From: Hymenobacter lucidus
GTDB taxonomy: Bacteria > Bacteroidota > Bacteroidia > Cytophagales > Hymenobacteraceae
Reading direction: 5' to 3'
Length of the DNA stretch: 64,000 nt
NCBI RefSeq assembly: GCF_020447265.1
Contig: NZ_JAJADR010000003.1
Location: 496,001 to 560,000 of the forward strand
Made by a program: the position numbers and the translations under genes. The notes under the pieces are model-generated. The model ran no database searches, was not told where the DNA came from, and saw only the letters and a list, made by a program, of their open reading frames with translations. Shown here piece by piece: positions 1 through 64,000 of this stretch (its first letter is position 1; each line of letters begins with the position of its first letter).

Positions 1-2201
1 TGAATCTGGTCTTCGAAGCCGAAGCTGGATTCCGACATAAAGCCGATAAGTCCTTTTTTGGGAACCAACAGCCAGTCTTCGGCATACAGCGCCGTACGCA
101 CGGAGTACGTATTGCCCGCCGCGCAGCCATTGACAAACATGACCGGGTATTTATTGCGGTTGTTGTAGCCTTTGGCCGGGTTGGTACGAATGTTTCCTAG
201 CCCCAACGAGAGTTCCTCGATAGAGCCGTGGCCGAAATACGTAATGATGGCCAAGCCCGCGTTCAACTCACTGGCAATGTTGATTTCTTCCGGCAGGCCG
301 GTCGTCGTCCGCGCGTAGGTGCGTACCACCCGCCCGGCAAACAGCGGACTCTCAATCTGACGCTTGTATTCGTTCAGGTAGCCGCCAAATCGGTCAAACT
401 CGTACGCTTCCTGGCCTCCACCCACATTCAGGGCATTTTTGCGCCACGCCAAATCCGGTGCATCGGGTTGGTTGATTACCACCTCGTGCTCCACTAGCTT
501 GTTGAGGTAGTTAAGAACTTCCCGAGACGTTTGCGCCGCAATACGGCCAGTCGCCATTCGGGCCGTCACGTCGTCACGCTGCCAGTCGGCGGTGAAAAAG
601 GCTTCGGAGGCTCCTCGGGTACTGGCCGGCACCAAGTCACGCACTGTAGCCGAATAGCCCTGCTGATTTTTCCGGTGGTACACCCCTGAATAGCCAGCTT
701 CGCCAGTCTGTAAGCCTTTGCCCAGCAGCAGCAACGACTTGGGACGGCTATTGGTGAGCATAAACAGTGCAAATTGGCGGATGGCCAGCGCCGACTTCTC
801 CCCGTAGTGAAACTGGTCGTAGAGCCTGTCGGTGGTAACGACCAGCGTATCGTAGCGACCGCCAGCCGTGGAGGCGCGGTATTTGGCATATTCGCGCACC
901 GGGTTCAGCGTGTCGCCGGCGGGCTTCATCAGCGCCTGGTGGGTTACAATAAGAAAGTTGTGCGCTGCCGGCGAGATGTTGCGGAACCGCACAGGCACTG
1001 CCGCCAATGGCGCTATGGCCTTTGCCTCATCAACCAGCCACAGATTGCGCTGCGTGCTGCCCGGCCGGGCACTCGGAAACACGTAGCCCCGCCGAGTACC
1101 GGTTTCGGCCCGGCCTTCTACCCGCTGCACATTGTAAGGGTCCGTTACGTCGAAGCCCCGCACGGTAGCTGGCAGATTGTCGAGGGAGTAATAAGCCGGC
1201 GCACTGCCCAGCGTCGAATCGTTGTGGAAGCGCAGGGCACCCCGACTGGCGTTCCAGGCACTTGGCTGGGAATGCGAAATTGCACTGGAAATAATACTAA
1301 TTCGTTCACCCACCTTCTGCTTGTCGGCCTCGAAGTGCACGACTACCTTTCCGCTGGCATCAATGTCGGTAACAAGCAAAGGGTAAGAGAAAGTCTGTAG
1401 CTCATAGTTCTCGAACACTCTGGTAGGGCCCAGCGCCCGTTCTACGCCGTTGGGTTGCACTACATACAGTGTTACCCGATGGGTGGCTTTGTTGGCCCCC
1501 ATCATTTTCACGTAGAGGTGCGGCACCCGGCCCGAGGCGACATGGTTCTGCAACGAATCGTAGGCTTTGCTAGTGAAGTCATCAAAGGCGCCCGAGGAAA
1601 AACCTTCCCCCTGTTCAGCCCAGGGCTGAAACACATTCACTTGCAGATCTACGTCTATATACTTGGTGCTCTCAATAAACTGGCGTTCGTAGATCCAGTA
1701 CGGGTGTGCCCCGCCTACCGGCGCTGGGTTCACCTGCTCCATACGCTTGCGGCCCGTTGCCGTAGAGGCTACTGTTAGAAAATAGGCGGCCGTATCGGTG
1801 TACATACTGTACAGCTTCTGGTAGTGGTCGGCCGGGGTTTTGTACATCCCTACATCCAGGGCCCCATCGTTGCGCTGGCCGTAGAACTCGATGAAAGTGG
1901 AAGCATCCAGCGTTGTCGGGCTGTTGCCGCCTACATAAATAGCCACTTCCCGCCCCCGGCGCCAGAGCTGAAACCGGCTTGGATCAGCACTGGTGATGCC
2001 GGCCTGCCTGAGGTAGGTATAATCGAGGCGGTGGAGTCCGTCGCGGGTAACCCGAATTTTATAATACTGTTGAGCGGGCACAATCCACTCGTTGCCATAG
2101 GGCCCCGACTGTGCCGTAGCGTAGGTATCGGTCAGTAGTACTATTCCCAGCAGCAAGGCGCACCATCGCAGCAGGGAGTAAAGTTGGTAGGGGTGTGTCA
2201 T
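1..2201 (-). CDS. porU: Type IX secretion sortase PorU (gingipain-family C25), 3' end off the window
   Basis: Cell-surface sortase of the type IX secretion system; in known systems PorU cleaves the C-terminal sorting domain from exported cargo and links the cargo to surface lipopolysaccharide. I read this frame by hand from the ATG at 2201; about 733 codons are present and the 3' end lies beyond base 1. The N-terminus has a signal peptide ending near TYATAQ. Peptidase C25 landmarks are visible: a catalytic His in the motif YFGHGS (about residue 658) and a Cys in FVNGCAAGN (about residue 693). The length before the His fits PorU, which has a long N-terminal propeptide-like region, better than a plain gingipain. 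It follows the PorV/PorQ-type gene with a 61-base gap that holds a hairpin, so the two are probably co-transcribed with some attenuation. Family assignment is firm; the PorU subtype rests on motif order and the neighbour. Confidence 0.9.
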   Translation of the reverse strand, partial: MTHPYQLYSLLRWCALLLGIVLLTDTYATAQSGPYGNEWIVPAQQYYKIRVTRDGLHRLDYTYLRQAGITSADPSRFQLWRRGREVAIYVGGNSPTTLDASTFIEFYGQRNDGALDVGMYKTPADHYQKLYSMYTDTAAYFLTVASTATGRKRMEQVNPAPVGGAHPYWIYERQFIESTKYIDVDLQVNVFQPWAEQGEGFSSGAFDDFTSKAYDSLQNHVASGRVPHLYVKMMGANKATHRVTLYVVQPNGVERALGPTRVFENYELQTFSYPLLVTDIDASGKVVVHFEADKQKVGERISIISSAISHSQPSAWNASRGALRFHNDSTLGSAPAYYSLDNLPATVRGFDVTDPYNVQRVEGRAETGTRRGYVFPSARPGSTQRNLWLVDEAKAIAPLAAVPVRFRNISPAAHNFLIVTHQALMKPAGDTLNPVREYAKYRASTAGGRYDTLVVTTDRLYDQFHYGEKSALAIRQFALFMLTNSRPKSLLLLGKGLQTGEAGYSGVYHRKNQQGYSATVRDLVPASTRGASEAFFTADWQRDDVTARMATGRIAAQTSREVLNYLNKLVEHEVVINQPDAPDLAWRKNALNVGGGQEAYEFDRFGGYLNEYKRQIESPLFAGRVVRTYARTTTGLPEEINIASELNAGLAIITYFGHGSIEELSLGLGNIRTNPAKGYNNRNKYPVMFVNGCAAGNTYSVRTALYAEDWLLVPKKGLIGFMSESSFGFEDQI

Positions 2202-2225
2202 AGCAGATATACTGGCAATGAAAAT

Positions 2226-2250
2226 ACCGGCCGCCTGATGGCAGGCCGGT
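2226..2250 (-). terminator. Hairpin between porV-type gene and porU
   Basis: GC-rich inverted repeat (arms ACCGGCC+GCC / GGC+GGCCGGT with a one-base bulge) in the 61-base gap between two minus-strand genes. On the minus strand it is followed by ATTTTCATT, a weak T-tract. It may act as a partial terminator that lowers porU expression relative to the upstream barrel gene. Confidence 0.5.
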
Positions 2251-2262
2251 CGGGTAGTTTGG

Positions 2263-3375
2263 TTACTTGAAGCCGTAGCCGAGCGAGACAATTACGGAGT
2301 TGGTAGAGCCTTGGTCGCCTACTTTCTCGATGGCCAGCCGCGACAACGCCATATCTAGGCGCAGGCCGCTGAAGGCTACGCCCACGCCCAGGCTGGGCTG
2401 GGGCCGCCAGCCACCTTTGCCGTCGAAGGATTTGGCCGCATCTATTTTCTGAATGTTGCTTACCCCGCCGCGCAGAAAAATCAGGTTCTTGTAGCCCAGT
2501 TCCAGCCCGGCCTTGGGGTCGATGCTGATGGCGTCGCTCGATACCAGCGTATTGCGCTTGCCGTCGGTGGTCATTTCTAAGTCTACGGCAACGAGGGCCG
2601 TAATCTGGCCGGGCAGCTTCACGCTGCGGCCCACGCCCAGAATAAACCGGGGTAGGGTAATTTCGGTGGTGTTGCTCGGAATCGAGTCCTGGGAGGAAGC
2701 AATGCCCTCAAATTCTTCCGAGTTGATGGACCACGCGTTGAACGTAGTGGTAATGTCGCGGGCCATGAGGCCCAACTGCCAGCCCTTGTGCTCATACTGC
2801 AGGCCTGCGTCGATGCCGAAGCCCCAGGCGTTGGCAAACTTGCCCACGTTGCGGTAGATAATCTTGCCATTGCCGGCCAGCTTCAGGCCTTCGATAGCGC
2901 CTATTTTGCGGGCGTACGACAGCAACAAGGCATAGTCGGCCACGGAGAAATAAGTAATTCGGTCGTAGGAAATCTGGCCGTATTCGTTCACCAGGGCGCG
3001 GGTATCGGCAATGTTGTCGACCCCCACGCGGATGAGACTGGCCCCGATGGCGCTTTTATCGTCGAGGGGCATGGAAAAGGCCGCGTAATCATTCTTGACG
3101 ATGCCCGAAAACAGCTCCGAGTGCATCAGCACTGCGTCATACTTAGCTTTCTGGTTGAGCAGCCCGGCCGGGTTCCAGTAGCCGGCGGTGGCATCATTGG
3201 CCAGGCTCACCTGCACGTTGCCCATGCCCAGGGCCCGGCCCCCTACCCCAATGTTGAGAAAGTCGTTGCTGTACTTGGGCGTCAGGTCTTTGGTTTGGGC
3301 AGTGCCCGTCGTGGCCAGTCCCAAGCTCAGGCCGGCCCCCAGCAGCGCGGGGGCAATTCGAGAAAAGTGCAGCAT
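2263..3375 (-). CDS. porV: PorV/PorQ-family outer-membrane barrel protein of type IX secretion
   Basis: 370-residue outer-membrane protein. I start it at 3375 (MLHFSRIAPALLGAG) because a signal peptide ending near GTAQ follows; the longer frame to 3417 only adds a basic stretch without a leader. The mature N-terminus has the PorV/PorQ signature FLNIGVGGRALGMGNVQVS followed by NDATAGYWNPAGL, then alternating beta-barrel strands and a C-terminus ending in an aromatic residue and Lys (GYGFK). PorV shuttles cargo from the translocon to the PorU sortase. Its position directly upstream of porU supports PorV rather than PorQ, but in Porphyromonas gingivalis the order is porU then porV, so the order here is reversed. 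Subtype is an inference from context. Confidence 0.82.
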   Translation of the reverse strand: MLHFSRIAPALLGAGLSLGLATTGTAQTKDLTPKYSNDFLNIGVGGRALGMGNVQVSLANDATAGYWNPAGLLNQKAKYDAVLMHSELFSGIVKNDYAAFSMPLDDKSAIGASLIRVGVDNIADTRALVNEYGQISYDRITYFSVADYALLLSYARKIGAIEGLKLAGNGKIIYRNVGKFANAWGFGIDAGLQYEHKGWQLGLMARDITTTFNAWSINSEEFEGIASSQDSIPSNTTEITLPRFILGVGRSVKLPGQITALVAVDLEMTTDGKRNTLVSSDAISIDPKAGLELGYKNLIFLRGGVSNIQKIDAAKSFDGKGGWRPQPSLGVGVAFSGLRLDMALSRLAIEKVGDQGSTNSVIVSLGYGFK

Positions 3376-3653
3376 AGAGGTGTAATGAATAAAAACGGGG
3401 TTTTTCCGCAGCAGCAACGCAAGATACTTATTAATAGTGCGCTGTCGAATTCGGGCTTGGGCCGCCGCTTGCCGCCGGGGCAGTGAAATAGGGGCTCCGG
3501 TTCTGCAAACGCGGTTTTGTTCCCCACTATCTACCGTAACTCAGCCTCGTTTTGGATTGGAGCCGACGCATATTTCTGCTTGATCTGGACCTATGTAATA
3601 CCCAGTACTAAAATTATTTTCACTAGTACCTTGCGTCGCATAGTACCTTCTAT
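3376..3653. promoter_or_regulatory. Divergent intergenic region porV / padR
   Basis: About 317 bases separate the divergent porV-type and padR genes. The half near padR is AT-rich and holds three copies of AGTAC at 3604-3608, 3625-3629 and 3642-3646 (21- and 17-base steps), two of them in the longer form TAGTACC. They overlap or sit just upstream of the padR promoter. Regulators of the PadR family often repress their own operon, so these are candidate operator half-sites; that is inference. I see no gene here. Confidence 0.4.
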
Positions 3654-3661
3654 TATCTTTG
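3631..3661 (+). promoter_or_regulatory. Bacteroidota-type promoter for padR operon
   Basis: TTG at 3631-3633 and TATCTTTG at 3654-3661 match the Bacteroidota -33 (TTG/TTTG) and -7 (TAnnTTTG) elements with 20 bases between them. The start codon of padR follows about 31 bases downstream. An AGTAC repeat (3642-3646) lies in the spacer, a good place for a repressor. Confidence 0.6.
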
Positions 3662-3692
3662 TTTCATTCTTCACCGATTTCTGCCACAGCCC

Positions 3693-4052
3693 ATGAAAGT
3701 AGAGAACACCCAAGTGCAGATGCGGAAGGGCATCCTGGAGTTCTGCATCCTGGAAATCATTGCCCGCGGCGAGGTGTATGCGTCAGACATGCTGGAGGAG
3801 CTAACCGCCGCCCGCATGATTGTAGTGGAAGGCACGCTTTATCCACTGCTGACGCGCCTCAAAAATGCCGGCTTGCTTGATTATACCTGGAAAGAGTCCA
3901 CCTCCGGGCCGCCCCGCAAGTACTACACCCTCACCCAGGACGGTCAGGAATTCCTGCACCAGCTGCGCCTGACCTGGGAGGAAGTGCAGGACTCCATCCG
4001 CATCATCCGCCAGAAACCTCACCTCAATGGCGCCGCAACCCCAATGCCCTAG
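3693..4052 (+). CDS. PadR-family transcriptional regulator
   Basis: 119-residue winged-helix regulator. It has the typical PadR N-terminus (MRKGILEFCILEIIARGEVYA), the EGTLYPLLTRLKNAGLL recognition/wing segment at about residues 46-62, and the GPPRKYYTLTQDG wing strand, followed by a C-terminal helix for dimerisation. Length is normal for the short PadR type. It lies 61 bases upstream of the PspC/head-GIN gene on the same strand; this pair (PadR then PspC protein) recurs in Bacteroidota and suggests that it controls the membrane protein in response to envelope stress, which is an inference. Candidate operator repeats AGTAC lie just upstream. The ligand, if any, is unknown. Confidence 0.9.
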   Translation: MKVENTQVQMRKGILEFCILEIIARGEVYASDMLEELTAARMIVVEGTLYPLLTRLKNAGLLDYTWKESTSGPPRKYYTLTQDGQEFLHQLRLTWEEVQDSIRIIRQKPHLNGAATPMP

Positions 4053-4113
4053 CGGCACCTAATTGGCCCGGACCATTCCTTCATTCGAGTTACTCTTGAT
4101 TTGCAGCACTGAG

Positions 4114-6783
4114 ATGAAAAAGAATATCAGCATTAACCTCCAAGGCCTCATCTTCCACATCGAAGAAGATGGCTACGACGTGCTCAGCCGCTACCTGGCC
4201 GAAGTAAGGGCACATTTTTCCGGCTACCGGGGGCACGAGGAAATCGTGGCCGACATCGAAGCCCGGATTGCCGAGCTGTTTGCCGCCCGCACTTCTTCCA
4301 CCAAGCAGGTCATCACGCTGGAGGATGTGCAGGAAATGGTCGGCAAAATGGGCCGCGTGAGCGACTTCCAAAGCGCCGATGAGGCCGAGGAAGAGGAAGA
4401 AGCCCTGGCCGGTGGCCCCGAGGTGTATACCAATTACGCCAAGGCAGGCAACGCCGCCACCGCCGATGCCACCACCGATACGGAGCCCAAGCGCCTGTAC
4501 CGCGACATGGCCAACCGCAAAATTGCCGGGGTAGCCGCCGGTATTGCCCGCTACTTCGCCGTCAATCCGCTCTGGATCCGACTGGGCTTCCTGGCCTTCC
4601 TCATCTTCCCGCCCATTGCCTTCGACAACCACGGCAACGACTTCGGCGGCAACATTGCCGGCTTCTCGCTGATTGCCTACGTCATTCTCTGGATTGCACT
4701 GCCCAAACGCTACGACGGCATTGCCGGCGACGACGACCCGACGTTCAAAAAGCTCTACCGCGACACCGACAACGGTAAAGTCGGCGGGGTTTCGGCCGGT
4801 TTGTCGGCCTACTTCAAGGTGGATGTGGTACTGATCCGGGTGCTGTTTGTGGCCTTCGTCTTTGCCGGCGGCTTCGCCATCCCACTCTACATCATCCTCT
4901 GGATATTGCTGCCCGAGGCCAAGACCGTGTCGGATCGGATGCGGATGCGCGGCGACGCCCTCACGCTGTCCAGCATCGACAGCAACGTGCGCAACAACTC
5001 GTATGAGGAAGGCCCCGATTCGGCCAACAACCGTCCGGTGGGCACTTTCCTGGAGAATTTCTTCCGCAATGTGCGGCCCCTGCTGAACTTCGTGGGCTCC
5101 ATCCTGCGCATCTTCATCGGTGTGATGATGACCATCGTCGGCTTCGGCATCCTGCTGGCCCTGCTTATTGCCCTGCTCATTGGCCTGGGCCTGATTCCCG
5201 AAACCCAGAACTTCGTGATGGGCGACGTGCCGGCCTACGTGCTGATGAACGGCATCCCCGACTGGGCACTGCTGGCCTTCTTCCTGATGGCCGCCATTCC
5301 GCCCCTGGCCATGATGCTGGCCGGCCTGGGCCTGCTGCTGCGCCGCTCCATTCTGAGCCGCACCGCCGGCCTTACGCTCTTCGGCCTCTGGCTGCTTGGT
5401 GTAGTAGGCTCATCCATTGCCGGCGCCCAGATCAGCCGTAATTTCCAGGAAGAAGCCCAAGTGGTGCAAACCCAGCGCTTTCCCGCCCTGAGCACGGCTC
5501 CCGGCCTCTATCTGGATGCCCGCCGCGTCGACCGTCCGTCTGACCAGTGGGTGGACGTGGAGCTGGCCGCGGCCGACAGCGGCGCGGCCGTGCAGGTCGA
5601 CAAAACCTTCTCGGCCACCGGCCCTTCGGAGGAAGAAGCCCGGCAAATGGCCGTCAGCTCGGTGGCCTACACCGTGCGGCAGAGCAACGACACCACGCTG
5701 CAGTTTGATGACCACTTCACCTACCGCTCGGGGGCCAAATACCGCGACCAGCACGTGAACCTGCTGGTGCATCTGCCCCGCAACAAGACGTTCCGCATCA
5801 GTGAGAAATTTGCCCGCCTGCTCGATGACGACAACTTCTACAACGACCAGCGCCCCAACGACCCCGAGCAGCATAGTTACCGCCTGCGCGGTAGCCGCCT
5901 GGAGTGCGTGAGCTGCACCAGCGGCGACCTGGAGGACAGCTTCGGCAGCGACTTCGACGATGAAGACGATGAGGCCGCCGACAGCACCGATGCTACCGTC
6001 AACCTCGATACCGACGAAGGCAGCTACCGGATTCGCGTTGACACCGACGATGACGAGGACGGTAACCCCAACATTGACATTGACATCGATGACAAAGGCT
6101 TCTCCTCCGACCCTGGCCGTTACGGCTCGGGCCGGCGCACCTTTAACCTGGGCAACTTCCGCACAGTAAAGGCCAGCGGTGCTTACCGCGTGTTTGTTCG
6201 CAAGGGGGCCAGCTTTAAGGTAGAAGCCGCTGGTGATGACCGCGACCTGAGCAACCTGCGAGTGGAAAACAATGGCGGTGAACTGATTATTTACAGCCGC
6301 AACCGGAATTTTTCCTTCCGGAATTTCCGCAACAACCGCCCCGTGCTGATTCGGGTGCAGATGCCCGACCTGACCGGCCTCGATTTGAACGGCGCCTGCC
6401 AGGCCAACGTGGCCGGTTTCTCGGGCCAGGCCCTGAGCGTACAGCAGTCGGGGGCCAGCCATGCTACCCTGAACGTAAACGTGCCGCGTCTGGACCTCGA
6501 TATGAGCGGGGCCTGCAAAACCAACTTGCGCGGCAGAGCCAACGAGCTGAACATAGAAGGCACCGGCGCCTGCCAGGTGCAGGCCCTGCGCATGACGACC
6601 CAGAATGCTGACGTTGATCTGACGGGCATGAGCAAAGCCCGCATCCAGGTGGCCAACCAGCTGCGGGCCGATCTGAGCGGTGCCAGCCGGGTAGAATACA
6701 CCGGCTCGCCCGACAAGGTGCAGAAGGAGCTGTCGGGTTCTTCCCGCGTTACGCGCCTCACTACCAGTTCCGACGAGGAATAG
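4114..6783 (+). CDS. PspC-domain membrane protein with C-terminal head-GIN (DUF2807) domain
   Basis: 889-residue envelope protein. The start at 4114 (MKKNISINLQG) is chosen because this N-terminus is the usual one for Bacteroidota PspC proteins; the frame upstream to 4063 adds an unrelated stretch. Order of parts: an N-terminal acidic region (about 1-110); two tandem PspC domains, each beginning K-x-LYRD and ending in a membrane helix (about 126-190 and 212-272); three to four further membrane segments (about 325-440); a periplasmic or surface region with a very acidic DDEDDE stretch (about 610-670); and a head-GIN beta-helix-like domain (about 673-885) with repeated GACQ/SGAS/SGAC motifs. 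PspC domains act in phage-shock-type envelope stress in other bacteria. Probably co-transcribed with padR. The role in this group is not established. Confidence 0.85.
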   Translation: MKKNISINLQGLIFHIEEDGYDVLSRYLAEVRAHFSGYRGHEEIVADIEARIAELFAARTSSTKQVITLEDVQEMVGKMGRVSDFQSADEAEEEEEALAGGPEVYTNYAKAGNAATADATTDTEPKRLYRDMANRKIAGVAAGIARYFAVNPLWIRLGFLAFLIFPPIAFDNHGNDFGGNIAGFSLIAYVILWIALPKRYDGIAGDDDPTFKKLYRDTDNGKVGGVSAGLSAYFKVDVVLIRVLFVAFVFAGGFAIPLYIILWILLPEAKTVSDRMRMRGDALTLSSIDSNVRNNSYEEGPDSANNRPVGTFLENFFRNVRPLLNFVGSILRIFIGVMMTIVGFGILLALLIALLIGLGLIPETQNFVMGDVPAYVLMNGIPDWALLAFFLMAAIPPLAMMLAGLGLLLRRSILSRTAGLTLFGLWLLGVVGSSIAGAQISRNFQEEAQVVQTQRFPALSTAPGLYLDARRVDRPSDQWVDVELAAADSGAAVQVDKTFSATGPSEEEARQMAVSSVAYTVRQSNDTTLQFDDHFTYRSGAKYRDQHVNLLVHLPRNKTFRISEKFARLLDDDNFYNDQRPNDPEQHSYRLRGSRLECVSCTSGDLEDSFGSDFDDEDDEAADSTDATVNLDTDEGSYRIRVDTDDDEDGNPNIDIDIDDKGFSSDPGRYGSGRRTFNLGNFRTVKASGAYRVFVRKGASFKVEAAGDDRDLSNLRVENNGGELIIYSRNRNFSFRNFRNNRPVLIRVQMPDLTGLDLNGACQANVAGFSGQALSVQQSGASHATLNVNVPRLDLDMSGACKTNLRGRANELNIEGTGACQVQALRMTTQNADVDLTGMSKARIQVANQLRADLSGASRVEYTGSPDKVQKELSGSSRVTRLTTSSDEE

Positions 6784-6901
6784 CCGATGTGCCCTACCGG
6801 GAATACTTTACTGAAAGCTGAATTTCTACCCTGCCGAGGCCTGGCTTCACCCGGGCCTCATGCGGCCGGTCCTACCTTTGACCAGCACCCAGGAAATAGT
6901 A

Positions 6902-6937
6902 ATGCCGGCCAGGCAACCCTTGGGTTCTGGCCGGCAT
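6902..6937. terminator. Hairpin between PspC gene and cca
   Basis: Perfect 11-base arms (ATGCCGGCCAG / CTGGCCGGCAT) with a 14-base loop, lying between two convergent genes. The T-tract is weak on both sides (CTTTACC on the plus strand), so it may work as a modest bidirectional terminator. Confidence 0.55.
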
Positions 6938-6970
6938 CTTTACCGCAACAACACGAGCAAACAGGTTTAC

Positions 6971-8401
6971 TTATTGGTGAGTGAAAGGGTGAACCGGAGG
7001 AAGTCCTTTAGCCTGGCCGAGCTGCAACAGGTAGGCAAAGGCTTCCTCAAACTCGTTGCGCACCTTGCCATCCAGAATGGCTTCCAGTACCGCGTCTTTT
7101 AACTCGCCCACTTCGCGGGAAGGCTTCAAGCCGAAGGCTTCCATAATGACTTCCCCAGTAATGACGGGCTTGAAGTTGCGCAGGTGGTCTTTCGATTCTA
7201 CTTCTCTCAGCTTCTCTTCCACCAGCCCGAAGTTGCGCAAATAGAGCTCTTTGCGCTGGTGGTCTTTGCTTGTAATATCGGCTCGGCACAGGAGCATCAG
7301 CCGGTCAATGTCGTCGCCGGCCTCGAACAGCAGGCGGCGCACGGCCGAGTCGGTCACGGTTTCCTTTACCAGGGCAATGGGGCGTAGGTGCAGGCGCACG
7401 AGCTTTTGCACCATGCGCATCTCCTCCCCCAGCGGCAGTTTCAGGTCGGTGAAAATACCGGGTACCCAGCGCGCGCCTTTGTCTTCGTGGCCGTGAAACG
7501 TCCAGCCCACGTTGGGGAAATACCGCTTGGTGGCCGGTTTGGCAATGTCGTGGAGAATAGCCGCCCAGCGCAGCCACAGGTCACCGCCGGCGTCCACCAC
7601 GTTGTCGAGCACCTGCAGGGTATGGTAAAAGTTGTCCTTATGGGCGTGCTTGCCCACTTTCTCCACGCCGTAGAGCAGGGCCATCTTCGGGAAGATGAGC
7701 TGCAGCAGGCCGGTCTGAAACAGCAGCTTGAAGCCGTAGCTGGGCTTGGCGGCCTTGATAATCTTGTTCAGCTCGTCGGTAATGCGCTCCTGCGACACGA
7801 TTTTGATGCGGTCCTTATTGCGGGCAATGGCATCGTAGGTGTCGGGCTCAATGTCGAAGTTGAGCTGGGTGGCAAAGCGCACAGCCCGCATCATGCGCAG
7901 CGGGTCATCGGAAAAGGTGATATCGGGGTCGAGCGGGGTGCGGATGATTTTCTGCTGCAGGTCGCGCATGCCCTCGTAGCGGTCTACGAGCGTGCCGAAG
8001 TCCTGGGGGTTGAGGCTCAGCGCCAGGGCGTTGATGGTAAAGTCGCGGCGGGCCAGGTCTTCCTCCAGCGTGCCGGCCTCCACTTCCGGCTTGCGGCTCT
8101 CGGCCCGGTAGCTTTCCTTGCGGGCACCCACAAATTCCAGCTCCACGGTTTCGGTGGGCAGCATAGCCGTGCCGAAGTTCTTGAACACCGTGACGCGCGG
8201 CTTGCCCGGCAGCTTGCGCCCCACGGCCTGGGCCAGCTTGATTCCGTCGCCCACGCACACCACGTCCACGTCCTTGCTGGGCCGCACCAGGGCCAAATCC
8301 CGCACGAAGCCGCCAATAACGTAAGCCGGATACCCCAGCTCACCGGCCGCCTCGGCAATGGTACGGAACAATGGATTCTCGGGAAGCTGGGGAGTATTCA
8401 T
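6971..8401 (-). CDS. cca: CCA-adding tRNA nucleotidyltransferase with HD domain
   Basis: 476-residue class II tRNA nucleotidyltransferase that builds or repairs the 3' CCA end of tRNAs. Visible motifs: GGFVRD (flexible loop) near residue 30, the metal-binding DVDVV, the RRDFTINALA motif near residue 145, a head/neck region with NKDRIKIVSQERI, and an HD domain with LHDIAKP near residue 285, so the protein belongs to the PolyA_pol-HD form. Start at the ATG at 8401; a TTG two codons upstream is possible but the ATG is the better start. A -7-like element TACCTTTG on the minus strand (8435-8428) sits 26 bases upstream, overlapping the edge of a large palindrome. Convergent with the PspC gene. Confidence 0.92.
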   Translation of the reverse strand: MNTPQLPENPLFRTIAEAAGELGYPAYVIGGFVRDLALVRPSKDVDVVCVGDGIKLAQAVGRKLPGKPRVTVFKNFGTAMLPTETVELEFVGARKESYRAESRKPEVEAGTLEEDLARRDFTINALALSLNPQDFGTLVDRYEGMRDLQQKIIRTPLDPDITFSDDPLRMMRAVRFATQLNFDIEPDTYDAIARNKDRIKIVSQERITDELNKIIKAAKPSYGFKLLFQTGLLQLIFPKMALLYGVEKVGKHAHKDNFYHTLQVLDNVVDAGGDLWLRWAAILHDIAKPATKRYFPNVGWTFHGHEDKGARWVPGIFTDLKLPLGEEMRMVQKLVRLHLRPIALVKETVTDSAVRRLLFEAGDDIDRLMLLCRADITSKDHQRKELYLRNFGLVEEKLREVESKDHLRNFKPVITGEVIMEAFGLKPSREVGELKDAVLEAILDGKVRNEFEEAFAYLLQLGQAKGLPPVHPFTHQ

Positions 8402-8427
8402 GCGCAATGCTGACGGTCAAACGGCCG

Positions 8428-8435
8428 CAAAGGTA
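8428..8435 (-). promoter_or_regulatory. -7-like promoter element upstream of cca
   Basis: Minus-strand TACCTTTG matches TAnnTTTG and ends 26 bases before the cca start. I see no good -33 TTG at the expected distance, because that region belongs to the large inverted repeat. Confidence 0.45.
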
Positions 8436-8670
8436 ATGTGCTAATGTGGGGAATGTGCTGATGTGCTAAAAACGTGTCCTTGCAAGGCGGAGCCGAAGTA
8501 ACCCGTCCTCTGAGATATGCTAAGTGTTCTAAACTGAAAAGCCCTTTCTCGTTGCTAACGGGAAAGGGCTTTCCGGTAAAAGAACGGGGCGTACTACGCA
8601 GAGGATGGATGACTTCGCACTGCTCGCAAGGACACGGTGGTTATCAGCACATTCCCCGCATTAGCACCTT
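8430..8670. repeat. Large imperfect palindrome (about 241 bp) with a dispersed-repeat core
   Basis: The whole gap between cca and the tsaC-type gene reads as one long imperfect inverted repeat. The left arm starts AAGGTAATGTGCTAATG at 8430 and the right arm, read on the other strand, starts AAGGTGCTAATGCGGGG at 8670; both continue with GAATGTGCTGAT, then GTGTCCTTGC (8474-8483 and its complement near 8626-8635), then TCCTCTG, and meet at the hairpin AAAGCCCTTTC / GAAAGGGCTTT (8538-8572). The right end touches the stop codon of the tsaC-type gene. The GTGTCCTTGC motif recurs at 40738-40764. I see no open reading frame of note inside. Confidence 0.8.
8538..8572 (-). terminator. Hairpin terminator for the epimerase-tsaC operon
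   Basis: Arms AAAGCCCTTTC (8538-8548) and GAAAGGGCTTT (8562-8572) form the centre of the large palindrome; on the minus strand the stem ends in GGGCTTTTCAG. It lies downstream of the tsaC-type gene. Confidence 0.55.
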
Positions 8671-9262
8671 AACTCCGTACCACTTCCAAGCCGCCATCGG
8701 GCAGCACCCGCACTACTGTCGAGGGCTGGGCGGCAGTCTGGTCGTCCTGCCGCCAGCTCACCACGTAGTCGGCGGCCCGCACGATGGCCGGGTTTACCTC
8801 GGCGTATGTAGCAGCGGTAGGCTCACCACTGATGTTGGCCGAGGTTGAAACCAGGCCGTGGCCCAGGCGGCGCACTACTTTGTAAGTAAACTCATCGTGG
8901 AGCACCACGCGCAGCCCTATAGTACCGTCGGGGGCCAACAGGTTGGGCGCCAGGTGGCGGCTGCCGGCTACTATATAGGTGGTGGGCCGCTCCTGGCTGG
9001 CCAGCAGCTCGGCCAAGTTGGGCGGCACCACCTGCGCATACTTGGCAAACATTTCCTCGTCGGCCACCAGCACAATCATGCCTTTTTCGGCGGGCCGACT
9101 TTTTATCTTGTAGAGCTGCTCCACGGCCGGCGGCACCTCGGCGTCGCAGCCTAAGCCCCACACCGTGTCGGTCGGGTACAGAATTACTTGCTGGAGCAGC
9201 AGCGCATCCACGGCGGCATCTACTTCCTGGCGAAAGAAATTACTACTCATTGTCTTACTCAT
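8669..9262 (-). CDS. L-threonylcarbamoyladenylate synthase (Sua5/YciO/YrdC/TsaC family)
   Basis: 197 residues. The family makes threonylcarbamoyl-AMP from threonine, bicarbonate and ATP, the first step of the t6A modification of tRNAs that read ANN codons. The YrdC-type fold is recognised from LYPTDTVWGLGCDA near residue 28, the KIKSRPAEKGMIVLV motif near residue 52 and STSANISGEP near residue 140. It is a single-domain YrdC-type protein without the Sua5 C-terminal domain. The start ATG at 9262 overlaps the stop codon of the epimerase gene by 8 bases, so the two are translationally coupled; an alternative ATG lies at 9250. Some Bacteroidota carry more than one YrdC paralogue, so I leave the symbol blank. 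Confidence 0.9.
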   Translation of the reverse strand: MSKTMSSNFFRQEVDAAVDALLLQQVILYPTDTVWGLGCDAEVPPAVEQLYKIKSRPAEKGMIVLVADEEMFAKYAQVVPPNLAELLASQERPTTYIVAGSRHLAPNLLAPDGTIGLRVVLHDEFTYKVVRRLGHGLVSTSANISGEPTAATYAEVNPAIVRAADYVVSWRQDDQTAAQPSTVVRVLPDGGLEVVRS

Positions 9263-9674
9263 GGTTGGTGGGGCTGATACTCTGGCAAAGCTCTACCAAT
9301 ACGCCTGCCGCGCTTTTCGGGTGCACGAAGCATACCAGCTTGTTGTCGGCCCCGCGCTTGGGCTCCTCGTTCAGCAGCACGAAGCCTTCCTGCCGCAGCC
9401 GCTGCATTTCGGCCCGGATATCGGCTACCTCGAAGGCCACGTGGTGAATTCCCTCCGGTTTCTTGCCTAGGTATTTGGTAATGGCGCTATCGGGCGAGGT
9501 GCCGGCCAGCAGCTCAATTTTGGCGCCGCCCACCTGAAAAAACACGGTATCAACGGCTTCACTGGCGACGTGCTCCTTCTTATAAGGCGGCTGTCCGAGC
9601 AGGGTCGTATACAGGGCTGTGGCGGCTTCAAGGTCGTGCACGGCCAGACCAAGGTGTTCCAGATTGGTAAACAT
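9255..9674 (-). CDS. mce: Methylmalonyl-CoA epimerase
   Basis: 139-residue vicinal-oxygen-chelate enzyme that interconverts (2R)- and (2S)-methylmalonyl-CoA in the propionyl-CoA/succinyl-CoA route. Family marks are the N-terminal LEHLGLAVHDLEAA (metal-binding His), the FFQVGGAKIELL segment, the second-module GIHHVAFEVADI, and FVHPKSAAGVLVELCQ at the C-terminus with the catalytic-site Glu. Length and two-module layout are normal. It is the first gene of a two-gene operon with the downstream tsaC-type gene (8-base overlap), a pairing without an obvious functional link. Confidence 0.93.
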   Translation of the reverse strand: MFTNLEHLGLAVHDLEAATALYTTLLGQPPYKKEHVASEAVDTVFFQVGGAKIELLAGTSPDSAITKYLGKKPEGIHHVAFEVADIRAEMQRLRQEGFVLLNEEPKRGADNKLVCFVHPKSAAGVLVELCQSISPTNHE

Positions 9675-9718
9675 GAAAGTTGGGGTGGGAAGCTGATGGA
9701 CGCTATTTGGAATATATC

Positions 9719-9726
9719 TACTTTTG
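9719..9726 (+). promoter_or_regulatory. Possible -7 element for iscS
   Basis: TACTTTTG matches TAnnTTTG in the divergent gap between the epimerase gene and iscS, about 110 bases before the iscS start. No clear -33 TTG at 19-21 bases upstream, so this is tentative. Confidence 0.3.
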
Positions 9727-9837
9727 TGGGAGCAAAGTAAAACCAGTTCGCTGGTTTTCGTGTTCTACCTGCGAATCATTCTCCACTGGGATTCGCCTGG
9801 TTTCTCTGGTTTTTCGCTGATTTACATACTCCGAGCC

Positions 9838-11052
9838 ATGCTCAAACTACCTATTTACCTCGACAACAACGCCACTACTCCCCTGGATCCGCGCGTGTTG
9901 GAGGCCATGATGCCTTATCTGACCGAGGTATTCGGCAACGCCGCGTCCCGCAACCATCCCTTCGGCTGGGCTGCCGAAGAAGCTGTGGATTACGCCCGGG
10001 AGCAGATTGCCTCGCTCATCAACTGCGACCCAAAGGAAATCATTTTCACTTCGGGAGCTACCGAGTCCGACAATCTAGGCATCAAAGGGGTGTTTGAGAT
10101 GTATGCCCAAAAAGGCAACCACATCATCACGGCTACCACCGAGCACAAAGCTGTACTCGATACTTGCAAGCACATCGAGAAACTCGGCGGCCGGGTTACG
10201 TATCTGCCCGTGAATGAGGAAGGCCTCATCAGCCTCGCCGAGCTGGAAGCGGCCATGACGCCCCAAACCGTGTTGGTTACCATCATGTACGGCAACAACG
10301 AAACCGGCACCATTCAGCCGATTCGTGAAATTGCCGCCATTGCCCACAAGCACGGCGCGCTGTTCATGACCGACGGCACCCAGGCCGTGGGTAAAATTCC
10401 GGTTGACGTTATTGCCGACGGTATCGACCTGATGGCCTTCACAGCCCACAAAATGTATGGCCCCAAAGGTGTAGGCGCGCTGTATGTGCGTCGCAAAAAC
10501 CCGCGGGTGAAAGTAACAGCCCAGATGGACGGTGGCGGCCACGAGCGTGGTATGCGCTCCGGCACCCTGAACGTACCCGGCATTGTGGGCTTGGGCAAGG
10601 CATGCGAGCTGGCCCGCCTCGAAATGGCCGCCGACACGGCCCGCCTGAGCGCCATGCGCGACCGGCTGGAGCGTGAGCTGCTGACGCTGGAAGAAAGCTA
10701 CGTGAATGGCTCACGCGAGCATCGCCTGCCCCACGTGACCAACATCTCCTTTAAATACGTGGAAGGCGAAGGCCTGATGATGGGCGTGAAAGACTTGGCA
10801 GTTTCGTCGGGTTCGGCCTGTACGTCGGCCTCCCTGGAGCCGTCCTACGTGCTGAAGGCCTTGGGTCTGAGCGACGATCTGGCCCATAGCTCCCTGCGCT
10901 TCGGCCTGAGCCGCTTTACCACCGACGAGCAAATCGATTACGCCATCGGCCACGTAAAAGAGGCTGTTACCAAACTCCGCGAAATGTCGCCCCTGTGGGA
11001 GATGTTCAAGGAAGGTATCGACCTCAGCAAAATTGAGTGGGCTGAACATTGA
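9838..11052 (+). CDS. iscS: Cysteine desulfurase IscS
   Basis: 404-residue PLP enzyme that takes sulfur from cysteine and passes it to the scaffold IscU. I use the ATG at 9838 ([16 protein letters not shown]), because this is the canonical IscS N-terminus; the frame extends upstream without similarity. Visible features: TEHKA His near residue 105, PLP-lysine motif [11 protein letters not shown] near residue 205, and the mobile-loop cysteine in [17 protein letters not shown] near residue 325, a layout of group I (IscS-type) enzymes. It is followed by iscU, an unknown small gene and an IscA-type gene on the same strand, forming an Isc set without an IscR regulator or HscA/HscB chaperones in the window. 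Confidence 0.95.
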
Positions 11053-11157
11053 TTCAGGGCTTGAGGGTCGGCGGGTGGGAGTTTAAGAAGTAAATCCTCC
11101 TAATACCGCTCCCTCTTATCCTCCTACCATCATACCCTAATAACCTAAAACAAAGCC

Positions 11158-11574
11158 ATGGCTTACTCCGATAAAGTAATCGACCACTACAGCAACCCCC
11201 GCAACGTGGGTACACTCGATAAAAGCAAGAAGAACGTAGGTACCGGCTTGGTTGGTGCCCCTGAGTGCGGCGACGTAATGCGCCTGCAGATTGAGGTCGA
11301 CGAGGTAACTAATACCATCACCGATGCCAAGTTCAAGACCTTCGGCTGCGGCTCGGCTATTGCCTCTTCGTCGTTGGCTACCGAGTGGCTGAAAGGCAAA
11401 ACCGTAGACGAGGCCCTGGCCATCGACAACATGGAGATTGTAGAAGAGTTGGCTTTACCGCCCGTAAAAATTCACTGCTCGGTGCTGGCGGAAGACGCCA
11501 TCAAGTCGGCCATCAACGACTACCGCGTGAAAAACGGTATGCCCGCGCTGGAAGAAGCCAAGTCGCACCACTAA
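11158..11574 (+). CDS. iscU: Iron-sulfur cluster scaffold IscU
   Basis: 138-residue scaffold on which [2Fe-2S] clusters are assembled with sulfur from IscS. The three conserved cysteines are present: APECGDVM (about residue 37), TFGCGSAIASSS (about 63) and KIHCSVLAEDAI (about 106); the Asp after the first Cys is also there. The IscU chaperone-recognition motif LPPVK is present just before the third Cys, although HscA/HscB are not in this window. It lies 105 bases after iscS. The gap contains no strong hairpin, so a joint transcript is likely. Confidence 0.95.
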   Translation: MAYSDKVIDHYSNPRNVGTLDKSKKNVGTGLVGAPECGDVMRLQIEVDEVTNTITDAKFKTFGCGSAIASSSLATEWLKGKTVDEALAIDNMEIVEELALPPVKIHCSVLAEDAIKSAINDYRVKNGMPALEEAKSHH

Positions 11575-11581
11575 TGGATTA

Positions 11582-11643
11582 TTGATTGCTGGTAGTTGAT
11601 TGTTGCCGTTCTAAACCGCAGCCAATCAACAACCAGCAATCAA
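11582..11643. repeat. Long near-perfect inverted repeat between iscU and the next gene
   Basis: 21-base arms (11582-11602 and 11623-11643) with one mismatch and a 20-base loop. The arms are made of short related words (TTGATTG, TTGCTGG). It occupies almost the whole gap. It could be an attenuator or terminator within the isc set, or a small mobile repeat; no T-tract follows on the plus strand (CAATCAACTTTC). Confidence 0.7.
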
Positions 11644-11660
11644 CAATCAACTTTCTCTAG

Positions 11661-12068
11661 ATGGAAGTTTCGCCCGATATCCACGTCGAGAGCAGCCGGA
11701 TTCAGAAACAGATTGAGGATCATCTGGGCCTGGGTGCCGGCACACTGTTGTTTGAGTTTCGCCAGCTGGACAACCTAGTGCGGCTGGATTTGATTACGGT
11801 CAATCCGCGCCACCACCAGAGCTTTCTGTTCCGCTACGAGGAAGGCTACGACAAGCTCGACGCGCTGCGCAAGATGCTGGCCTATGTGAAGAACTTCCGG
11901 GATACGGAAAGCTCCTACACGATTCAGTGGCGCACTCGCGGCGACAAAGAGCTGCAGACTTCCTACTTCCGGGCCCACAACGCCTACGAAGCCCTCGACA
12001 AACTGTATTACGGGCGCGACCTAAACACTATTACGGTGTTTAGTGTTGTCCTCAACCCTTCTTCGTAA
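11661..12068 (+). CDS. Conserved protein of unknown function in the isc set
   Basis: 135 residues, not recognised as a named family. It is soluble, with no signal peptide or membrane helix, and shows an alternating beta/alpha pattern: an N-terminal helix (SRIQKQIEDHL), a beta pair (LLFEFRQLDNLVRLDLITV), a helix (KLDALRKMLAYVKNF), a beta pair (SYTIQWRTRGDKELQTSYFRA) and a helix (NAYEALDKLYYG). No cysteine is present, so it is unlikely to bind a cluster itself. It sits between iscU and the IscA-type gene; the context hints at a link with iron-sulfur assembly but the hairpin before it leaves open a separate unit. Confidence 0.75.
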   Translation: MEVSPDIHVESSRIQKQIEDHLGLGAGTLLFEFRQLDNLVRLDLITVNPRHHQSFLFRYEEGYDKLDALRKMLAYVKNFRDTESSYTIQWRTRGDKELQTSYFRAHNAYEALDKLYYGRDLNTITVFSVVLNPSS

Positions 12069-12160
12069 ACAGGACGCGCTGCCGGGCTACGCCGAAAAGG
12101 CACTCTTTTCTGCGCTGTTCTGTTTAATAGCTGCATCCTTCCTTTTTTCTACCGCTTGCC

Positions 12161-12487
12161 ATGATTACCGTTTCTGACAAAGCCAAGGATAAAGTTGAGC
12201 GTCTGATGTCGGATGCTCAACTCGATGAAACCTACCGCCTCCGTGCTTCCGTAGCTGGCGGTGGCTGCTCGGGCCTGTCGTACAAGCTAGACTTCGACAA
12301 CGAAGTGAAGCCCATGGATCAGGAATTTGAGGATAAAGGCGTACGGGTAGTAGTTGACATGAAAAGCTTCCTGTACCTGGCCGGCACCCAGCTCGATTTT
12401 TCGGATGGGCTCAACGGCAAAGGCTTTTACTTTGATAATCCCAACGCCTCGCGTACCTGCGGCTGTGGCGAGAGTTTCTCCGTGTAG
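12161..12487 (+). CDS. iscA: A-type iron-sulfur carrier (IscA/ErpA family)
   Basis: 108-residue A-type carrier that receives clusters from IscU and delivers them to target enzymes. The three conserved cysteines are seen: GGGCSGLSYKL (about residue 36) and the C-terminal RTCGCGESFSV (about 101 and 103). The N-terminus (ITVSDKAKDKVERLM) is typical of the family. Length is normal. Which A-type class (IscA, ErpA, SufA) cannot be fixed from sequence alone; the symbol follows the neighbouring iscS and iscU. A very strong terminator follows directly. Confidence 0.9.
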   Translation: MITVSDKAKDKVERLMSDAQLDETYRLRASVAGGGCSGLSYKLDFDNEVKPMDQEFEDKGVRVVVDMKSFLYLAGTQLDFSDGLNGKGFYFDNPNASRTCGCGESFSV

Positions 12488-12490
12488 CTC

Positions 12491-12557
12491 AGTACGACAA
12501 GCATAAAAAAGGGGCCTCTTCCAATGGAAGAGGCCCCTTTTTTATGCTTGTCGTACT
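12491..12557. terminator. Perfect 32-bp-arm bidirectional terminator
   Basis: A perfect inverted repeat with 32-base arms and a 3-base loop (AAT) fills the gap between the convergent iscA-type and T9SS-cargo genes. The core is GGGGCCTCTTCC flanked by A6/T6 tracts, giving a strong intrinsic terminator on both strands; the arms continue unusually far beyond the T-tract (to AGTACGACAAGCAT). Confidence 0.95.
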
Positions 12558-12558
12558 C

Positions 12559-13815
12559 CTATCGACGTACAAACCGTTGGGTAGCCCGGTCGCGGCCGGT
12601 ACCGGTTTCCAGCAGGTAGCTGCCTTCGGTGAGCCGCTGTACATCTACCGCACCATTGGAAGGCACAGTGCCTTGCATGAGAATCTGGCCCAGCGAATTC
12701 AGGATGCGGTATGGAGTGCCAGCCGCCGACATCGGCAGGTTCAGCAGTTCGTAAGTAGGGCTCGGGTAAATGGCCTCCACTATGGCCCGCACCACCCGCA
12801 CGGGAGAGTACGAATCACTACCGTTGGTATCCACCTGCCGCAGCCGGTAGTAGGTTTCGCCGGCTAAGGGCCCTGTATCCTTTGCGCTATAGCTGGTGGC
12901 TTTATTGCTGGTGCCGCTGCCGCTCACTGTGCTGATGGTAGTGAACTTCTGTCCATCGGGACTACGCTGCACTTCAAACCGGTCGTTGTTCTTTTCGCTG
13001 GCCGTGGCCCACTTCAGCAGCACGGCGTTGTTTTGCCGGATAACATCGAACGCCGTAAGCTCTACCGGTAGCGGACTATCACTCCCGATTGTCACGTCAT
13101 CGATATAAAGTGCCGTCTTGCCGTTGGCCACCAACGTAACGCGCACCTGAATCTGGGTGATGGCCGCGCCAAAGTTAATTCGGGCCGTAGAAAGGCCGGC
13201 AGTACCCGTTAACGCTACTGATTGCCCACTCCCGGTAAGGTCAGTTTGTGAGGTAGCGTTAGTCAGCGTGGGTGATGTTGAGTTCACAGTAGCTGAGGCA
13301 ATTCCGGTAGCGTTGTAGCTGAATACCGACCCGTTGTTTTGGCCGTTTATCTGCAGAGTCGGAACAAAAGTAGCGGAGCCGTTATAGGCAATACTTATCA
13401 GGAAGTTAGCCGAGCTGTTATCAATACCGCCATTATTGTTGGTTTGGTAAGAGGCTAGCCGAAGACTGAAGAAGTTAGAGGAAGAGCCCGTAGCAAACGT
13501 CGTGTTGTTGAACGTTACAACTGAGGTGGCGGCGGCCCCACCGTTGCCCGTATTGTTGACGACGCCCAACGCCTGGGTTCCTTCGCTATAGACATTACTC
13601 GTTTTGGGGGCAGCATTGGTGTTGGTGGTCGTTGCCGATGCGAAAGTCCCTGTTGATAATACTCCAGGATCATCCACGGCGCGCGTGTAGAGTAGTTCGT
13701 CCTGACCCTCAACGGTTTCAAAACCCTGCTGCAGTCGAAAAGACTGAGCCCGTACTACTAGCGGACTAAGCAGTAGTCCGGCAAGTAACAGATGTGTTGC
13801 AGCATTTTTCTTCAT
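12559..13815 (-). CDS. Secreted T9SS cargo protein with type A sorting domain
   Basis: 418-residue exported protein. It has a signal peptide (MKKNAATHLLLAGLLLSPLVVRAQ), then a Ser/Thr/Asn/Gly-rich jelly-roll-like domain (about 25-245) that ends in ALYIDDVTIGSD, typical of secreted carbohydrate- or surface-binding modules. A fibronectin-like spacer follows (LPVELTAFDVIRQNNAVLLKWATASEKNN, about 250-340), and a C-terminal sorting domain (about 345-418; IYPSPTYELLNLP to ATQRFVRR). The spacer plus sorting tail is shared with the next two genes. The substrate or ligand is unknown. First gene after the strong terminator, transcribed towards iscA. Confidence 0.85.
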   Translation of the reverse strand: MKKNAATHLLLAGLLLSPLVVRAQSFRLQQGFETVEGQDELLYTRAVDDPGVLSTGTFASATTTNTNAAPKTSNVYSEGTQALGVVNNTGNGGAAATSVVTFNNTTFATGSSSNFFSLRLASYQTNNNGGIDNSSANFLISIAYNGSATFVPTLQINGQNNGSVFSYNATGIASATVNSTSPTLTNATSQTDLTGSGQSVALTGTAGLSTARINFGAAITQIQVRVTLVANGKTALYIDDVTIGSDSPLPVELTAFDVIRQNNAVLLKWATASEKNNDRFEVQRSPDGQKFTTISTVSGSGTSNKATSYSAKDTGPLAGETYYRLRQVDTNGSDSYSPVRVVRAIVEAIYPSPTYELLNLPMSAAGTPYRILNSLGQILMQGTVPSNGAVDVQRLTEGSYLLETGTGRDRATQRFVRR

Positions 13816-13986
13816 ACGTCGGTGTGTTAGAACTCAGTGTGGGATGAAACAGGGTCAGCGTAGCACTAGTAACTCGCCCATTGTTCTGGTTATCAGCAGA
13901 GCGTTTTATTAGCATTAGCAATATATAAAAATACTAGGCTAGAGTACCAAAATCCCTCAAACAACATACAATTGCCGCTATATAAA

Positions 13987-14016
13987 AGAGCTTCCCCGCC
14001 AAGACAGGGAAGCTCT
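13987..14016 (-). terminator. Terminator of the 1601-residue cargo gene
   Basis: Arms AGAGCTTCCC / GGGAAGCTCT; on the minus strand followed by TTTTATATAG. It lies 48 bases past the stop codon of the gene at 14064-18869. Confidence 0.8.
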
Positions 14017-14063
14017 GTACAAATTCCAGCCGTAGTATACCAATTGTAGTGCGTTGCGGCAGT

Positions 14064-17000
14064 TTAATGCTTCACCACTTTTCGGGTGATGCGGGCAGTT
14101 CCTTCGCCAATGTATACTAGATAGGTACCCGGCGCCAGCACCCGCATATCTACCTGATTAGCAGCGTTGAGCTTACTTGTAAACAACACCCGGCCCGCCA
14201 GATCCGTAACCTGAACCAGTGTTTCGCCCACTTCCGTTTGCGGCAGCTGCACCGTCAGCACATCCTGCACTGGATTGGGGAACAGCTGTACTTCACTAGC
14301 GGCCTGTACGGCCACCACAGGCGAGTAAGCTGCCTTACCATCCGTGTCCACCTGCTGCAGGCGGTAGTAAGCCAACTGGCGGGCAGGCTGTAGGTCGGTG
14401 GCGGTATAGTGCTGTAGCCGGGTGCTTTGCCCTTGGGCAGCCACCACTACTACTTTACTGAAATCCTTGCCATTTACGCTACGCTGTACCTCAAAATGGG
14501 CACTGTTCTGCTCCAGAGCCGTCGTCCAACGGATAGCGACGCTGGCTGACTGCCGCTCGGCAGTGAAGCTGGCCAAGGATACGGGCAACACCACCGGAGA
14601 GCTGGGCGCAAAAGCAATACCCCGAAATGCCTGATTGGTGGGAGCCGTGGCAAGCGAGGTCAGCGTGGTAGTGGCCGGAGCCACGTTGTAGGCTACATTG
14701 TCGAGTACGGTGTACAGATTGGACGCATTGGCCGCAAAGAGCCGGATGCCATTGGCCACGCGCGAGGCGGCCAGCCCCCGCAGGCCGGTACCGCCGCTGA
14801 TAGTAGCCCCATTTTGCACCCAGGTGCTGCCCACCAGGGAGTATTTCCGGATACCGGAGCCACCGTCGGCCACATATACTACATCAGGTCCCGCCACGGC
14901 ATCGGTCAGATCGAAGAACACAAATCCATAGGCATCCGTTGCCGTTAGGCCCGCCATGAGCGTAGAAGCCTGGCTACCGGTGGTAGGCACGCCGGTGCCA
15001 ACGGTATTTACCCCGATGTTACTGCCCGAAGCAGAAGTCATGTAGAGCTGATCGAAATAGATGGCTGCCTGCCGGGTATTAGCCGGTGTCCCGCTCAGTT
15101 GCGTAGACGTTCCGGTGCTGCCCAGCGCCACGTAGCGCGAGCCGCCGCTGGCAATATTGGCCGCACTGCCCGAGCCGTTGCCAGCCGTCCAGAAGCCGGA
15201 GCCATCGGTGGTTACCGCCGAGCGAATATCACCACCCAGGTACCCGTCGTTGATAAGGGTCGAGGTATTAACCACACCATTGAAATCAACCAGGCCTACC
15301 ACCCGCTCGACTCCGGTGGCCGTGGCAACACTGGTCGTACCCGGAGCGGCATTGAAGCCAGCCAGGGAAATGTACTGCCGGTTGGGCGACAGAGTTACGG
15401 TACCGTTCGTGGATGAAGAGCCATTGGCGGTGAGGGCAAAGTTGCTGCCCACAGCTGAGGTTGGCAGCGCAATGCTGCGTACCAACGTTCCGCTAGGCGT
15501 ATATTCATCAATAAATACCGGCGCAGCAGCTGAGGTCAGAGCGGCACTGCCATCCCCTACTCGCACCAGAGCCAGATTACCGGGGGTAAAGGGCGTGCCC
15601 ACCGGCGGCTCCGTTGCGTTGCCGGTTACCGCTACCGGGGCCGACAAAGCGCCGCTGGTATTGCTGATGGTAGCGTTGGTAGTGCCGGCGGTAGCGGGAG
15701 CCGTGAAGCGCACCCGCACCGTTTGATTGACACTGCCGGTGGCACTAGCTGTAAGCGTAGCCGTGGCAACGTAGCTGCTGCCGCCATCAATGGAAAAGGT
15801 AACGCTGGCATTGTTGCTGCTGACATTCACCGAAGCATTAGCCGCCAAGTTGCTGCCTTCCAGCTGGTAGTTGCGCACGGTGCTCTGCCCGATAGTGGCA
15901 TCCAGTGTCAGAGCATTGGGAGTGGCAGTGAGCGTAGCTACCGGAGCAGTTACCGTGACAAGCACCTCGTTGCTGGTAACGGACCCACAGGCTGCAAAAG
16001 TTGAAACAACGGTTACGTAGTAGCTGCCCGCAGTCGGGAAATTGGGGGTGTAACTGGTACCGGTAGCCCCGGCAATGGCCGTGGTGCTGCCATTGGAAAC
16101 GGCCGAGTAGTACCACTGGCGCGTGATGGCAGCGGGCGTCTCAGTGGCTGTCAGGGGTGCTCCGTTGGTGTTGGTTATCAGATTTTGGGTAGTGGCCGGA
16201 GCCACCGCTACAGTCGGCGCATTCACCAGCGTAAAGGCGGCCGAGGCCGTACCTATCGTAGTAGGGTCGTTGGCAACTATACGCAGCTTATAGCCGGTGC
16301 CGCTGACGGTGCCGGCCGGAATCGTGATGCTGGCCGTAACAGCAGTGCCGTTGGCAGCATTATCCGCTACGGTGCCCACTACTACCGGACTAGCAAAGGA
16401 ACCGGCCGCGTTGGAGAGCTGCACGGTAAAGTCATTCGTAGCGGCGAAGGTACCGGAGGGGGTAAACTCCACAGCTACTGTAGAAGCCGAAGTGCTGCAA
16501 AAGCTCGTACCAGTAAAAGTTGGAGCAGTTATGGCCGTACCGGAACCCCCGAAATCGGTAATAGAAATATCGTCGATGTTGAGGCGTGGGTCATTCCCAA
16601 TCGTGCCGCCAACGTGGCGTACCCGCAGGCGGATGTTGCCAGCCACGTTTACCGTAAAGGCCGTGGCGCTGAGCGTACCATTGACTGGGGTTGTGGCTCC
16701 GTTGTAGGCCGTAAAGGTAGCCCCGTCGTCATCGGAGACATCAATGGCATACGACGAAGTGGCATCGGAGCCGTAGGAAGCCGCATTGATTGTTACAATT
16801 CCGGCCCCGTTGGCCTTGTTAAAGGTCATATAAATCGAACCGCCCCGCAGTCGGGCCGCCTTGGTGCCGTTCTTTTTGTCATTTGCCAGGTTGCCTACCG
16901 CTGCCTGATCGAACGTCCAGACCCCATTGGCAGTAGTAACAGGACCACTGGCATAACTCGTTTTTATTGGTGTCGCAGTTTCAAAGTCCTCGAAAAATCC

Positions 17001-18869
17001 GCTGGGAGGCGTGCTGGTCGTAAAGGTCTGGTCAGGGCCGTAAGTCGTGCCAAACTCGCTGATAACGTAAGCGGCCACGAAGTAGATGGTGCCGGGGGTG
17101 AGGCCCGGCAGGCTGCTGGTGAAGGTGCCCGTGGTGCCAGTAGCCGTTACCTGCCCTACGCCGCTGCCGCCAATGCGGGGAGCAGCTGCGGTACCATATA
17201 CAACGCCGCGCCCGGTGATGGTAGCGTTGTTGCCCGTAATAGTGCCACCCGAAGTAGCGGAAGTAGTTGTAATGGCCGAAGCTGCCGTGGTAGCTACGCC
17301 TGGTGCGGCCGTGACGGTGAAGGTGCCGGCAGCATAGGTGGTAGTACCATCAGAAAGCACTACCGCGGCGGCGCCAACAGGAGTACCCGCGGCCACAGTA
17401 GCCGTTACGGCGGTAGCAGTAGCCGATACGTTGGTAGCAGCCACTCCACCGAACGTGACGCTGGTAATCGTGTTCAGGTTGGTGCCCGAAATAGTGACGC
17501 TGGTACCAACGGGGCCGATAGTGGGGTTGAGCCCCGTAATGGCCGGAGGGGGCGTCAGCGTTGTTACATTCAGGGCTACCGGATTGGCTTGCAGATTCGG
17601 CGTTGCGTCTTCGGCTACTACATACACGGTATATGCCGTGCTGCCGGCCAGCCCGGTGATGCTGGCCGTAGCGGCGGTATTGCTGCTGGGATTGGCAAAG
17701 CTGCCTCTTATAGTGACAGTCGTGCCACTGGCATCCTGCCCGGCTTTCACCTGAGCGGCCGTGGGGGCAGCCGCGCCACTCAGCAATACCACATAGTAGG
17801 TGCGGCCTACCTCATCAATAGTAGACGACAGCGTAAAGCCACTGACCGTGGTGCCCGAAATACTCGGTGAGCCGGTAGCAAAGGAAGGTGGTATAACATC
17901 ACCGCCCGCCAGCGTGGTTACATCCACTTTGGTAGCTACCGTCTGCGTGTTGGGAGTGGGGGCAACATTGTCTTCCGCCACGAAGTACACGTCGTAATTG
18001 GTACCGGCTGCAAGCCCGGTTACGGCGCTGCTGCCTTCCACGTCTGCCGCAGTAGTAATGGTGGCGCTGGCTAATGGCGTACCGCCGCCATTGCTTTGTC
18101 CGGCCTTCACTTCGGCCACCGTCGGAGCTGTAGCGTTATTGGCTACTACCACGAAGTATGTTTTACCGGCTTCGTTGAGTTTGGTCAGTGCCGTAAAGCC
18201 ACTGGCCGTAGTGCTGGCCGTAGTTGGGTAGCCCGTGGGGAAAATCGGCGCAGCAGCATCGGTTCCGCTCAGCTTCAGGTTGTCGATACGGTTGTTGCTG
18301 GTAGCAGCAGTAGAGCCGCTGAGCGTGATGCGGACTTTAAAATTGGGGTTGTCATCGGCGGCAGCAATTGCCGCAAAGCTTACCGTTTGCAGCCCAAAGC
18401 TCCCGGGGATAGAAAGGGAAGCAATGTTGGTATAGTTTGTCCCATCAGTCGAATACTCAACCGTGTGCGTCGTAAATCCGGTCGAGGTCCGCTGGGCGGC
18501 ATAAGTTAGTGTGGGGTCAGCATAGCCAACAGTTGAGACGTTCAGAACTATTGCTTTCCCATTATTGGCATTTGAGGTGCCTCCTTGCGGGGAAAAGCTC
18601 AAACCTGCCCCGGCAGTTCCCTCAACATTCACAGTGCTGCCCGCAAAAGCATCCAAAGACGCCGTGATGTTATGCGTGAGCAGCCCGGAACCAATGTCCG
18701 CGGGTAAAGAAGTAGCCCATCTGGGCGAAGTTGCTGACGTGGGTGTGTTGAAGTTCCAGTAGTGAATCGTGCTTTGTCCCCGCCCTACCAGCGGAAACAA
18801 CATCAGCAAAAACAAAACTGACCACGACGCAAGGCGAAGTGGTCGAGAAAGAGTACATGTTGTACGCAT
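14064..18869 (-). CDS. Giant secreted T9SS cargo protein with FN3-like and IPT/TIG modules
   Basis: 1601 residues, strongly enriched in Thr, Ala, Ser, Val and Gly and poor in charged residues. Start at 18869 (MRTTCTLSRPL) precedes a good signal peptide ending near VGRGQS; the open frame further upstream has no leader. Modules in order: an N-terminal jelly-roll-like domain on the theme WNFNTP...; tandem FN3-like repeats with VVLLSGAAAPTAAQVKAGQ-type motifs; an IPT/TIG domain beginning ITGLNPTIGPVGTSVTISG; Ig-like repeats; a second jelly roll ending in RLNIDDISITDFGG; Ig-like and beta-propeller-like regions; the spacer LPVSLASFTAERQSASVAIRW; and a type A sorting domain (LFPNPVQDVLTVQLPQ to TRKVVKH). 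It is probably a surface adhesin. The ligand cannot be told from sequence. Confidence 0.85.
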   Translation of the reverse strand: MRTTCTLSRPLRLASWSVLFLLMLFPLVGRGQSTIHYWNFNTPTSATSPRWATSLPADIGSGLLTHNITASLDAFAGSTVNVEGTAGAGLSFSPQGGTSNANNGKAIVLNVSTVGYADPTLTYAAQRTSTGFTTHTVEYSTDGTNYTNIASLSIPGSFGLQTVSFAAIAAADDNPNFKVRITLSGSTAATSNNRIDNLKLSGTDAAAPIFPTGYPTTASTTASGFTALTKLNEAGKTYFVVVANNATAPTVAEVKAGQSNGGGTPLASATITTAADVEGSSAVTGLAAGTNYDVYFVAEDNVAPTPNTQTVATKVDVTTLAGGDVIPPSFATGSPSISGTTVSGFTLSSTIDEVGRTYYVVLLSGAAAPTAAQVKAGQDASGTTVTIRGSFANPSSNTAATASITGLAGSTAYTVYVVAEDATPNLQANPVALNVTTLTPPPAITGLNPTIGPVGTSVTISGTNLNTITSVTFGGVAATNVSATATAVTATVAAGTPVGAAAVVLSDGTTTYAAGTFTVTAAPGVATTAASAITTTSATSGGTITGNNATITGRGVVYGTAAAPRIGGSGVGQVTATGTTGTFTSSLPGLTPGTIYFVAAYVISEFGTTYGPDQTFTTSTPPSGFFEDFETATPIKTSYASGPVTTANGVWTFDQAAVGNLANDKKNGTKAARLRGGSIYMTFNKANGAGIVTINAASYGSDATSSYAIDVSDDDGATFTAYNGATTPVNGTLSATAFTVNVAGNIRLRVRHVGGTIGNDPRLNIDDISITDFGGSGTAITAPTFTGTSFCSTSASTVAVEFTPSGTFAATNDFTVQLSNAAGSFASPVVVGTVADNAANGTAVTASITIPAGTVSGTGYKLRIVANDPTTIGTASAAFTLVNAPTVAVAPATTQNLITNTNGAPLTATETPAAITRQWYYSAVSNGSTTAIAGATGTSYTPNFPTAGSYYVTVVSTFAACGSVTSNEVLVTVTAPVATLTATPNALTLDATIGQSTVRNYQLEGSNLAANASVNVSSNNASVTFSIDGGSSYVATATLTASATGSVNQTVRVRFTAPATAGTTNATISNTSGALSAPVAVTGNATEPPVGTPFTPGNLALVRVGDGSAALTSAAAPVFIDEYTPSGTLVRSIALPTSAVGSNFALTANGSSSTNGTVTLSPNRQYISLAGFNAAPGTTSVATATGVERVVGLVDFNGVVNTSTLINDGYLGGDIRSAVTTDGSGFWTAGNGSGSAANIASGGSRYVALGSTGTSTQLSGTPANTRQAAIYFDQLYMTSASGSNIGVNTVGTGVPTTGSQASTLMAGLTATDAYGFVFFDLTDAVAGPDVVYVADGGSGIRKYSLVGSTWVQNGATISGGTGLRGLAASRVANGIRLFAANASNLYTVLDNVAYNVAPATTTLTSLATAPTNQAFRGIAFAPSSPVVLPVSLASFTAERQSASVAIRWTTALEQNSAHFEVQRSVNGKDFSKVVVVAAQGQSTRLQHYTATDLQPARQLAYYRLQQVDTDGKAAYSPVVAVQAASEVQLFPNPVQDVLTVQLPQTEVGETLVQVTDLAGRVLFTSKLNAANQVDMRVLAPGTYLVYIGEGTARITRKVVKH

Positions 18870-18990
18870 GCAGTAGGCTGCTAAAGTCGTGAATATGAGG
18901 TGAGCAATGTAGCCATTAAAGTAGAGATGGTTCAACACTTTGTCCTACTCATTCCTTGTTATGAAATAGTTACCTTAAATACTGAAAACA

Positions 18991-19023
18991 AAAAAGGCCT
19001 CCCAATTACTGGGAGGCCTTTTT
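18991..19023. terminator. Terminator between two large cargo genes
   Basis: Perfect 13-base arms (AAAAAGGCCTCCC / GGGAGGCCTTTTT) with a 7-base loop, 18 bases past the stop codon of the gene at 19041-22202. T-tracts on both strands. It indicates that the cargo genes are separate transcripts. Confidence 0.92.
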
Positions 19024-19040
19024 ATAAGAGAATGGTACCG

Positions 19041-22000
19041 TTAGTTCTTAATCAGCTTGCGGCTCACTTTCGCGTCGCCTTCGCCAACTACGATAATGTA
19101 GGTACCAGCTTCCAGACCCTGGGTGTTCAACTCACCCTGGCTGCCCAGACGAGTTTCCCGAATCTGACGGCCCGTCAGGTCAGTGATGCGAACTAGCAAA
19201 CCTTCCGTTGAGCCCGAAGGCAACGCTACGGTCACTACATCGCTACCCTGCGTTGGGTTTGGATATACGCTTACGTCGGTGAGCTTAGCTTTTACCACTA
19301 CAGCTTTCGAATAAGATACCGTACCATCCGTGTCAATCTGCTTCAGGCGGTAGTAAGAAATACCGGCCAAAGGCTTGGTATCTACCGCTTCGTAGGAAGT
19401 ACGGATAGTCGAGCTGCCAGCACCTTCTTTGTAAAGCACCGTCTTGAAGTTCTTGGCATCAGCGCTACGCTCTACCTCGAAACCACGGTTGTTGATTTCG
19501 CTGGCAGTAGTCCAGTTCAGTACTACCGTGTTGTCACGCAGCTTGGCGCTGAAGGCTACCAGCTCTACGGGCAGCGGGTTCTGCGGCTCGTTGTTTGGCA
19601 CGCGGTAGTTTTCTGCGTTCAGTACACCGTCGTTGTTGAACTCGAAGGCGAAGAAGTAGTAAGTCAGAGCCGGATCCAGGTTGCTCACCGTGAAGTTATC
19701 GGAAGCGGCGCTGAACACTACGTACGTGTTAGAAGACGCTTCGATAGCCGTGCCGCTACCAAACTGGTAAGCGCCATTCACCGTGGTGCCGGGGTTGAAG
19801 TTCTGCTTATCGCGGGGGAACAGGCTCGTTGGCAATTGCGGGTAAGTAGTGCTGGCAATTACCAAGCGGTTCTGACCATAGCTCGTACCCGATGGCGGGT
19901 TCTGCAAGTTGAAGGTAATGGTGGCCGAAGAACCGTTACGAACGATAGAAGCCGTCGACTGTACCGTAGGCTCGGTAGCAATAGAGAAGCCCGAAGTACG
20001 ACCGAAGCCGCTGGTCAGAGCGAAGGGGCTGCCACCGAAGAAGCTGGCGTTCTGGAACAGCAATTCCTGAGCAGCATTACCAACACGAGTAGGAGCATAA
20101 CGCACCAGTACGTTGCGGGTAAAGTTACCGTCGGCGTTTGGCGTAATGGTGGCCGTCTTCACGTAGGTAGTGCCGTTGTCCAGCGAGAACTCGAACTGAG
20201 GAATCTGAGTCGGGTTACGCGTTGGGTCGTTGGCATCCGGGGGGAAGCTAACCGTTACATCACCGGCGAGCAGGAAGCCATCCAGACGTACGCTGGTCGG
20301 CGACGAGGTGGTACCTTTCACGATGTTATCGGGGAAAGCACCGATACCACGGTCCAGGCGAATCGTTGGCTCACTAATACCCGTTACCGATACGTCGAAG
20401 TCAGGTGCTGGAGCACTGGAGTTCCGAATGTTGGCGCTTACCGTCACGGCGTTTACACCGGGAATGAAGCGAACAAAAATCTCACGCTGGGTTACGTTAC
20501 CTTGTCCATCAGGAGCAAACGAAAGCTGCGACGAATAAGGACCGTTGGCAGAAGTAGCTACTTCAAAGTAAGCAGCATTCGGCCCAATGGGCTGAACAAC
20601 CAGTGGATCAATCAGGTTGGTACCGGCCAACAGGTACGACTGAGGAGCCGACTGCGTGGTGGGGCGGGTAACGAAGGTAAATTCGTTGCCGTTGGGGTTC
20701 GACACCGAGATGTCAGAAATACCGCCGCTGGTGTTGGTAGCCGTTACCGATACTGCCGTTGGGGTAGCGCCGGTGCTGGTTACAGCAATACTTTCATTGA
20801 AATTGCCTTGGGCTACAAGGGCTACCAGACGAACCTCAATTACTTGTGCGACAACCGTACCACCAACGGGGTTGATAGTGAGTGGGCTCGAAGAGAACGT
20901 ACCACCAGCCGAGGCATTACGAATCTGGATGTTGCTGATGCTAGGCGTCAGCACAATCGGATTGGTCAGGTCGGTACCGCTTACTTCGAAACGCTGGACG
21001 CTGGTACCACCACTGCTAGTTACAGTGCCAAAGTTGATAGAGCCCGGGTCAGCCAATACAACCGGAGAACCCGAAGTAGGCGTACCCTCACCCGTTACCC
21101 GAACAAGCTGGTTAGTTGCGTTGGTCGAAGAAACGATGATGTCACTGGCGTACGTCTGTACTGCCGTGGGGTAAAAACGCACGTCTACCGTCGTATTAGC
21201 CAGCGTACCGTTGGTAGGCGTCAGCGTAATAGCGCTGGTCGAGAAGGAGTTGGTACCAGTCCGGATACGGAAGCCGGTCGGAGGCGTGATGGTTACGGGG
21301 CCTTGCAGAGCGCTGCCGCTCACAACAAATGAGCGAATAGCAGTGCTAGCCGCACCCACCGTTACCTGACCAAAGTCGGCCAAGGTTGAAGGAGTAGCGC
21401 TCAACACGGGGGGAGGCAACGTGCCCGTACCTGATACACCTACGTTTATGGTCGTAGCACCTGGGCTGGCTACCGTTACGTTGCCGTTATAGGTTTGAGC
21501 AGCCGTAGGCAGAAACTGAATGTAAATCGTCGTGGGCGAAACCGTACCGCTTACCGGCGTCAGGCTCAACGATGAAGTAAAGGTCGTGTTGTTGGTGCTC
21601 ACCAAATAACCGGCAGGAGCCGTCACGGTGATAGGGCCCGTCAGGGAAGTACCCGATACCGAAGTAGTCTGGGATGCCGATGGAGTGTTTACCACTTGGT
21701 TACCAAAAGCGCGGGCAGTAGGATCAGCAAAAACCGTTGGTGTACCAGCAATGCGGGTACCGGTCAGGTTGAAGAAAACACTGCGAACCTCATCATAAGT
21801 GAAGTCCAGCGTGCGGTTGATAACCGTATTGGGTGTGCCTGCTACAGGACGGAAACGAGCATATATAGTCGTGTTGATATCACCAGTAGCATTTGGCAGA
21901 ATATCAAAGGCAGTACCACTGAAGGTGACATTGTCACGGCTAATTTCGTAGCTGGTACCAGGGCTGCCAATGGAAACCGTCACAGGACCCGTAAGGCGGG

Positions 22001-22202
22001 AACCAACAACAGTATACGACTTGGCTGGCGAGAACGAGCCAACGGCCACCGAACCGAAGTTCTGTGGATCAGCGTTGTCAGAAGGCGTGACGGTAAACGA
22101 CTGAGCTCGTCCTACAAACGGCAATGCCAGCAGCAGCAGCAGGAAAAACCGCAAGTGCGGCTTCTGTACCCACTGCAGGGCACTCTTGTAAGTGTTTTTC
22201 AT
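19041..22202 (-). CDS. Secreted T9SS cargo protein with tandem Ig-like repeats
   Basis: 1053 residues, with a long signal peptide (hydrophobic run FFLLLLLALPFVGRAQ near residues 20-34). The body holds about six related repeats of roughly 100 residues with the pattern FGxVxxG-(Y/F)xVSGxxLxGPVTVTxPxG(Y/F)-(F)xSS(x)LTPxxGTVxxTxIYVRFxPTxxxTYxxxIxVxS, an Ig-like repeat common in Bacteroidota surface proteins. Then comes a FN3-like region, the spacer LPVELVAFSAKLRDNTVVLNW, and a type A sorting domain (VYPNPTQGSDVVTVALP to VSRKLIKN). It shares the spacer and tail design with the two downstream cargo genes. A role in adhesion or matrix is likely but inferred. Confidence 0.87.
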   Translation of the reverse strand: MKNTYKSALQWVQKPHLRFFLLLLLALPFVGRAQSFTVTPSDNADPQNFGSVAVGSFSPAKSYTVVGSRLTGPVTVSIGSPGTSYEISRDNVTFSGTAFDILPNATGDINTTIYARFRPVAGTPNTVINRTLDFTYDEVRSVFFNLTGTRIAGTPTVFADPTARAFGNQVVNTPSASQTTSVSGTSLTGPITVTAPAGYLVSTNNTTFTSSLSLTPVSGTVSPTTIYIQFLPTAAQTYNGNVTVASPGATTINVGVSGTGTLPPPVLSATPSTLADFGQVTVGAASTAIRSFVVSGSALQGPVTITPPTGFRIRTGTNSFSTSAITLTPTNGTLANTTVDVRFYPTAVQTYASDIIVSSTNATNQLVRVTGEGTPTSGSPVVLADPGSINFGTVTSSGGTSVQRFEVSGTDLTNPIVLTPSISNIQIRNASAGGTFSSSPLTINPVGGTVVAQVIEVRLVALVAQGNFNESIAVTSTGATPTAVSVTATNTSGGISDISVSNPNGNEFTFVTRPTTQSAPQSYLLAGTNLIDPLVVQPIGPNAAYFEVATSANGPYSSQLSFAPDGQGNVTQREIFVRFIPGVNAVTVSANIRNSSAPAPDFDVSVTGISEPTIRLDRGIGAFPDNIVKGTTSSPTSVRLDGFLLAGDVTVSFPPDANDPTRNPTQIPQFEFSLDNGTTYVKTATITPNADGNFTRNVLVRYAPTRVGNAAQELLFQNASFFGGSPFALTSGFGRTSGFSIATEPTVQSTASIVRNGSSATITFNLQNPPSGTSYGQNRLVIASTTYPQLPTSLFPRDKQNFNPGTTVNGAYQFGSGTAIEASSNTYVVFSAASDNFTVSNLDPALTYYFFAFEFNNDGVLNAENYRVPNNEPQNPLPVELVAFSAKLRDNTVVLNWTTASEINNRGFEVERSADAKNFKTVLYKEGAGSSTIRTSYEAVDTKPLAGISYYRLKQIDTDGTVSYSKAVVVKAKLTDVSVYPNPTQGSDVVTVALPSGSTEGLLVRITDLTGRQIRETRLGSQGELNTQGLEAGTYIIVVGEGDAKVSRKLIKN

Positions 22203-22784
22203 AGTATGTTCAGGTAAGGGTTACGAAAGAAAAAATGGAGAATGGTAAACGGTTCGGGGCTATGGCCTAAACTCAACGTCATTACGGCATAACCTGGAAA
22301 ATAGATTACTAAATTTCACAGGTTGCATAGAATTTTTTTGTGAAAAAAAGGGACCATAGTATTTTCCAAAATCGTTGTCTGTGTCCATATTTCGTGCCAA
22401 AGGCGACGATTGACGAAGGTTCACACGATATTAACTCCCCTGGCCCGCATGTATTCAAATTTAACTTTATAGTTAAATTATAGTATTCCACTAAATATAC
22501 ATTTAACATGATATTGCCTTTGATGCCGCAAAGTTGCATCATTTTCTGTATATATGAAGCATCGGCTCCCAAGGAAACTCATAGGACATTGCGAGGTAAA
22601 GTCAGTAGCCAAAAGCTATTATTACTGGGCTAACTGAAAATGATAGCCGGCTTCATACAATCATACCTACGAAGAGGTTCGACGTTAGCGACATTAATTT
22701 GGGACCAATCCCTCATGTGTTTAACAGCCAGCTATATGATTAGTCACCCCTGCTTTTATATACTATACGATATATAACAAAACA
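22203..22784. other. AT-rich intergenic region with a small palindrome
   Basis: About 660 bases without a gene between the 1053-residue cargo gene and the TolB-like lipoprotein gene. It is much more AT-rich than the flanks, like the upstream regions of the csg genes. It contains the perfect inverted repeat AATTTAACT / AGTTAAATT (22458-22479, 4-base loop) which overlaps a minus-strand TAAATTTG (22463-22456), a match to the -7 element. This may be a regulated promoter for the cargo gene with a leader of about 250 bases; it is speculative. I see no conserved short reading frame. Confidence 0.45.
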
Positions 22785-22836
22785 TCAGGCTCGCGGCTCC
22801 CGATTGACCAAAGCCAATTGAGAGCCGCGAGCCTGA
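22785..22836 (-). terminator. Terminator of the TolB-like lipoprotein gene
   Basis: Perfect 15-base arms (TCAGGCTCGCGGCTC / GAGCCGCGAGCCTGA) with a 22-base loop; followed on the minus strand by TGTTTTGTTATATA. It lies 30 bases past the stop codon at 22866. Confidence 0.85.
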
Positions 22837-22865
22837 CAGCACGCAACTAGAAATAGAATGTGTTA

Positions 22866-24404
22866 TTACTTCCAGTCTGGGAAAGATGCGTTTTGAAATA
22901 AACGGGTGCGGTTACGACCGTCCAAATCCATTGTCCATATTTCTGGTGCCGACTGGTTGTCATTACTCATATTAACAAATATTACTTTAGCCCCGTCTGG
23001 TGAAAACCTGGGGAAGAGGTCGTTAGTACCAGCGGGCTTACCATTATTTGTAGTTGAGCCGGAAGGGGCGGCCGATAAATCAACTGTTCCGGTACCGTCG
23101 GGGCGCTGCATTATAATATGAGCGTTAAGTTGGCGGCCGTTGGCATTCTCGTAACCGTCTAAATCGCGGCTATATAATAGCATGCGGCCGTCAATACTAA
23201 ACGAAGGCGAATCGAGACGACCGGGCAGGTTTCCCAGTACCTGCGTCAGGCCGGTACCGTCTGCATTCAGGGTATAGAGTTCGGAATCATACGGATTGGA
23301 GCCAACAGTTTGCACCAGTATCTTATTGCCCTGGGCGGTCCAGTCACACTCGCGGAAATGGCGGCCGTTGGGCGCGGTAGCCAGCTGCACCAGCCCGGTA
23401 CCATCCCGATTGATGCGCCAGAGCTTGTCGTAGCTGGCATAGATGAGCTGTGACCCATCGGGCGACCAGTGGTAGCCAATGCCAAAGTTGTTGTAGCCTT
23501 CTACCGGCACCATATCCGGCGTAATCTGCCGCTGATCCGAGCCGTCCCGATTCATAGTGTAAAGCTGATAGCGCCCGGTAGCATTGGAAGTATAGGCTAT
23601 GCGAGTACGCACGGGGCTCAACTGGGGGGCAGTTTCAATAAAGGCTGAGTTGGTCAGGCGCAGCAGGCTGCCCCCGGCGTTATCCGACGAATAGATATCG
23701 GTGTTGCCATTCACTTGGCGGGCGTACAAGAAGCGGTTGTCGGGCAGCGGGCCGGTTTGGAAGCTCCACACGTCGCCTCGCACAGTTTCGCCGGCCTTGT
23801 CCCGCACCGTTACCTGCCAGAAGTAAGTGGTATTATACTTCAGGTCGGTAACGGCCACGGCCGTGTCCCGGGCACTGGTCAGCAGCTGCCGCCGGTCGAT
23901 GGAGTTGCTTTCAAACAATATCACATCCGACTTCAGCGAGTCGGTTTTGTCGGGGTCGGTTACGCGCCAGCGCAGCGTGAGGTTGATAGGCTGACTGCTC
24001 GCTCTATCGGCCGGGCTAGGATTCGACGGCGCATTGGGTCGGCGGTTGGAGCCGCTGGCTTTTTCCAAAGGAATTCGCACCGCAGTCAGAATTCCCTCGT
24101 CTACCTGCACATTTACATTTTCGGTTTTGTAGTCCGTTTTCTTCACCGAAATGGCATATTTGCCCGTCACCACATTGGGCAGGTAAAATTTACCTTCGGC
24201 ATCGGTAGTAAAGGACGAGGTAGCCGGGTTCGTCGTTATGACGGCATTGGCCAGTGGGGCATTGTTACTACTGGCATCCAGCACAATGCCTTCCAGGGAA
24301 CCATAGCGCACCGGCTCAATTGTATCATCTTCACAAGCCAATAACACCTGCCCTAGCAATAGTATCAGCAACAGGCGGCAGACAGGGCGCAGAGAGAGGA
24401 GCAT
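22866..24404 (-). CDS. Lipoprotein with carboxypeptidase-regulatory-like, FN3-like and TolB-like propeller domains
   Basis: 512 residues from the ATG at 24404 (MLLSLRPVCRLLL), which places a lipobox LLAC at residues 20-23; the longer frame to 24449 would bury the signal. After the lipid-anchored Cys come a carboxypeptidase-regulatory-like domain (about 35-115; GSLEGIVLDASSNNAPLANA), a FN3-like domain with NPSPADRA...LTLRWRVTDPD (about 120-220), and a six-bladed TolB-like propeller of PD40 repeats (about 225-512; SPDGSQLIYAS, DGRMLLYSRD, SPDGAKVIFVN). The last gene of the minus-strand series that includes the csg genes; 72 bases downstream of the csgH-like gene. A periplasmic or surface scaffold role in amyloid assembly is conceivable but not shown. 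Confidence 0.8.
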   Translation of the reverse strand: MLLSLRPVCRLLLILLLGQVLLACEDDTIEPVRYGSLEGIVLDASSNNAPLANAVITTNPATSSFTTDAEGKFYLPNVVTGKYAISVKKTDYKTENVNVQVDEGILTAVRIPLEKASGSNRRPNAPSNPSPADRASSQPINLTLRWRVTDPDKTDSLKSDVILFESNSIDRRQLLTSARDTAVAVTDLKYNTTYFWQVTVRDKAGETVRGDVWSFQTGPLPDNRFLYARQVNGNTDIYSSDNAGGSLLRLTNSAFIETAPQLSPVRTRIAYTSNATGRYQLYTMNRDGSDQRQITPDMVPVEGYNNFGIGYHWSPDGSQLIYASYDKLWRINRDGTGLVQLATAPNGRHFRECDWTAQGNKILVQTVGSNPYDSELYTLNADGTGLTQVLGNLPGRLDSPSFSIDGRMLLYSRDLDGYENANGRQLNAHIIMQRPDGTGTVDLSAAPSGSTTNNGKPAGTNDLFPRFSPDGAKVIFVNMSNDNQSAPEIWTMDLDGRNRTRLFQNASFPDWK

Positions 24405-24476
24405 AAACGAAAAGGAATGGGCGGGAAAGAACGGAGAAGAGCGGCGCACAGCGTTTAAAGCTTATTTCAGGCGGTT

Positions 24477-24869
24477 TCAGGGGCGGCTACCGGGCTGATG
24501 AACCAGAGAATCCTGAGCAACCAGGGTGCCCTGCAGATCCAGCACCCGCAGCTGCACCCGGTAAAAATCAGCGGGAGCTACGTTGATGGTGGTCTGCGAC
24601 AAAGTAGCTGTCTGCTGCGGGGCTACCGTAAAGTTGCCGGACTGCGCGTTGCGGGAAGTACCGGACTTGCCCTTTTTATCGGTCAGCAGCTCGTAGCGCA
24701 AAGTCAGGGGCTGAGTGCCGGCATTCTGGCAGTGTCCAATGAGGGTTAACTTGTCGCCCTCCAGCCGCGACTCCAACTGGGCCCGACAGCCTGCTTCGTG
24801 CGCCGCCAGCCGCCCCTGCCAGAGCATAGCCCAGAACGGCAGCACAGTAATAATCCAATGAATTTTCAT
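24477..24869 (-). CDS. csgH: CsgH-like curli chaperone
   Basis: 130 residues: a signal peptide (MKIHWIITVLPFWAMLWQG, cleaved near AAHEAG) and one small Ig-like beta-sandwich. The pattern CRAQLESRLEGDKLTLIGHC...LTLRYELLTDKKGKSGTSRNAQSG then FTVAPQQTATLSQTTINV and YRVQLRVLDLQGTLVAQD fits the CsgH fold, which in other bacteria holds CsgA monomers in the periplasm and prevents early fibre formation. Two cysteines (near residues 28 and 47) could form a disulfide. The position just after a csgB-like gene supports the assignment; similarity was judged by eye only. Confidence 0.78.
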   Translation of the reverse strand: MKIHWIITVLPFWAMLWQGRLAAHEAGCRAQLESRLEGDKLTLIGHCQNAGTQPLTLRYELLTDKKGKSGTSRNAQSGNFTVAPQQTATLSQTTINVAPADFYRVQLRVLDLQGTLVAQDSLVHQPGSRP

Positions 24870-24927
24870 AGCTAAGTAGTTAAGAATCTACTGAAAGCGA
24901 AATAATACAACCCCGAAACAGGGCACT

Positions 24928-24964
24928 AAAAAACTCCGATTGGCAGAACCAAATCGGAGTTTTT
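24928..24964. terminator. Hairpin between the csgB-like and csgH-like genes
   Basis: Arms AAAAACTCCGATT / AATCGGAGTTTTT with a 10-base loop, 15 bases past the csgB-like stop. T-tract present on both strands. It separates the csgB-like unit from csgH, or lets only part of the transcription through. Confidence 0.85.
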
Positions 24965-24978
24965 CTTAGCTCAAAGAA

Positions 24979-25566
24979 TCAAGGCTGGGTAGCCACCCGG
25001 CCCTGCTCAATGATGATCTTGATACCGTTACCTTTCATCGTAACCTCGTAGCCAGGCGTAGTGCTGCCGGTTTCGCGCTGAATCAGATTGTTGTTGTTGC
25101 CCATTTGCTCCACGCTGTAGCGCCGCTCATCCACGTTGAGTTGCTGGTCAACCCGGTTGCCATTGCCCCGCTGTGTGATGTCCGACTCAGTATTATAGCC
25201 ATTCACCTCACTGGCGGCCACGTTGTTGGCGCCCGACTGCGTAATGGTAACCCGGCCGCCAGCGCCATTCTGCAGGATGGCGGCTGCGTTGCCCATCCCA
25301 TTCTGGCTGATGATGGCCGCATTGCCCCGCCCCACTCCTATCATGTGCTGGTCGATGCTGGCTTGGTTGAGCGAGCCTTGCTGCTGCAGCGTAGCCTGGT
25401 TGGTAAGCAAAGTAGCCTCTGTGGCGTTACCCGATTCGTTGCTTAGCTGCTGCACCAGCAGTTGGCCAGTACTGGTATCCTCAGGGTCGCGGCCCGACTG
25501 GGCTTGCACCTGCTGGCCGCTCAAGCAGAGCAGAACCAGCACGTTGGTAATAAGTGCTATTCTCAT
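24979..25566 (-). CDS. csgB: CsgB-like minor curlin (nucleator candidate)
   Basis: 195 residues from the ATG at 25566 (MRIALITNVLVLL), which gives a signal peptide ending near VQAQ; the frame upstream to 25644 is not needed. The mature part has about five loose curlin repeats with the A-xx-Q-xG-xxN pattern (NAAIISQNGMGNAAAILQNGAGG; VTITQSGANN; SDITQRGNGN; YSVEQMGNNNN) flanked by less regular sequence, and a charged C-terminal segment (KGNGIKIIIEQGRVATQ). Fewer and less regular repeats than the two upstream curlins, and the non-repeat ends, resemble CsgB, which anchors and nucleates CsgA on the cell surface. The CsgB role is inferred from this contrast. Confidence 0.78.
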   Translation of the reverse strand: MRIALITNVLVLLCLSGQQVQAQSGRDPEDTSTGQLLVQQLSNESGNATEATLLTNQATLQQQGSLNQASIDQHMIGVGRGNAAIISQNGMGNAAAILQNGAGGRVTITQSGANNVAASEVNGYNTESDITQRGNGNRVDQQLNVDERRYSVEQMGNNNNLIQRETGSTTPGYEVTMKGNGIKIIIEQGRVATQP

Positions 25567-25712
25567 AGGTGTAGAAGAGTAAATGCCGGTTGAAAAAGAA
25601 GATAGATAAATACCAATGAGCCGTATGAGCGGTGAAACGCGCATATCAGCGCTATAAAAATAAGGTTATTTTTTAATAATAAAATACAAATAAATAATTT
25701 ATTTATCCTCTA

Positions 25713-25761
25713 ACGACAAAGAGCATCCGGCAACTGCTAGTTGCCCGGATGCCCTTCGTCG
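25713..25761 (-). terminator. Terminator of csgA-like gene 1
   Basis: Long hairpin (ACGAC...GCATCCGGCAACT / AGTTGCCCGGATGC...GTCGT) with small internal mismatches, 32 bases past the stop of the gene at 25793. AT-rich sequence (TAAATAAATTATTT) follows on the minus strand. Confidence 0.8.
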
Positions 25762-25792
25762 TGTGCCTATAGTTGCACAGTTCGCAGCCCGG

Positions 25793-26767
25793 TTATGGGT
25801 GGTTCTGCTTTACTACGCTGGTGTTGTTGTTGCCCGTCTGAGTTACGTCACTGCTGTTGGAGCTGGCTCCCTGCCAAGTGTCGGCCTGGTTGCCCACACC
25901 GGTCTGAATCTGCCGGGCATAGTGGCCGTCGCCATCCTGGTCGATGTAGGCGCGGTTGCCGACACCGCCGATGCTGTTGCCTTGCGTCTGGATGGCAATG
26001 TTCAGGTTGCCTTCCTGCTCGATGGTAGCCCGCTGGTTGTCGCCGTTCTGCGCCTGGGTGGCTTTGTTGGTGTTGCCCAGCTGGTTGATGGAAGCCACGC
26101 TGCGGAAGCTGCCGTCGTAGTTGCCGCCCTGGGTTTGGGTGGCTTCGTTAAAGGAGCCGTTCTGAATGGCGGTGGCCCGGTTTTCAACGCCGCGCTGGTC
26201 TTGGCTGCTCTTGTTGTAGTTGCCGGTCTGGTCGATGGTGGCCTTATTGTCGTTCGTACCGTAGCCCGAGGCGGCGTCGTGCTGTATCTGCCGGGCTTCG
26301 TTGTAGTCGCCGCCCACCTGCCGTACCGTAGCCTCGTTGCGGCTACCGTCGCGCTGCTCCTGATACGAGGTGCTGTGGCCGCTCAGCTGCGTGGCCGTGG
26401 CCTTGTTGCGCTGTCCAATCTGGAGCTGGGTGGCCGTGTTACCATCGTCGCTAGGCGTTCCGTCGCCCTGGGTTACGGTAGCCTCGTTGCGCGAGCCGTA
26501 CTGCGACTGAGTCGATTTGTTGTCGTCGCCCCGCTGGCTGGTAGCAGCCGTGTTCAGGGTGTTGCCGTAGCCGGCAGCGGCATCCTGGGTCTGGGTCAAC
26601 TGGTTGTTGTTGCCATTTTGAATACCTGTGGCTGTACTGAAGCTGCCCGACTGCGTGACGGTGCCGCCGTTGCCGTTGCCACTCTGCGACAACGACTGTG
26701 TGTTATTCTGAGCATGAGCGGCGCCTGCTACCAGCAGAGCGGCCGTTAGTAAACCGAAGTTTTTCAT
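25793..26767 (-). CDS. csgA: CsgA-like major curlin 1
   Basis: 324 residues: signal peptide MKNFGLLTAALLVAGAAHAQ, then roughly twenty short curlin repeats of 10-12 residues, mostly of the form (N)xAxxxQxGxxN, for example NKATIDQTGNYN, NRATAIQNGSFN, QRATIEQEGNLN. This is the amyloid-forming repeat of CsgA; each unit would give one beta-arch rung. It has about twice as many repeats as E. coli CsgA (five repeats of two half-units). Several units are expanded by inserts containing Gly/Tyr/Asp (QDAAAGYGNTLN, QHDAASGYGTNDN). The C-terminus (SSNSSDVTQTGN, SVVKQNHP) is shared with the next paralogue and may be a cap or secretion signal. Exported through CsgG in the same locus. Confidence 0.9.
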   Translation of the reverse strand: MKNFGLLTAALLVAGAAHAQNNTQSLSQSGNGNGGTVTQSGSFSTATGIQNGNNNQLTQTQDAAAGYGNTLNTAATSQRGDDNKSTQSQYGSRNEATVTQGDGTPSDDGNTATQLQIGQRNKATATQLSGHSTSYQEQRDGSRNEATVRQVGGDYNEARQIQHDAASGYGTNDNKATIDQTGNYNKSSQDQRGVENRATAIQNGSFNEATQTQGGNYDGSFRSVASINQLGNTNKATQAQNGDNQRATIEQEGNLNIAIQTQGNSIGGVGNRAYIDQDGDGHYARQIQTGVGNQADTWQGASSNSSDVTQTGNNNTSVVKQNHP

Positions 26768-26857
26768 GGGAAAAGGAAATAAATACTGTTGAGGAATAGA
26801 TGGTTGTAACAGGTAAGCGCGAAGGCCTGTGGCCCCTACCAGTGGGGGCAGCTCCGA

Positions 26858-26909
26858 ACTCAGGATAGCACCTCCCGAATCAATTGATTGCCGGAGGTGC
26901 TATCTGAGT
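26858..26909 (-). terminator. Terminator of csgA-like gene 2
   Basis: Arms of 17-18 bases (ACTCAGGATAGCACCTCC / GGAGGTGCTATCTGAGT, one bulged G) with a loop of about 17 bases, lying 36 bases past the stop of the gene at 26945 and 90 bases before the next curlin gene. Confidence 0.82.
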
Positions 26910-26944
26910 CAGTACAGGGGGAAGTCAGATAGCCGAGCCCGAAA

Positions 26945-27889
26945 CTAGGGGTGGTTCTGCTTCACAACGCTGGTATTCAGGTTGCCCGTCTGGGTCACGT
27001 CACTGCTGTTGCTGCTCATGCCCTGATAGGTATCGGCTTGGTTGCCTACGCCGAGTTGGGTCTGCCGGGCATAGTGGCCGCCAGCATCATCCTGGTCGAT
27101 ATAGGCGCGGTTGCCGGGCAGCACCAGGTCAGTGCCGGCACTCTGGTTCTGAATAGCGGTGCTTCCGTTGCCCGACTGCTCAATCTTGGCATCCTGGTAG
27201 TCGTACTGCTGCGTCTGGGAAGCAATGTTGCTGTTGCCGATCTGCTCGATGGAAGCCGTCGAGAACCAGCTGCTCGAAGGATTGGTGCCCTGCGACTGGC
27301 TAGCCTGGTTGGAGTTACCCAACTGATAGATGCTTGCTTTGTCGCTCAGACCCCGCTGATACTGGGTAGCGGAGTTGCCCGAGCCGAGCTGGGTTATATA
27401 GCCTTGCTGCGAGCTGCCAATCTGGGTTTGGGTAGCCGTGTTGCCTTCGCTGGAGCTCTGGAACACTTCCCCGATATGGTCGCTGCCCGTCTGGGTCTGG
27501 GTAGAGGTGTTGGCCCCGCTCAACTGCTCGGCCTTGGCGCTGTTCCGGTCGCCCGACTGCGTTTGAGTAGCCGTGTTGCCATTGTCCAGCGGAATACCGT
27601 CGCCCTGCTTGATATAGGCCGTGTTGGAGTTACCGGTCTGCGTCTGAGTCGACGTCTGGTTATTGCCGCGCTGCAGCGACGTAGCCGAGTTCGAAGCGCC
27701 ACCCGATTGGGTTTGCGTCAGGGCGTTGTTGTTGCCCAGCTGGGTGCCAACGGCCGAGCTGGAGCTACCTGATTGCGTAACGGTTACGGCATTAGAATTA
27801 CCCGTGGACGTTGAAGATTGAGTGTTATTCTGGGCATAGGTCGTGCCGGCAACCAATAGTGATGCCGCGAGGAAAGAAAGCTTTTTCAT
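26945..27889 (-). CDS. csgA: CsgA-like major curlin 2
   Basis: 314 residues, a paralogue of the curlin at 25793-26767. Signal peptide MKKLSFLAASLLVAGTTYAQ, then roughly twenty curlin repeats (NNALTQTQSGGAS, NTATQTQSGDRN, QASQSQGTNPSS, STAIQNQSAGT), richer in Thr/Ser/Gln and with fewer charged residues than its partner. The C-terminal 55 residues are nearly the same in both (NRAYIDQD..GGHYARQ, GVGNQAD, SSNSSDVTQTGN, SVVKQNHP). It has its own well-matched promoter and terminator, so the two subunits can be made in different amounts. Which is the main fibre protein cannot be decided from sequence. Confidence 0.9.
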   Translation of the reverse strand: MKKLSFLAASLLVAGTTYAQNNTQSSTSTGNSNAVTVTQSGSSSSAVGTQLGNNNALTQTQSGGASNSATSLQRGNNQTSTQTQTGNSNTAYIKQGDGIPLDNGNTATQTQSGDRNSAKAEQLSGANTSTQTQTGSDHIGEVFQSSSEGNTATQTQIGSSQQGYITQLGSGNSATQYQRGLSDKASIYQLGNSNQASQSQGTNPSSSWFSTASIEQIGNSNIASQTQQYDYQDAKIEQSGNGSTAIQNQSAGTDLVLPGNRAYIDQDDAGGHYARQTQLGVGNQADTYQGMSSNSSDVTQTGNLNTSVVKQNHP

Positions 27890-27973
27890 GAGTGGGACTT
27901 AATAAGGTTGAAGAAGGGGGATGAAGAAACTAGCACTTAAGCATTATTAACTATTCCCTCCGGAGGAATTACA

Positions 27974-28003
27974 CAAATCTATATGGAAATAATTAAAATA
28001 CAA
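27974..28003 (-). promoter_or_regulatory. Bacteroidota-type promoter of csgA-like gene 2
   Basis: On the minus strand TTG (28003-28001) and TAGATTTG (27981-27974) match the -33 and -7 elements with 19 bases between. The leader to the ATG at 27889 is about 80 bases. The region is AT-rich. This is the best promoter match in the csg locus. Confidence 0.65.
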
Positions 28004-28070
28004 GAACACTCAATTAAAATTGTTAAATTATTTATTTACTTAGTTATATAATATTCATTATACCCCGCAA

Positions 28071-28104
28071 ATAACGAAAGCACTATTGCTAGTGCTTTCG
28101 TTAT
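28071..28104. terminator. Terminator of csgG
   Basis: Perfect 15-base arms (ATAACGAAAGCACTA / TAGTGCTTTCGTTAT) with a 4-base loop, 28 bases past the csgG stop. It separates the csgEFG transcript from the curlin genes. Confidence 0.85.
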
Positions 28105-28131
28105 CAACTGCTTATAACTATCCCGATGCCG

Positions 28132-29544
28132 TTAAGGAATCAGGCGGCTTTGGGGTGTGGTAGTGGCACGCCCCAGATAGAACACCAAGCCCGCTTTAGC
28201 AGCCCAAAACGAGTCGTTGTATTTACCCAACTTTATATGATCAAGCTTATCGGTCATATAATAGTGATTATCAACACCTAAGCTTATTCCAAAATTATTA
28301 TTGGGCAGAAACTCAACGCCCAAGCCAGTGGTAATATGCCCCAGTACCAAGCGCATATCCGAGGAACGATTACGTGAGGTGATGCCCGCGCCGGCGAGTA
28401 GGTATGGCGTGAACCGGTCGCGGGGAAAGAGCCGGTACAGGCCGCAGAGCTCAGCGTAATTAAAAGTTTCGCGGTAAAAGTCGCCCGCTGCCAGCTCGAA
28501 CCGCCCAATGTTAATGGCGGCCGAAAGCTTATTGTCGGCGGCTCGGGCGTAGCGGATGGTCAGTTCACCTCCGCCCCGTAGCTGCGGGCTGCTGAAGTCG
28601 CCGTTGTAGCGCACCGTAGCCGCGCTTAGGCCCAGGCCCAGCGTGCCCCGGCGGTCCTGCTGCACCCGGCCCAGCACGTCGATATCTTGGTTTTCGCGCT
28701 TTTCCTGCTGGTAAGCTACCATAGCGGGCCCGTTGCGGTCGGCTTCGTTTTGTGGTACCCAAAGCCGCTCCTGAATGCCTTCGAACACCAAAGCTTCTAC
28801 GGCTTTCTCAATGGCTTCCTTCACAGCCATTTCGGTGGGTTCATTATAGGTAAAGCCGGTTTCGGTTTCGAGCAGGCGCTTAAAATCCACAAACCGGAAC
28901 AGGCTGGCATCGACCTGCTGCGAGAGGATGGTTTTGGAGGTGTACACGGTTTTGAGAATTTCGCCGGTACTGGTGCTAATAGCCCGCAGGTACACCGTTA
29001 CCCGGTCTTGCCGGTACTGGCCCGAGGCCCCGGCCCCGAAGTAGCGCAGACCCGCGCCGCCGGTTATCATGTTGGCATCATAGGAAATAATGCCGCCCTC
29101 CAGAATGATACCGGCAAAGAGCAGTGAGGGTAGCATGGGCTGGCGCTGCCCGGTTTGCTCCTGGTACTCGGCCCGGCTCGAGCGGATAATTTTGCGCTCA
29201 TTAAGCAGGTTGCCCAAGTTTTCACGCTCGATGGGGTTAAACCAGCGCGACTCTTCCAAGGCCCGCAGCAGAATGCTGGTGCCGCCCTGGGTAATGGCCG
29301 TCGAGAAGCTGGAGCCGTTCTGACTGGGCTTGTACTGCCCGGTCTGGTCTCGAAACTTGTAGACGGCCGCTACAATCCGTTCCCGGGGCTGGGGCAGGCG
29401 GCGCAGCTCCTGGCTGGCCCGGATATCGGCGCCGAGTCGGGCCTTTTCGGCCGTGAAGGGTTGGTGAAAGTACGGGGCGCAGCCAGCCACCCCGCCCACT
29501 GCCAGCAACGCCAGCAGCAAACGACGACAAATAGCAAGAAGCAT
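28132..29544 (-). CDS. csgG: CsgG-type curli secretion channel with an extra C-terminal barrel-like domain
   Basis: 470 residues. Outer-membrane lipoprotein that forms the ring-shaped pore for curlin export. The N-terminus has a lipobox ending at Cys22 (VGGVAGC). Residues about 23-285 match CsgG: VAAVYKFRDQTGQYK, STAITQGGTSILLRALEES, WFNPIERENLGNLLNERKIIR, LEGGIISYDANMITGGAG, and the YFGAGASGQYRQDRVTVYLRA membrane hairpins. E. coli CsgG is 277 residues; here about 185 residues follow (about 286-470) with alternating strands and Tyr/Phe-Gly motifs (GLGLSAATVRYNGDF, ELCGLYRLFPRDRFTPYLLAGAG, GLGVEFLPNNNFGISLGVDNHYY, AKAGLVFYLG) that look like an eight-stranded OmpA/OprF-like barrel. It lies 21 bases after csgF. 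The extension is the notable feature. Confidence 0.9.
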   Translation of the reverse strand: MLLAICRRLLLALLAVGGVAGCAPYFHQPFTAEKARLGADIRASQELRRLPQPRERIVAAVYKFRDQTGQYKPSQNGSSFSTAITQGGTSILLRALEESRWFNPIERENLGNLLNERKIIRSSRAEYQEQTGQRQPMLPSLLFAGIILEGGIISYDANMITGGAGLRYFGAGASGQYRQDRVTVYLRAISTSTGEILKTVYTSKTILSQQVDASLFRFVDFKRLLETETGFTYNEPTEMAVKEAIEKAVEALVFEGIQERLWVPQNEADRNGPAMVAYQQEKRENQDIDVLGRVQQDRRGTLGLGLSAATVRYNGDFSSPQLRGGGELTIRYARAADNKLSAAINIGRFELAAGDFYRETFNYAELCGLYRLFPRDRFTPYLLAGAGITSRNRSSDMRLVLGHITTGLGVEFLPNNNFGISLGVDNHYYMTDKLDHIKLGKYNDSFWAAKAGLVFYLGRATTTPQSRLIP

Positions 29545-29565
29545 GGGTGGGACGAAAAAGGCTGG

Positions 29566-30006
29566 TTAGAAGTAGGGAATCGTGACGGTGGTCTGGTTTC
29601 CCGTGTTCGAGTCGGTTATCTGCACCGAGAAGCCGCCGCTAGTGGGCACTACATTAATGTTATAGGCGCCTACCGAATAGCTACCCTCCTGCAGGCCCTG
29701 ACTCTGGCTACCCAACTGGTTGCCAATCAGGCGCTGGGCCAGCTGACCCAGAATCTGCTGGTTCAGGTTTTGCTCAAACTGCTTGAGTGGGTCCTGCTGG
29801 AAGGGGTTGCTGGAAGTGGAAGTAGCTGGGTCGGCAATGGTATTCTGGGCCTGGGCCGAACTGAGCATCCAGGCATAGTTGAAAGTGTTGCCGCCCCCAA
29901 AAGAAGGGTTTTTGGGCTCGTAGACGAAGTCCTGGGCGGCGGCCTGACGAGTACCGAGCAGCCCCAGGGCCAGCAGCAGCACCCAGCGGAGTAGGGCTTG
30001 ATTCAT
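29566..30006 (-). CDS. csgF: CsgF curli assembly protein
   Basis: 146 residues. CsgF binds the outer face of CsgG and couples CsgB to the cell surface. Signal peptide ends near RQAAAQ; the mature start DFVYEPKNPSFGG and the following LSSAQAQN match the E. coli CsgF N-terminus (F-x-x-x-NP-x-FGG then SAQAQN), the part that inserts in the CsgG pore. The C-terminus carries the GSYSVGAYNINVVPTSGG and TVTIPYF beta strands of CsgF. It is placed between csgE and csgG, with gaps of 31 and 21 bases, so one transcript is likely. Confidence 0.9.
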   Translation of the reverse strand: MNQALLRWVLLLALGLLGTRQAAAQDFVYEPKNPSFGGGNTFNYAWMLSSAQAQNTIADPATSTSSNPFQQDPLKQFEQNLNQQILGQLAQRLIGNQLGSQSQGLQEGSYSVGAYNINVVPTSGGFSVQITDSNTGNQTTVTIPYF

Positions 30007-30037
30007 AGCAGATGAATAGGATGTGGGAGTTGATAGG

Positions 30038-30676
30038 TCAAAAAACTTCGGTGGGCTGCCGGCCGCCGTGCTGTTCCAAGTTGCGACTATCGTTGCGGGA
30101 TCTTACCAGAAAGTCGGTGGCAACTTCGGAAGCATAGGTGGCCGTTTCCTCAATAACTTCGGCCTTGGGCTGCAGTGGCAGCTCCAGCAGTTCGTTTTCG
30201 TTGACCTCCACCGAAATCAGCGTGCTGGTACCTCGGGCCGGCTTTTCATGAATGATAATGGTAAAGTCGCCCGCTTCTGCCGGGGCCTCCCACAGGCTGT
30301 AGAAGGCGTCGTAGAAATCGTGGCCGACCTTGGTAATCGTCTGGTCCATTACCAGGCCCTCGATTTCGGTAGGCCGAAAGCGGCGGCGCTGGTTGTTCAC
30401 CTGGCTGCTGTCTTTGCTGGTAGCTTTAAGCAAAAGCTGTAAGGCTTCCTCCAGCTTTTTGGCCGGTAGCGGCGCGGCTTCCGACTCTTTCTGCACCCCG
30501 GTTTTACCAGCGGCGGGCTGCTGCTGGGCATAGCTGTTAGTAGAAGCCAGTACGAAAAGCAGCCAGCAGCCCAGCCCCATCATCCAGGGCCGCCACCACA
30601 GCGTCATCAGTACGTGGGGGGAAGGCTGTTTGGAAGTAGAAACTCGGTTTTTTGCCACTGAGACACGATTCTTCAT
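30038..30676 (-). CDS. csgE: CsgE curli assembly protein
   Basis: 212 residues from the ATG at 30676 (MKNRVSVAKNR), which shares the TGCTATGAA start context of csgF; a shorter start at 30607 (MTLWWRPWMMGLG) would give a cleaner signal peptide ending near SYAQ. The mature part holds the CsgE domain (about 95-200): EIEGLVMDQTITKVGHDFYDAFYSLW, FTIIIHEKPARGTSTLISVEVN and ELLELPLQPK. CsgE caps the CsgG channel on the periplasmic side and brings in CsgA. A basic N-terminal extension of about 25 residues is unusual if the longer start is right. First gene of the csgEFG unit. Confidence 0.88.
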   Translation of the reverse strand: MKNRVSVAKNRVSTSKQPSPHVLMTLWWRPWMMGLGCWLLFVLASTNSYAQQQPAAGKTGVQKESEAAPLPAKKLEEALQLLLKATSKDSSQVNNQRRRFRPTEIEGLVMDQTITKVGHDFYDAFYSLWEAPAEAGDFTIIIHEKPARGTSTLISVEVNENELLELPLQPKAEVIEETATYASEVATDFLVRSRNDSRNLEQHGGRQPTEVF

Positions 30677-31024
30677 AGCAATAAGGGCGTTGGTAGAAAG
30701 GAAAAAAGGAGAGAAATGCTCAAAGCACATGAAAAAGCCATGTCTGACTCATCAACCTATTTTGCGGAATAAACTTAATTCTTTAAAAGAATAATCCAAA
30801 GACAATCAACTTATTTTTATAAAAAAATTTAATGAAATGTTTATATAAAATAAAAATATTGCGCCTACTGTTCGTCAGGCGGCAATTCGTTCTACTTCAG
30901 ATGCTGACAGCAACTAATACAGCCCATCAGGAAGGCAGAGAATCAAGTCAGGCGGGGAATTACAGCACACTAAAGCAGCCCTGAACGAAGCTCAAGAGCC
31001 TGGCAGCTCGAAAAGAATGGGAAA
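30677..31024. promoter_or_regulatory. AT-rich upstream region of the csgEFG unit
   Basis: About 350 bases with strong A/T runs (for example 30810-30860) between csgE and the GspS-like gene. It must carry the csgE promoter. The best -7-like match on the minus strand is TGTCTTTG (30804-30797), one base off TAnnTTTG, with no clear -33. I find no csgD-like gene and no other coding sequence here. Confidence 0.4.
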
Positions 31025-32203
31025 TTAGCCCAGAATATGCGGGACGAATTCCGAAAGGTTGGTAATAACCCCTGTTTCGCGCCGGAAGCTGATGGCACAC
31101 GCCTCCCCGGCCCAGAACACGCCGGCCTGGTACTGCCGGTTTTGGGCATCGCGCGGCAGTTCGGCCCAGCGCTGCCGTACCTGGGGCTGATGGCTAAAGT
31201 CGCCGGGCTGCTCGTGCCGCAGCTGGCCCGCTTCTATTTCGGTTACGTTCTGGCCTTCGCGGCCCAGCAGCGGCTTGCGCACGTAGCGGCCCGTCAGGTC
31301 TTCCAGGGAAGCCTCCAACAGTAAAGGGTGATGCGGATACACCTGCCAGAGCCAAGCCAGCAAACCTTTACTCTGGAACAAGAGAGAATAAGCCGGATTG
31401 GCAATAATTACGTCCCGGCTTTGCAGCAGCTGGCTGAGGTCGGCGGTGAGTTCGGGCTCTTCCTCGGCCAGTATTTCCCAGGGCACCAGCTTGAACACAA
31501 AGCCGAAGCGCACCCATTCGCCGGGCGCGGTTTCGGCCCACACGCCCCGCTCCTCCCCGGCTACTGCTACCTGCATAGCATCTACCGGGCACACGTGTAC
31601 CCGGCCGAAACCGGCGGCGCGGGCGGCTTCGGCTATTACGGCGCAGTTGGCTTCGTCTTCGGCGCTGCCGGGCAGGTATACCAGCAGCAAGGTGCTGTCG
31701 AGGTCAGAATTGAGACTTTGCCAGTGGCTTAGCTGTGCCTCCAACCCTTCAAACAGCCCGTTGGCCTGCCGGTCTTCGTCGTCCTGGTCGGCCGCTACCA
31801 GGCTGGCCCACTGCACCACGGCGGTTTCCGGAATGCTGGTGGCTGTGTCGGCGTTGAACTCGATGAGCTTAGGCCCTTCGGGGGTGCTAGCTAAGTCGAA
31901 GCGGCCATAGAGGTGCCAGTGCCGGTCGTCGTTCCAGGAGTGGCGCACAGCAGCCCACAGGTTTGGCGGAATGGCCAGCAGCTGCAGCAGGTCGTCGGGC
32001 ACAGCATCCGGAATGGCGCGCACCATCATGTCGTAGAGCGTATCGGCGGCGGCCAGCAGGGCATCGGCTTCGGCTTCGGGCAGCAGCACGGCTTCGCGGG
32101 CCACGTAGTTTTCGCAGGCTTCCTCCACGGCCCATTCCCAGCCCAGGGCCCGTACGGCTGGCCCCACATTGCCAGCCAGGGGCAAGAGTTGAATCGTGTT
32201 CAT
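31025..32203 (-). CDS. Glutathionylspermidine synthase-family ATP-grasp protein (YgiC/YjfC-like)
   Basis: 392 residues, the length of E. coli YgiC/YjfC and matching the C-terminal synthetase domain of glutathionylspermidine synthase (ATP-grasp ligase). Visible motifs: NDDRHWHLYGRFDLAS, EFNADTATSIPETAVVQW (substrate/metal site), LLVYLPGSAEDEANCAVIAEAA, WEILAEEEPEL, NPAYSLLFQSKGLLAWLW, YVRKPLLGREGQNV (ATP-grasp) and VFWAGEACAISFRRETGVITN. The family has ATP-dependent ligase chemistry; substrates for the YgiC type are not established. The neighbouring lipoprotein resembles YgiB, so this is a Bacteroidota version of the ygiB-ygiC pair. The lipoprotein gene is the first and this gene follows 21 bases later. 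Confidence 0.88.
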   Translation of the reverse strand: MNTIQLLPLAGNVGPAVRALGWEWAVEEACENYVAREAVLLPEAEADALLAAADTLYDMMVRAIPDAVPDDLLQLLAIPPNLWAAVRHSWNDDRHWHLYGRFDLASTPEGPKLIEFNADTATSIPETAVVQWASLVAADQDDEDRQANGLFEGLEAQLSHWQSLNSDLDSTLLLVYLPGSAEDEANCAVIAEAARAAGFGRVHVCPVDAMQVAVAGEERGVWAETAPGEWVRFGFVFKLVPWEILAEEEPELTADLSQLLQSRDVIIANPAYSLLFQSKGLLAWLWQVYPHHPLLLEASLEDLTGRYVRKPLLGREGQNVTEIEAGQLRHEQPGDFSHQPQVRQRWAELPRDAQNRQYQAGVFWAGEACAISFRRETGVITNLSEFVPHILG

Positions 32204-32224
32204 AGCGCTAGTAATGGGTGAGAA

Positions 32225-32899
32225 TCAGCCGCCGAAGCCCCGGGAGCCACTGCGGCTGCCAAAGCCGCTGCTGCGGCTAGCCCGGGGGCCACTGCTGCGC
32301 ACGGCCGAGCGGTAAACTGACGTGCTGGGCCGGATGCCGGAACTGCGGGCGTTGGAAGTGCTGCTAAAGCCCCGCCCGAAGAAGCCCCGCCCCTGCTGCC
32401 GCTCATTCTCGACCCGCTGCCGCCACGCGCCGTTGTTCTGCACCACCCCAGGGTTGGCGTAGTAGCCCGTGTTGGGCGTCATAAACCGACCGGCCATGTA
32501 GCCGATACTGCTCCACATGAGCACGTCCATCATGCCGGAGTGGCCCACCCGGTTTTCGGGGTACTGGCGGCTGTAGTCCTGCATCTGGCGCTGCAAAGCC
32601 GCCCCCTGCAGCGTATCCACCTTGCCGTCGTGGTGGCGCATAATAGCGGCTACTTCTTCTTTGCCAGCCGGCCGCTCCGCCGTTATTTTCCACTTGCCGG
32701 GCTCAGTTTCGGTCATTTCGGTAATAACGCCTTCCGAGTAGCTGCCCTCGTTGCCGCTGCCCCACTCCTGTTGCCCGCCGTTACCGGAGCCAGAATCGGA
32801 GGAGCAGGCGGGCAATACACCGAGGCCCAGACTGGCGGCCGCGGCGGCCAGCAGCACATTGCGGCGCCAGTCGCCCAGACGGTAATAGTTCTTTTTCAT
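32225..32899 (-). CDS. YgiB-like lipoprotein with Ser/Arg/Gly-rich tail
   Basis: 224 residues. N-terminal twin-basic leader (YYRLGDWRRNVLLAAAAASLGLGVLPAC in outline) with a lipobox ending at Cys32. A folded part (about 60-125; GVITEMTETEPGKWKITAERPAGKEEV) is followed by the short hydrophobic motif MWSSIGYMAGRFM near residues 126-138, and a low-complexity Arg/Ser/Gly tail ending RGFGG. E. coli YgiB (223 residues, from memory) has the same plan: lipobox, a motif of the type MAGYMMGRLMGG, and a Ser/Gly tail ending SMGG. Together with the YgiC-like gene downstream this supports a related role; sequence similarity outside these features is weak. Confidence 0.7.
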   Translation of the reverse strand: MKKNYYRLGDWRRNVLLAAAAASLGLGVLPACSSDSGSGNGGQQEWGSGNEGSYSEGVITEMTETEPGKWKITAERPAGKEEVAAIMRHHDGKVDTLQGAALQRQMQDYSRQYPENRVGHSGMMDVLMWSSIGYMAGRFMTPNTGYYANPGVVQNNGAWRQRVENERQQGRGFFGRGFSSTSNARSSGIRPSTSVYRSAVRSSGPRASRSSGFGSRSGSRGFGG

Positions 32900-33002
32900 A
32901 GCGGTGGGCTGGAAACGGATGAGTGGCTGGTTGGAAAGAGAAGCGTAGGAAATATAAGGTCTTCTGGCCGATTATATAAGTTGCACGCCGGCAAACTGAA
33001 CG

Positions 33003-33839
33003 CTACTCCCATAACGGATAATGCTCCAGATGCACTTCTTGGCCGAAGAAGATGCGGGTACTTTCCTCGAACGAGCGGGTGAAGTCGGACACGTAGAACT
33101 GGTGGCGGGGTGGTGTTTTGGATGCCTGGGCGGCTAATCCGTTCTGCTCCAGGTAGGCTTTTACGTGGCTGGCCACTACATCGGAGGCGTCGAGCACGGC
33201 CACTTCATTCTGGTAGTAAGCCTTGATCTGGTCCTGAATGAGCGGGTAGTGGGTGCAAGCCAGCACCAGCGCCTCAATGCCTTCCAGCATCGGCTGGGCC
33301 AGGTACGAGCTGATGATATTTTCGCTGATGGTGTTGTTGAAAAAGCCTTCCTCCACCATCGGAGCCAGCAGAGGCGTAGCCAGTGAGCGGAGCTCTACGC
33401 CCTGGTCGAGGTCGTCAATCTTCTTCTTATAAACGTTGGAATTGACGGTCTGCTTAGTGCCAATGAGGCCTACGGTGCGCCCAGCGTAGGTTGCGCCCAC
33501 GTGGGCCACAATGGGGTCAATAACGTTGAGCACCCGCGCCTTGGAGCCTACGTACTCGCGCACTAGCTCGTAGGCGGCGGCCGAAGCCGAATTGCAGGCA
33601 ATTAGGATAACTTTGCAGTGCTGCTTGAGCAGCAGGTCGCAGATTTTGACGCTGTAGGCCTGAATGGCGGCCGTCGATTTGTCGCCGTAGGGCAGGTGGG
33701 CCGTGTCGCCAAAATATACGAGCTGCTCGTGGGGCAGCACCCGGTTGACGGCCCGGGCCACAGTGAGGCCGCCGATGCCGCTGTCGAACACGCCGATGGG
33801 GCGGCTGCTGAGGTCGGGTGAAGAGGAGGAATGTGCCAT
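33003..33839 (-). CDS. murI: Glutamate racemase
   Basis: 278-residue cofactor-independent racemase making D-glutamate for peptidoglycan. Both catalytic cysteines are in their motifs: LIACNSASAAAYE (about residue 86) and VLACTHYPLIQDQ (about residue 197). The N-terminal IGVFDSGIGGLTVARAV and YFGDTAHLPYGDKS motifs are canonical. Length is usual. Upstream the minus-strand sequence TACCTTCG (33853-33846) is one base off the -7 element and ends 6 bases before the ATG, which would give a leaderless or nearly leaderless message. Confidence 0.95.
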   Translation of the reverse strand: MAHSSSSPDLSSRPIGVFDSGIGGLTVARAVNRVLPHEQLVYFGDTAHLPYGDKSTAAIQAYSVKICDLLLKQHCKVILIACNSASAAAYELVREYVGSKARVLNVIDPIVAHVGATYAGRTVGLIGTKQTVNSNVYKKKIDDLDQGVELRSLATPLLAPMVEEGFFNNTISENIISSYLAQPMLEGIEALVLACTHYPLIQDQIKAYYQNEVAVLDASDVVASHVKAYLEQNGLAAQASKTPPRHQFYVSDFTRSFEESTRIFFGQEVHLEHYPLWE

Positions 33840-33959
33840 ACCGGGCGAAGGTAAGGGCTTTTTGGCAGCCAGCCGGGCGGTTGAATAAATCCAGCGCAGT
33901 GCAAATTATTCCCTTAAAGTTCTATATTACGTCCCTCTCTCCCGCCTACCGTTACGCTC

Positions 33960-34193
33960 ATGAGTAAAATTCTGGAAGAAATCGACCGGGCCCTCGTTGC
34001 TTTCGATTACGCCCACGGCCGCCCCATTGCCATCGAGCTGGGCGAGCGGAAATATACCCAGCTCGTGCTCGACGTGGCCCACCAGCACAGCGCCGGCGGC
34101 ACGCTAACAACCAATACCGGCCGGCCGCTGGCGTACAAAGGCCTCGAAATCCTGCGCGACGACCGGAATATGGATCGGGTACGGGTTATTTAG
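33960..34193 (+). CDS. Small conserved protein of unknown function
   Basis: 77 residues, no signal peptide or membrane helix, not recognised. Predicted pattern is an N-terminal helix (SKILEEIDRALVAFDYAHG) and then strands (PIAIELGERKYTQLVLDVAHQ, PLAYKGLEILRDDRNMDRVRVI) in a small alpha/beta fold. Good codon use and a start 2 bases after the C of TACGCTC (ATG at 33960) support a real gene. It stands alone between the divergent murI and the ABC-F gene. Confidence 0.6.
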   Translation: MSKILEEIDRALVAFDYAHGRPIAIELGERKYTQLVLDVAHQHSAGGTLTTNTGRPLAYKGLEILRDDRNMDRVRVI

Positions 34194-34203
34194 CCTGAAC
34201 CAC

Positions 34204-34239
34204 GGATTTTTAGGATTGGCTGGATTGGTCAGATTTTTT
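34204..34239 (+). repeat. Degenerate 9-bp tandem repeat
   Basis: Four units with GGATT or AGATT at 34204, 34213, 34222 and 34231, exactly 9 bases apart, in the gap before the ABC-F gene. Short G-rich/T-rich repeats of this look are scattered between genes in some Bacteroidota. Confidence 0.55.
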
Positions 34240-34328
34240 ACACAGTGCGGGTTTTCAGCTAAAATCAGCGACGACGAAGCTTAAACGCTTATTTGCGCGC
34301 TCCTTCTGGCTTCTGGCTTTTAGCGCCG

Positions 34329-34336
34329 TACCTTTG
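34329..34336 (+). promoter_or_regulatory. -7 element directly before the ABC-F start
   Basis: TACCTTTG matches TAnnTTTG and ends 4 bases before the ATG at 34341, so transcription would begin at or next to the start codon (leaderless message). It also decides for the ATG at 34341 over the upstream one at 34293. No clear -33. Confidence 0.5.
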
Positions 34337-34340
34337 CGGC

Positions 34341-36260
34341 ATGAATCTGCTTTCCGGGGAAAACCTCTCAAAAAACTACGCTGACCGCTGGCTCTTTCGT
34401 GAGTTGGGCTTTGGTCTGAACTTAGGGCAGCGCGTGGCGCTGGTCGGTATCAACGGTACCGGCAAAACCACTTTGCTGCGCATTCTGGCTGGCCTTGAGC
34501 AACCCGATACGGGTTCGGTAAGTGTGCGCAAGGGCATTCGGGTGGCCTTTTTGGGCCAGCAGCCGGTGTTCGACGAGAATATGACGGTGGAAGAAACCAT
34601 CTTCGCCAGCCAGAATGATACGCTGGCTGCCATCCGCGACTACGAGCACGTAGTAAACGACCCAAACCACAAATCCGACGATTTGCAGCGGGTGATGGAG
34701 CAGATGGACGCCCTGAACGCCTGGGACTACGAGGCGCAGGTAAAGCAGATTCTGGGCCGCCTGGGCATTCTGGGCGAGTTGCTGGAGCGCAAGGTAAGCA
34801 TGCTTTCGGGCGGGCAGCGCAAGCGCGTAGCCCTGGCCCGCGTGCTCATTGAAGAGCCCGAAGTGCTGATCCTCGACGAGCCTACCAACCACTTGGACCT
34901 CGACACCATTGAGTGGCTGGAAGGCCGCCTGGCCTCGCCTTCGCTCACGCTGCTGATGGTAACTCACGACCGGTATTTCCTGGATAAAGTCGCCAACGAA
35001 ATCGTGGAGATGGACCAGGGCCGCGTACACCGCTACCAAGGCAACTACTCCTACTTCGTAGAAAAAAAGGCTGAGCGCGAGCAGATTGAGGTAGCCGAAG
35101 TGGAAAAGGCCCGCAACCTGCTCCGCAAGGAGCTCGACTGGATGCGCCGCCAGCCCCAGGCCCGCGGCACCAAGCAGAAAGCCCGCATCGACGCCTTCTA
35201 CGAAACTCAGGAAAAGGCCAAAACCAAAATCAGTGGTCCACAGCTGGAGCTGAGCGTGAAAACGACGCGCCAGGGTGGTAAAATCATCGAAGTAGAGCAC
35301 CTGCACAAGCAATTCGGCAACAACGTGGTGCTCGACGACTTCAGCTACGTGTTCAAGAAAAAGGACCGTATCGGTCTGATCGGGCCCAACGGCGCGGGCA
35401 AGTCGACACTGATGAACATGCTGACCGGCAAGCTCCAGCCCGACTCCGGCACCGTGGATGCGGGCCAGACCACCGTATTTGGCTACTACACTCAGACCGA
35501 GTTGGAGTTCGACGAGAGCCAGCGCGTAATCGACATCGTGAAGGAAGTGGCCGAAGTAGTGGAAATGGCTAACGGCGAAGTCGTGACGGCCTCGCAGTTT
35601 CTGCAGCACTTCCAGTTTCCGCCGGCCCAGCAGTATACGATGGTAAGCAAGCTGAGCGGGGGCGAAAAGCGCCGTCTGCAGCTGCTGCGCGTGCTGATCA
35701 AGAACCCCAACTTCCTAATTCTGGATGAGCCCACCAACGACCTGGACATCATCACGCTCAACATCCTGGAAGACTTCCTGCTGAACTTCAGCGGCTGCCT
35801 GCTCATCGTGTCTCACGACCGGTACTTCATGGATGCCCTCGTGGAGCACGTATTCGTGCTGGAGCCCGGTGGCAAGATCCGGCAGTTCCCCGGCAACTAC
35901 ACCGACTACCGCGAGTGGCAGAAGGAGCACCAGGCCGAGGAATACGCCCGCGAGAAGGCCCAGACGGCCAAAGCCGCCGCCGGGGTGGCACCGTCGGCCG
36001 CGCCCGTTGCCGCAGCTCCCGTAGCCACGGCTACTTCTGCCCCCAAGCGCAAGGCTACGTTTGCCGAGAAAAAGGAGTACGAAACCCTCGAAAAGGACAT
36101 CGAGAAGCTAGAAACCCGCAAACTGCAACTCATTGAGCAGCTCAACGCCGGCACCGGCTCGCACAAAGAGCTGGCCGACTGGGCCGCCGAGCTGAAGCAA
36201 ACCGACAAAGACCTCGACAGCAAAGGCGAGCGGTGGTTGGAGCTGGCCGACCTGGTCTAA
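34341..36260 (+). CDS. ABC-F family ATPase (ribosome-associated type)
   Basis: 639 residues: two ATP-binding cassettes without membrane segments, the mark of ABC-F proteins, which act on ribosomes (translation factors or antibiotic protection). Cassette 1: Walker A GINGTGKTT, signature LSGGQRKRVAL, Walker B DEPTNHLD. The linker helices carry a basic stretch (DWMRRQPQARGTKQKARIDAF). Cassette 2: GPNGAGKST, LSGGEKRRLQLL, DEPTNDLD. The C-terminus has an Ala/Pro-rich linker and a coiled coil (KKEYETLEKDIEKLETRK), as in the Uup type. The start at 34341 (MNLLSGENLSKNY) begins the first beta strand properly. Followed by a strong terminator. Confidence 0.93.
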   Translation: MNLLSGENLSKNYADRWLFRELGFGLNLGQRVALVGINGTGKTTLLRILAGLEQPDTGSVSVRKGIRVAFLGQQPVFDENMTVEETIFASQNDTLAAIRDYEHVVNDPNHKSDDLQRVMEQMDALNAWDYEAQVKQILGRLGILGELLERKVSMLSGGQRKRVALARVLIEEPEVLILDEPTNHLDLDTIEWLEGRLASPSLTLLMVTHDRYFLDKVANEIVEMDQGRVHRYQGNYSYFVEKKAEREQIEVAEVEKARNLLRKELDWMRRQPQARGTKQKARIDAFYETQEKAKTKISGPQLELSVKTTRQGGKIIEVEHLHKQFGNNVVLDDFSYVFKKKDRIGLIGPNGAGKSTLMNMLTGKLQPDSGTVDAGQTTVFGYYTQTELEFDESQRVIDIVKEVAEVVEMANGEVVTASQFLQHFQFPPAQQYTMVSKLSGGEKRRLQLLRVLIKNPNFLILDEPTNDLDIITLNILEDFLLNFSGCLLIVSHDRYFMDALVEHVFVLEPGGKIRQFPGNYTDYREWQKEHQAEEYAREKAQTAKAAAGVAPSAAPVAAAPVATATSAPKRKATFAEKKEYETLEKDIEKLETRKLQLIEQLNAGTGSHKELADWAAELKQTDKDLDSKGERWLELADLV

Positions 36261-36277
36261 GCACTGTACTGATTCAT

Positions 36278-36313
36278 GAAAAAGCCCCGTCAGGATTCTG
36301 ACGGGGCTTTTTC
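36278..36313. terminator. Terminator of the ABC-F gene
   Basis: Perfect 16-base arms (GAAAAAGCCCCGTCAG / CTGACGGGGCTTTTTC) with a GATT loop, 17 bases after the stop codon. Confidence 0.93.
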
Positions 36314-36577
36314 GTTGCTTTCTACGCTCTCACTGCACTACGTTGGGGTGCTGAATATATCTAAACGAGGGTTGGATAAATAACGAATCACGCTTCGGAT
36401 TGGCTCTACCCGGCCAACATCCGACGACTCACCAAGCTAGCTTAGCATAGCGTATTAGGCAGTTCCGGATTGCTAAAAAAAATGGCGCAAACACCCCTGC
36501 AGTTTGTCGCATTTAACCACCTTACAGGGTGGATTTGGCGCGTACTTTTACCATGTACTCACTTAACCAACCCTCAC
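36314..36577. other. Intergenic stretch before the VOC gene
   Basis: About 260 bases with no gene and no clear repeat. Near the VOC gene it has TACTTTTA (36543-36550), one base off the -7 element. Nothing else recognised. Confidence 0.4.
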
Positions 36578-37015
36578 ATGGCAACTAATATCTTTGTCAA
36601 TCTGCCCGTCAAAGACCTGAACGCTTCGGTGGCTTTTTTCACCCAGCTAGGGTTTAGCTTCAATCCCCAGATGGCCGACGAAAGGGGCACCTGCATGGTC
36701 ATCAGCGACACTATCAACGTGATGCTGCTGGTAGAGCCGTTTTTCCAGACGTTCACGGGCAAGCCGCTGGTCGATGCTCATCAGGCCAACGAATTCATTA
36801 TCTGTCTATCGGTCGACAGCCGCACTGAGGTTGACCGTATCGCTGACGCGGCTCTGGCTGCCGGGGGGCAATCCGTAGCGCAGCAGCCGGAAAACGAAAT
36901 GGAATTCATGTACGACCGTAACTTCCAGGACCTCGACGGCCACCTCTGGAATGTGATGTACATGGATCCTACCTTCGCCCAACAGACGTCTCCGGCCGAA
37001 GCCGCTGCGCAATAA
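36578..37015 (+). CDS. VOC-family (glyoxalase/bleomycin-resistance-like) protein
   Basis: 145 residues from the ATG at 36578 (MATNIFVNLPVKDLNASV), the usual start for this subfamily; the open frame to 36470 adds a non-conserved stretch. Two beta-alpha-beta modules: NIFVNLPVKDLNASVAFFTQLGF with TCMVISDTINVMLL, then NEFIICLSVDSRTEVDRIADAA with MYDRNFQDLDGHLWNVMYMD, which has the typical DLDGHLW metal-side motif. The family binds a metal and acts on varied small molecules; the substrate is unknown. Cytoplasmic, single gene. Confidence 0.88.
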   Translation: MATNIFVNLPVKDLNASVAFFTQLGFSFNPQMADERGTCMVISDTINVMLLVEPFFQTFTGKPLVDAHQANEFIICLSVDSRTEVDRIADAALAAGGQSVAQQPENEMEFMYDRNFQDLDGHLWNVMYMDPTFAQQTSPAEAAAQ

Positions 37016-37355
37016 CTGCTACGAGCGTTCGGCCTACACTCTCGCACCTTCCCCCGTTGCTTGCCACCCACTGCCGTGCCCTTCGCTTCTAGGGGCGCAA
37101 CGGCTGCGGGGAATAATTACTTGCCTCACTCAAACAGAAGCCCCGGCCCTAAACGCCTTGAATCTTCACCCAAAACGCAGATGCCCTTCCGGCCATATGA
37201 ACGGAAGGGCATTTGCGTTTGGATAGTTACCTAGCTGGTTTACCGCTTTTCAAACGGGATGAGCCCGCAAAAAAGAGGCTTGGCATCACTTGGGGAAGTC
37301 GGAAAAGGCTTGGGCAAGGACATGCAGGGTTCTGACGGGACTTTTTTTGAGTTGC
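37016..37355. other. Intergenic stretch with a bidirectional hairpin
   Basis: About 340 bases between two convergent genes. Apart from the hairpin at 37171-37222 I see no gene or repeat. Confidence 0.45.
37171..37222. terminator. Bidirectional hairpin
   Basis: Arms CAAAACGCA-ATGCCCTTCCG / CGGAAGGGCAT-TGCGTTTGG (two mismatches in about 20) between convergent genes, with T-rich flanks on both sides. Confidence 0.7.
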
Positions 37356-38252
37356 TTACTCCCTGGTGGCGGGGGCTGCCGGCGGAACGGGTACTACTCC
37401 GGCAGGTGGCAAGGGCTGCGCCGCTACTACCGGTCGGGGCGGAGTGGTGGGCTGGTATTGCACTTTCTTACGCTCCTGGTCAAAGTCGAACAACAAAGTT
37501 CGCTCCCCGACGGGCATGCCCACGCGCAGCAGCAAGGTCTGGTCGTAGCTAGGGAAGCTCACGTAGCCGCGGGACAGCTCGCCGGGCTTCAGGATGTGCT
37601 TGCGCAGCACTTTAACTTCCCAATAGCTCTTTTCCAGCACCGTTTGGTCGGCCTTCACGGCATGGGCCATGTGCTGATCCTCAGCCATCACGGCGTTGTT
37701 GATGTGCTGTTCCTCGCGCCGGGCCAGCTCGGCCTGCTTTTCCTGCTCGGTACCCTTGGGCGTGTCAATCACCTCAGTAATAGACGCGGCCATGTCCATC
37801 CACTCCAGGAAGCTGATGCCATTGGCCTTGCGAGCTTCGTAGTTGATCTTGTTGGTCAGCGCCTGAATGCGGTGTTCGGGGTCGATGGCATATACCTGGG
37901 CGGGTACATAGGGCACGTTAGCATTCATTTTCACCGCATTGCGCTTGGCCGTTTTCTTGTCCATCATCACGGGCATGTAATAAAACGTGCCTGGGTTGAC
38001 GGCCAGCTCTCTGTTCGAGCCGTTACGGATTTCCACCTCAAACACGAGATTCTTATCGCGTAGGTGGGCGTAGCAAAGCTGCACCTCCACGCTGTCGAAG
38101 TTGGTGCTCATCGACGGACGCCCGTCGGTCCACTCACTGTCGGGCTGCCGAGGCTTTACGGTCAGATAATGCGAGGGGCCGCAGCTGGCTAGCGTGCCCA
38201 GGGCCAATAGGGTTGCCAACGCACCCTGATGCAGAGAATAACGCAGGTTCAT
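37356..38252 (-). CDS. Lipoprotein of unknown function
   Basis: 298 residues. Signal peptide with a lipobox LASC (Cys24), then a beta-rich part (about 45-110; VEVQLCYAHLRDKNLVFEVEIRNGSNRELAV) that suggests an Ig-like domain, a long charged helical region (about 125-215; KGTEQEKQAELARREEQHIN, a likely coiled coil), another beta part (KSYWEVKVLRKHILKPGELSRGYVSF) and a Pro/Ala-rich tail. I do not recognise a family. The likely location is the periplasmic side of the outer membrane. Single gene, convergent with the VOC gene. Confidence 0.75.
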   Translation of the reverse strand: MNLRYSLHQGALATLLALGTLASCGPSHYLTVKPRQPDSEWTDGRPSMSTNFDSVEVQLCYAHLRDKNLVFEVEIRNGSNRELAVNPGTFYYMPVMMDKKTAKRNAVKMNANVPYVPAQVYAIDPEHRIQALTNKINYEARKANGISFLEWMDMAASITEVIDTPKGTEQEKQAELARREEQHINNAVMAEDQHMAHAVKADQTVLEKSYWEVKVLRKHILKPGELSRGYVSFPSYDQTLLLRVGMPVGERTLLFDFDQERKKVQYQPTTPPRPVVAAQPLPPAGVVPVPPAAPATRE

Positions 38253-38302
38253 AATGCAAAATAGTAGCTATAGAGGCTAGAGCCTTTCAGACGGGAAATG
38301 GT

Positions 38303-38338
38303 GGCAGCCGCACCCGTTTTTTTTTGGTGCCGGCTGCC
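38303..38338 (-). terminator. Possible terminator after the DUF952 gene
   Basis: Arms GGCAGCCG-CACC / GGTG-C-CGGCTGCC with one bulged base and a T-rich loop on the plus strand, 44 bases past the DUF952 stop and before the next gene. Confidence 0.4.
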
Positions 38339-38381
38339 GGGCCAAACATAAGCAGCCGGAGTCAAAAAACACCACACGTTG

Positions 38382-38750
38382 CTATCCTTCATGCAGTTCG
38401 GCTGGCAGCTCAAATTGCCCGTTGGAACTCGCCGTAAAGGCCAGCACCCGCAGAATGGCCGCCTGCGGAATCGGGCCGAAAACGTGGGCAAAAGCCTCGT
38501 TGCGGGCCGCCATCCACTCCCGCTCCACGCGCACTCCAGCCTCGGTTAGCCGGTCTTCGGCTATTTCCAGCAGCAGCACCTCGGGGCAGCCGGCGTAGTA
38601 ACGGCGGGCCGTTTCCAGAATCTGGTGCTTTTCGGAGCAGTGAATAAAGCCTTCGGCAGCCAGGTCGGCACTGGCAAAAAAGCCGGTTTGTTGAGCCGAT
38701 TTCCAGTCCGCCGGGTCGGCAATTCGGTAGATGCGGGGTAAAGAGCTCAT
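38382..38750 (-). CDS. DUF952-family protein
   Basis: 122 residues, soluble. The DUF952 signature is visible: IYRIADPADWKSAQQTGFF near the N-terminus, then AAEGFIHCSEKHQILETARRYY with the conserved FIHCS, LLLEIAEDRL, and FAHVFGPIPQAAILRVL at the C-terminus. The family is related to ADP-ribosyltransferase-like folds; its reaction is not known to me. It lies downstream of the unknown gene at 38872 with a long hairpin between them. Confidence 0.85.
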   Translation of the reverse strand: MSSLPRIYRIADPADWKSAQQTGFFASADLAAEGFIHCSEKHQILETARRYYAGCPEVLLLEIAEDRLTEAGVRVEREWMAARNEAFAHVFGPIPQAAILRVLAFTASSNGQFELPAELHEG

Positions 38751-38767
38751 GGTACCCAGAAAAAGCA

Positions 38768-38839
38768 GGGCTTCCGTTCGGTTCCGCTTCGGCTGCTACT
38801 CAGTGGTAACCGGCAAAGCGGAATTCCGAACGGAAGCCC
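38768..38839 (-). terminator. Long hairpin upstream of the DUF952 gene
   Basis: Arms of about 22 bases (38768-38789 and 38816-38839), differing only by a two-base insertion in the right arm, with a GC-rich loop. It lies 32 bases past the stop of the gene at 38872 and just before the DUF952 start. Likely terminator of the upstream gene. Confidence 0.6.
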
Positions 38840-38871
38840 ATTCAGCAATCAAAACTTATTTTTCGGCGGCC

Positions 38872-39270
38872 TTACGCCTTCCACACCTCTTTGCGCACGT
38901 TTTTGCCAACCGACAAAATCAGGCGCGTGGGGTTGGGTACCAGCACGAGGCGGGCTTCTTTACCGGGAAATTCGTCGGAATCGACCCAGACGCCTTCCTT
39001 GTGCGAGGGCAGGTAGCCCGTGTCGCCTTTGATATCGTTGGGCAGGTAGGCCGTGGGCAGCAGCACATCCGTGTCGGGGCAGAGCTGCTCGTGTACTTTC
39101 TCTAATACTGATTCCAGATACTGGCCGTATTCGTCGTTAAAATCGTCTTCCAGTTCGTGTAGTTCTTCCTCCACGTCGTCGTAGCGGGCATCGTCGTAGG
39201 TCAGCTTGTGCAGCTCCTGCTTTTTTTCGATCAGCGCAACGAGGGCCTGGTTGAGTTCCTCCTTATTCAT
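38872..39270 (-). CDS. Acidic conserved protein of unknown function
   Basis: 132 residues from the ATG at 39270 (MNKEELNQALVALIEKK) in the GCTATGA start context seen at many genes here; the open frame to 39342 is not conserved-looking. The N-terminal half is a helical, very acidic region (about 1-60; YDDVEEELHELEDDFNDEYG), the C-terminal half has strands and loops (TDVLLPTAYLPNDI; GVWVDSDEFPGKEARLVLVPNP; RLILSVGKNVRKEVW). No signal peptide. Family not recognised. It is divergent from hppD. Confidence 0.7.
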   Translation of the reverse strand: MNKEELNQALVALIEKKQELHKLTYDDARYDDVEEELHELEDDFNDEYGQYLESVLEKVHEQLCPDTDVLLPTAYLPNDIKGDTGYLPSHKEGVWVDSDEFPGKEARLVLVPNPTRLILSVGKNVRKEVWKA

Positions 39271-39497
39271 AGCTACGGGGAAAAAAGGGTTAATGCACAA
39301 AGGTGCGTAGGATTCTGCAATTGTACGCACCAAAACCCGCAAACGCCAAGCCGTTGCAGCACGAATAGCAGCACCAACTGCGCGGTTTGTGTTCCGGCCA
39401 TTACCAGTGCCGGCCCCGTATTGGAACGAATTGCGGCAAAGCCGTATTTTTACCCGAACAACGCCCTTCCCACCCGAAACCTTACTCTCCTACTGCC

Positions 39498-40631
39498 ATG
39501 CAAACCATGACTTCGCCTGAAGTGCAGGCCCACCCCGCCCACGACTTCCTGCCCCTGAAAGGCACCGACTACGTGGAATTCTACGTCGGCAATGCCAAGC
39601 AGGCAGCGTACTTCTACCAAGCTGCTTTCGGCTTCGAGCTGGTGGCCTACGCCGGCCCCGAAACCGGCCTGCGCGACCGGGCCAGCTACGTGTTGCAGCA
39701 GGGTAAAATCCGCTTCGTGCTCACCACCTCCCTGCTGCCCGACTCCGACATTATGCGCCACGTAGCCCAGCACGGCGACGGCGTGAAGGTAATGGCCCTC
39801 TGGGTGGACGATGCCCGCAAGTCGTGGGAAGAAACCACCAAGCGCGGCGCCAAGTCGGCTTTCGAGCCTTATACCATCGAGGATGAGTTTGGCAGCGTCA
39901 CGCTCTCGGGCATTCATACCTACGGCGAGAGCATACACACCTTCGTAGAGCGCACCAACTATAGCGGTGCGTTCATGCCCGGCTTCGTGGCCAAATCGGG
40001 CCTGGTGCCGCAGCCTGCACCAGTGGGCCTGCTGCACGTCGACCACTGCGTGGGCAACGTGGGCTGGGGCGAGATGAACCAGTGGGTGAAGTTTTACGAG
40101 GACGTGATGGGCTTCAAGCTGCTGCTCACCTTCGACGATGAGGATATCAGCACCGAGTATTCGGCTTTGATGTCGAAAGTGGTTTCGAACGGCAACGGCT
40201 ACGTCAAATTCCCTATCAACGAGCCTGCCGAGGGCAAGAAAAAGTCGCAGATTGAGGAATACCTTGACTACTACCACTCGGCTGGCGTGCAGCACATTGC
40301 CATTGCCACCAACGATATCCGGGCTACCGTAACTGAGCTGCGCCGCCGCGGCGTGGAGTTTCTCTCGGTACCCGGTACTTACTATGAGGACCTGCTGGAG
40401 CGCATCGGCGCCATCGACGAGGACCTGGAATCGTTGAAAGAGCTGAACCTGCTCGTCGACCGGGATGAGGAAGGCTACCTGCTCCAGATTTTTACCAAGC
40501 CCGTGGAAGACCGGCCCACGGTATTCTTTGAAATCATTCAGCGCAAAGGTGCCAAGAGCTTCGGCAAAGGCAACTTCAAGGCCCTGTTTGAAAGCATCGA
40601 GCGGGAGCAAGCACTACGCGGCAACCTGTAA
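39498..40631 (+). CDS. hppD: 4-hydroxyphenylpyruvate dioxygenase
   Basis: 377-residue non-heme iron dioxygenase of tyrosine breakdown, making homogentisate. The ATG at 39498 (MQTMTSPEVQAHPAHDFLP) gives the normal length; the frame upstream to 39387 lacks similarity. Two VOC-type halves. The three iron ligands are in their motifs: GLLHVDHCVGNV (first His, about residue 180), GVQHIAIATNDI (second His, about 265) and VFFEIIQRKGAKSFG (Glu, about 347), along with LLVDRDEEGYLLQIF. No homogentisate dioxygenase lies nearby, so the pathway must continue elsewhere. Confidence 0.95.
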   Translation: MQTMTSPEVQAHPAHDFLPLKGTDYVEFYVGNAKQAAYFYQAAFGFELVAYAGPETGLRDRASYVLQQGKIRFVLTTSLLPDSDIMRHVAQHGDGVKVMALWVDDARKSWEETTKRGAKSAFEPYTIEDEFGSVTLSGIHTYGESIHTFVERTNYSGAFMPGFVAKSGLVPQPAPVGLLHVDHCVGNVGWGEMNQWVKFYEDVMGFKLLLTFDDEDISTEYSALMSKVVSNGNGYVKFPINEPAEGKKKSQIEEYLDYYHSAGVQHIAIATNDIRATVTELRRRGVEFLSVPGTYYEDLLERIGAIDEDLESLKELNLLVDRDEEGYLLQIFTKPVEDRPTVFFEIIQRKGAKSFGKGNFKALFESIEREQALRGNL

Positions 40632-40670
40632 CAGCTGTCGTCTTCGCAGGTAGAAACGCTCTTTTACCGG

Positions 40671-40704
40671 AAAGCCCTAACGCCTGAGCAGGCGTTAGGG
40701 CTTT
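40671..40704. terminator. Terminator of hppD
   Basis: Perfect 15-base arms (AAAGCCCTAACGCCT / AGGCGTTAGGGCTTT) with a GAGC loop, 39 bases past the stop. Confidence 0.9.
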
Positions 40705-40737
40705 TCACGTAAGGCCGCTGAGCCCATTTCAGGGGGC

Positions 40738-40764
40738 GGATTGCTGCGCGCCTCGCAAGGACAT
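40738..40764 (-). repeat. Copy of a dispersed repeat
   Basis: On the minus strand this reads ATGTCCTTGCGAGGCGCGC followed by AGCAATCC. It shares TGTCCTTGCGAG with the arms of the palindrome at 8430-8670 and recalls the widespread intergenic word type TTGCGAGC...GCGAAGCAATCC. Confidence 0.55.
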
Positions 40765-40824
40765 TAAAAAAACCTCTTTTCTTTACGCTCGTTCTGTTAC
40801 CCGCACAACTTACCATTCCCATTC

Positions 40825-42561
40825 ATGGCCCTGACCTCCGACATCCAAGCCAAAATCAACACCTGGCTTTCCGGCAACTACGACTCCGATACCAAAGCCA
40901 ACATCCAGCAGCTGCTCGACGCCGGCGACGAAGAAACCCTGAACGACGCCTTCTACCGCGACCTGGAGTTTGGTACCGGCGGGCTACGCGGTATTATGGG
41001 CAACGGCTCGAACCGCATGAACCGCTACACGCTGGGCATGGCTACCCAGGGTTTGTGCAACTACCTGCTCCAGTCGTTCCCGAACCAGGAAATCAAGGTG
41101 GCGCTGGCCCACGACTCGCGCAACAACAGCCGCGAGTTTGCCCGCATTGCGGCTGGTATCTTCTCGGCCAACGGTATTACGGCCTACCTTTTCAACGAGC
41201 TGCGCCCCACGCCCGAGCTGTCGTTTGCCATCCGGCACCTGGGCTGCCAGAGCGGCTGCGTGATTACGGCTTCGCACAACCCCAAGGAGTACAACGGCTA
41301 CAAAGTATACTGGCAGGACGGCTCCCAGGTGGTAGCCCCCCACGATAAGAACATCATTGCCGAAGTCAACGCCATTCAGAGCGTAGACGAGGTGAAGTTT
41401 CAGGCCGATGAGTCGCGCATTCACCTCATCGGTGAGGAGCTGGACGCGGCCTATCTGGCCCAGGTAAAAAATCTGAGCATCAACCCCGCCGCCATTCAGC
41501 GCCAGCACGACCTCAAAATCGTGTACACGCCCCTGCACGGTACGGGTATTACGCTCGTACCCAAGGCACTGGCTCAACTGGGCTTTACCAACGTGAGCAT
41601 CGTGGAAGGTCAGGCCACGCCCGATGGCAACTTCCCCACGGTACTGTCGCCGAATCCTGAGGAAAAGGTAGCTATGCAGATGGCCCTCGACCAGGCCCGG
41701 GCGCAGGATGCCGACCTCGTTATTGCCACCGACCCCGATGCCGACCGGGTGGGTATGGCCGTGAAAGACAACAAGGGCGAATGGGTGCTGGTAAACGGCA
41801 ACCAGACGGCCGCCCTACTCACGCACTACCTGCTCTCGGCCCGCCATAAAGCTGGCAAAATGACCGATAAGGATTTTATCGTCTACACTATCGTAACCAG
41901 CGACGTGCTCGGCGACATTGCCCACGCCCACCGTGTGAAGGCCTACCAGACGCTGACCGGCTTCAAGTACATTGCCGGCATCATTCGGGACTTGGAAGGC
42001 CAGGAAAACTACATCGGCGGCGGCGAGGAAAGCTATGGCTACATGATCGGCTCGTTTGTGCGCGACAAAGACGCTATTTCGGCCTGCGCTCTGGTTGCCG
42101 AAATGGCCGCCGTGGCCAAAGACAACGGCCAGACGCTCTACCAGGCCATGATTGACATGTACGTTACCTACGGCCTCTACAAGGAAGACCTGATTTCGCT
42201 GACCAAGAAAGGCCAGCGCGGGGCCGAGGAAATCCAGGAAATGATGGCCGGCCTGCGGGCCAACCCGCCCCGCACCATTGCCGGCCTGCCCGTAGTGGAG
42301 ATGCGCGACTACAAAACCGGCGTTATCCGCAATCTGCACACTGGCGAGGAAAGCGCCACCGGCCTGGAAAGCTCCAACGTACTCCAGTTTATCTTGGCCG
42401 ACGGCAGCAAGGTGTCGGCCCGCCCCTCGGGCACCGAGCCCAAAATCAAGTTCTACTTCAGCGTCAAGCAGCCCCTCAAGTCCCACGTCGATTTTGACCT
42501 GGCCGACAAGCTGGCCGGCGAGAAGATTGCCGCCATCATCGAGGACATGCAGCTGCGGTAA
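40825..42561 (+). CDS. Phospho-sugar mutase (phosphoglucomutase/phosphomannomutase)
   Basis: 578-residue alpha-D-phosphohexomutase, the longer type found in Bacteroidota, which moves the phosphate between C1 and C6 of glucose or mannose (or on ribose in some members). Catalytic serine loop VITASHNPKEYNGYK near residue 150; metal-binding loop DPDADRVG near residue 308; sugar-binding GGEESYG near residue 397; phosphate-binding RPSGTEPKIKFY near residue 535. N-terminal EFGTGGLRGIMG motif is also typical. Substrate preference cannot be set by eye, so no symbol. It stands alone, with a strong terminator. Confidence 0.93.
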   Translation: MALTSDIQAKINTWLSGNYDSDTKANIQQLLDAGDEETLNDAFYRDLEFGTGGLRGIMGNGSNRMNRYTLGMATQGLCNYLLQSFPNQEIKVALAHDSRNNSREFARIAAGIFSANGITAYLFNELRPTPELSFAIRHLGCQSGCVITASHNPKEYNGYKVYWQDGSQVVAPHDKNIIAEVNAIQSVDEVKFQADESRIHLIGEELDAAYLAQVKNLSINPAAIQRQHDLKIVYTPLHGTGITLVPKALAQLGFTNVSIVEGQATPDGNFPTVLSPNPEEKVAMQMALDQARAQDADLVIATDPDADRVGMAVKDNKGEWVLVNGNQTAALLTHYLLSARHKAGKMTDKDFIVYTIVTSDVLGDIAHAHRVKAYQTLTGFKYIAGIIRDLEGQENYIGGGEESYGYMIGSFVRDKDAISACALVAEMAAVAKDNGQTLYQAMIDMYVTYGLYKEDLISLTKKGQRGAEEIQEMMAGLRANPPRTIAGLPVVEMRDYKTGVIRNLHTGEESATGLESSNVLQFILADGSKVSARPSGTEPKIKFYFSVKQPLKSHVDFDLADKLAGEKIAAIIEDMQLR

Positions 42562-42581
42562 ACTGCCAAGCCCTTTAACCC

Positions 42582-42616
42582 AACAAAAAAGCCCGGCTCG
42601 TCCGGGCTTTTTTGTT
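42582..42616. terminator. Terminator of the phosphohexomutase gene
   Basis: Perfect 15-base arms (AACAAAAAAGCCCGG / CCGGGCTTTTTTGTT) with a 5-base loop, 20 bases past the stop. Confidence 0.94.
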
Positions 42617-42652
42617 TTTACTCTCCTCTCCTACCCGCCAGTGAGAAGCATC

Positions 42653-42841
42653 GCAGAGACGGTGTGAATGAAGCCAGAGATGCCGTTAACCATCACAGAG
42701 ACGGCGTGAACGAAGGCAGAGACGCCGTGAAGCAGCGCAGAAGCAACGTGAATGACCGTAGAGACGCCGTGAAGCATCGCAGGGACACTGTGAAGGACAG
42801 CAGAGAGGGCGGCAACGACGGCAGGGAGTGCGTAAACGACG
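42653..42841 (+). repeat. Tandem array of nine 21-bp repeats (array 1)
   Basis: Nine consecutive units of exactly 21 bases without spacers; consensus GCAGAGACGCCGTGAANGANS. Starts of units: 42653, 42674, 42695, 42716, 42737, 42758, 42779, 42800, 42821. The most conserved core is GAGACGNCGTGAA. It begins 37 bases after the terminator of the phosphohexomutase gene and ends 36 bases before the stop of the SDR gene. Since 21 is a multiple of 3, the array stays open in a plus-strand frame (heptads of the type RDAVKHR), but no start or expression signal supports a protein. A related array lies at 44898-45023. Confidence 0.85.
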
Positions 42842-42876
42842 CCCTCACTGCTTCTAAGGCCGTTGCTTGCTTAGCT

Positions 42877-43629
42877 TTACAGCATCATGCCGCCCGTGGC
42901 TTCGAGGCGCTGGCCGTTGAGCCACCGGGCGGCATCGGTGCAGAGGAAGGCCACGATGCCCCCGATGTCGTCGGGCTCGGCCACGCGGCCCAAGGCCGTA
43001 ATCTGGGCCACGTAGGCGCGGATTTCCGGCGTATCCGTCATGGCGCCGCCCCCGAATACGGCTCCGGGCGCTACCACATTGGCGGCAATGCCCCGGCTGC
43101 CCAGCTCTAGGGCTAGATAGCGGGTGAATACTTCCACCGCGCCTTTCATGCTGGCGTAGGCCGAGCTCCCGGCGAAGGCAACCCGCGTGGTACCGGAAGA
43201 AATATTGATAACCCGGCCACCGTCGCGCAGGAGCGGCAACGCCTGTTGCGTGAGGAAGTACACGCCCTTGAAGTGGATGTTGAGCATCTCGTCGAACTGC
43301 GCCTCGGTAGTCTCGGCAATAGGGGCCGTGAGGCTGGTGCCGGCGTTGTTGATCAGAAAGTCGAACCGGTCGGTGCCGAAGGTATCGGCGAGGGCCGTGG
43401 TAACTTGAGCGAAGAACGTAGCAAACGTGCTGATGTCGGCCGCGTTCAGTGGCAGGGCCACGGCGCGGCGGCCCAGGGCTTCGATTTCGGCTACCACCGC
43501 GGCGGCTTCGGCCTGCTGGCTGCGGTAGGTCAGGATAACGTCGATGCCCTGCTGGGCCAGCTTCAGGGCCATGTCTTTGCCCAAGCCCCGGCTGCCGCCG
43601 GTTACCAGGGCTATTTTGGAAGTACTCAT
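42877..43629 (-). CDS. SDR-family NAD(P)-dependent oxidoreductase
   Basis: 250-residue classical short-chain dehydrogenase. Cofactor motif TGGSRGLG near residue 10, NNAG near residue 94, catalytic Ser in NISSGTTR near residue 146, and YASMK (YxxxK) near residues 159-163. After the Rossmann beta2 there is YRSQQ, which fits NADP(H) preference. The C-terminal end GQRLEATGGMML is typical of the 3-oxoacyl-reductase-like group. The substrate is unknown. It is followed on the minus strand by tandem-array 1 and preceded by the AraC-type gene (93-base gap), which may control it. Confidence 0.92.
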   Translation of the reverse strand: MSTSKIALVTGGSRGLGKDMALKLAQQGIDVILTYRSQQAEAAAVVAEIEALGRRAVALPLNAADISTFATFFAQVTTALADTFGTDRFDFLINNAGTSLTAPIAETTEAQFDEMLNIHFKGVYFLTQQALPLLRDGGRVINISSGTTRVAFAGSSAYASMKGAVEVFTRYLALELGSRGIAANVVAPGAVFGGGAMTDTPEIRAYVAQITALGRVAEPDDIGGIVAFLCTDAARWLNGQRLEATGGMML

Positions 43630-43721
43630 AATCGGAGGTTTGTGGTGTTAATGGAACACGACAAAGGTCCCCCGCCCCGCCCCCGGCACTATTGTAGGCA
43701 CCAATCAGCTTCTTGTATAAA

Positions 43722-44666
43722 TCAATCTAACACGGCTTCCAGCGTGCGAAAAGCGCCGGGACTTACGGCAGCGTAGCGGCGGAAGAAGTGTGAGAAGTGT
43801 GCTACATCGACGAAGCCCAGGCAGTCGGCAATTTCCCAGAGCGTCCAGTCGGTGTCACGCAGCAGCACCTTGGCCTCCTGGGCCAGCCGCCCGCCAATGA
43901 GGTCGGAGGTGGTACGGCCGGTGCTGTCCTTGAGCACCTTGTTGAGGTGGTTGACGTGCACGGCCAAGTGGTCGGCAAAGTCCTTGGCCGTGCGCAGCTG
44001 CACGCGCTGCTGGGGGTTGGCCAGCGGAAACTGCCGCTCCAGCAGTTCCACGAAGCGCGAGGAAAGCCGGGCCGCCGCCGAGTGGGCCGGGTGCAACCTA
44101 GTTGACGGCTGCCGCTTCTGCCCCAGGTGCAACAGCTCCAGTACGTAGGCCCGCAGCAGGTCGTACTTATGGGCGTAATCGGAGGCTAACTCCTCGTGTA
44201 TCCGGGCAAACAGGGCGGCTACCTGCGCGGCTTCGGCTGGCGTGAGCTGAAATACGGGGTAGCCCTCGGCCCGGAACAGGGGCAGCTCGTCGGGGGCCAG
44301 ACCGCCGAGTACGGGCAGCAGGAACTCGGCGGTGAAGAAGCAGAAATGCCCCTGCTGCGTCTCGGCCGGCAGCCATTGAAACGGCACCTTGGGCGTCGAA
44401 AACACCAGGGCGTCGGGGGCAATATCGATGGTTTGGTCGGCGTATTCGGCGCGGCTGTGGCTACGCAGGAAGCTGATCTTGTAGAACGAGCGGCAGGCGT
44501 AGGGCGGGGCGGGCTGCGCGGGCGCCGATTCCCAGAGGTGGGCTATATCAAAGGCGTTGAAGTGGCCCACTTCGCGCTGAATGCCCGTGGGAAGCAGTGG
44601 GCCCAGGTCAAGGCCCAAGCAGGCAGTAAACTCCTGGTAGCTGGTGCTGAGGGCGGCGGTTGTCAT
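43722..44666 (-). CDS. AraC-family transcriptional regulator
   Basis: 314 residues from the ATG at 44666 (MTTAALSTSYQEF); the open frame further upstream to 44801 runs into the nested palindrome and is not real. The N-terminal half is a cupin-like sensing domain (about 35-150; CRSFYKISFLRSHSRAEYADQTIDI). The C-terminal DNA-binding domain (about 205-310) has two helix-turn-helix motifs: DFADHLAVHVNHLNKVLKDSTG and WTLWEIADCLGFVDVAHFSHFFRRYAAVSPGAFR. Likely activator of the adjacent SDR gene. Both flanking intergenic regions hold 21-bp tandem arrays, which might be binding sites; this is speculative. Confidence 0.9.
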   Translation of the reverse strand: MTTAALSTSYQEFTACLGLDLGPLLPTGIQREVGHFNAFDIAHLWESAPAQPAPPYACRSFYKISFLRSHSRAEYADQTIDIAPDALVFSTPKVPFQWLPAETQQGHFCFFTAEFLLPVLGGLAPDELPLFRAEGYPVFQLTPAEAAQVAALFARIHEELASDYAHKYDLLRAYVLELLHLGQKRQPSTRLHPAHSAAARLSSRFVELLERQFPLANPQQRVQLRTAKDFADHLAVHVNHLNKVLKDSTGRTTSDLIGGRLAQEAKVLLRDTDWTLWEIADCLGFVDVAHFSHFFRRYAAVSPGAFRTLEAVLD

Positions 44667-44768
44667 AGCTGGGCAGTGCTTGTAGGATTCAAAGCACTGC
44701 AACCCACCCGGGAGTAGAAAGTTTGCCGCCTCCCACTCTACACCGGTACTGCCAGCCCCCTGCCGCCC

Positions 44769-44877
44769 AGAACGATGTAGAGACGCATACTTGCGTCTCA
44801 ATCATTGCTGAGGTTGTTACGGCGCGCTGCGTCATCGTTCAACGAGGAGACGCAAGTATGCGTCTCTACATCGTTCT
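44769..44877. repeat. Nested palindrome (109 bp, 31-bp perfect terminal inverted repeats)
   Basis: Perfect 31-base inverted repeats at 44769-44799 and 44847-44877, 47 bases apart. Each arm contains its own palindrome GAGACGCA-TACT-TGCGTCTC, so the element can fold as a cruciform or cloverleaf. The interior has a further copy of the arm word CATCGTT (44833-44839). There is no reading frame of note. The design is that of a REPIN-like or miniature non-autonomous mobile repeat; no transposase is in the window. It lies between the AraC-type gene and array 2. Confidence 0.88.
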
Positions 44878-44897
44878 CCGACTCACCCAAACAGCTT

Positions 44898-45023
44898 CTA
44901 AGCGGTGTGAATGATGTTCTAAGCAGCGTGAAGCATCTCCTAAGCACTGAGGATGATCTGCGAAGCGGTAACAACGACTCACTAAGCACCGTGCATGATG
45001 TTCTAAGCGGTGTGAATGACCTC
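44898..45023 (+). repeat. Tandem array of six 21-bp repeats (array 2)
   Basis: Six units of exactly 21 bases (starts 44898, 44919, 44940, 44961, 44982, 45003) and a partial seventh; consensus CTAAGCRGTGTGAATGATSTT. The core GGTGTGAATGA is identical to unit 1 of array 1, and the period is the same, so the arrays share origin. It lies 20 bases from the nested palindrome. Between genes only; a plus-strand frame with heptads like LLSGVND is probably fortuitous. Confidence 0.82.
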
Positions 45024-45043
45024 CTAAGTACTTCCCATATCAC

Positions 45044-45074
45044 AGGAGCCCGGCAACGACGTTGCCGGGCTCCT
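45044..45074. terminator. Terminator of the outer-membrane protein gene
   Basis: Perfect 14-base arms (AGGAGCCCGGCAAC / GTTGCCGGGCTCCT) with a 3-base loop, 27 bases past the stop at 45102; on the plus strand followed by TTCTTTCT, on the minus strand by GTGATATGG. Confidence 0.75.
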
Positions 45075-45101
45075 TTCTTTCTACAGACTGAATAGCCCGG
45101 T

Positions 45102-46172
45102 CTAAAACACGAAGTTGAACGAGGCCTGGCCCAGAATACCGCGCAGGTCGCGGCTGCGGCTGTCGAGGGGCACGAAGTAGCTGGCTTTGGTATCGAGCAG
45201 AATGTGGCGCGTCTTGACCAGCTCCACGCCCAGGCCCAGGTTCAGGTTCGGGATAAACTGGTTTTCCTCGTCGTTATTCCGGTTCAGAATAAAGCCGCCC
45301 ACCTGGTAGCTGGTGTAGAGGTTCATGAATTTGCGGCGGCCCCGGCCGAAGTTGCGCGGGTAAAAGTCCTGACCGAAGTTGATGACGAACAGCTCATTCA
45401 CAAATTCGCCGTCGGTGGTGTTCTTCGTCACGGGCTTATACACGCCCAGGTTGAAGTAGCTCTTGCCGCGGGTAAACAGGTATTTGATGGCGTAGCCCTG
45501 GTAGGCCGAAGCGGTACGGTCGGCCGCCGGGTTGTCGAGGCGTAGGTAGCTGTACTCTACGCCGGGCATATTCACGAAGCTGACCTTGCGGTTGCCCGTC
45601 GGAAAGGTTACCTCATCGTAGAGGCGCAACGACACGTAGGCCTGCCCCTGGTGGCTCACGATGCTTTGCTGGCGCTGGCGCAGCCGCCGCAGGCTGCTTT
45701 CGTGGCGCTCCACGTCATCGAGCAGCTTCTGGCGCTCGGAGGCTTCGAGGCGGGTATTGCGCAGCTCCTTTTCCAGCCGGTCTTTGTCGGCGGCTTCGGT
45801 CTGCTCCTCGGCTTGCAGCTCCTGCAGGCGCGAAGTCAGGTTGTGGGCGTTGAGGTTGTTTTCCAGCACGAAGCCCAGCTCGGCGGCCAGCGAGTCGAGG
45901 CGGGGCAGGTAGCGCGTGGGCAGGGCAAATTCGGCCGTGAGCTGGTCGGGCGTTTCCTCCTGCTTCTGCACCCGCACTGCCCGCTGGGTAATAAAGGCTT
46001 TCAGCGAAGTGCGGGCCTCCGCAAATTTGGTGACGCCTACCGTCAGGCGCTTCTGGGTTTCAAACAGCTCCTGGTCGTCGCCCGATTGGGCCTGGGCGGC
46101 CAGCCCACACAAACTCAGAAACAAAGCAGCGGCCGTCTGGCGGCACAACAGGAATTTAGGCAACAGATGCAT
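45102..46172 (-). CDS. Putative outer-membrane protein with coiled coil and barrel-like domain
   Basis: 356 residues. Signal peptide ends near GLAAQAQ. Residues about 30-180 are helical and highly charged (LTSRLQELQAEEQTEAADKDRLEKELRNTRLEA in outline) and should form a coiled coil; residues about 185-356 alternate strands with aromatic girdles (QAYVSLRLYDEV, FVNMPGVEYSYLRLD, SYFNLGVYKPVT, ASFNFVF), ending in Phe as in outer-membrane barrels. The family was not recognised. Coiled-coil plus barrel suggests an envelope-spanning or trimeric protein, an inference only. Confidence 0.7.
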   Translation of the reverse strand: MHLLPKFLLCRQTAAALFLSLCGLAAQAQSGDDQELFETQKRLTVGVTKFAEARTSLKAFITQRAVRVQKQEETPDQLTAEFALPTRYLPRLDSLAAELGFVLENNLNAHNLTSRLQELQAEEQTEAADKDRLEKELRNTRLEASERQKLLDDVERHESSLRRLRQRQQSIVSHQGQAYVSLRLYDEVTFPTGNRKVSFVNMPGVEYSYLRLDNPAADRTASAYQGYAIKYLFTRGKSYFNLGVYKPVTKNTTDGEFVNELFVINFGQDFYPRNFGRGRRKFMNLYTSYQVGGFILNRNNDEENQFIPNLNLGLGVELVKTRHILLDTKASYFVPLDSRSRDLRGILGQASFNFVF

Positions 46173-46521
46173 AGAACTCGTCCTTTGGATTCAACCTACC
46201 AATCAGCGGTAAGCCGGGGCAAGTTGCGCCTTATTCAGCAAGCACTATATAAAAACGGCCAACAAAAAGACGCTTTTACGGACTTTTTAAGCCAAACACA
46301 ACTTGCATCACTCATCTGAATTTCAGATACATACAAATACAAAATCAGACTCTACTAATTTTAAAAACAGCTGCAATTAGCAAACCCACAGCTATGGTAA
46401 TGGTGCAATGGCAACCGTCCGAACACGGTTTTATATAATATTTTTACTATATTAAATAGTGCGGCGGCGTTGTGAGTTGATTTCAGGATGCAGGCGGCAC
46501 CCCACTTAACCCCATTGTCCT
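46173..46521. other. AT-rich divergent intergenic region
   Basis: About 350 bases between two divergent genes, with AT-rich runs near 46320-46370 and 46430-46460. Promoters for both genes should be here, but I see no good TAnnTTTG match. No gene. Confidence 0.4.
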
Positions 46522-47007
46522 ATGAAACGCACCTGCTGCCTACTCCTGCTACTCGTTTGCGCCTGCTCGGCGACGGTGGCCCAAAAGACGGCCGGCAAGA
46601 TGCCCGCCAACGCCGAAAAAACGAAAGCCGAGCTGATCCAGCTCGACCGGGACTGGGGCGCCGCCACGGTAACCAACGACCTGGATTTCGTGAAGAGCCT
46701 CGTAGCCGATGACTGCCTCTTTACCGAAGCCGACGGCATGGTAGCCACTAAAGCCGAGATGATTAAGGACATGGAATCGGGCAAGTCCAAGACGGCCTCC
46801 AACCAGCCCACCGAATATAACGTGCGCCTCTACGGTCCCGATATGGCCGTAATTCGGCATAACATCACGACCACCGGCACCGAAAACGGCAAGGACGTCA
46901 GTGGGGAATATCGGCGCATGCACGTGCTGGTGCGCCGCGAGGGCCGCTGGGTCGTTGTCGACAGCCAGTCGGTGCGCGTGGGGCCAGTGGCCGTAGCCAC
47001 CAAATAG
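46522..47007 (+). CDS. Secreted NTF2-like (DUF4440/SnoaL-type) protein
   Basis: 161 residues. Signal peptide MKRTCCLLLLLVCACSATVAQ; a lipobox VCAC is also possible. The domain has the DUF4440 pattern: LIQLDRDWGAATVTNDLDFVKSLVADDCLFTEADG, then MIKDMESGKSK, LYGPDMAVIRHNITTTGT and MHVLVRREGRWVVVDSQSVRV. The cone-like fold serves as an enzyme or binding domain; the substrate is unknown. Periplasmic location is predicted. Convergent with the UbiB-like gene. Confidence 0.85.
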   Translation: MKRTCCLLLLLVCACSATVAQKTAGKMPANAEKTKAELIQLDRDWGAATVTNDLDFVKSLVADDCLFTEADGMVATKAEMIKDMESGKSKTASNQPTEYNVRLYGPDMAVIRHNITTTGTENGKDVSGEYRRMHVLVRREGRWVVVDSQSVRVGPVAVATK

Positions 47008-47058
47008 TAGCCGTTTCCGGCAAGGCCGCGGCGGAAGTAGCGGGGCAAAACGGCTTGG

Positions 47059-48741
47059 TTATTCCCGCCGCGTGCGGGTACCCAGAATCAGAAGAATCAG
47101 GAACAGGAAGCCGGTGATACCCAGGCTCCACCAAGTGATAAGCGGAATACCGTGCGCATAGCGCATTTCCGGCGAGTAGCGGCCCAGCAAACTTAAACCC
47201 GAAAACAGCAGAAACGCCACCGCAATCAGGGCAATAATGGTGCGCGACACGAGCTGGTCGGCGGTGCGCATCAGGGCCTGGTAGCCGCTCAGCTCCACTT
47301 TCAGGCGCAGGTCGCCGCGCGAGACTTTGCGCATAATCTGGCGCACATCGGCGGGCAGGGTCTGAATGAGGGCCAGCAGCTGGGTGCCGGTGTACTGGGC
47401 CTCGCTCATGATATTTTCGGGCGAATACTGCTCGGCAATAATCTTGGCGCCGTAGGGCCGCACAAACTCGAAGGTGTTGAAGTTGGGGTGCAGCACCTTG
47501 CCAATGCCCTCCAGAATCACCAGAGCCCGCAGAATCAGGAATACCGCGCCGGGCACCTGCAGCTTGTAGTCGTAGATGATGGTTTGGAGTTGGTCGGCCA
47601 GGTCGCTCATGCTCATCTCCTTCACGTCGAGCATGGCAAAATCCTCAATCAGGTTGCTGAGGTCGGCTTCGAAGGTGCGCATATCCGGAATGTCGGCCGT
47701 GAGGGCTAGCCGCCGGAAGTTCAGGGCCATGCTGCGCGCATCCTGCCGGGCCATGCCGATAAAGACGCCCGCAAAGGCATATTTCTGCTGCTTGGTGAGC
47801 TTGCCCACCATCCCGAAGTCGATGAGCACCAGCGTGCCGTCGGGGCGCACCAGCACGTTGCCTGGGTGCGGGTCGGCGTGGAAGATGCCAAACTCGAATA
47901 TCTGGGTCAGGTAGATATCCATGCCGGTTTCGGCCACCTTCTCCGGGCTTAGCCCCCACTCCAGCAGTTGCCGCTTGTCGGTAATCTTGCAGCCGCTGAC
48001 GAACTCGATAACCAGGATTTTGGCCGTGGACAGCTCCCGGTAAGGCTTCGGGATGGAAAACGTTTCGTACGCCTCGTAGAGCTTGCGAAACTGCTCCATG
48101 CTGCGGGCCTCGGAGGTGTAGTCGAGCTCCTTCATCATGCTCCGCTCGAAGGCATCCACAATGTCCTGCGGGTTGCTCAGGCCGTGGTTGCGCAGAAAGC
48201 CGGCCGTGAGGCGCACCAGCTCGTGCAGCAAGCTCAGGTCGGTGCGTACTTTTTCCTGCACGTCGGGGCGCTGCACCTTCACCACTACGTCTTCGCCCGT
48301 GAGCAGCCGCGCCCGATGCACCTGCCCGATGCTGGCCGAGCCCAGTGGCTTTTCCTCAAACTCGCTGAACACCTCCGCAATGGGCTGGCCCAACTCCCGC
48401 TCGATTATCTGGCGGGCCACCTGCACGTCGAAGGGCGGCACGTCGCTCTGCAGCTTCTGAAACTCGTCAATCAGGGCCTCAGGCAACAGGTCAGGCCGGT
48501 TGCTCATAGCCTGAGCCAGCTTGATAAAGGTGGGGCCAAGCTCCTCAATCACCATCCGGACCCGCTCCCAGCGGCTGGTTTCAAACACCGGCCGCTCGGC
48601 GTGCTGCCACGATAAGCGGCGCTTCTGGGTAACGAGGCGGCGCAGGGCCGTGCTGGTCACCACATCCTCAAACCCGTAGCGCACTAGCACCTCCACTACC
48701 TGCCGGATGCGGCCCAGATTGGAAATCGTGTTTTTGAACAT
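47059..48741 (-). CDS. UbiB/AarF (ABC1) family atypical kinase
   Basis: 560 residues from the ATG at 48741 (MFKNTISNLGRIRQ); the open frame upstream lacks conservation. The ABC1 kinase-like core shows the N-terminal helix motif GPTFIKLAQAMSNRPDLLP, the Ala-rich-type loop GSASIGQVHRARL, VVKVQRPDV (lysine), the HADPHPGNVLV catalytic motif and LIDFGMVGKL (metal site). The first motif reads KLAQ where the family usually has K-x-G-Q. Two membrane helices at the C-terminus (about 500-555). In other bacteria UbiB supports ubiquinone synthesis or lipid handling; this group uses menaquinone, so the role here is uncertain. Confidence 0.9.
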   Translation of the reverse strand: MFKNTISNLGRIRQVVEVLVRYGFEDVVTSTALRRLVTQKRRLSWQHAERPVFETSRWERVRMVIEELGPTFIKLAQAMSNRPDLLPEALIDEFQKLQSDVPPFDVQVARQIIERELGQPIAEVFSEFEEKPLGSASIGQVHRARLLTGEDVVVKVQRPDVQEKVRTDLSLLHELVRLTAGFLRNHGLSNPQDIVDAFERSMMKELDYTSEARSMEQFRKLYEAYETFSIPKPYRELSTAKILVIEFVSGCKITDKRQLLEWGLSPEKVAETGMDIYLTQIFEFGIFHADPHPGNVLVRPDGTLVLIDFGMVGKLTKQQKYAFAGVFIGMARQDARSMALNFRRLALTADIPDMRTFEADLSNLIEDFAMLDVKEMSMSDLADQLQTIIYDYKLQVPGAVFLILRALVILEGIGKVLHPNFNTFEFVRPYGAKIIAEQYSPENIMSEAQYTGTQLLALIQTLPADVRQIMRKVSRGDLRLKVELSGYQALMRTADQLVSRTIIALIAVAFLLFSGLSLLGRYSPEMRYAHGIPLITWWSLGITGFLFLILLILGTRTRRE

Positions 48742-48818
48742 GCGGTGGCGGTGGGGAAAGGACAGGTTTGGAAATGCAAAATAAGCGCTGCACCTCAGCA
48801 ATGCCCGCCGTAGCACAA

Positions 48819-48855
48819 AAAAGCCAGCGCCCCGCTAACGTGGACGCTGGCTTTT
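48819..48855 (-). terminator. Terminator of the phasin-like gene
   Basis: Arms AAAAGCCAGCG..CC / GG..CGCTGGCTTTT with one mismatch and a loop of about 9, 20 bases past the stop at 48875; T-tract on both strands. Confidence 0.75.
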
Positions 48856-48874
48856 CCGGAAAAACAAAGCTGAA

Positions 48875-49408
48875 TTAAGCAGCCGACGTGTCGGTGCCGC
48901 CAGCCGGAGCGGCAGGCGTAGCCTTCTTGGCGGCCGGCTTACTGGCCGACGACGATTTGGCGGCACCCGCTTTGGCGGCGGCCGATTTCTGGGCGGTGCC
49001 GGCGGCGCTGCTTACTTTATCGGCGGCTTTCTTGGTAGCACCGGCGGCTTTGGCCGTGGCGCTCGAAGCAGGCTTGGCGGCCGGCTTGGCGCTGCTTTTG
49101 GCCGACGAAGCCGTGGCGGCCGACGACTTAGAGCCACCTTTTACACTGCGCTTCAGCTCTTCCACATCAGAGTTTGAGGCTACGCCCACGCTCTTCATGA
49201 GCTTGGAGGCAATGCTGCTGAACTGCTGCTCGAGCTCCTTACGCTTGGTTTCGGAGTTCTTTTTCAAGTCGTCCATGATTTTCTTCCCCTCCTGCTCCGA
49301 CAGCTTGCTCTCTTTTACCAGGGCGTCGATGGTGGTTTGCACCCGGTCACTGGTCAGCGACACGAAGCCGACACCGGCATTGATGAATTTCTTAAATAAA
49401 TCTTCCAT
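48875..49408 (-). CDS. Phasin-like protein with histone H1-like Ala/Lys/Ser tail
   Basis: 177 residues. Residues 1-90 are helical and match the phasin/PHA-granule-associated family (MEDLFKKFINAGVGFVSLTSDRVQTTIDALVKE, KLSEQEGKKIMDDLKKNSETKRKELEQQFSS), with a heptad pattern. Residues about 95-177 are a low-complexity tail of Ala, Lys, Ser and Pro (SAKSSAKPAAKPASS, AKAAGATKKAADKVSSAA) like that of PhaF/histone H1, which can bind DNA. No PHA synthase is in the window, so granule association is unproven; the protein may instead be a stress-related coiled-coil protein. Strong terminator downstream. Confidence 0.78.
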   Translation of the reverse strand: MEDLFKKFINAGVGFVSLTSDRVQTTIDALVKESKLSEQEGKKIMDDLKKNSETKRKELEQQFSSIASKLMKSVGVASNSDVEELKRSVKGGSKSSAATASSAKSSAKPAAKPASSATAKAAGATKKAADKVSSAAGTAQKSAAAKAGAAKSSSASKPAAKKATPAAPAGGTDTSAA

Positions 49409-49640
49409 GGTGCGAAACGGTTAAAAAGAGTTGAGGTGAATGGGAAAAACAACGCTAAAATCTCGTCAGGCAGGAAAAGTAGTATGCAAGCCGACTATTT
49501 TCGACAAACCTACAAAAACATAGCTATATAGTTGGTGGTGAGGAGAAATATTTTCCCGCCGCTCGTTCATACAGGCTATTTCTGTGGTTTATTGAGGTCA
49601 AAAGCAAGATGCTCTATGGCCGGCAGAATACTTCTGCACC

Positions 49641-50630
49641 TTAGAGCCGGGCCCGTAGCCGAGACGCGGAATTTACTTTGGCAGCAGGCCGGCGCACATC
49701 CCGCAGGAGTTGAGCCGCCGCTTCCTGCGCCGCCCAGATGCTGTGGGTGAAGGCCGCCGCTTTGTCCAGCGCTTCGCGGGCTTCGGGCAGTAAGCGCCAG
49801 AACAGATGCCACCAGTGCACGAGCCCCGAAAAGGCCTGCAGCGTTACCGGCACACCCGCTTTTTTGGCTTTGACCGCAAATTTCACCACGTCGTCGTAGA
49901 GCACTTCCGCGTCGGAGGTTTGCAGCAGCAGCGGCGGCAAATCGTGCAGATCGGCTTGCACCGGCGACACGAGCGGGGCCGTCAGGGGCATTTCGGCGGC
50001 GTAGAGGCCGCCCCAGCCCCGGATGGCTAGGGCTTCGAGCAGTTGAAGTTCCTCATCGGCTACGCGCCGGATGGTGCCGGTGGGCAGCACCAGATCGGAC
50101 CAAGGCGAGAGGCCAATGGCGGCAGCAGGCAGCGGCTCCTTCCCGTCGCGCAGGGCTACCAGCAGAGCCAGCACCAAGCCGCCCCCGGCCGAGTCGCCGG
50201 CCAGGATGATGTCGTGGGGGTGGTAGCCTTCGCGCAACAGCCAGCGGTAAGCCAGCAGCGCATCATCGAGGGCGGCCGGGAAGGGAAAGTCGGGAGCTTT
50301 GCGGTAGTCGACGGCCAGGGCGTGCATGCCGCAGCGCTGGGCCAGCGTGCCCACCAGGCTGCGGTGGGTGTTGAGGGAGCCCAGCACGTAGCCGCCCCCA
50401 TGCAGATACAGCAGCACCCGGCGCGGATTGGCTTTTTCGGGGCGAATCCATTCGGCGGCCATGCCTTCGAGCCGGATGCTTTCTAGGTGGACGCCCCAAG
50501 GCAAAAACTGGAACAGGCTGCCGACTTCCAGCGTGAGGCGCATGGCCGCAATGCTGGGCTGGCGGCGGGCCAGTGGCGCAGTGGCGGCTGTCAGGAATTG
50601 TTTGAGGAGCAAATGCTGGGGGGAAGGCAT
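49641..50630 (-). CDS. Alpha/beta hydrolase of the hormone-sensitive-lipase type (esterase)
   Basis: 329 residues from the ATG at 50630 (MPSPQHLLLKQFL); the upstream frame to 50732 is unlikely. Oxyanion-hole motif YLHGGGYVLG near residue 78, nucleophile motif GDSAGGG near residue 150, acidic residue in QTSDAEVLYDD near residue 250 and His in FSGLVHWWHL near residue 280: a complete HSL-type catalytic set. Cytoplasmic, no leader. The substrate is likely a small ester. Not in an evident operon; 182 bases from the acyltransferase gene. Confidence 0.88.
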   Translation of the reverse strand: MPSPQHLLLKQFLTAATAPLARRQPSIAAMRLTLEVGSLFQFLPWGVHLESIRLEGMAAEWIRPEKANPRRVLLYLHGGGYVLGSLNTHRSLVGTLAQRCGMHALAVDYRKAPDFPFPAALDDALLAYRWLLREGYHPHDIILAGDSAGGGLVLALLVALRDGKEPLPAAAIGLSPWSDLVLPTGTIRRVADEELQLLEALAIRGWGGLYAAEMPLTAPLVSPVQADLHDLPPLLLQTSDAEVLYDDVVKFAVKAKKAGVPVTLQAFSGLVHWWHLFWRLLPEAREALDKAAAFTHSIWAAQEAAAQLLRDVRRPAAKVNSASRLRARL

Positions 50631-50812
50631 TTGATGGCGGGAATGAGGAGCTGGGAAATAGAAGCGGGACGGAACCGCGCCGGCGGGCGTAGTATTCTGG
50701 CAGGCACAAACGCAGCTAAAGCCGCGGCACACTGGTAAGTTATTGTCTTTTACTGACTGAGCCAGAACAGGTTTCGGGAATCGTGCCCGATTTATACTTT
50801 ATAGCTTTTGCG

Positions 50813-51973
50813 TCACACTTTTTTGCCCAGCCGATGACCTTTGTAGCCCCGGATGGCAATGGGAATCCAGCCCAGAATGGGAATAAAAAAGCTGATGGTA
50901 AACGGGTTGCGCCAGATCATGCGCAGCCAACTACCGGGGCTGGTCAGGTTGAGGTTGATGTCGCGCTTGCCTTTTTCGGTGTACTGCTTTTCGAACTCGG
51001 TGAAGACGGCGGGCCAGGCGAAGGGCAGGAAAAAGGGGAAGTAGCGCCAGTTCTGCCGGATGCGCTGCCACATTTCGGCCCAGCGGTAGGGCTGCTTGCC
51101 GTGTTGGCGCACGGCGGCGTCCATTTCGAGCTGCATACGGGTGCGTACCTGATTGGAGAGGTCCTCGTATTCGGCGCGGCTCAGCTCGTCGTGGGCTTTA
51201 TCGGTGAGCTCATAGGGCTTGATGCGGGTGCCCAGCACAAAGGTGAGCCGGGCGGGGTAAGCCATGTAGAAAAACCAGGGCTGCAGCAGCACCATCAGAA
51301 TGATAGGCCCGATGGGAATAAAGGGGATGCCGATTTTCTTGCTCAGGTTGTTGACCCAGTCCCAGCTGTAGGTGTAAGGGTTGAGGTACTCGCCATTGAT
51401 AGTGTAGAAGGGAATAATATCGGTGCGGTGCTGGATGCCGAGGCGCAGCATGCTGGTAGCCAGGCGCTGCAGCTGGTACTTACGGTTGAACCCCTTACCG
51501 ATGCCGGGCACGCCCTCGGGGTACAGCATCAGGTTGTGGTCGTTGTAGTACATCATCGTCTCGAAGTTCAGCGTGGTGGCATCCACGCAGCCGCAGCGCT
51601 TCCAGAAATCACGCACCAGAAACGGATTCATCAGGGCCGACTGGGAGAGCATGGGCGCCGACAGCGGGCGGGGTAAGCCCTTCAGGTTGGGCAGCTTGCG
51701 CCACAGGTGCGACAAGGCCACCATGGCATCCCAGGGGAAGGCCATGCCCGAGTGGTTGGAGGCAAAAATCAGCGGCTTGTCGGGGTTGTTGCGCTCGGGG
51801 TAGTCGTCGAAGCCTACCAGCTCAGAGCGAAACCAGACCCGGTCGAGCAGCTGCAGAATGTTCTTATCGAGCTGCCAGACAAACTCTTCGTCGAAGTAAT
51901 CAGAATAGATGTGCTGGTTGGCCCGGATTTCGGGCGGCGGAGTAGGCAGCGCGGGCGAAGGGGCCGTGGGCAT
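50813..51973 (-). CDS. PlsC-like glycerol acyltransferase family protein
   Basis: 386 residues. Acyltransferase block I is FASNHSGMAFPWDAMVAL (His near residue 73, Asp later), and block III is LMLYPEGVPGIGKG near residue 150; a hydrophobic segment lies at about 213-237 (FIPIGPIILMVLLQPWFFYM) and another near the C-terminus (FTISFFIPILGWIPIAI). The HSGMAFPWD spacing is longer than the HxxxxD of classic PlsC, as seen in the PlsC-like proteins with related roles. The substrate (phospholipid or other lipid) is unknown; it is probably at the inner membrane. Confidence 0.82.
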   Translation of the reverse strand: MPTAPSPALPTPPPEIRANQHIYSDYFDEEFVWQLDKNILQLLDRVWFRSELVGFDDYPERNNPDKPLIFASNHSGMAFPWDAMVALSHLWRKLPNLKGLPRPLSAPMLSQSALMNPFLVRDFWKRCGCVDATTLNFETMMYYNDHNLMLYPEGVPGIGKGFNRKYQLQRLATSMLRLGIQHRTDIIPFYTINGEYLNPYTYSWDWVNNLSKKIGIPFIPIGPIILMVLLQPWFFYMAYPARLTFVLGTRIKPYELTDKAHDELSRAEYEDLSNQVRTRMQLEMDAAVRQHGKQPYRWAEMWQRIRQNWRYFPFFLPFAWPAVFTEFEKQYTEKGKRDINLNLTSPGSWLRMIWRNPFTISFFIPILGWIPIAIRGYKGHRLGKKV

Positions 51974-52096
51974 CAGGTAAAAACGAGCGAGAAGATGGGT
52001 GGCAAGGGGAAGGTCGGGCTTCTAAGGTAGAAAAATATACGGTTGGGCGGCCCAAGCGGGATGTATTGCCTGATTGACCGTCGTGCTGCGCCTGGC

Positions 52097-52140
52097 AACG
52101 TCAGCGCGCGAAATGCTTCGACTTCGCGTAGCATCACGTT
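52097..52140 (-). repeat. Dispersed-type hairpin repeat
   Basis: A 44-base imperfect palindrome with ends AACGT / ACGTT and inner arms CGCGAA / TTCGCG, containing AAGTCGAAGCAT. Repeats of this word type (ATGCT..GCGAAGTCGAAGCAT) are scattered between genes in related genomes as I recall. It is 13 bases past the stop of the aspartic protease gene and could be its terminator too. Confidence 0.6.
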
Positions 52141-52152
52141 CTAGTTAACTGC

Positions 52153-53442
52153 TCAAATCTCCCGCTTCAGCTGCACTTGGGTGGTAGCCAATTCGCCATC
52201 GGCGTGGCGTACAATCAGCAGGATCTTACGGCCGTCGGCGGAGTGCAGGATGCGGCTGATCTGGGTCAGGGAAAAGGCGCTGGCCGGCATCAGATTAATG
52301 GAGAGTATCTCGTCGTTGGCCTGCAGGCCGGCTTTGGCAGCAGGCGAACCTGGCTGAACCTGAGTAATTACGTAGCGACGGTAATCGGAACCGGTGGCCA
52401 GCAGGTCCATGCCGCACATGTCGTGCTCGAAAGGCTCCCGATAGAGCATGTTGGGCCGTAGCAGCAGGTAATTGTGGGTGTAGTTGATAACGATGTCGAA
52501 GCGCTTAAGCAGCTCAAACCCAATATTGCCATTACGCGGGACTTCCGCCCGCATGGCTACATCGGTAGAATCGGGGAAGGAAGTAAGCAGGTAATTGAGC
52601 TGGTAGCGGCCCAGTTGCAGGCCCGACACACGGCCCAGATAGCCATTGATAAAGCCATTGAGGCCCTTGCCCAATTGGGAACGAAGCCGCTTGGGTGGCA
52701 GTTGCAGCTGGCGACTGGAGGTCGTTTCGATGGACAGTGCATGGCCGGCCCCGGTATCGAGAATAAGCTTGAGGGGCAGCTGCAGGGAATCGGTGACCTG
52801 CACCTGAGTGGTCAGGTACGGTTTGTTGCCTTCCAGATCGAGCGACATTCTCGTCCAGCGCCGGCCGCGGGGCTGGGTATAGGTAGCCGGGTCATGAAAA
52901 ATCAACAGGCTTTCCGAGGGCCTCACTTCCACCACGAAGCTGTGAAACACATCGGAGCCCAGAATACCGTGAATGGGCATGCCCACGTAGCCTGATAGGT
53001 TGAGAATATCTTCCGAAAGCGTGAGAAACAGCATGGACGTGGCCACCATGCCGGGCAGTTCCACCCGCACGCTGTCGGTTTCGGAGGCTTCCAGCGGCGC
53101 TTCGTTGCCGGCCCCAGCCACCCGAAAGCTGCGCCCCACGCGCAGCTTTAGCTCGGAGCGTAGGGCGGGGTCGGTGATGAGGGAAGTACCGACGCCCGTA
53201 TCGAGCAGAAAGTTGTAGGGACCCTGCCCATTCAGCAGCGCATTGACGATGATAAGGTTACGCTCCAGCTCAAAGCGAAATTTCACTTTATGAGCCTTGG
53301 CCTTCACGAAGCGAAACGGCCCCACACCCTGGGCTGTGGCCACCGGGCCAGTACACCAGAATGCCAGTATAAGCAGCAAAATTCTCCAACGCAGCCCGTG
53401 TAGGCTACGGCAGCTGAACTTATATGCGGCAGAACGGGACAT
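52153..53442 (-). CDS. Secreted retropepsin-like aspartic protease with PDZ domain
   Basis: 429 residues. Signal peptide (hydrophobic run ILLLILAFWC, cleaved near TAQ). Two aspartic-protease half-domains: YNFLLDTGVGTSLI (first DTG, about residue 81) and LILDTGAGHALSIE (second DTG, about residue 236), so it may be a single-chain active enzyme. The C-terminal part (about 345-429) has a PDZ domain, ITQVQPGSPAAKAGLQANDEILSI. This aspartic-PDZ form is common in Bacteroidota; substrates are unknown. It acts in the periplasm or outside. It lies 66 bases downstream of the menC gene. Confidence 0.88.
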   Translation of the reverse strand: MSRSAAYKFSCRSLHGLRWRILLLILAFWCTGPVATAQGVGPFRFVKAKAHKVKFRFELERNLIIVNALLNGQGPYNFLLDTGVGTSLITDPALRSELKLRVGRSFRVAGAGNEAPLEASETDSVRVELPGMVATSMLFLTLSEDILNLSGYVGMPIHGILGSDVFHSFVVEVRPSESLLIFHDPATYTQPRGRRWTRMSLDLEGNKPYLTTQVQVTDSLQLPLKLILDTGAGHALSIETTSSRQLQLPPKRLRSQLGKGLNGFINGYLGRVSGLQLGRYQLNYLLTSFPDSTDVAMRAEVPRNGNIGFELLKRFDIVINYTHNYLLLRPNMLYREPFEHDMCGMDLLATGSDYRRYVITQVQPGSPAAKAGLQANDEILSINLMPASAFSLTQISRILHSADGRKILLIVRHADGELATTQVQLKREI

Positions 53443-53508
53443 GGCAAAGGTATGGCGGCCTGGTAATATAGCAAAAAATCCGCCTCGTCGTATACGCCGC
53501 CGGTATGG

Positions 53509-54579
53509 TTATTCCAAGCTCCCCCAGAGCTCTTGACTACCATAGTGCAGCTGCCCCTGCCGGATGGTGAGCGGGGCTGCTATGTTGTTGGTATAAAGCT
53601 GGCCGGTGCCCAGACCCTGGGGAAAATCGGCGGGGGCAAACCGGGCCGCAAACTGGCTGACGGCATTGAGCCCGATATTGGATTCGAGGGCCGAAGTGAG
53701 CCACCAGCGGATGCCACGCGCCTCGGCCAGTGCTATCCAGTGCCGGGCAGCGGCTAGGCCGCCCAGCAGCGTCGGCTTGAGAATGATATAGGCCGGCCGA
53801 ACTTGGTTGAGCAGGGCTTCCTGCCGGGCGGGGTCGGTTACGCCAATCAGCTCTTCATCCAGCGCCACCGGCACCGGCGACTCCCGGCACACGGCGGCCA
53901 TAGCGTCCCATTGTCCCGCTGCTATTGGCTGCTCGATGGAGTGCAGCTCAAACTGAGCCAACTGCCGTAGCCGGTCCAGGGCTTCGGCGGGAGCAAAAGC
54001 ACCGTTGGCATCGACGCGCAGCGTAAGTTGCTCGGGGCCCGCCACCGCCCTGATTTCCGCCAGCAGCCGTAGCTCAGTAGCAAAGTCGATGCCCCCGATT
54101 TTGAGTTTCAGGCAGGAATAGCCCTCGGCCAGCTTTTTCTGAATCTGTTCCCGCATAAAGGCCGCGTCGCCCATCCAGACCAGCCCGTTGATGGGAATAC
54201 TAGTTTCGCCCCGGCTGAAGAGCGTATCATAGAGCATGCGGCGGCCGCCCTGCTCCCAGTCAAGGGTAGCGGTTTCAAGAGCAAAGCGCAGGGCGGGTAG
54301 CTCAGCGGCCACCAAAGCCGGAGCTTCGGCCGAGGGCAGCTCCGCCAACTGAAGCTGGTTGAAATACTGGCAGAAGTCGGCAATGCGGGTTTCCGTGTCG
54401 GGGCCGTAGTCGGGGCTGAGGCCGGCCAGGGGCGCGGCCTCGCCGATGCCTACCCGACCGGGGTGGGCGGTATCGGTTAGGTAGAGATAGTATACGTGGT
54501 GCTCGGTAATGGCGCCACGGGAAGTGCGGGCCGGGAAGCTGAAGTGCAGAATGCGTTTGGAATACGAGAGGTGCAGCAT
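53509..54579 (-). CDS. menC: o-Succinylbenzoate synthase MenC (enolase superfamily)
   Basis: 356 residues. Makes o-succinylbenzoate from SHCHC in menaquinone synthesis. Enolase-superfamily marks: YSCLKLKIGG with the K-x-K pair, the three metal ligands in LRVDANGAF (Asp), ELHSIEQPI (Glu) and VPVALDEEL (Asp), and the second catalytic Lys in AYIILKPTLLGG. The Lys pattern and IKP-like motif fit MenC better than dipeptide epimerase. The N-terminal capping domain has FSFPARTSRG and IGEAAPLAGLSPD. No other men gene is nearby. Organisms with menaquinone normally need it. Confidence 0.88.
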   Translation of the reverse strand: MLHLSYSKRILHFSFPARTSRGAITEHHVYYLYLTDTAHPGRVGIGEAAPLAGLSPDYGPDTETRIADFCQYFNQLQLAELPSAEAPALVAAELPALRFALETATLDWEQGGRRMLYDTLFSRGETSIPINGLVWMGDAAFMREQIQKKLAEGYSCLKLKIGGIDFATELRLLAEIRAVAGPEQLTLRVDANGAFAPAEALDRLRQLAQFELHSIEQPIAAGQWDAMAAVCRESPVPVALDEELIGVTDPARQEALLNQVRPAYIILKPTLLGGLAAARHWIALAEARGIRWWLTSALESNIGLNAVSQFAARFAPADFPQGLGTGQLYTNNIAAPLTIRQGQLHYGSQELWGSLE

Positions 54580-54653
54580 GGGGCAGCGAGAGGCTGGTGG
54601 ACGGGCTAAGTAACAGAGAACTTGCCCGATTGGCGGCTAGGGGCCGAAAAAGA

Positions 54654-54684
54654 ACAAGCCTTCGTGCAGAACACGAAGGCTTGT
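54654..54684 (-). terminator. Terminator of the KGG-domain gene
   Basis: Perfect 13-base arms (ACAAGCCTTCGTG / CACGAAGGCTTGT) with a 5-base loop; minus-strand tail TCTTTTTC. It lies 48 bases past the stop at 54732. Confidence 0.85.
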
Positions 54685-54731
54685 CGGCTTAAATGCGACC
54701 TATGAAGGCCGCGGCTACTTCAGATGGAAAC

Positions 54732-55019
54732 TTATCGGGTGGCACCGCCCTGGTTGCTCCGTCCGCGACTTGCCTGGCCCCCCTTACGGCCGGCTGCACG
54801 GGCTTCCTCTGAAGTAAATCGGTGGCCACGGCCGCTTTCGTGCGATGCTTTACCGCCTTCACTGGCAATGCGGCGCTGCTCGGCCGGATCCATGGCGGCA
54901 AAGCCCCGCAGGCTCTTGCCGGCCGGAGTAGTTTTGCTGGTCGTGCTGCGCCCGTTGGAGCGGCCGGCTTCGGCCTGACGAGTGGAGCTGGTGCGAGTAG
55001 TTGCGTTGTTCGTAATCAT
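54732..55019 (-). CDS. KGG-domain stress-induced protein (con-10/YciG type)
   Basis: 95 residues. An Arg/Ser/Thr-rich N-terminus (about 1-35) precedes a KGG domain: RGFAAMDPAEQRRIASEGGKASHESGRGHRF followed by EEARAAGRKGGQASRG, with the two conserved GGKAS/KGGQAS motifs. The family is linked to general stress, desiccation or sporulation in other organisms. Soluble, probably disordered, single gene. The Arg-rich start is the only oddity. Confidence 0.85.
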   Translation of the reverse strand: MITNNATTRTSSTRQAEAGRSNGRSTTSKTTPAGKSLRGFAAMDPAEQRRIASEGGKASHESGRGHRFTSEEARAAGRKGGQASRGRSNQGGATR

Positions 55020-55318
55020 AGTTCTGCAGGGTTTGGGAGGACGTGGATGAAACCTGCCCTTTTAACGGCCGGCCTTTAGCAAGGATAGGCATTCCAGGCT
55101 CTAATTCAGCGCGTAACACCCAAAATACCAACTACTACTGACGAGCTATGCGTACTTAAATTACTGCCGCGCGATAAGTACCCATTCGCCTCTGATGTGC
55201 CCCTGTTCATGTCGTTTTTCAGGTCTTCAACCGTATAAATCCCGAACCATAAAAAGCCGCCGCAAACCCGTTCCTGCTTTTCCGGTTACCTTTCTACGCC
55301 CTTCCTCTCTCTCCTGAT
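55020..55318. promoter_or_regulatory. Divergent intergenic region KGG / egtB
   Basis: About 300 bases between divergent genes. For egtB the best match is TACCTTTC (55287-55294), one base off the -7 element, 25 bases before the start. For the KGG gene the minus-strand TATCCTTG (55087-55080) is one base off. No gene recognised. Confidence 0.35.
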
Positions 55319-56623
55319 ATGACTTCTGCCTCTCTCCTTACGGCCACGCCCCTTGCCGCGGCCACCGATGTGCTGCTGACCCGCTACCAGGCCGTGCGCC
55401 ACCAGACCGAAGCCCTCTGTCGCCCACTGCTGCCCGAAGACACTGTGGTGCAGCCCGTCATCGACGTGAGCCCGCCCAAGTGGCACCTGGCCCATACCAC
55501 GTGGTTTTTCGAGACGTTTCTGCTGGCCCAGTTTCAGCCCGGCTACCAGGTTTTCCATCCCGACTACGCCTTTCTGTTCAACTCTTATTACAACTCGCTG
55601 GGCAGCCGCGTAAACCGCGCCGACCGGGGCACTCTGTCGCGCCCGGCCTTGGATGACGTGTATGCCTACCGCGCCCACGTAGATGAACGGATGCGGGAGC
55701 TGCTACTGAGCCAAGCAGCACAAGCCGAGGACTTTGCGAGCCTGCTGGAGCTAGGTTTGCAGCACGAGCAGCAGCACCAGGAGCTGCTCGTGACGGACAT
55801 CAAGTACATTCTTAGCACCAGCCCATTGGCCCCGGCCTATTTGCCGGCTTCGTCCGACTCGCAGGAAGTTTCCCGGCCGCTGCCGGCTGCGGCCTGGCTG
55901 CCGGTGGCGGGCGGTATTCACCGTATCGGCTACGAGGGCGCAGGCTTCTGCTTCGATAACGAGCAGGCCCCGCACGAAACGTACGTAGCTGATTTCGAGC
56001 TGCAAAACCGCCTGGTAACCAACGCCGACTACCTGCGCTTTATCGAGGCCGGGGGCTACGCCGACTTCCGCTACTGGCTGGGTGAAGGCTGGGAGCTGGT
56101 GCAACAGCAGCAATGGGCCGCACCGCTCTACTGGGTGCAAAAGCCCGCGGGCTGGTTCCGCTTCACCCACCACGGTCTGCTGCCGCTCGACTTGGCGGCC
56201 CCGGTCACGCACGTCAGCTTTTACGAGGCCGATGCCTACGCTCACTGGGCTGGGGCGCGGCTGCCTACCGAGCAGGAATGGGAAATTGCGGCCCGGCAGT
56301 TTCGGCCTGAGGCAGCCGCCGGCACTTTCCTGGAAAGCCGGAGTTTCGATCCGCAGCCCCTGCCCGCCGATGCCGACCCCACGCAGTGCCACCAGCTGCT
56401 CGGCGACGTTTGGGAATGGACGTACTCGGCCTACCACCCCTACCCCGGCTACGAGCGAGCGGCCGGCGCGCTGGGCGAATACAATGGCAAGTTTATGCTC
56501 AACCAGCTGGTGCTGCGCGGCGGCTCCTGTGCCACGCCCGAAAGCCACATCCGCCTGACGTACCGCAACTTCTTCCACGCCGATAAGCGCTGGCAGTTCA
56601 CCGGTATCCGGCTAGCTCGTTAG
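55319..56623 (+). CDS. egtB: Ergothioneine biosynthesis protein EgtB (iron-dependent sulfoxide synthase)
   Basis: 434 residues. EgtB joins hercynine to a thiol (gamma-glutamylcysteine or cysteine) with oxygen. N-terminal DinB-like domain (about 20-160) with WHLAHTTWFFETF (first His) and LQHEQQHQELL (HxxxHxE, second and third ligands), then a formylglycine-generating-enzyme-like domain (about 190-434) with FDNEQAPHETYV, FRYWLGEGWELV, LPTEQEWEIAARQF, GDVWEWTYSAYHPY and LRGGSCATPESHIRLTYRNFF. Good match and length for the EgtB family. Next to egtD, with a 50-base gap, so one transcript is likely. OvoA is excluded because there is no C-terminal methyltransferase fusion. Confidence 0.93.
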   Translation: MTSASLLTATPLAAATDVLLTRYQAVRHQTEALCRPLLPEDTVVQPVIDVSPPKWHLAHTTWFFETFLLAQFQPGYQVFHPDYAFLFNSYYNSLGSRVNRADRGTLSRPALDDVYAYRAHVDERMRELLLSQAAQAEDFASLLELGLQHEQQHQELLVTDIKYILSTSPLAPAYLPASSDSQEVSRPLPAAAWLPVAGGIHRIGYEGAGFCFDNEQAPHETYVADFELQNRLVTNADYLRFIEAGGYADFRYWLGEGWELVQQQQWAAPLYWVQKPAGWFRFTHHGLLPLDLAAPVTHVSFYEADAYAHWAGARLPTEQEWEIAARQFRPEAAAGTFLESRSFDPQPLPADADPTQCHQLLGDVWEWTYSAYHPYPGYERAAGALGEYNGKFMLNQLVLRGGSCATPESHIRLTYRNFFHADKRWQFTGIRLAR

Positions 56624-56673
56624 CCCGGTTTCCCTTCGAATTCCTCTCTCCTCTTACCCACCGTTTCCTCTCC

Positions 56674-57654
56674 ATGTCTGCTCCTACTCTCACTCCGGCG
56701 GTTTCCTCCGACCTGGCCCGGCACGTTGCCCAGGGCCTGAGCCGCTCGCCTAAAACCTTGTCGTCGATGTACTTCTACGACGACGAAGGCAGCCGGCTTT
56801 TCCAGCAGATTATGGCTCTGCCCGAGTATTACCCGACCCGCACCGAGTTTGATCTGCTCGAGGCGCACCAGGTTGCCATTGGGGCCGCCCTACGCCCGAG
56901 CACACCCGACGAGCCGTTTTTTTTGCTGGAGCTGGGCGCCGGCGACGGGCTAAAAACCAAGATATTGCTGCGTCACCTGCTCGAAACTGGAGCCAATTTC
57001 ACCTATGTGCCGGTTGATATTTCGGGTGCCGCGCTGGAGGGGCTAGTGGCCAGCCTGAGCCAGGAGTTGCCCACGCTGCAAGTCGAGCCCCAGGTAACGG
57101 ACTACGCCACGGCCCTCACGCTGATGGCCTCCCGGCCCGGTCGCAAAGCCGTGCTGTTTCTGGGCTCCAACATCGGCAACTTCCTGCCCGCTGACCGGCG
57201 CGACTTCCTCAGTAAGCTGGCCCACCCCCTCACGGCCAACGACCGGCTCCTCATCGGCTTTGACCTACAGAAGGACCCGCGCCAGATTCGGGCCGCCTAC
57301 GACGACACGCAGGGCGTAACGGCGGCTTTCAACCTGAACCTGCTGACCCGCCTGAACCGGGAGCTAGGCGCCGACTTTGAGCTGGATTACTGGCAGCACT
57401 ACACCGATTATGACCCGCTCAGTGGGGCCGTGCGCTCTTTTCTGGTGAGCACCCGGCAGCAGCAGGTGCGGGTGGAAGCGTTGCAGCAAAGCTTTGATTT
57501 CAACGCCTGGGAGGTTATTCACACCGAAAACTCCTACAAATTTACCCGCACCCTCATTGGGCAGCTGGCTGCCGAAGCCGGCTTGGCCGTGCAGCATTTC
57601 TTCACCGATACCCACGACTATTTTGCCGACGTCGTGCTGGCTCCTCAGTCGTAG
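56674..57654 (+). CDS. egtD: L-histidine N-alpha-methyltransferase EgtD
   Basis: 326 residues. EgtD trimethylates histidine to hercynine with S-adenosylmethionine, the first step of ergothioneine synthesis. Motifs: the N-terminal LSRSPKTLSSMYFYDDEGSRLFQQI, substrate-site LPEYYPTRTEF, SAM motif ELGAGDGLKTKILL, YVPVDISGAALE, and the FLGSNIGNF, GFDLQKDP and IHTENSYKFT segments near the C-terminus. Ideal length. Directly downstream of egtB and followed by the PLP-enzyme gene (13 bases later). Confidence 0.94.
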   Translation: MSAPTLTPAVSSDLARHVAQGLSRSPKTLSSMYFYDDEGSRLFQQIMALPEYYPTRTEFDLLEAHQVAIGAALRPSTPDEPFFLLELGAGDGLKTKILLRHLLETGANFTYVPVDISGAALEGLVASLSQELPTLQVEPQVTDYATALTLMASRPGRKAVLFLGSNIGNFLPADRRDFLSKLAHPLTANDRLLIGFDLQKDPRQIRAAYDDTQGVTAAFNLNLLTRLNRELGADFELDYWQHYTDYDPLSGAVRSFLVSTRQQQVRVEALQQSFDFNAWEVIHTENSYKFTRTLIGQLAAEAGLAVQHFFTDTHDYFADVVLAPQS

Positions 57655-57667
57655 CATTGCAGCACGG

Positions 57668-58774
57668 ATGATGTCTTCCTTTCCCGATCTTATCAGTTTG
57701 GCCTCGGGGTACGGTCATTTTTTGCCGCCCCCGGTAGCCCTCCAACGAGCCACTGAAGCTTTGCAGGCCGGCGCGTTGCCCCTAAGCTCCATCGAGGGGC
57801 TGCCGGGCTTGCGCGCCGCCATTGCCGGGCGTTATCAGCAACGCGGCGGCACAGTGCAGCCAGAACAGGTAGTAGTGACGGCCGGGGCCAAACCGGCCCT
57901 GTTTGCTTTGTTCAAAGCCCTGCTGCGGCCCGGCGACGAAGTGCTGCTACCGACACCCAACTGGTTTGGTTTTGCGGGCTTGGTGGAAAAAGCCGGCGGC
58001 ACGCTCCGCACCCTGCCCCTGGATCCAGCCACCGATTATGCATTGGAACCGGCCGCGCTGCAGGCCGCCCTCACGCCCCGTACCCGCATTCTGCTGCTGA
58101 GCAACCCCAACAACCCGACCGGCCGCATCTACACCCGGGCCGAGCTGGCCGCTGTGCTGCAAATCACCCGGCAGTGGCCCAACCTGCTGGTGCTTTCCGA
58201 TGAAATCTACGACGGTATCAGTTTCGACCCCGAACCGGTAACTTCCCTGTTGGAATTTGCAGACCCGCTCAATCAGCACCTAGTAGTCAGTGGGTATTCT
58301 AAGTCGCTGGCCCTTATTGGCTGGAGCGTGGGCTACCTAGTGGCTCCGGCCGCCGTAGCCCGGCAGTGTGCGGCCTGGCAGTTTGCCACTACAGCGGCCG
58401 TAGCGGCTCTGTCGCAGGTGGCGGCCCAGGCGGCTACTGAAAACGCGGCAGCTGTTAGCCAGGAGCTGTGCACCGGGCTGGCCGCCAACCGGGAGCTGAT
58501 GGGTACCGCGCTGGCGGCCCTGCCCGGGGTGAGCAGCGCTATGCCGGCCGGCACCTACTACGCCTTCCCCGACTTCCGAAAGCACCTAAACTCGGCGCTG
58601 GAGCCGGCAGCGGCTTCGGCCGAGCTGGTAGCACGGCTGCGGGCGGGCGGCGTGGAGGTAGTGGATGGCAGCAGTTGCAGAGCCCCGGGCTTTTTCCGGC
58701 TTTCCTACGCCGTACCCGAGCCGCTGCTGCGCGAGGCGCTGCGCCGCGTGGCGGCCGTGCTGGCCGGGTTGTAG
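57668..58774 (+). CDS. PLP-dependent aminotransferase (class I/II) in the ergothioneine cluster
   Basis: 368 residues from the ATG at 57668 (MMSSFPDLISLASGYG), 13 bases after egtD; the frame reading back into egtD is a shadow. Fold type I motifs: SIEGLPGLRAAIAGRY, TAGAKPALFALFKAL, LLPTPNWFGFAG, LLSNPNNPTGRIY, LVLSDEIYDGISF, the PLP lysine in VVSGYSKSLALIGWSVGY, and FRLSYAVPE near the C-terminus. Resembles methionine/kynurenine/aspartate aminotransferases. Position after egtB and egtD raises the possibility that it does the C-S lyase step (EgtE) despite belonging to a different class than the mycobacterial EgtE; an ordinary aminotransferase is equally possible. Confidence 0.88.
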   Translation: MMSSFPDLISLASGYGHFLPPPVALQRATEALQAGALPLSSIEGLPGLRAAIAGRYQQRGGTVQPEQVVVTAGAKPALFALFKALLRPGDEVLLPTPNWFGFAGLVEKAGGTLRTLPLDPATDYALEPAALQAALTPRTRILLLSNPNNPTGRIYTRAELAAVLQITRQWPNLLVLSDEIYDGISFDPEPVTSLLEFADPLNQHLVVSGYSKSLALIGWSVGYLVAPAAVARQCAAWQFATTAAVAALSQVAAQAATENAAAVSQELCTGLAANRELMGTALAALPGVSSAMPAGTYYAFPDFRKHLNSALEPAAASAELVARLRAGGVEVVDGSSCRAPGFFRLSYAVPEPLLREALRRVAAVLAGL

Positions 58775-58793
58775 GTCGCCATTTTCCGGTTTG

Positions 58794-58827
58794 TTGGCCG
58801 GCGGCCGGGGTGGGTGTCGTACCTTTG
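58794..58827 (+). promoter_or_regulatory. Promoter before the MATE gene
   Basis: TTG (58794-58796; a TTTG also lies at 58790-58793) and TACCTTTG (58820-58827) with a 23-base spacer. The ATG follows 21 bases later. Suggests that the MATE gene can be transcribed independently of the egt genes. Confidence 0.5.
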
Positions 58828-58848
58828 CGCCTCGTTTTCCCCTGCCCT

Positions 58849-60219
58849 ATGCCACTTGCCTCGATTCGCCCGCACATCAAACCCACCTTACTACTGGCCT
58901 ACCCGGTGGTATTGAGCCAACTGGGCCACATTATGGTGAGCGTGTGCGACAGTGTGATGGTGGGCCAGACCGGCAAAATACCGCTGGCGGCCGTGTCGTT
59001 GGGTGTCAGCGTCAACACGGTGGTCATGATTTTCGGTATGGGCATCTCCTTTGCCATTACGCCGCTGGTAGCCGCCGCCGACGGCAAGCGCGACGTGCCG
59101 GCCCTGGGCCGCCTGCTCACCGGCGGGGTGTGGCTCAGTGCCGTAGCCGGACTCTTGCTGGCCGGGGTGGGTTTTCTGGTGGCTCCGTTTCTGAAGTACC
59201 TCGACCAGCCCGCCGAGGTAGTAGCCCTGGCCGCGCCCTGGGTGCGGGTGCTGTTCGTGTCGCTGCTGCCACTCATGATTTTTCAGGGCTTCAAGCAGTT
59301 TGCCGAAGGACTGGGCCTCACCCGCCAAGCCATGACGCTGTCGATCTTGGCCAACGTGGTAAACGCGCTGCTGTGCTACCTACTGATTTTCGGTCACTTC
59401 GGGGCCCCCAAGCTGGGTATGATGGGCGCCGCCTGGGCCACGCTCGTCGCCCGTATTCTGATGGCCGGGTTCATGGCTACCTACGTGCTGCGGGCCCAGC
59501 GGCTGGCTCCCTACCGCGCCGCGGCCACCCACTGGCTCCGGCCCGATGGCGCTACTATTCGCCGTTTGCTGGGTTTGGGGGCGCCTATCGGGGTGCAGAT
59601 GATGTTCGAAATGGGCGCGTTCAGCTTCTCGGCCATTATGATTGGGTGGCTGGGTGCTACTTCGCTGGCCGCCCACCAAATTGCCATCAATGTGGCCTCC
59701 GTTACCTACATGGCGGCTAGCGGCATCGGCGCGGCGGCTACCATCCGGGTTGGTAATTTTCGGGGACACGGCGACGCCTACGGAGCCCGGCAGGCGGGCT
59801 TTACGGCCTACCTTATCACCTTCCTGTTTATGAGCACCATGGCGCTGCTGCTCATCGTGGGCCGTGGCCTGATTCCACACTTCTACAACCACGACCCACA
59901 GGTAGTAGCCCAGGCCTCCCTACTGCTGCTCATTGCCGCCCTGTTCCAGATTTCGGACGGCCTGCAGGTGGTGGGGCTGGGGGCGTTGCGCGGGTTGGAA
60001 GACGTTAAAATTCCTTCTATCGTGTCGTTGCTGGCCTATTGGGCCATTGCGCTGCCCTTCGGCTACTGGCTCGGCTTCCACCGGGGCCTGGGCGCTACCG
60101 GCGTCTGGATTGGCCTACTTACTGGTCTTTCGTTGGTGGCGGGTATGTTGCTCTGGCGCTTCCGCCAGCACAGTGCGGCCTTGGCTGCTCCGGTTCCGGC
60201 CTCGTTGGCCAGCCGCTAG
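58849..60219 (+). CDS. MATE-family multidrug/metabolite transporter
   Basis: 456 residues, twelve predicted membrane helices. Typical MATE features: an N-terminal PVVLSQLGHIMVSVCDSVMVGQTG with the conserved D-x-x-M-V-G, the SLGVSVNTVVMIFGMGIS segment, the internal symmetry partner GAPIGVQMMFEMGAFSFSAIMIGWLG, and ALFQISDGLQVVGLGALRGLED. The start at 58849 lies 21 bases after a -7 element. The family exports drugs, dyes or metabolites in exchange for H+ or Na+. Location downstream of the egt genes might link it with ergothioneine traffic, but no evidence in the sequence shows this. Confidence 0.9.
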   Translation: MPLASIRPHIKPTLLLAYPVVLSQLGHIMVSVCDSVMVGQTGKIPLAAVSLGVSVNTVVMIFGMGISFAITPLVAAADGKRDVPALGRLLTGGVWLSAVAGLLLAGVGFLVAPFLKYLDQPAEVVALAAPWVRVLFVSLLPLMIFQGFKQFAEGLGLTRQAMTLSILANVVNALLCYLLIFGHFGAPKLGMMGAAWATLVARILMAGFMATYVLRAQRLAPYRAAATHWLRPDGATIRRLLGLGAPIGVQMMFEMGAFSFSAIMIGWLGATSLAAHQIAINVASVTYMAASGIGAAATIRVGNFRGHGDAYGARQAGFTAYLITFLFMSTMALLLIVGRGLIPHFYNHDPQVVAQASLLLLIAALFQISDGLQVVGLGALRGLEDVKIPSIVSLLAYWAIALPFGYWLGFHRGLGATGVWIGLLTGLSLVAGMLLWRFRQHSAALAAPVPASLASR

Positions 60220-60333
60220 TTAGCAGCGGCGGTTCAGGTATTTTCAGCTAATTCGGAATTGAAAAGTGGCGGAAACAGTTTGTTTTCTGCGGCCTATCTT
60301 GCTGGCCTAAAATTGAATTTTACCGCCTTTTTC

Positions 60334-60906
60334 ATGCTTTTCCTTTCTTACATCCTGTCCCTGCTGCTTTTGCTGCCGACTTCCTCCACCCTACCCGAAA
60401 CGCGGGCGGCGGATACGAAGCCTCCGGGTGAGAAAATCCCGTGGTCGGCTACGCGCCGCCTGACTTGGGCCGACTTTAAAAGCAAGCCCCAGCCCATTGA
60501 GCAGATGGCCGCCCTGACGGCCGCCACCATTGATGCTCAGATCGGCTGCAAGGACTACGTGTTTGAAGCCGACGTGAAGGCCGTATTCATTCCCAGCGAG
60601 TCGTGGGTGCGCGACCCGGCCAAGGCCTCCCCGGCCCTGCTGCGCCACGAGCAGCTCCATTTCGACCTCACCGAGCTACACGCCCGCATGATGCGCCAGA
60701 AGCTCAGCATTCTTAAGTTCGATTGTGAGCATCTGCAGCCGGCGTTTCAAAACTTATCTAACGCTACTTTTTCGGCCTGGAAGCGCGAAACGGCCCGCTA
60801 CGACCAGGAAACCAACCACAGCCTGAACGCGGCCAAGCAGCTCTACTGGGAAACGCAGGTGCAGCAGCGCCTAGCCTTGTTGGAGAAGTTTGCGTCCAAG
60901 CCATAA
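60334..60906 (+). CDS. DUF922 family predicted zinc protease
   Basis: 190 residues from the ATG at 60334 (MLFLSYILSLLLLLPTSS), giving a signal peptide; the longer frame to 60259 uses a TTG and adds nothing. The domain starts with IPWSATRRLTWADFKSKP, followed by ATIDAQIGCKDYVFEADVKAVFIPSESWV, and the HEXXH-like zinc motif LLRHEQLHFDLTELHARMM (about residues 108-126). DUF922 proteins are thought to be periplasmic metalloproteases because of this motif; activity is not known to me. No operon partners are obvious. Confidence 0.82.
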   Translation: MLFLSYILSLLLLLPTSSTLPETRAADTKPPGEKIPWSATRRLTWADFKSKPQPIEQMAALTAATIDAQIGCKDYVFEADVKAVFIPSESWVRDPAKASPALLRHEQLHFDLTELHARMMRQKLSILKFDCEHLQPAFQNLSNATFSAWKRETARYDQETNHSLNAAKQLYWETQVQQRLALLEKFASKP

Positions 60907-60952
60907 GCAACAGTGCGGACGAAGAGACGCTGTTCTGTGCTAAGTTGCGGCT

Positions 60953-61300
60953 ATGAACCCTGCACCTCCTATTTCCTGGGCCGACTTTGAGCGCGTCGAT
61001 ATGCGCGTGGGTACTATTCTCGAAGCCCGCGAGTTTCCCCAGGCCCGTAAGCCTGCCTACCAACTGCTAATTGATTTGGGGCCCGAAATTGGCCAAAAAC
61101 GCTCCAGCGCCCAGATTACCCACCATTATTCTCCGGCCAGCCTCGTGGGGCGGCAGGTGCTGTGCGTGGTCAACTTTCCGGTGAAGCAAATTGGGCCGTT
61201 TCGCTCGGAGGTGCTGGTAACCGGGGCCCCTGACGCCGCGGGCCACATCGTACTCACGACTCTGGCCGGCCCCGTGCCCAACGGCAGCCGGCTGGCCTAA
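60953..61300 (+). CDS. csaA: tRNA-binding protein, CsaA type
   Basis: 115 residues, a single OB-fold tRNA-binding domain as in the C-terminal part of methionyl-tRNA synthetases. The family pattern is clear: [76 protein letters not shown] and ending [10 protein letters not shown]. CsaA forms dimers and has chaperone-like and tRNA-binding activity; its exact role is uncertain. Convergent with the DUF4296 gene, with a 12-base gap, without a visible hairpin between. Confidence 0.9.
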
Positions 61301-61312
61301 GTCAGTCAGTAG

Positions 61313-61678
61313 CTATGGCGCCGGCGGACTTTGCAGCTTAATCTTGCGCATAGCAAGGCTGTCGAGCACGATGCCGTACATTTCGTCGAGGTCTTTGTCG
61401 TGCACGGCATAGTAGCGGTAGCTCTGCCAGAAGGCCGAGTCGGTTACCTCGTAACGCCAGAACATAGCTTTCTGGAGCTGATTGAACAATGCCTGCGCCG
61501 AGTCGGCCCGGAGCTGCGCCCCTTCCACGCGGCTTTCGTTCAGGTGCACCTCTACCAGCATCTGAATCATTTTCTCCTTGGGCAGCAACGATGGCGGCGG
61601 CACAGCCTCTTCGGGCCGCTGGCAGGCGGCCAGCAACACGCTCAGAATCAAGGCCAGGCAGATAGGTAGCTTTTTCAC
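61313..61678 (-). CDS. DUF4296 lipoprotein with GTG start
   Basis: 121 residues. The start is a GTG at 61678 (reading VKKLPICLALILSVLLAAC): it places a lipobox LAAC at a normal distance, and no ATG lies in a suitable place. The DUF4296 domain follows: LLPKEKMIQMLVEVHLNES, then FNQLQKAMFWRYEVTDSAFWQSYRYYA and MYGIVLDSLAMRKI. These small lipoproteins are typical of Bacteroidota; the function is unknown. A -7 match, TAACTTTG (61691-61684), ends 5 bases before the GTG, so the message may be leaderless, which also supports this start. Divergent from the DUF58 gene with a 37-base gap. Confidence 0.82.
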   Translation of the reverse strand: MKKLPICLALILSVLLAACQRPEEAVPPPSLLPKEKMIQMLVEVHLNESRVEGAQLRADSAQALFNQLQKAMFWRYEVTDSAFWQSYRYYAVHDKDLDEMYGIVLDSLAMRKIKLQSPPAP

Positions 61679-61683
61679 GCTCG

Positions 61684-61691
61684 CAAAGTTA
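61684..61691 (-). promoter_or_regulatory. -7 element abutting the GTG start of the DUF4296 gene
   Basis: Minus-strand TAACTTTG matches TAnnTTTG and ends 5 bases before the start codon, predicting a leaderless message. Confidence 0.5.
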
Positions 61692-61715
61692 GGAGGAACC
61701 CGTAGTTTAGCTGAA

Positions 61716-62618
61716 ATGAATTCACCGGCCGCCACTCCTTTCCAACAACTTGTCCGGAAGCTCCGGCAGATGGAAATTCGCATTCTGAAGGCGGCCGACG
61801 CCCAGTTGCAGGGCGATTTTCATTCCGTTTTTAAAGGCACCGGCCTCGAATTTGACGATGTGCGCCTCTACCAGTACGGCGACGAGGTGCGGGCCATCGA
61901 CTGGGCCGTATCCAGCAAGGGCCACGGCACTTTCGTGAAAACCTACAAGGAAGAACGGGAACAGTCGGTTTTATTGCTGCTCGACGTGAGTGCCTCCCAA
62001 CAAGTTGGGGCCGAAGGCCGCCGCAAATTGGATGTGGGTCGTGAAATATGCGGTATTCTGGCTTTGGCTGCCGCCCGTCAGGATGCCCAGCTCGGCATTT
62101 TGGCTTTTTCCAGCCAAAAGGAAATGTACCTGGCCCCCGGCAAAGGCATCCGGCATGCCTACACGCTCATCAAGCGGCTGTTTGAGTTGGAGCCTCGCTC
62201 CCGCCAAACGGCCGTCGGCACCGGTATTAAGCAGGCCCTGGGGCTGCTCAAGCGCCGCAGTATTATCCTGCTCATCTCCGATTTCATCGACACCAACTAC
62301 GAGCGGGAGCTGACGATGCTGGCCCGTAAGCACGATTTGATTGTGCTGCAGCTGCTCGACAAGCGGGAACAGGAATTTCCACCCCTGGGCATCGTGCCGC
62401 TGCTCGACCAGGAAACCGGCCGCACGGTGTGGGTCAATACCTCGGCTGAGGCATTTCGGAAGCGGTACCGGGCCACCTACGAGCAAAACCGGGAGCAGAT
62501 CGGCCAGATCTGCCGCCGCCACCGCACCGAATACCTGTCCATTGCCACCGATACCGATTTTGTGCCGCAGCTGGTGCGGCTATTCCGGCGGCGTAATCAG
62601 CGGGGCGGCCGGGCGTAG
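61716..62618 (+). CDS. DUF58-domain protein of the Bat/MoxR-type operon
   Basis: 300 residues from the ATG at 61716 (MNSPAATPFQQLVRKLR). DUF58 pattern: VFKGTGLEFDDVRLYQYGDEVRAIDW, then a VWA-like segment VLLLLDVSASQQVG (metal-site D-x-S-x-S), GREICGILALAAARQDAQLG, and IILLISDFIDTNYERELTMLARKHDLIVLQLLD. It usually acts with a MoxR-type AAA+ ATPase and Bat proteins in envelope or stress functions. No moxR gene lies just upstream here, where it is often found; the upstream neighbour is the divergent DUF4296 gene. The next gene starts one base after the stop. Confidence 0.9.
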   Translation: MNSPAATPFQQLVRKLRQMEIRILKAADAQLQGDFHSVFKGTGLEFDDVRLYQYGDEVRAIDWAVSSKGHGTFVKTYKEEREQSVLLLLDVSASQQVGAEGRRKLDVGREICGILALAAARQDAQLGILAFSSQKEMYLAPGKGIRHAYTLIKRLFELEPRSRQTAVGTGIKQALGLLKRRSIILLISDFIDTNYERELTMLARKHDLIVLQLLDKREQEFPPLGIVPLLDQETGRTVWVNTSAEAFRKRYRATYEQNREQIGQICRRHRTEYLSIATDTDFVPQLVRLFRRRNQRGGRA

Positions 62619-62619
62619 G

Positions 62620-63549
62620 ATGCGGCAGGCCACTACACTTTTTTCCGGGCTCCTGCTGGCGCTGCTCGGGGCCGGCGCGGCCGCAGCCGCTACTGCCGAA
62701 CCCACGCAGGAGCCACAGGGTCACTTTCTGCGGCCTACCACGCTCGTGGGCAAAATAGTAGACTACGAGCTGAGCTATACCCACGCACCCGATCGGGAGG
62801 TTATCTTCCCCGACTCCACGGCTGAGTTTAAGCCCTTCGAGTACGTGGGCAAAACCTTCTACCCCACCCGCACCCGCGGCGGCCAGAGCCTCGACCGTTC
62901 CGTGTACCACCTGCGCACGTTTGCCCTCGATTCGGTACAAAGCTTGAGCTTGCCCGTGACGCTGCTGCAGGGCAACGACACGCTGACGGTACGCAGTACC
63001 ACGGCCACAGTGCGGCTGCAGCGCACGGCCGCAGCTACGGCTACGGGTGCAGAAGCACCGGTACTGCGCCAGAATACCACGCCGCTGCCGGTGCCTACGC
63101 AGTTCAACTACCCCTATTGGTTGGCGGGTGCGGGGCTGCTGGGGCTGCTATTGGTCAGCTTGTTTCTGGGCTTCCGGCGACATTTGCGCAAGCGCTACCA
63201 GCGCTACCGCCTGCGCAAAAACCACGTGTATTTTCTGGCTCAATACGCCCGCCACATCGAGCGTTTTACGCTCTCCCGCTCCCTTACCAACATGGAGCGC
63301 GCTATTACTCTCTGGAAAAACTACCTTACCGGCCTCGAAGACAACACTATCAGCAGCCTGACCACCAGGGAAATAGTAGCGCACTATGAAAACGACCACG
63401 ACGTAAAAACGGCGCTGCACATCACCGACCGGGTCATCTACGGCAACCAGTTCAGCGAGGAAGAAGCCGAAACCGATATGGCCTTCGAATTGCTGCGCAA
63501 CTTCGCCGAGCGCCGCTACGACTTGGTAGCGGCCAGCTTACGGGCGTAA
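62620..63549 (+). CDS. Membrane protein of unknown function in the Bat operon
   Basis: 309 residues from the ATG at 62620, one base after the DUF58 stop. Signal peptide near MRQATTLFSGLLLALLGAGAA in outline (cleaved near AAAAA). A periplasmic part (about 30-155) looks like a beta-sandwich (LVGKIVDYELSYTHAPDREVIFP, LPVTLLQGNDTLTV), followed by one membrane helix (about 166-187; YWLAGAGLLGLLLVSLFLGF) and a cytoplasmic C-terminus (about 190-309) with helices and HITDRVIYGNQFSEEEAETDMAFELL. The layout recalls the small membrane proteins (DUF4381-like) found between DUF58 and BatA genes. I do not recognise the exact family. Confidence 0.8.
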   Translation: MRQATTLFSGLLLALLGAGAAAAATAEPTQEPQGHFLRPTTLVGKIVDYELSYTHAPDREVIFPDSTAEFKPFEYVGKTFYPTRTRGGQSLDRSVYHLRTFALDSVQSLSLPVTLLQGNDTLTVRSTTATVRLQRTAAATATGAEAPVLRQNTTPLPVPTQFNYPYWLAGAGLLGLLLVSLFLGFRRHLRKRYQRYRLRKNHVYFLAQYARHIERFTLSRSLTNMERAITLWKNYLTGLEDNTISSLTTREIVAHYENDHDVKTALHITDRVIYGNQFSEEEAETDMAFELLRNFAERRYDLVAASLRA

Positions 63550-63580
63550 CTTGCCCATTCGCTTCTCCTAATTTTCCCGC

Positions 63581-64000
63581 ATGAATCAGCTCTGGCAACG
63601 CTTCCTGGCCCCTGTTCTAGACGGGCTGCGCTATGCCACGCTCACGAGCTACACCTGGCAGCAGCCGCGCCTGCTGCTGCTCATCTTCCTGATTCCGCTC
63701 CTGTTCGTCGTGCGCTGGCTGCTGGTGCACCGCCGCCGGCCCCGCCTGGGTGTGGCTTTCGTGGCTGGCCAGCTGCGCCACGACTACAGCGCCATGCTGC
63801 GCTTCCTGCCCGACGTTGTGCTGGGACTGAGTCTGGCTTTCGGCATCGTGGCCCTGGCCCGCCCCCAGCGCACCGACGAGCGGGTGGTGCAAACCGGCCA
63901 GGGCATCGACATTCTGCTGCTCGTGGATGTGTCGTCGTCGATGGAGCTACAGGACTTGCAGCCCAACCGCCTGGAGGCCGCCAAGCGCGTGGCCCGGGAG
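63581..64000 (+). CDS. batA: BatA-type von Willebrand factor A protein, 3' end off the window
   Basis: 140 codons are present before the right edge; the frame was read by hand from the ATG at 63581. N-terminus: MNQLWQRFLAPV, a membrane helix (LLLLIFLIPLLFVVRWLLV), then a second helix (LGLSLAFGIVALARPQRTDE) and the start of a VWA domain, GIDILLLVDVSSSMELQDL, with the D-x-S-x-S metal site. This is the usual layout of BatA, a membrane-anchored VWA protein of the Bacteroidota aerotolerance operon. It follows the previous gene after 31 bases. The rest of the operon (BatB, BatC, BatD) would lie to the right. Confidence 0.88.
   Translation, partial: MNQLWQRFLAPVLDGLRYATLTSYTWQQPRLLLLIFLIPLLFVVRWLLVHRRRPRLGVAFVAGQLRHDYSAMLRFLPDVVLGLSLAFGIVALARPQRTDERVVQTGQGIDILLLVDVSSSMELQDLQPNRLEAAKRVARE

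Follow-up and report, generated by a model that had tools for sequence, protein, structure and literature searches.

The curli channel CsgG of E. coli serves as a model for insertion into the outer membrane independent of the BAM machinery: according to the accessible part of PMC4973683, it inserts under BamA depletion, when OmpA falls by at least 95%. Five distinct solved CsgG sequences are found among the PDB matches listed for the protein considered here, and all are of a short form, with 262-285 residues. Desulfobacterota, Nitrospirota and Bacillota are reported to carry curli operons as well (PMC12822426, available text), in a source whose operon survey (section 10) does not treat CsgG length. 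An earlier operon survey (Dueholm 2012, PMC3521004) states in its accessible portion that CsgG size is unaffected by the size of the subunits, and words beginning with 'barrel' or 'terminal' are absent from its main text as available to us. In the accessible part of PMC4827864, a table puts the length of the CsgG family at 283 +/- 48 residues and includes 'Surface Ag 2' among its domains, perhaps an uncommented trace of the domain described below. In the type IX secretion system, the small barrel PorG binds the PorK/N rings, and gingipain activity was not detected in a porG mutant (PMC7463736 and PMC12704123, in part). A ring of porins 'hugs' the outer-membrane channel of the Legionella Dot/Icm system, and the role of the array is called undetermined in the available part of a review (PMC12857230).

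We analyzed a window of 64,000 nucleotides from Hymenobacter lucidus, in which csgG (28132..29544, minus strand, as are all features named here) encodes 470 residues with no internal stops: a lipoprotein signal with its cysteine at C22, a CsgG pore domain (approximately residues 36-282), and a C-terminal part that resembles the OmpA barrel. The pore domain is canonical when aligned to solved CsgG (residues 36-282, 28699..29439). It matches the Pfam family CsgG (PF03783) over residues 50-265 with an E-value of 3.1e-67 and 226 bits, and a PDB sequence search aligned the protein to solved CsgG with an E-value of 1.5e-67. The closest named relatives are from Hymenobacter, with at most 89% identity in the best segment. 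For conservation counts we used an alignment (A1) of 63 CsgGs chosen as long forms, the counts from which therefore say nothing on the frequency of the domain; C22 is invariant in all 63 rows.

The neighbors of csgG are csgF (29566..30006; PF10614, E 5e-41), csgE (30038..30730; PF10627, E 2.1e-24), two curlin-repeat subunits of the CsgA/B type (26945..27889 and 25793..26767), a shorter curlin-repeat subunit (24979..25644) for which the role of nucleator would be a guess, a CsgH/CsgC-like chaperone (24477..24869; PF21112, 29.1 bits against a cut-off of 27), and a protein in which domain matches identify a CarboxypepD_reg domain and a PD40 propeller (22866..24449). Together these genes place csgG in a curli locus. 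The CsgH/CsgC-like gene was found although Dueholm 2012 (PMC3521004), in the part available, describes csgC as absent from Bacteroidetes; it has homologues in 33 of 41 named loci. Homologues of the CarboxypepD_reg/PD40 protein (E at most 1e-5), a common domain kind, lie within 8 kb on either side of csgG in all 41 named loci (shorter in three, at 213-221 aa) and also in the csgG stretches of Salinibacter and Spirosoma, and the protein looks like a regular neighbor of curli genes in the phylum.

The sequence-only reading had proposed that this CsgG carries about 185 additional C-terminal residues and that these form an eight-stranded OmpA-like barrel. The length was confirmed: the best solved CsgG, of 277 aa, aligns to residues 10-279 of the window protein and other PDB chains extend to 280 at most, which leaves about 185 residues extra, and the interval 28132-28690 encodes residues 286-470 (185 aa). 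For the fold, support comes from the predicted structures of two family members, from fold matches and from kinship to OmpA-domain proteins of the same genome. AlphaFold2, given the single chain and 63 aligned CsgGs, predicted strands at residues 302-314, 320-332, 340-353, 357-371, 378-391, 400-412, 418-429 and 445-457. From this model, the fold matches and the alternation of the strands, we delimit a predicted eight-stranded beta-barrel domain at residues 298-458 (28171..28653). The pLDDT is 86-97 in 14 of the 16 ten-residue blocks of residues 301-460 and 75 in the other two, 391-400 and 431-440, which are loops. Parts of the pore hairpins have pLDDT below 50 in the single-chain models, which we take as the usual outcome when a single subunit of a shared barrel is modelled. 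The model of the window protein, with a pTM of 0.64, does not fix how the barrel is placed relative to the pore. A relative, L083, with 44% identity to the window CsgG overall and 26% in the barrel, was also predicted to have eight strands, with pLDDT again 86-97 in 14 of 16 barrel blocks. A disordered tail, which had been raised as a possibility together with a soluble one, was looked for in the models and not seen, and we reject it on the strength of the eight high-confidence strands; the soluble form is argued against below.

Foldseek returned 25 CsgG chains first, followed by NspA (1p4t, E 7.6e-8, TM 0.78 on the target) and then by OmpA, Ail, OmpW, OprF and OmpX. VIA-align gave Z scores of 16-19 over approximately residues 297-464 for porin III, OmpA, NspA, OprF and OmpW, led by Legionella porin III (9nh2) at 19.3, with OmpA at 17.8 and NspA at 17.7. 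Every barrel that it matched with Z of at least 13 is either an outer-membrane protein or a membrane barrel made by design; soluble barrels appear lower (8ah9 at 12.4, 6ohh at 11.9, PsbO chains at about 10). PagL (Z 15.5) and PagP (Z 11.8) are also among the fold matches, as would suit an enzyme of that type acting on lipid A near the pore. Across the 63 rows, however, neither His nor Ser is ever invariant in the barrel, where the invariant residues are Pro, Gly and Asp, and we rejected this explanation, to which we attach next to no probability.

We asked which family the barrel belongs to. The Pfam family OMP_b-brl (PF13505) matches the window CsgG at residues 298-433 with 17.8 bits, below its cut-off of 28.7, and 36 of the 63 alignment rows match it at E of at most 0.01. 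We built a profile (A2) from 62 barrels, leaving out L019 as a near copy of L016, and searched it against the window's own genome. All three of the best non-self matches (5.3e-13, 1.4e-11 and 2.8e-6) carry OmpA and TSP_3 domains, and the next (9.0e-5) is a tandem of PorG-type genes. These type IX secretion barrel genes lie at 164-1063 and 1105-1854 of locus L118 and score 119 and 174 bits against NF052316, whose cut-off is 130. Among 39 other genomes of the class, the profile found matches at or below 1e-8 in five: one OmpA-domain protein (also DUF6089), two PorG-like proteins that score under the cut-off for PorG, a barrel followed by a LysM tail, and a barrel that stands alone. The window CsgG itself scores 24.9 bits against NF052316, far below the cut-off, and Surface_Ag_2 matches one of the 63 rows; among those rows neither the weak PorG match nor the lone Surface_Ag_2 match names a tighter family. 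Taken together, the OMP_b-brl matches and those in the window's own genome and the class indicate that the extension is a small barrel of the OmpA/PorG kind. We also looked for barrels encoded separately next to short CsgGs. None was present in loci L001-L111 (survey loci of 2.8-8 kb); a barrel match was seen in 14 frames other than CsgG, all of them from loci fetched through the barrel searches themselves.

A measure of membrane character is the alternation of side-chain transfer energy along the strands. With energies averaged over the alignment, the mean difference was 1.49, compared to 0.61 (sd 0.16) in shuffles, and none of 5,000 shuffles reached it; the strand at 357-371 barely alternates (0.35). 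The transfer scale was of the Moon and Fleming type. Judged from sequence, most barrel strands appear to alternate a lipid-like and a polar face. The hydrophobic face consists mainly of L, A, F, V, Y, G and I; its polar counterpart is rich in Gly and holds most charges, with D, E, K and R making up 19% of the polar face and 5% of the hydrophobic one, a contrast that is partly by construction because the faces were assigned by hydrophobicity. By analogy with OmpA, to which the domain is related, rather than from coordinates, we infer that the polar face is directed inward. We looked for higher conservation of the polar face in the 63-row alignment and found the difference to be slight (entropy 2.40 bits, against 2.53 for the lipid-facing positions). 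Strand 8 lies within two residues of the C-terminus in only 11 of the 63 proteins, and 4 of these 11 finish with an aliphatic or aromatic residue, so the textbook terminal insertion signal is not general. That the domain recurs in 62 further CsgGs of the alignment (though these were picked for having it), that eight strands are predicted with high confidence, and that the shuffles fall short together indicate more than chance; a fusion of frames or other artefact was rejected on the ground that the 62 homologues carry the barrel in one frame.

These data bear on whether the domain could instead be a soluble, periplasmic eight-stranded barrel that aids CsgE or chaperones the curlin subunits. 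Such a position would agree with the C-terminal region of CsgG, which faces the periplasm and whose C-terminal helices are contacted by CsgE (review PMC12822426, available part), and some soluble barrels do match the fold, at Z 10-12. Arguing in the other direction are the sequence kinship to N-terminal barrels of OmpA-domain proteins, the membrane type of every barrel match at Z 13 or more, and the charge contrast between the faces, subject to the partly constructed nature of that contrast and to the presumed inward orientation. We consider a soluble barrel very unlikely.

To determine how widespread the long form is, we surveyed 395 genomes drawn from the phylum. A CsgG-family match (threshold 1e-20) was present in 86 genomes and a CsgF match (1e-6) in 41. 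Every one of the 41 CsgF genomes, which span 12 family labels, has a CsgG open frame of 454-552 residues, and in the 45 genomes with a CsgG-family match and without CsgF no frame exceeds 427 residues. These lengths come from 95 CsgG matches, of which 70 loci were fetched, including all 41 long frames, and the other 25 were judged by their open frame (at most 344 residues); 8 of the 70 (L093-L095, L097, L107 and L109-L111) had no match to the window CsgG core and stand outside the length table. The survey barrels are themselves part of profile A2 (all 41 except L019, with L001 entering as the window protein). A profile search is therefore circular for them, and the independent count is that of a single-sequence search. 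With the window barrel alone as query, a match was found in the CsgG of all 41 CsgF genomes, the weakest at 1.1e-4. The survey of lengths that the sequence-only reading had called for shows the long form to be general in the sampled CsgF genomes of the phylum. The same reading had allowed that the extension might be both ubiquitous and already described; the first part applies to the 41 sampled CsgF genomes, and for the second no description of a barrel on CsgG was found among the listed papers of the open literature, judged by title or opening lines of the abstract, with subscription papers and preprints outside the search. Within that search, the barrel domain of curli CsgG is undescribed. 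The domain is 'extra' only relative to the CsgG of Pseudomonadota; within the phylum it is the norm for the CsgG of CsgF genomes.

Beyond the survey, the 41 named loci all have a long CsgG (458-497 residues), although they were found by peptide patterns, two of six of which came from the barrel, and therefore do not measure its frequency. A CsgG on a Salinibacter plasmid (Rhodothermota; 466 aa) and one on a Spirosoma plasmid (469 aa) both match the barrel. In a tblastn search of plasmids, among the matches listed, query coverage of 80% or more was reached in at least 7 of 47 records, and seven rows, from Hymenobacter, Spirosoma and Salinibacter, have 91-92% coverage. A feature confined to Hymenobacter is rejected by the 12 family labels and by Salinibacter. 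In Pseudomonadota, four CsgGs have 257, 284, 306 and 287 residues and an unannotated frame in Indioceanicola has 356, with a tail of 76; no barrel match was found in any of these five. A separate set of short CsgG-family proteins (239-331 residues) falls under one family label, f18 (L074, L076, L078-L082 and L102-L104); csgE and csgF are absent from the stretch examined at these loci, and CsgF is absent from the genomes at 1e-6.

The association of the long form with CsgF (41 of 41 in the sample) is also what might be expected if the barrel were a surface docking or receptor domain, whose outer loops would bind CsgF, a nucleator or glycans of the surface and organize fibre growth about the pore. 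In favor of such a role, loop 4 has 15-16 residues, among which D432 and D435 are each kept in 61 of 63 rows and G440 and D444 in all. The remaining outward loops are short (5, 2-6 and 3-22 residues), however, and a motif judged by eye to be similar to that of loop 4 occurs in OmpA/PorG relatives with no link to curli, so that it is probably structural. In addition, E. coli CsgF binds inside the CsgG channel, as far as the available text of the source goes. We regard a docking role as improbable. The linker (residues 287-301, 28642..28686), which leads from the CsgG C-terminal helix (273-286) to strand 1, has 14-16 residues in all 63 rows, with R299 in 53 of them. The turns and loops 1, 2 and 4 are also near-constant in length, loop 3 alone being variable (3-22), and yet median identity is 24% in the barrel and 59% in the core. 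Constant lengths at such low identity are more in keeping with a fixed, compact part, such as a membrane anchor, than with a domain for display or a flexible tether.

We compared the history of the two parts of the protein. In a tree built from 44 core domains, a single branch separates the 36 long forms from the eight short ones, with support of 94/94 (slightly below the tool's mark of 95) and recovery in 94% of 200 bootstrap trees. The short forms are the five from Pseudomonadota and three f18 proteins, the latter forming a branch of their own. Distances between cores and between barrels are correlated (r 0.843, reached by 0 of 2,000 permutations). The simplest reading of the grouping and the correlation is one old fusion, inherited with the pore.

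Starting from the computed domain, its predicted fold, its OmpA/PorG kinship and its link with CsgF genomes, we infer insertion into the membrane, a ring of nine, dependence on BAM and an anchoring role. The CsgG protomer, here and generally in the CsgF-bearing curli systems of the phylum, would have two membrane domains, and we think it probable that nine OmpA-type satellite barrels ring the channel and mainly anchor or assemble it. The N-terminal part would be an ordinary lipidated CsgG, contributing four of the 36 strands of the shared channel. From its C-terminal helix the linker of fixed length would lead to the second domain, an eight-stranded OmpA-type barrel whose two ends both lie in the periplasm, and formation of the nonamer would set nine such barrels in the outer membrane around the channel. 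Each protomer would then have a BAM-inserted barrel in addition to its lipid, and the satellite barrels, whose main work would be to anchor and assemble the ring, would keep the pore in place while the growing fibre pulls on it. By a simple radius estimate, nine eight-stranded barrels around a 36-strand barrel would be spaced 31-37 A apart and are 23-28 A wide, and thus a nonamer with nine extra barrels, as the sequence-only reading had imagined, is sterically possible. The porin ring of the Legionella Dot/Icm channel and the binding of PorG to the PorK/N rings serve as precedents for such an arrangement.

One chain with a CsgG-type and an OmpA-type part would have two routes to the membrane. 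The barrel might instead be chiefly a targeting and assembly device: BAM would insert it first, the ring would assemble after, and the finished barrels, perhaps loose, would bear no load. The E. coli depletion result, in which OmpA is lowered and CsgG insertion is left intact (PMC4973683, in part), is consistent with this, as is the report that Bacteroidota and other FCB phyla have their own BAM type (PMC12611786, available part). The fixed linker and compact loops fit it equally well. Against it, the lipoprotein cysteine is kept in 63 of 63 rows, showing that CsgG already has a targeting route. We judge a device chiefly for targeting and assembly unlikely, though the least so of the alternatives weighed here. 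The anchoring function proposed for the satellite barrels has a difficulty of its own: in E. coli, CsgG lacks a barrel and gets into the membrane independently of BAM (PMC4973683, in part), and the pore by itself can therefore do without an anchor. More tentatively, and at a little short of an even call, we propose that Bacteroidota and Rhodothermota secrete curli through a ten-barrel assembly of the outer membrane, in which nine OmpA-type barrels are covalently tied to a 36-strand channel, for 108 membrane strands in all. Its subunits would use two opposite routes of entry at once, with the pore going in by lipoprotein self-assembly and the satellites through BAM, and the fusion would have occurred once, before the lineages split. 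If the CsgG of CsgF genomes throughout a phylum is indeed tied to a barrel of the BAM-inserted type, the BAM-independent insertion model drawn from E. coli would cover only one branch of the CsgG family, and the use of both membrane routes by one chain would become directly testable.

Compared with the CsgG channel (PF03783; PDB 3x2r, 4uv3, 6l7a and 7brm), the window protein is alike in its pore domain (residues 10-280), its csgE and csgF neighbors and its curlin subunits, and differs by the barrel domain added in about 185 C-terminal residues. Its constriction loop (residues 68-80, 29305-29343) is also one residue longer than that of solved CsgG. Three residues of the solved pore, Tyr66, Asn70 and Phe71 as numbered in PMC7304575 (available part), align with S74, S79 and F80. 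The Tyr and Asn are not conserved, and the last position is Phe in 38, Trp in 21 and Tyr in 4 of 63 rows; a constriction altered in this way may be of use for nanopores. The N-terminal barrel of OmpA (OMP_b-brl, PF13505) shares the eight strands and the fold, and OmpA-domain proteins of the same genome are the nearest non-self relatives; the window barrel, in contrast, forms the C-terminus of a lipoprotein pore subunit, lacks a peptidoglycan-binding domain and scores below the Pfam cut-off. PorG of the type IX secretion system (DUF6089, NF052316) is a related small barrel that binds a secretion ring, but as a separate protein, whereas the window barrel is fused to the ring subunit and scores far below the PorG cut-off. 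The porin rings of the Legionella Dot/Icm system (9nh2), of which porin III is the best VIA-align match, resemble the proposed ring in that small barrels surround a secretion channel. Those porins are separate proteins of another machine and their likeness to the window barrel is in fold only (15% identity). The satellite barrels of curli CsgG, if real, would form a covalently attached equivalent of these Legionella porin arrays.
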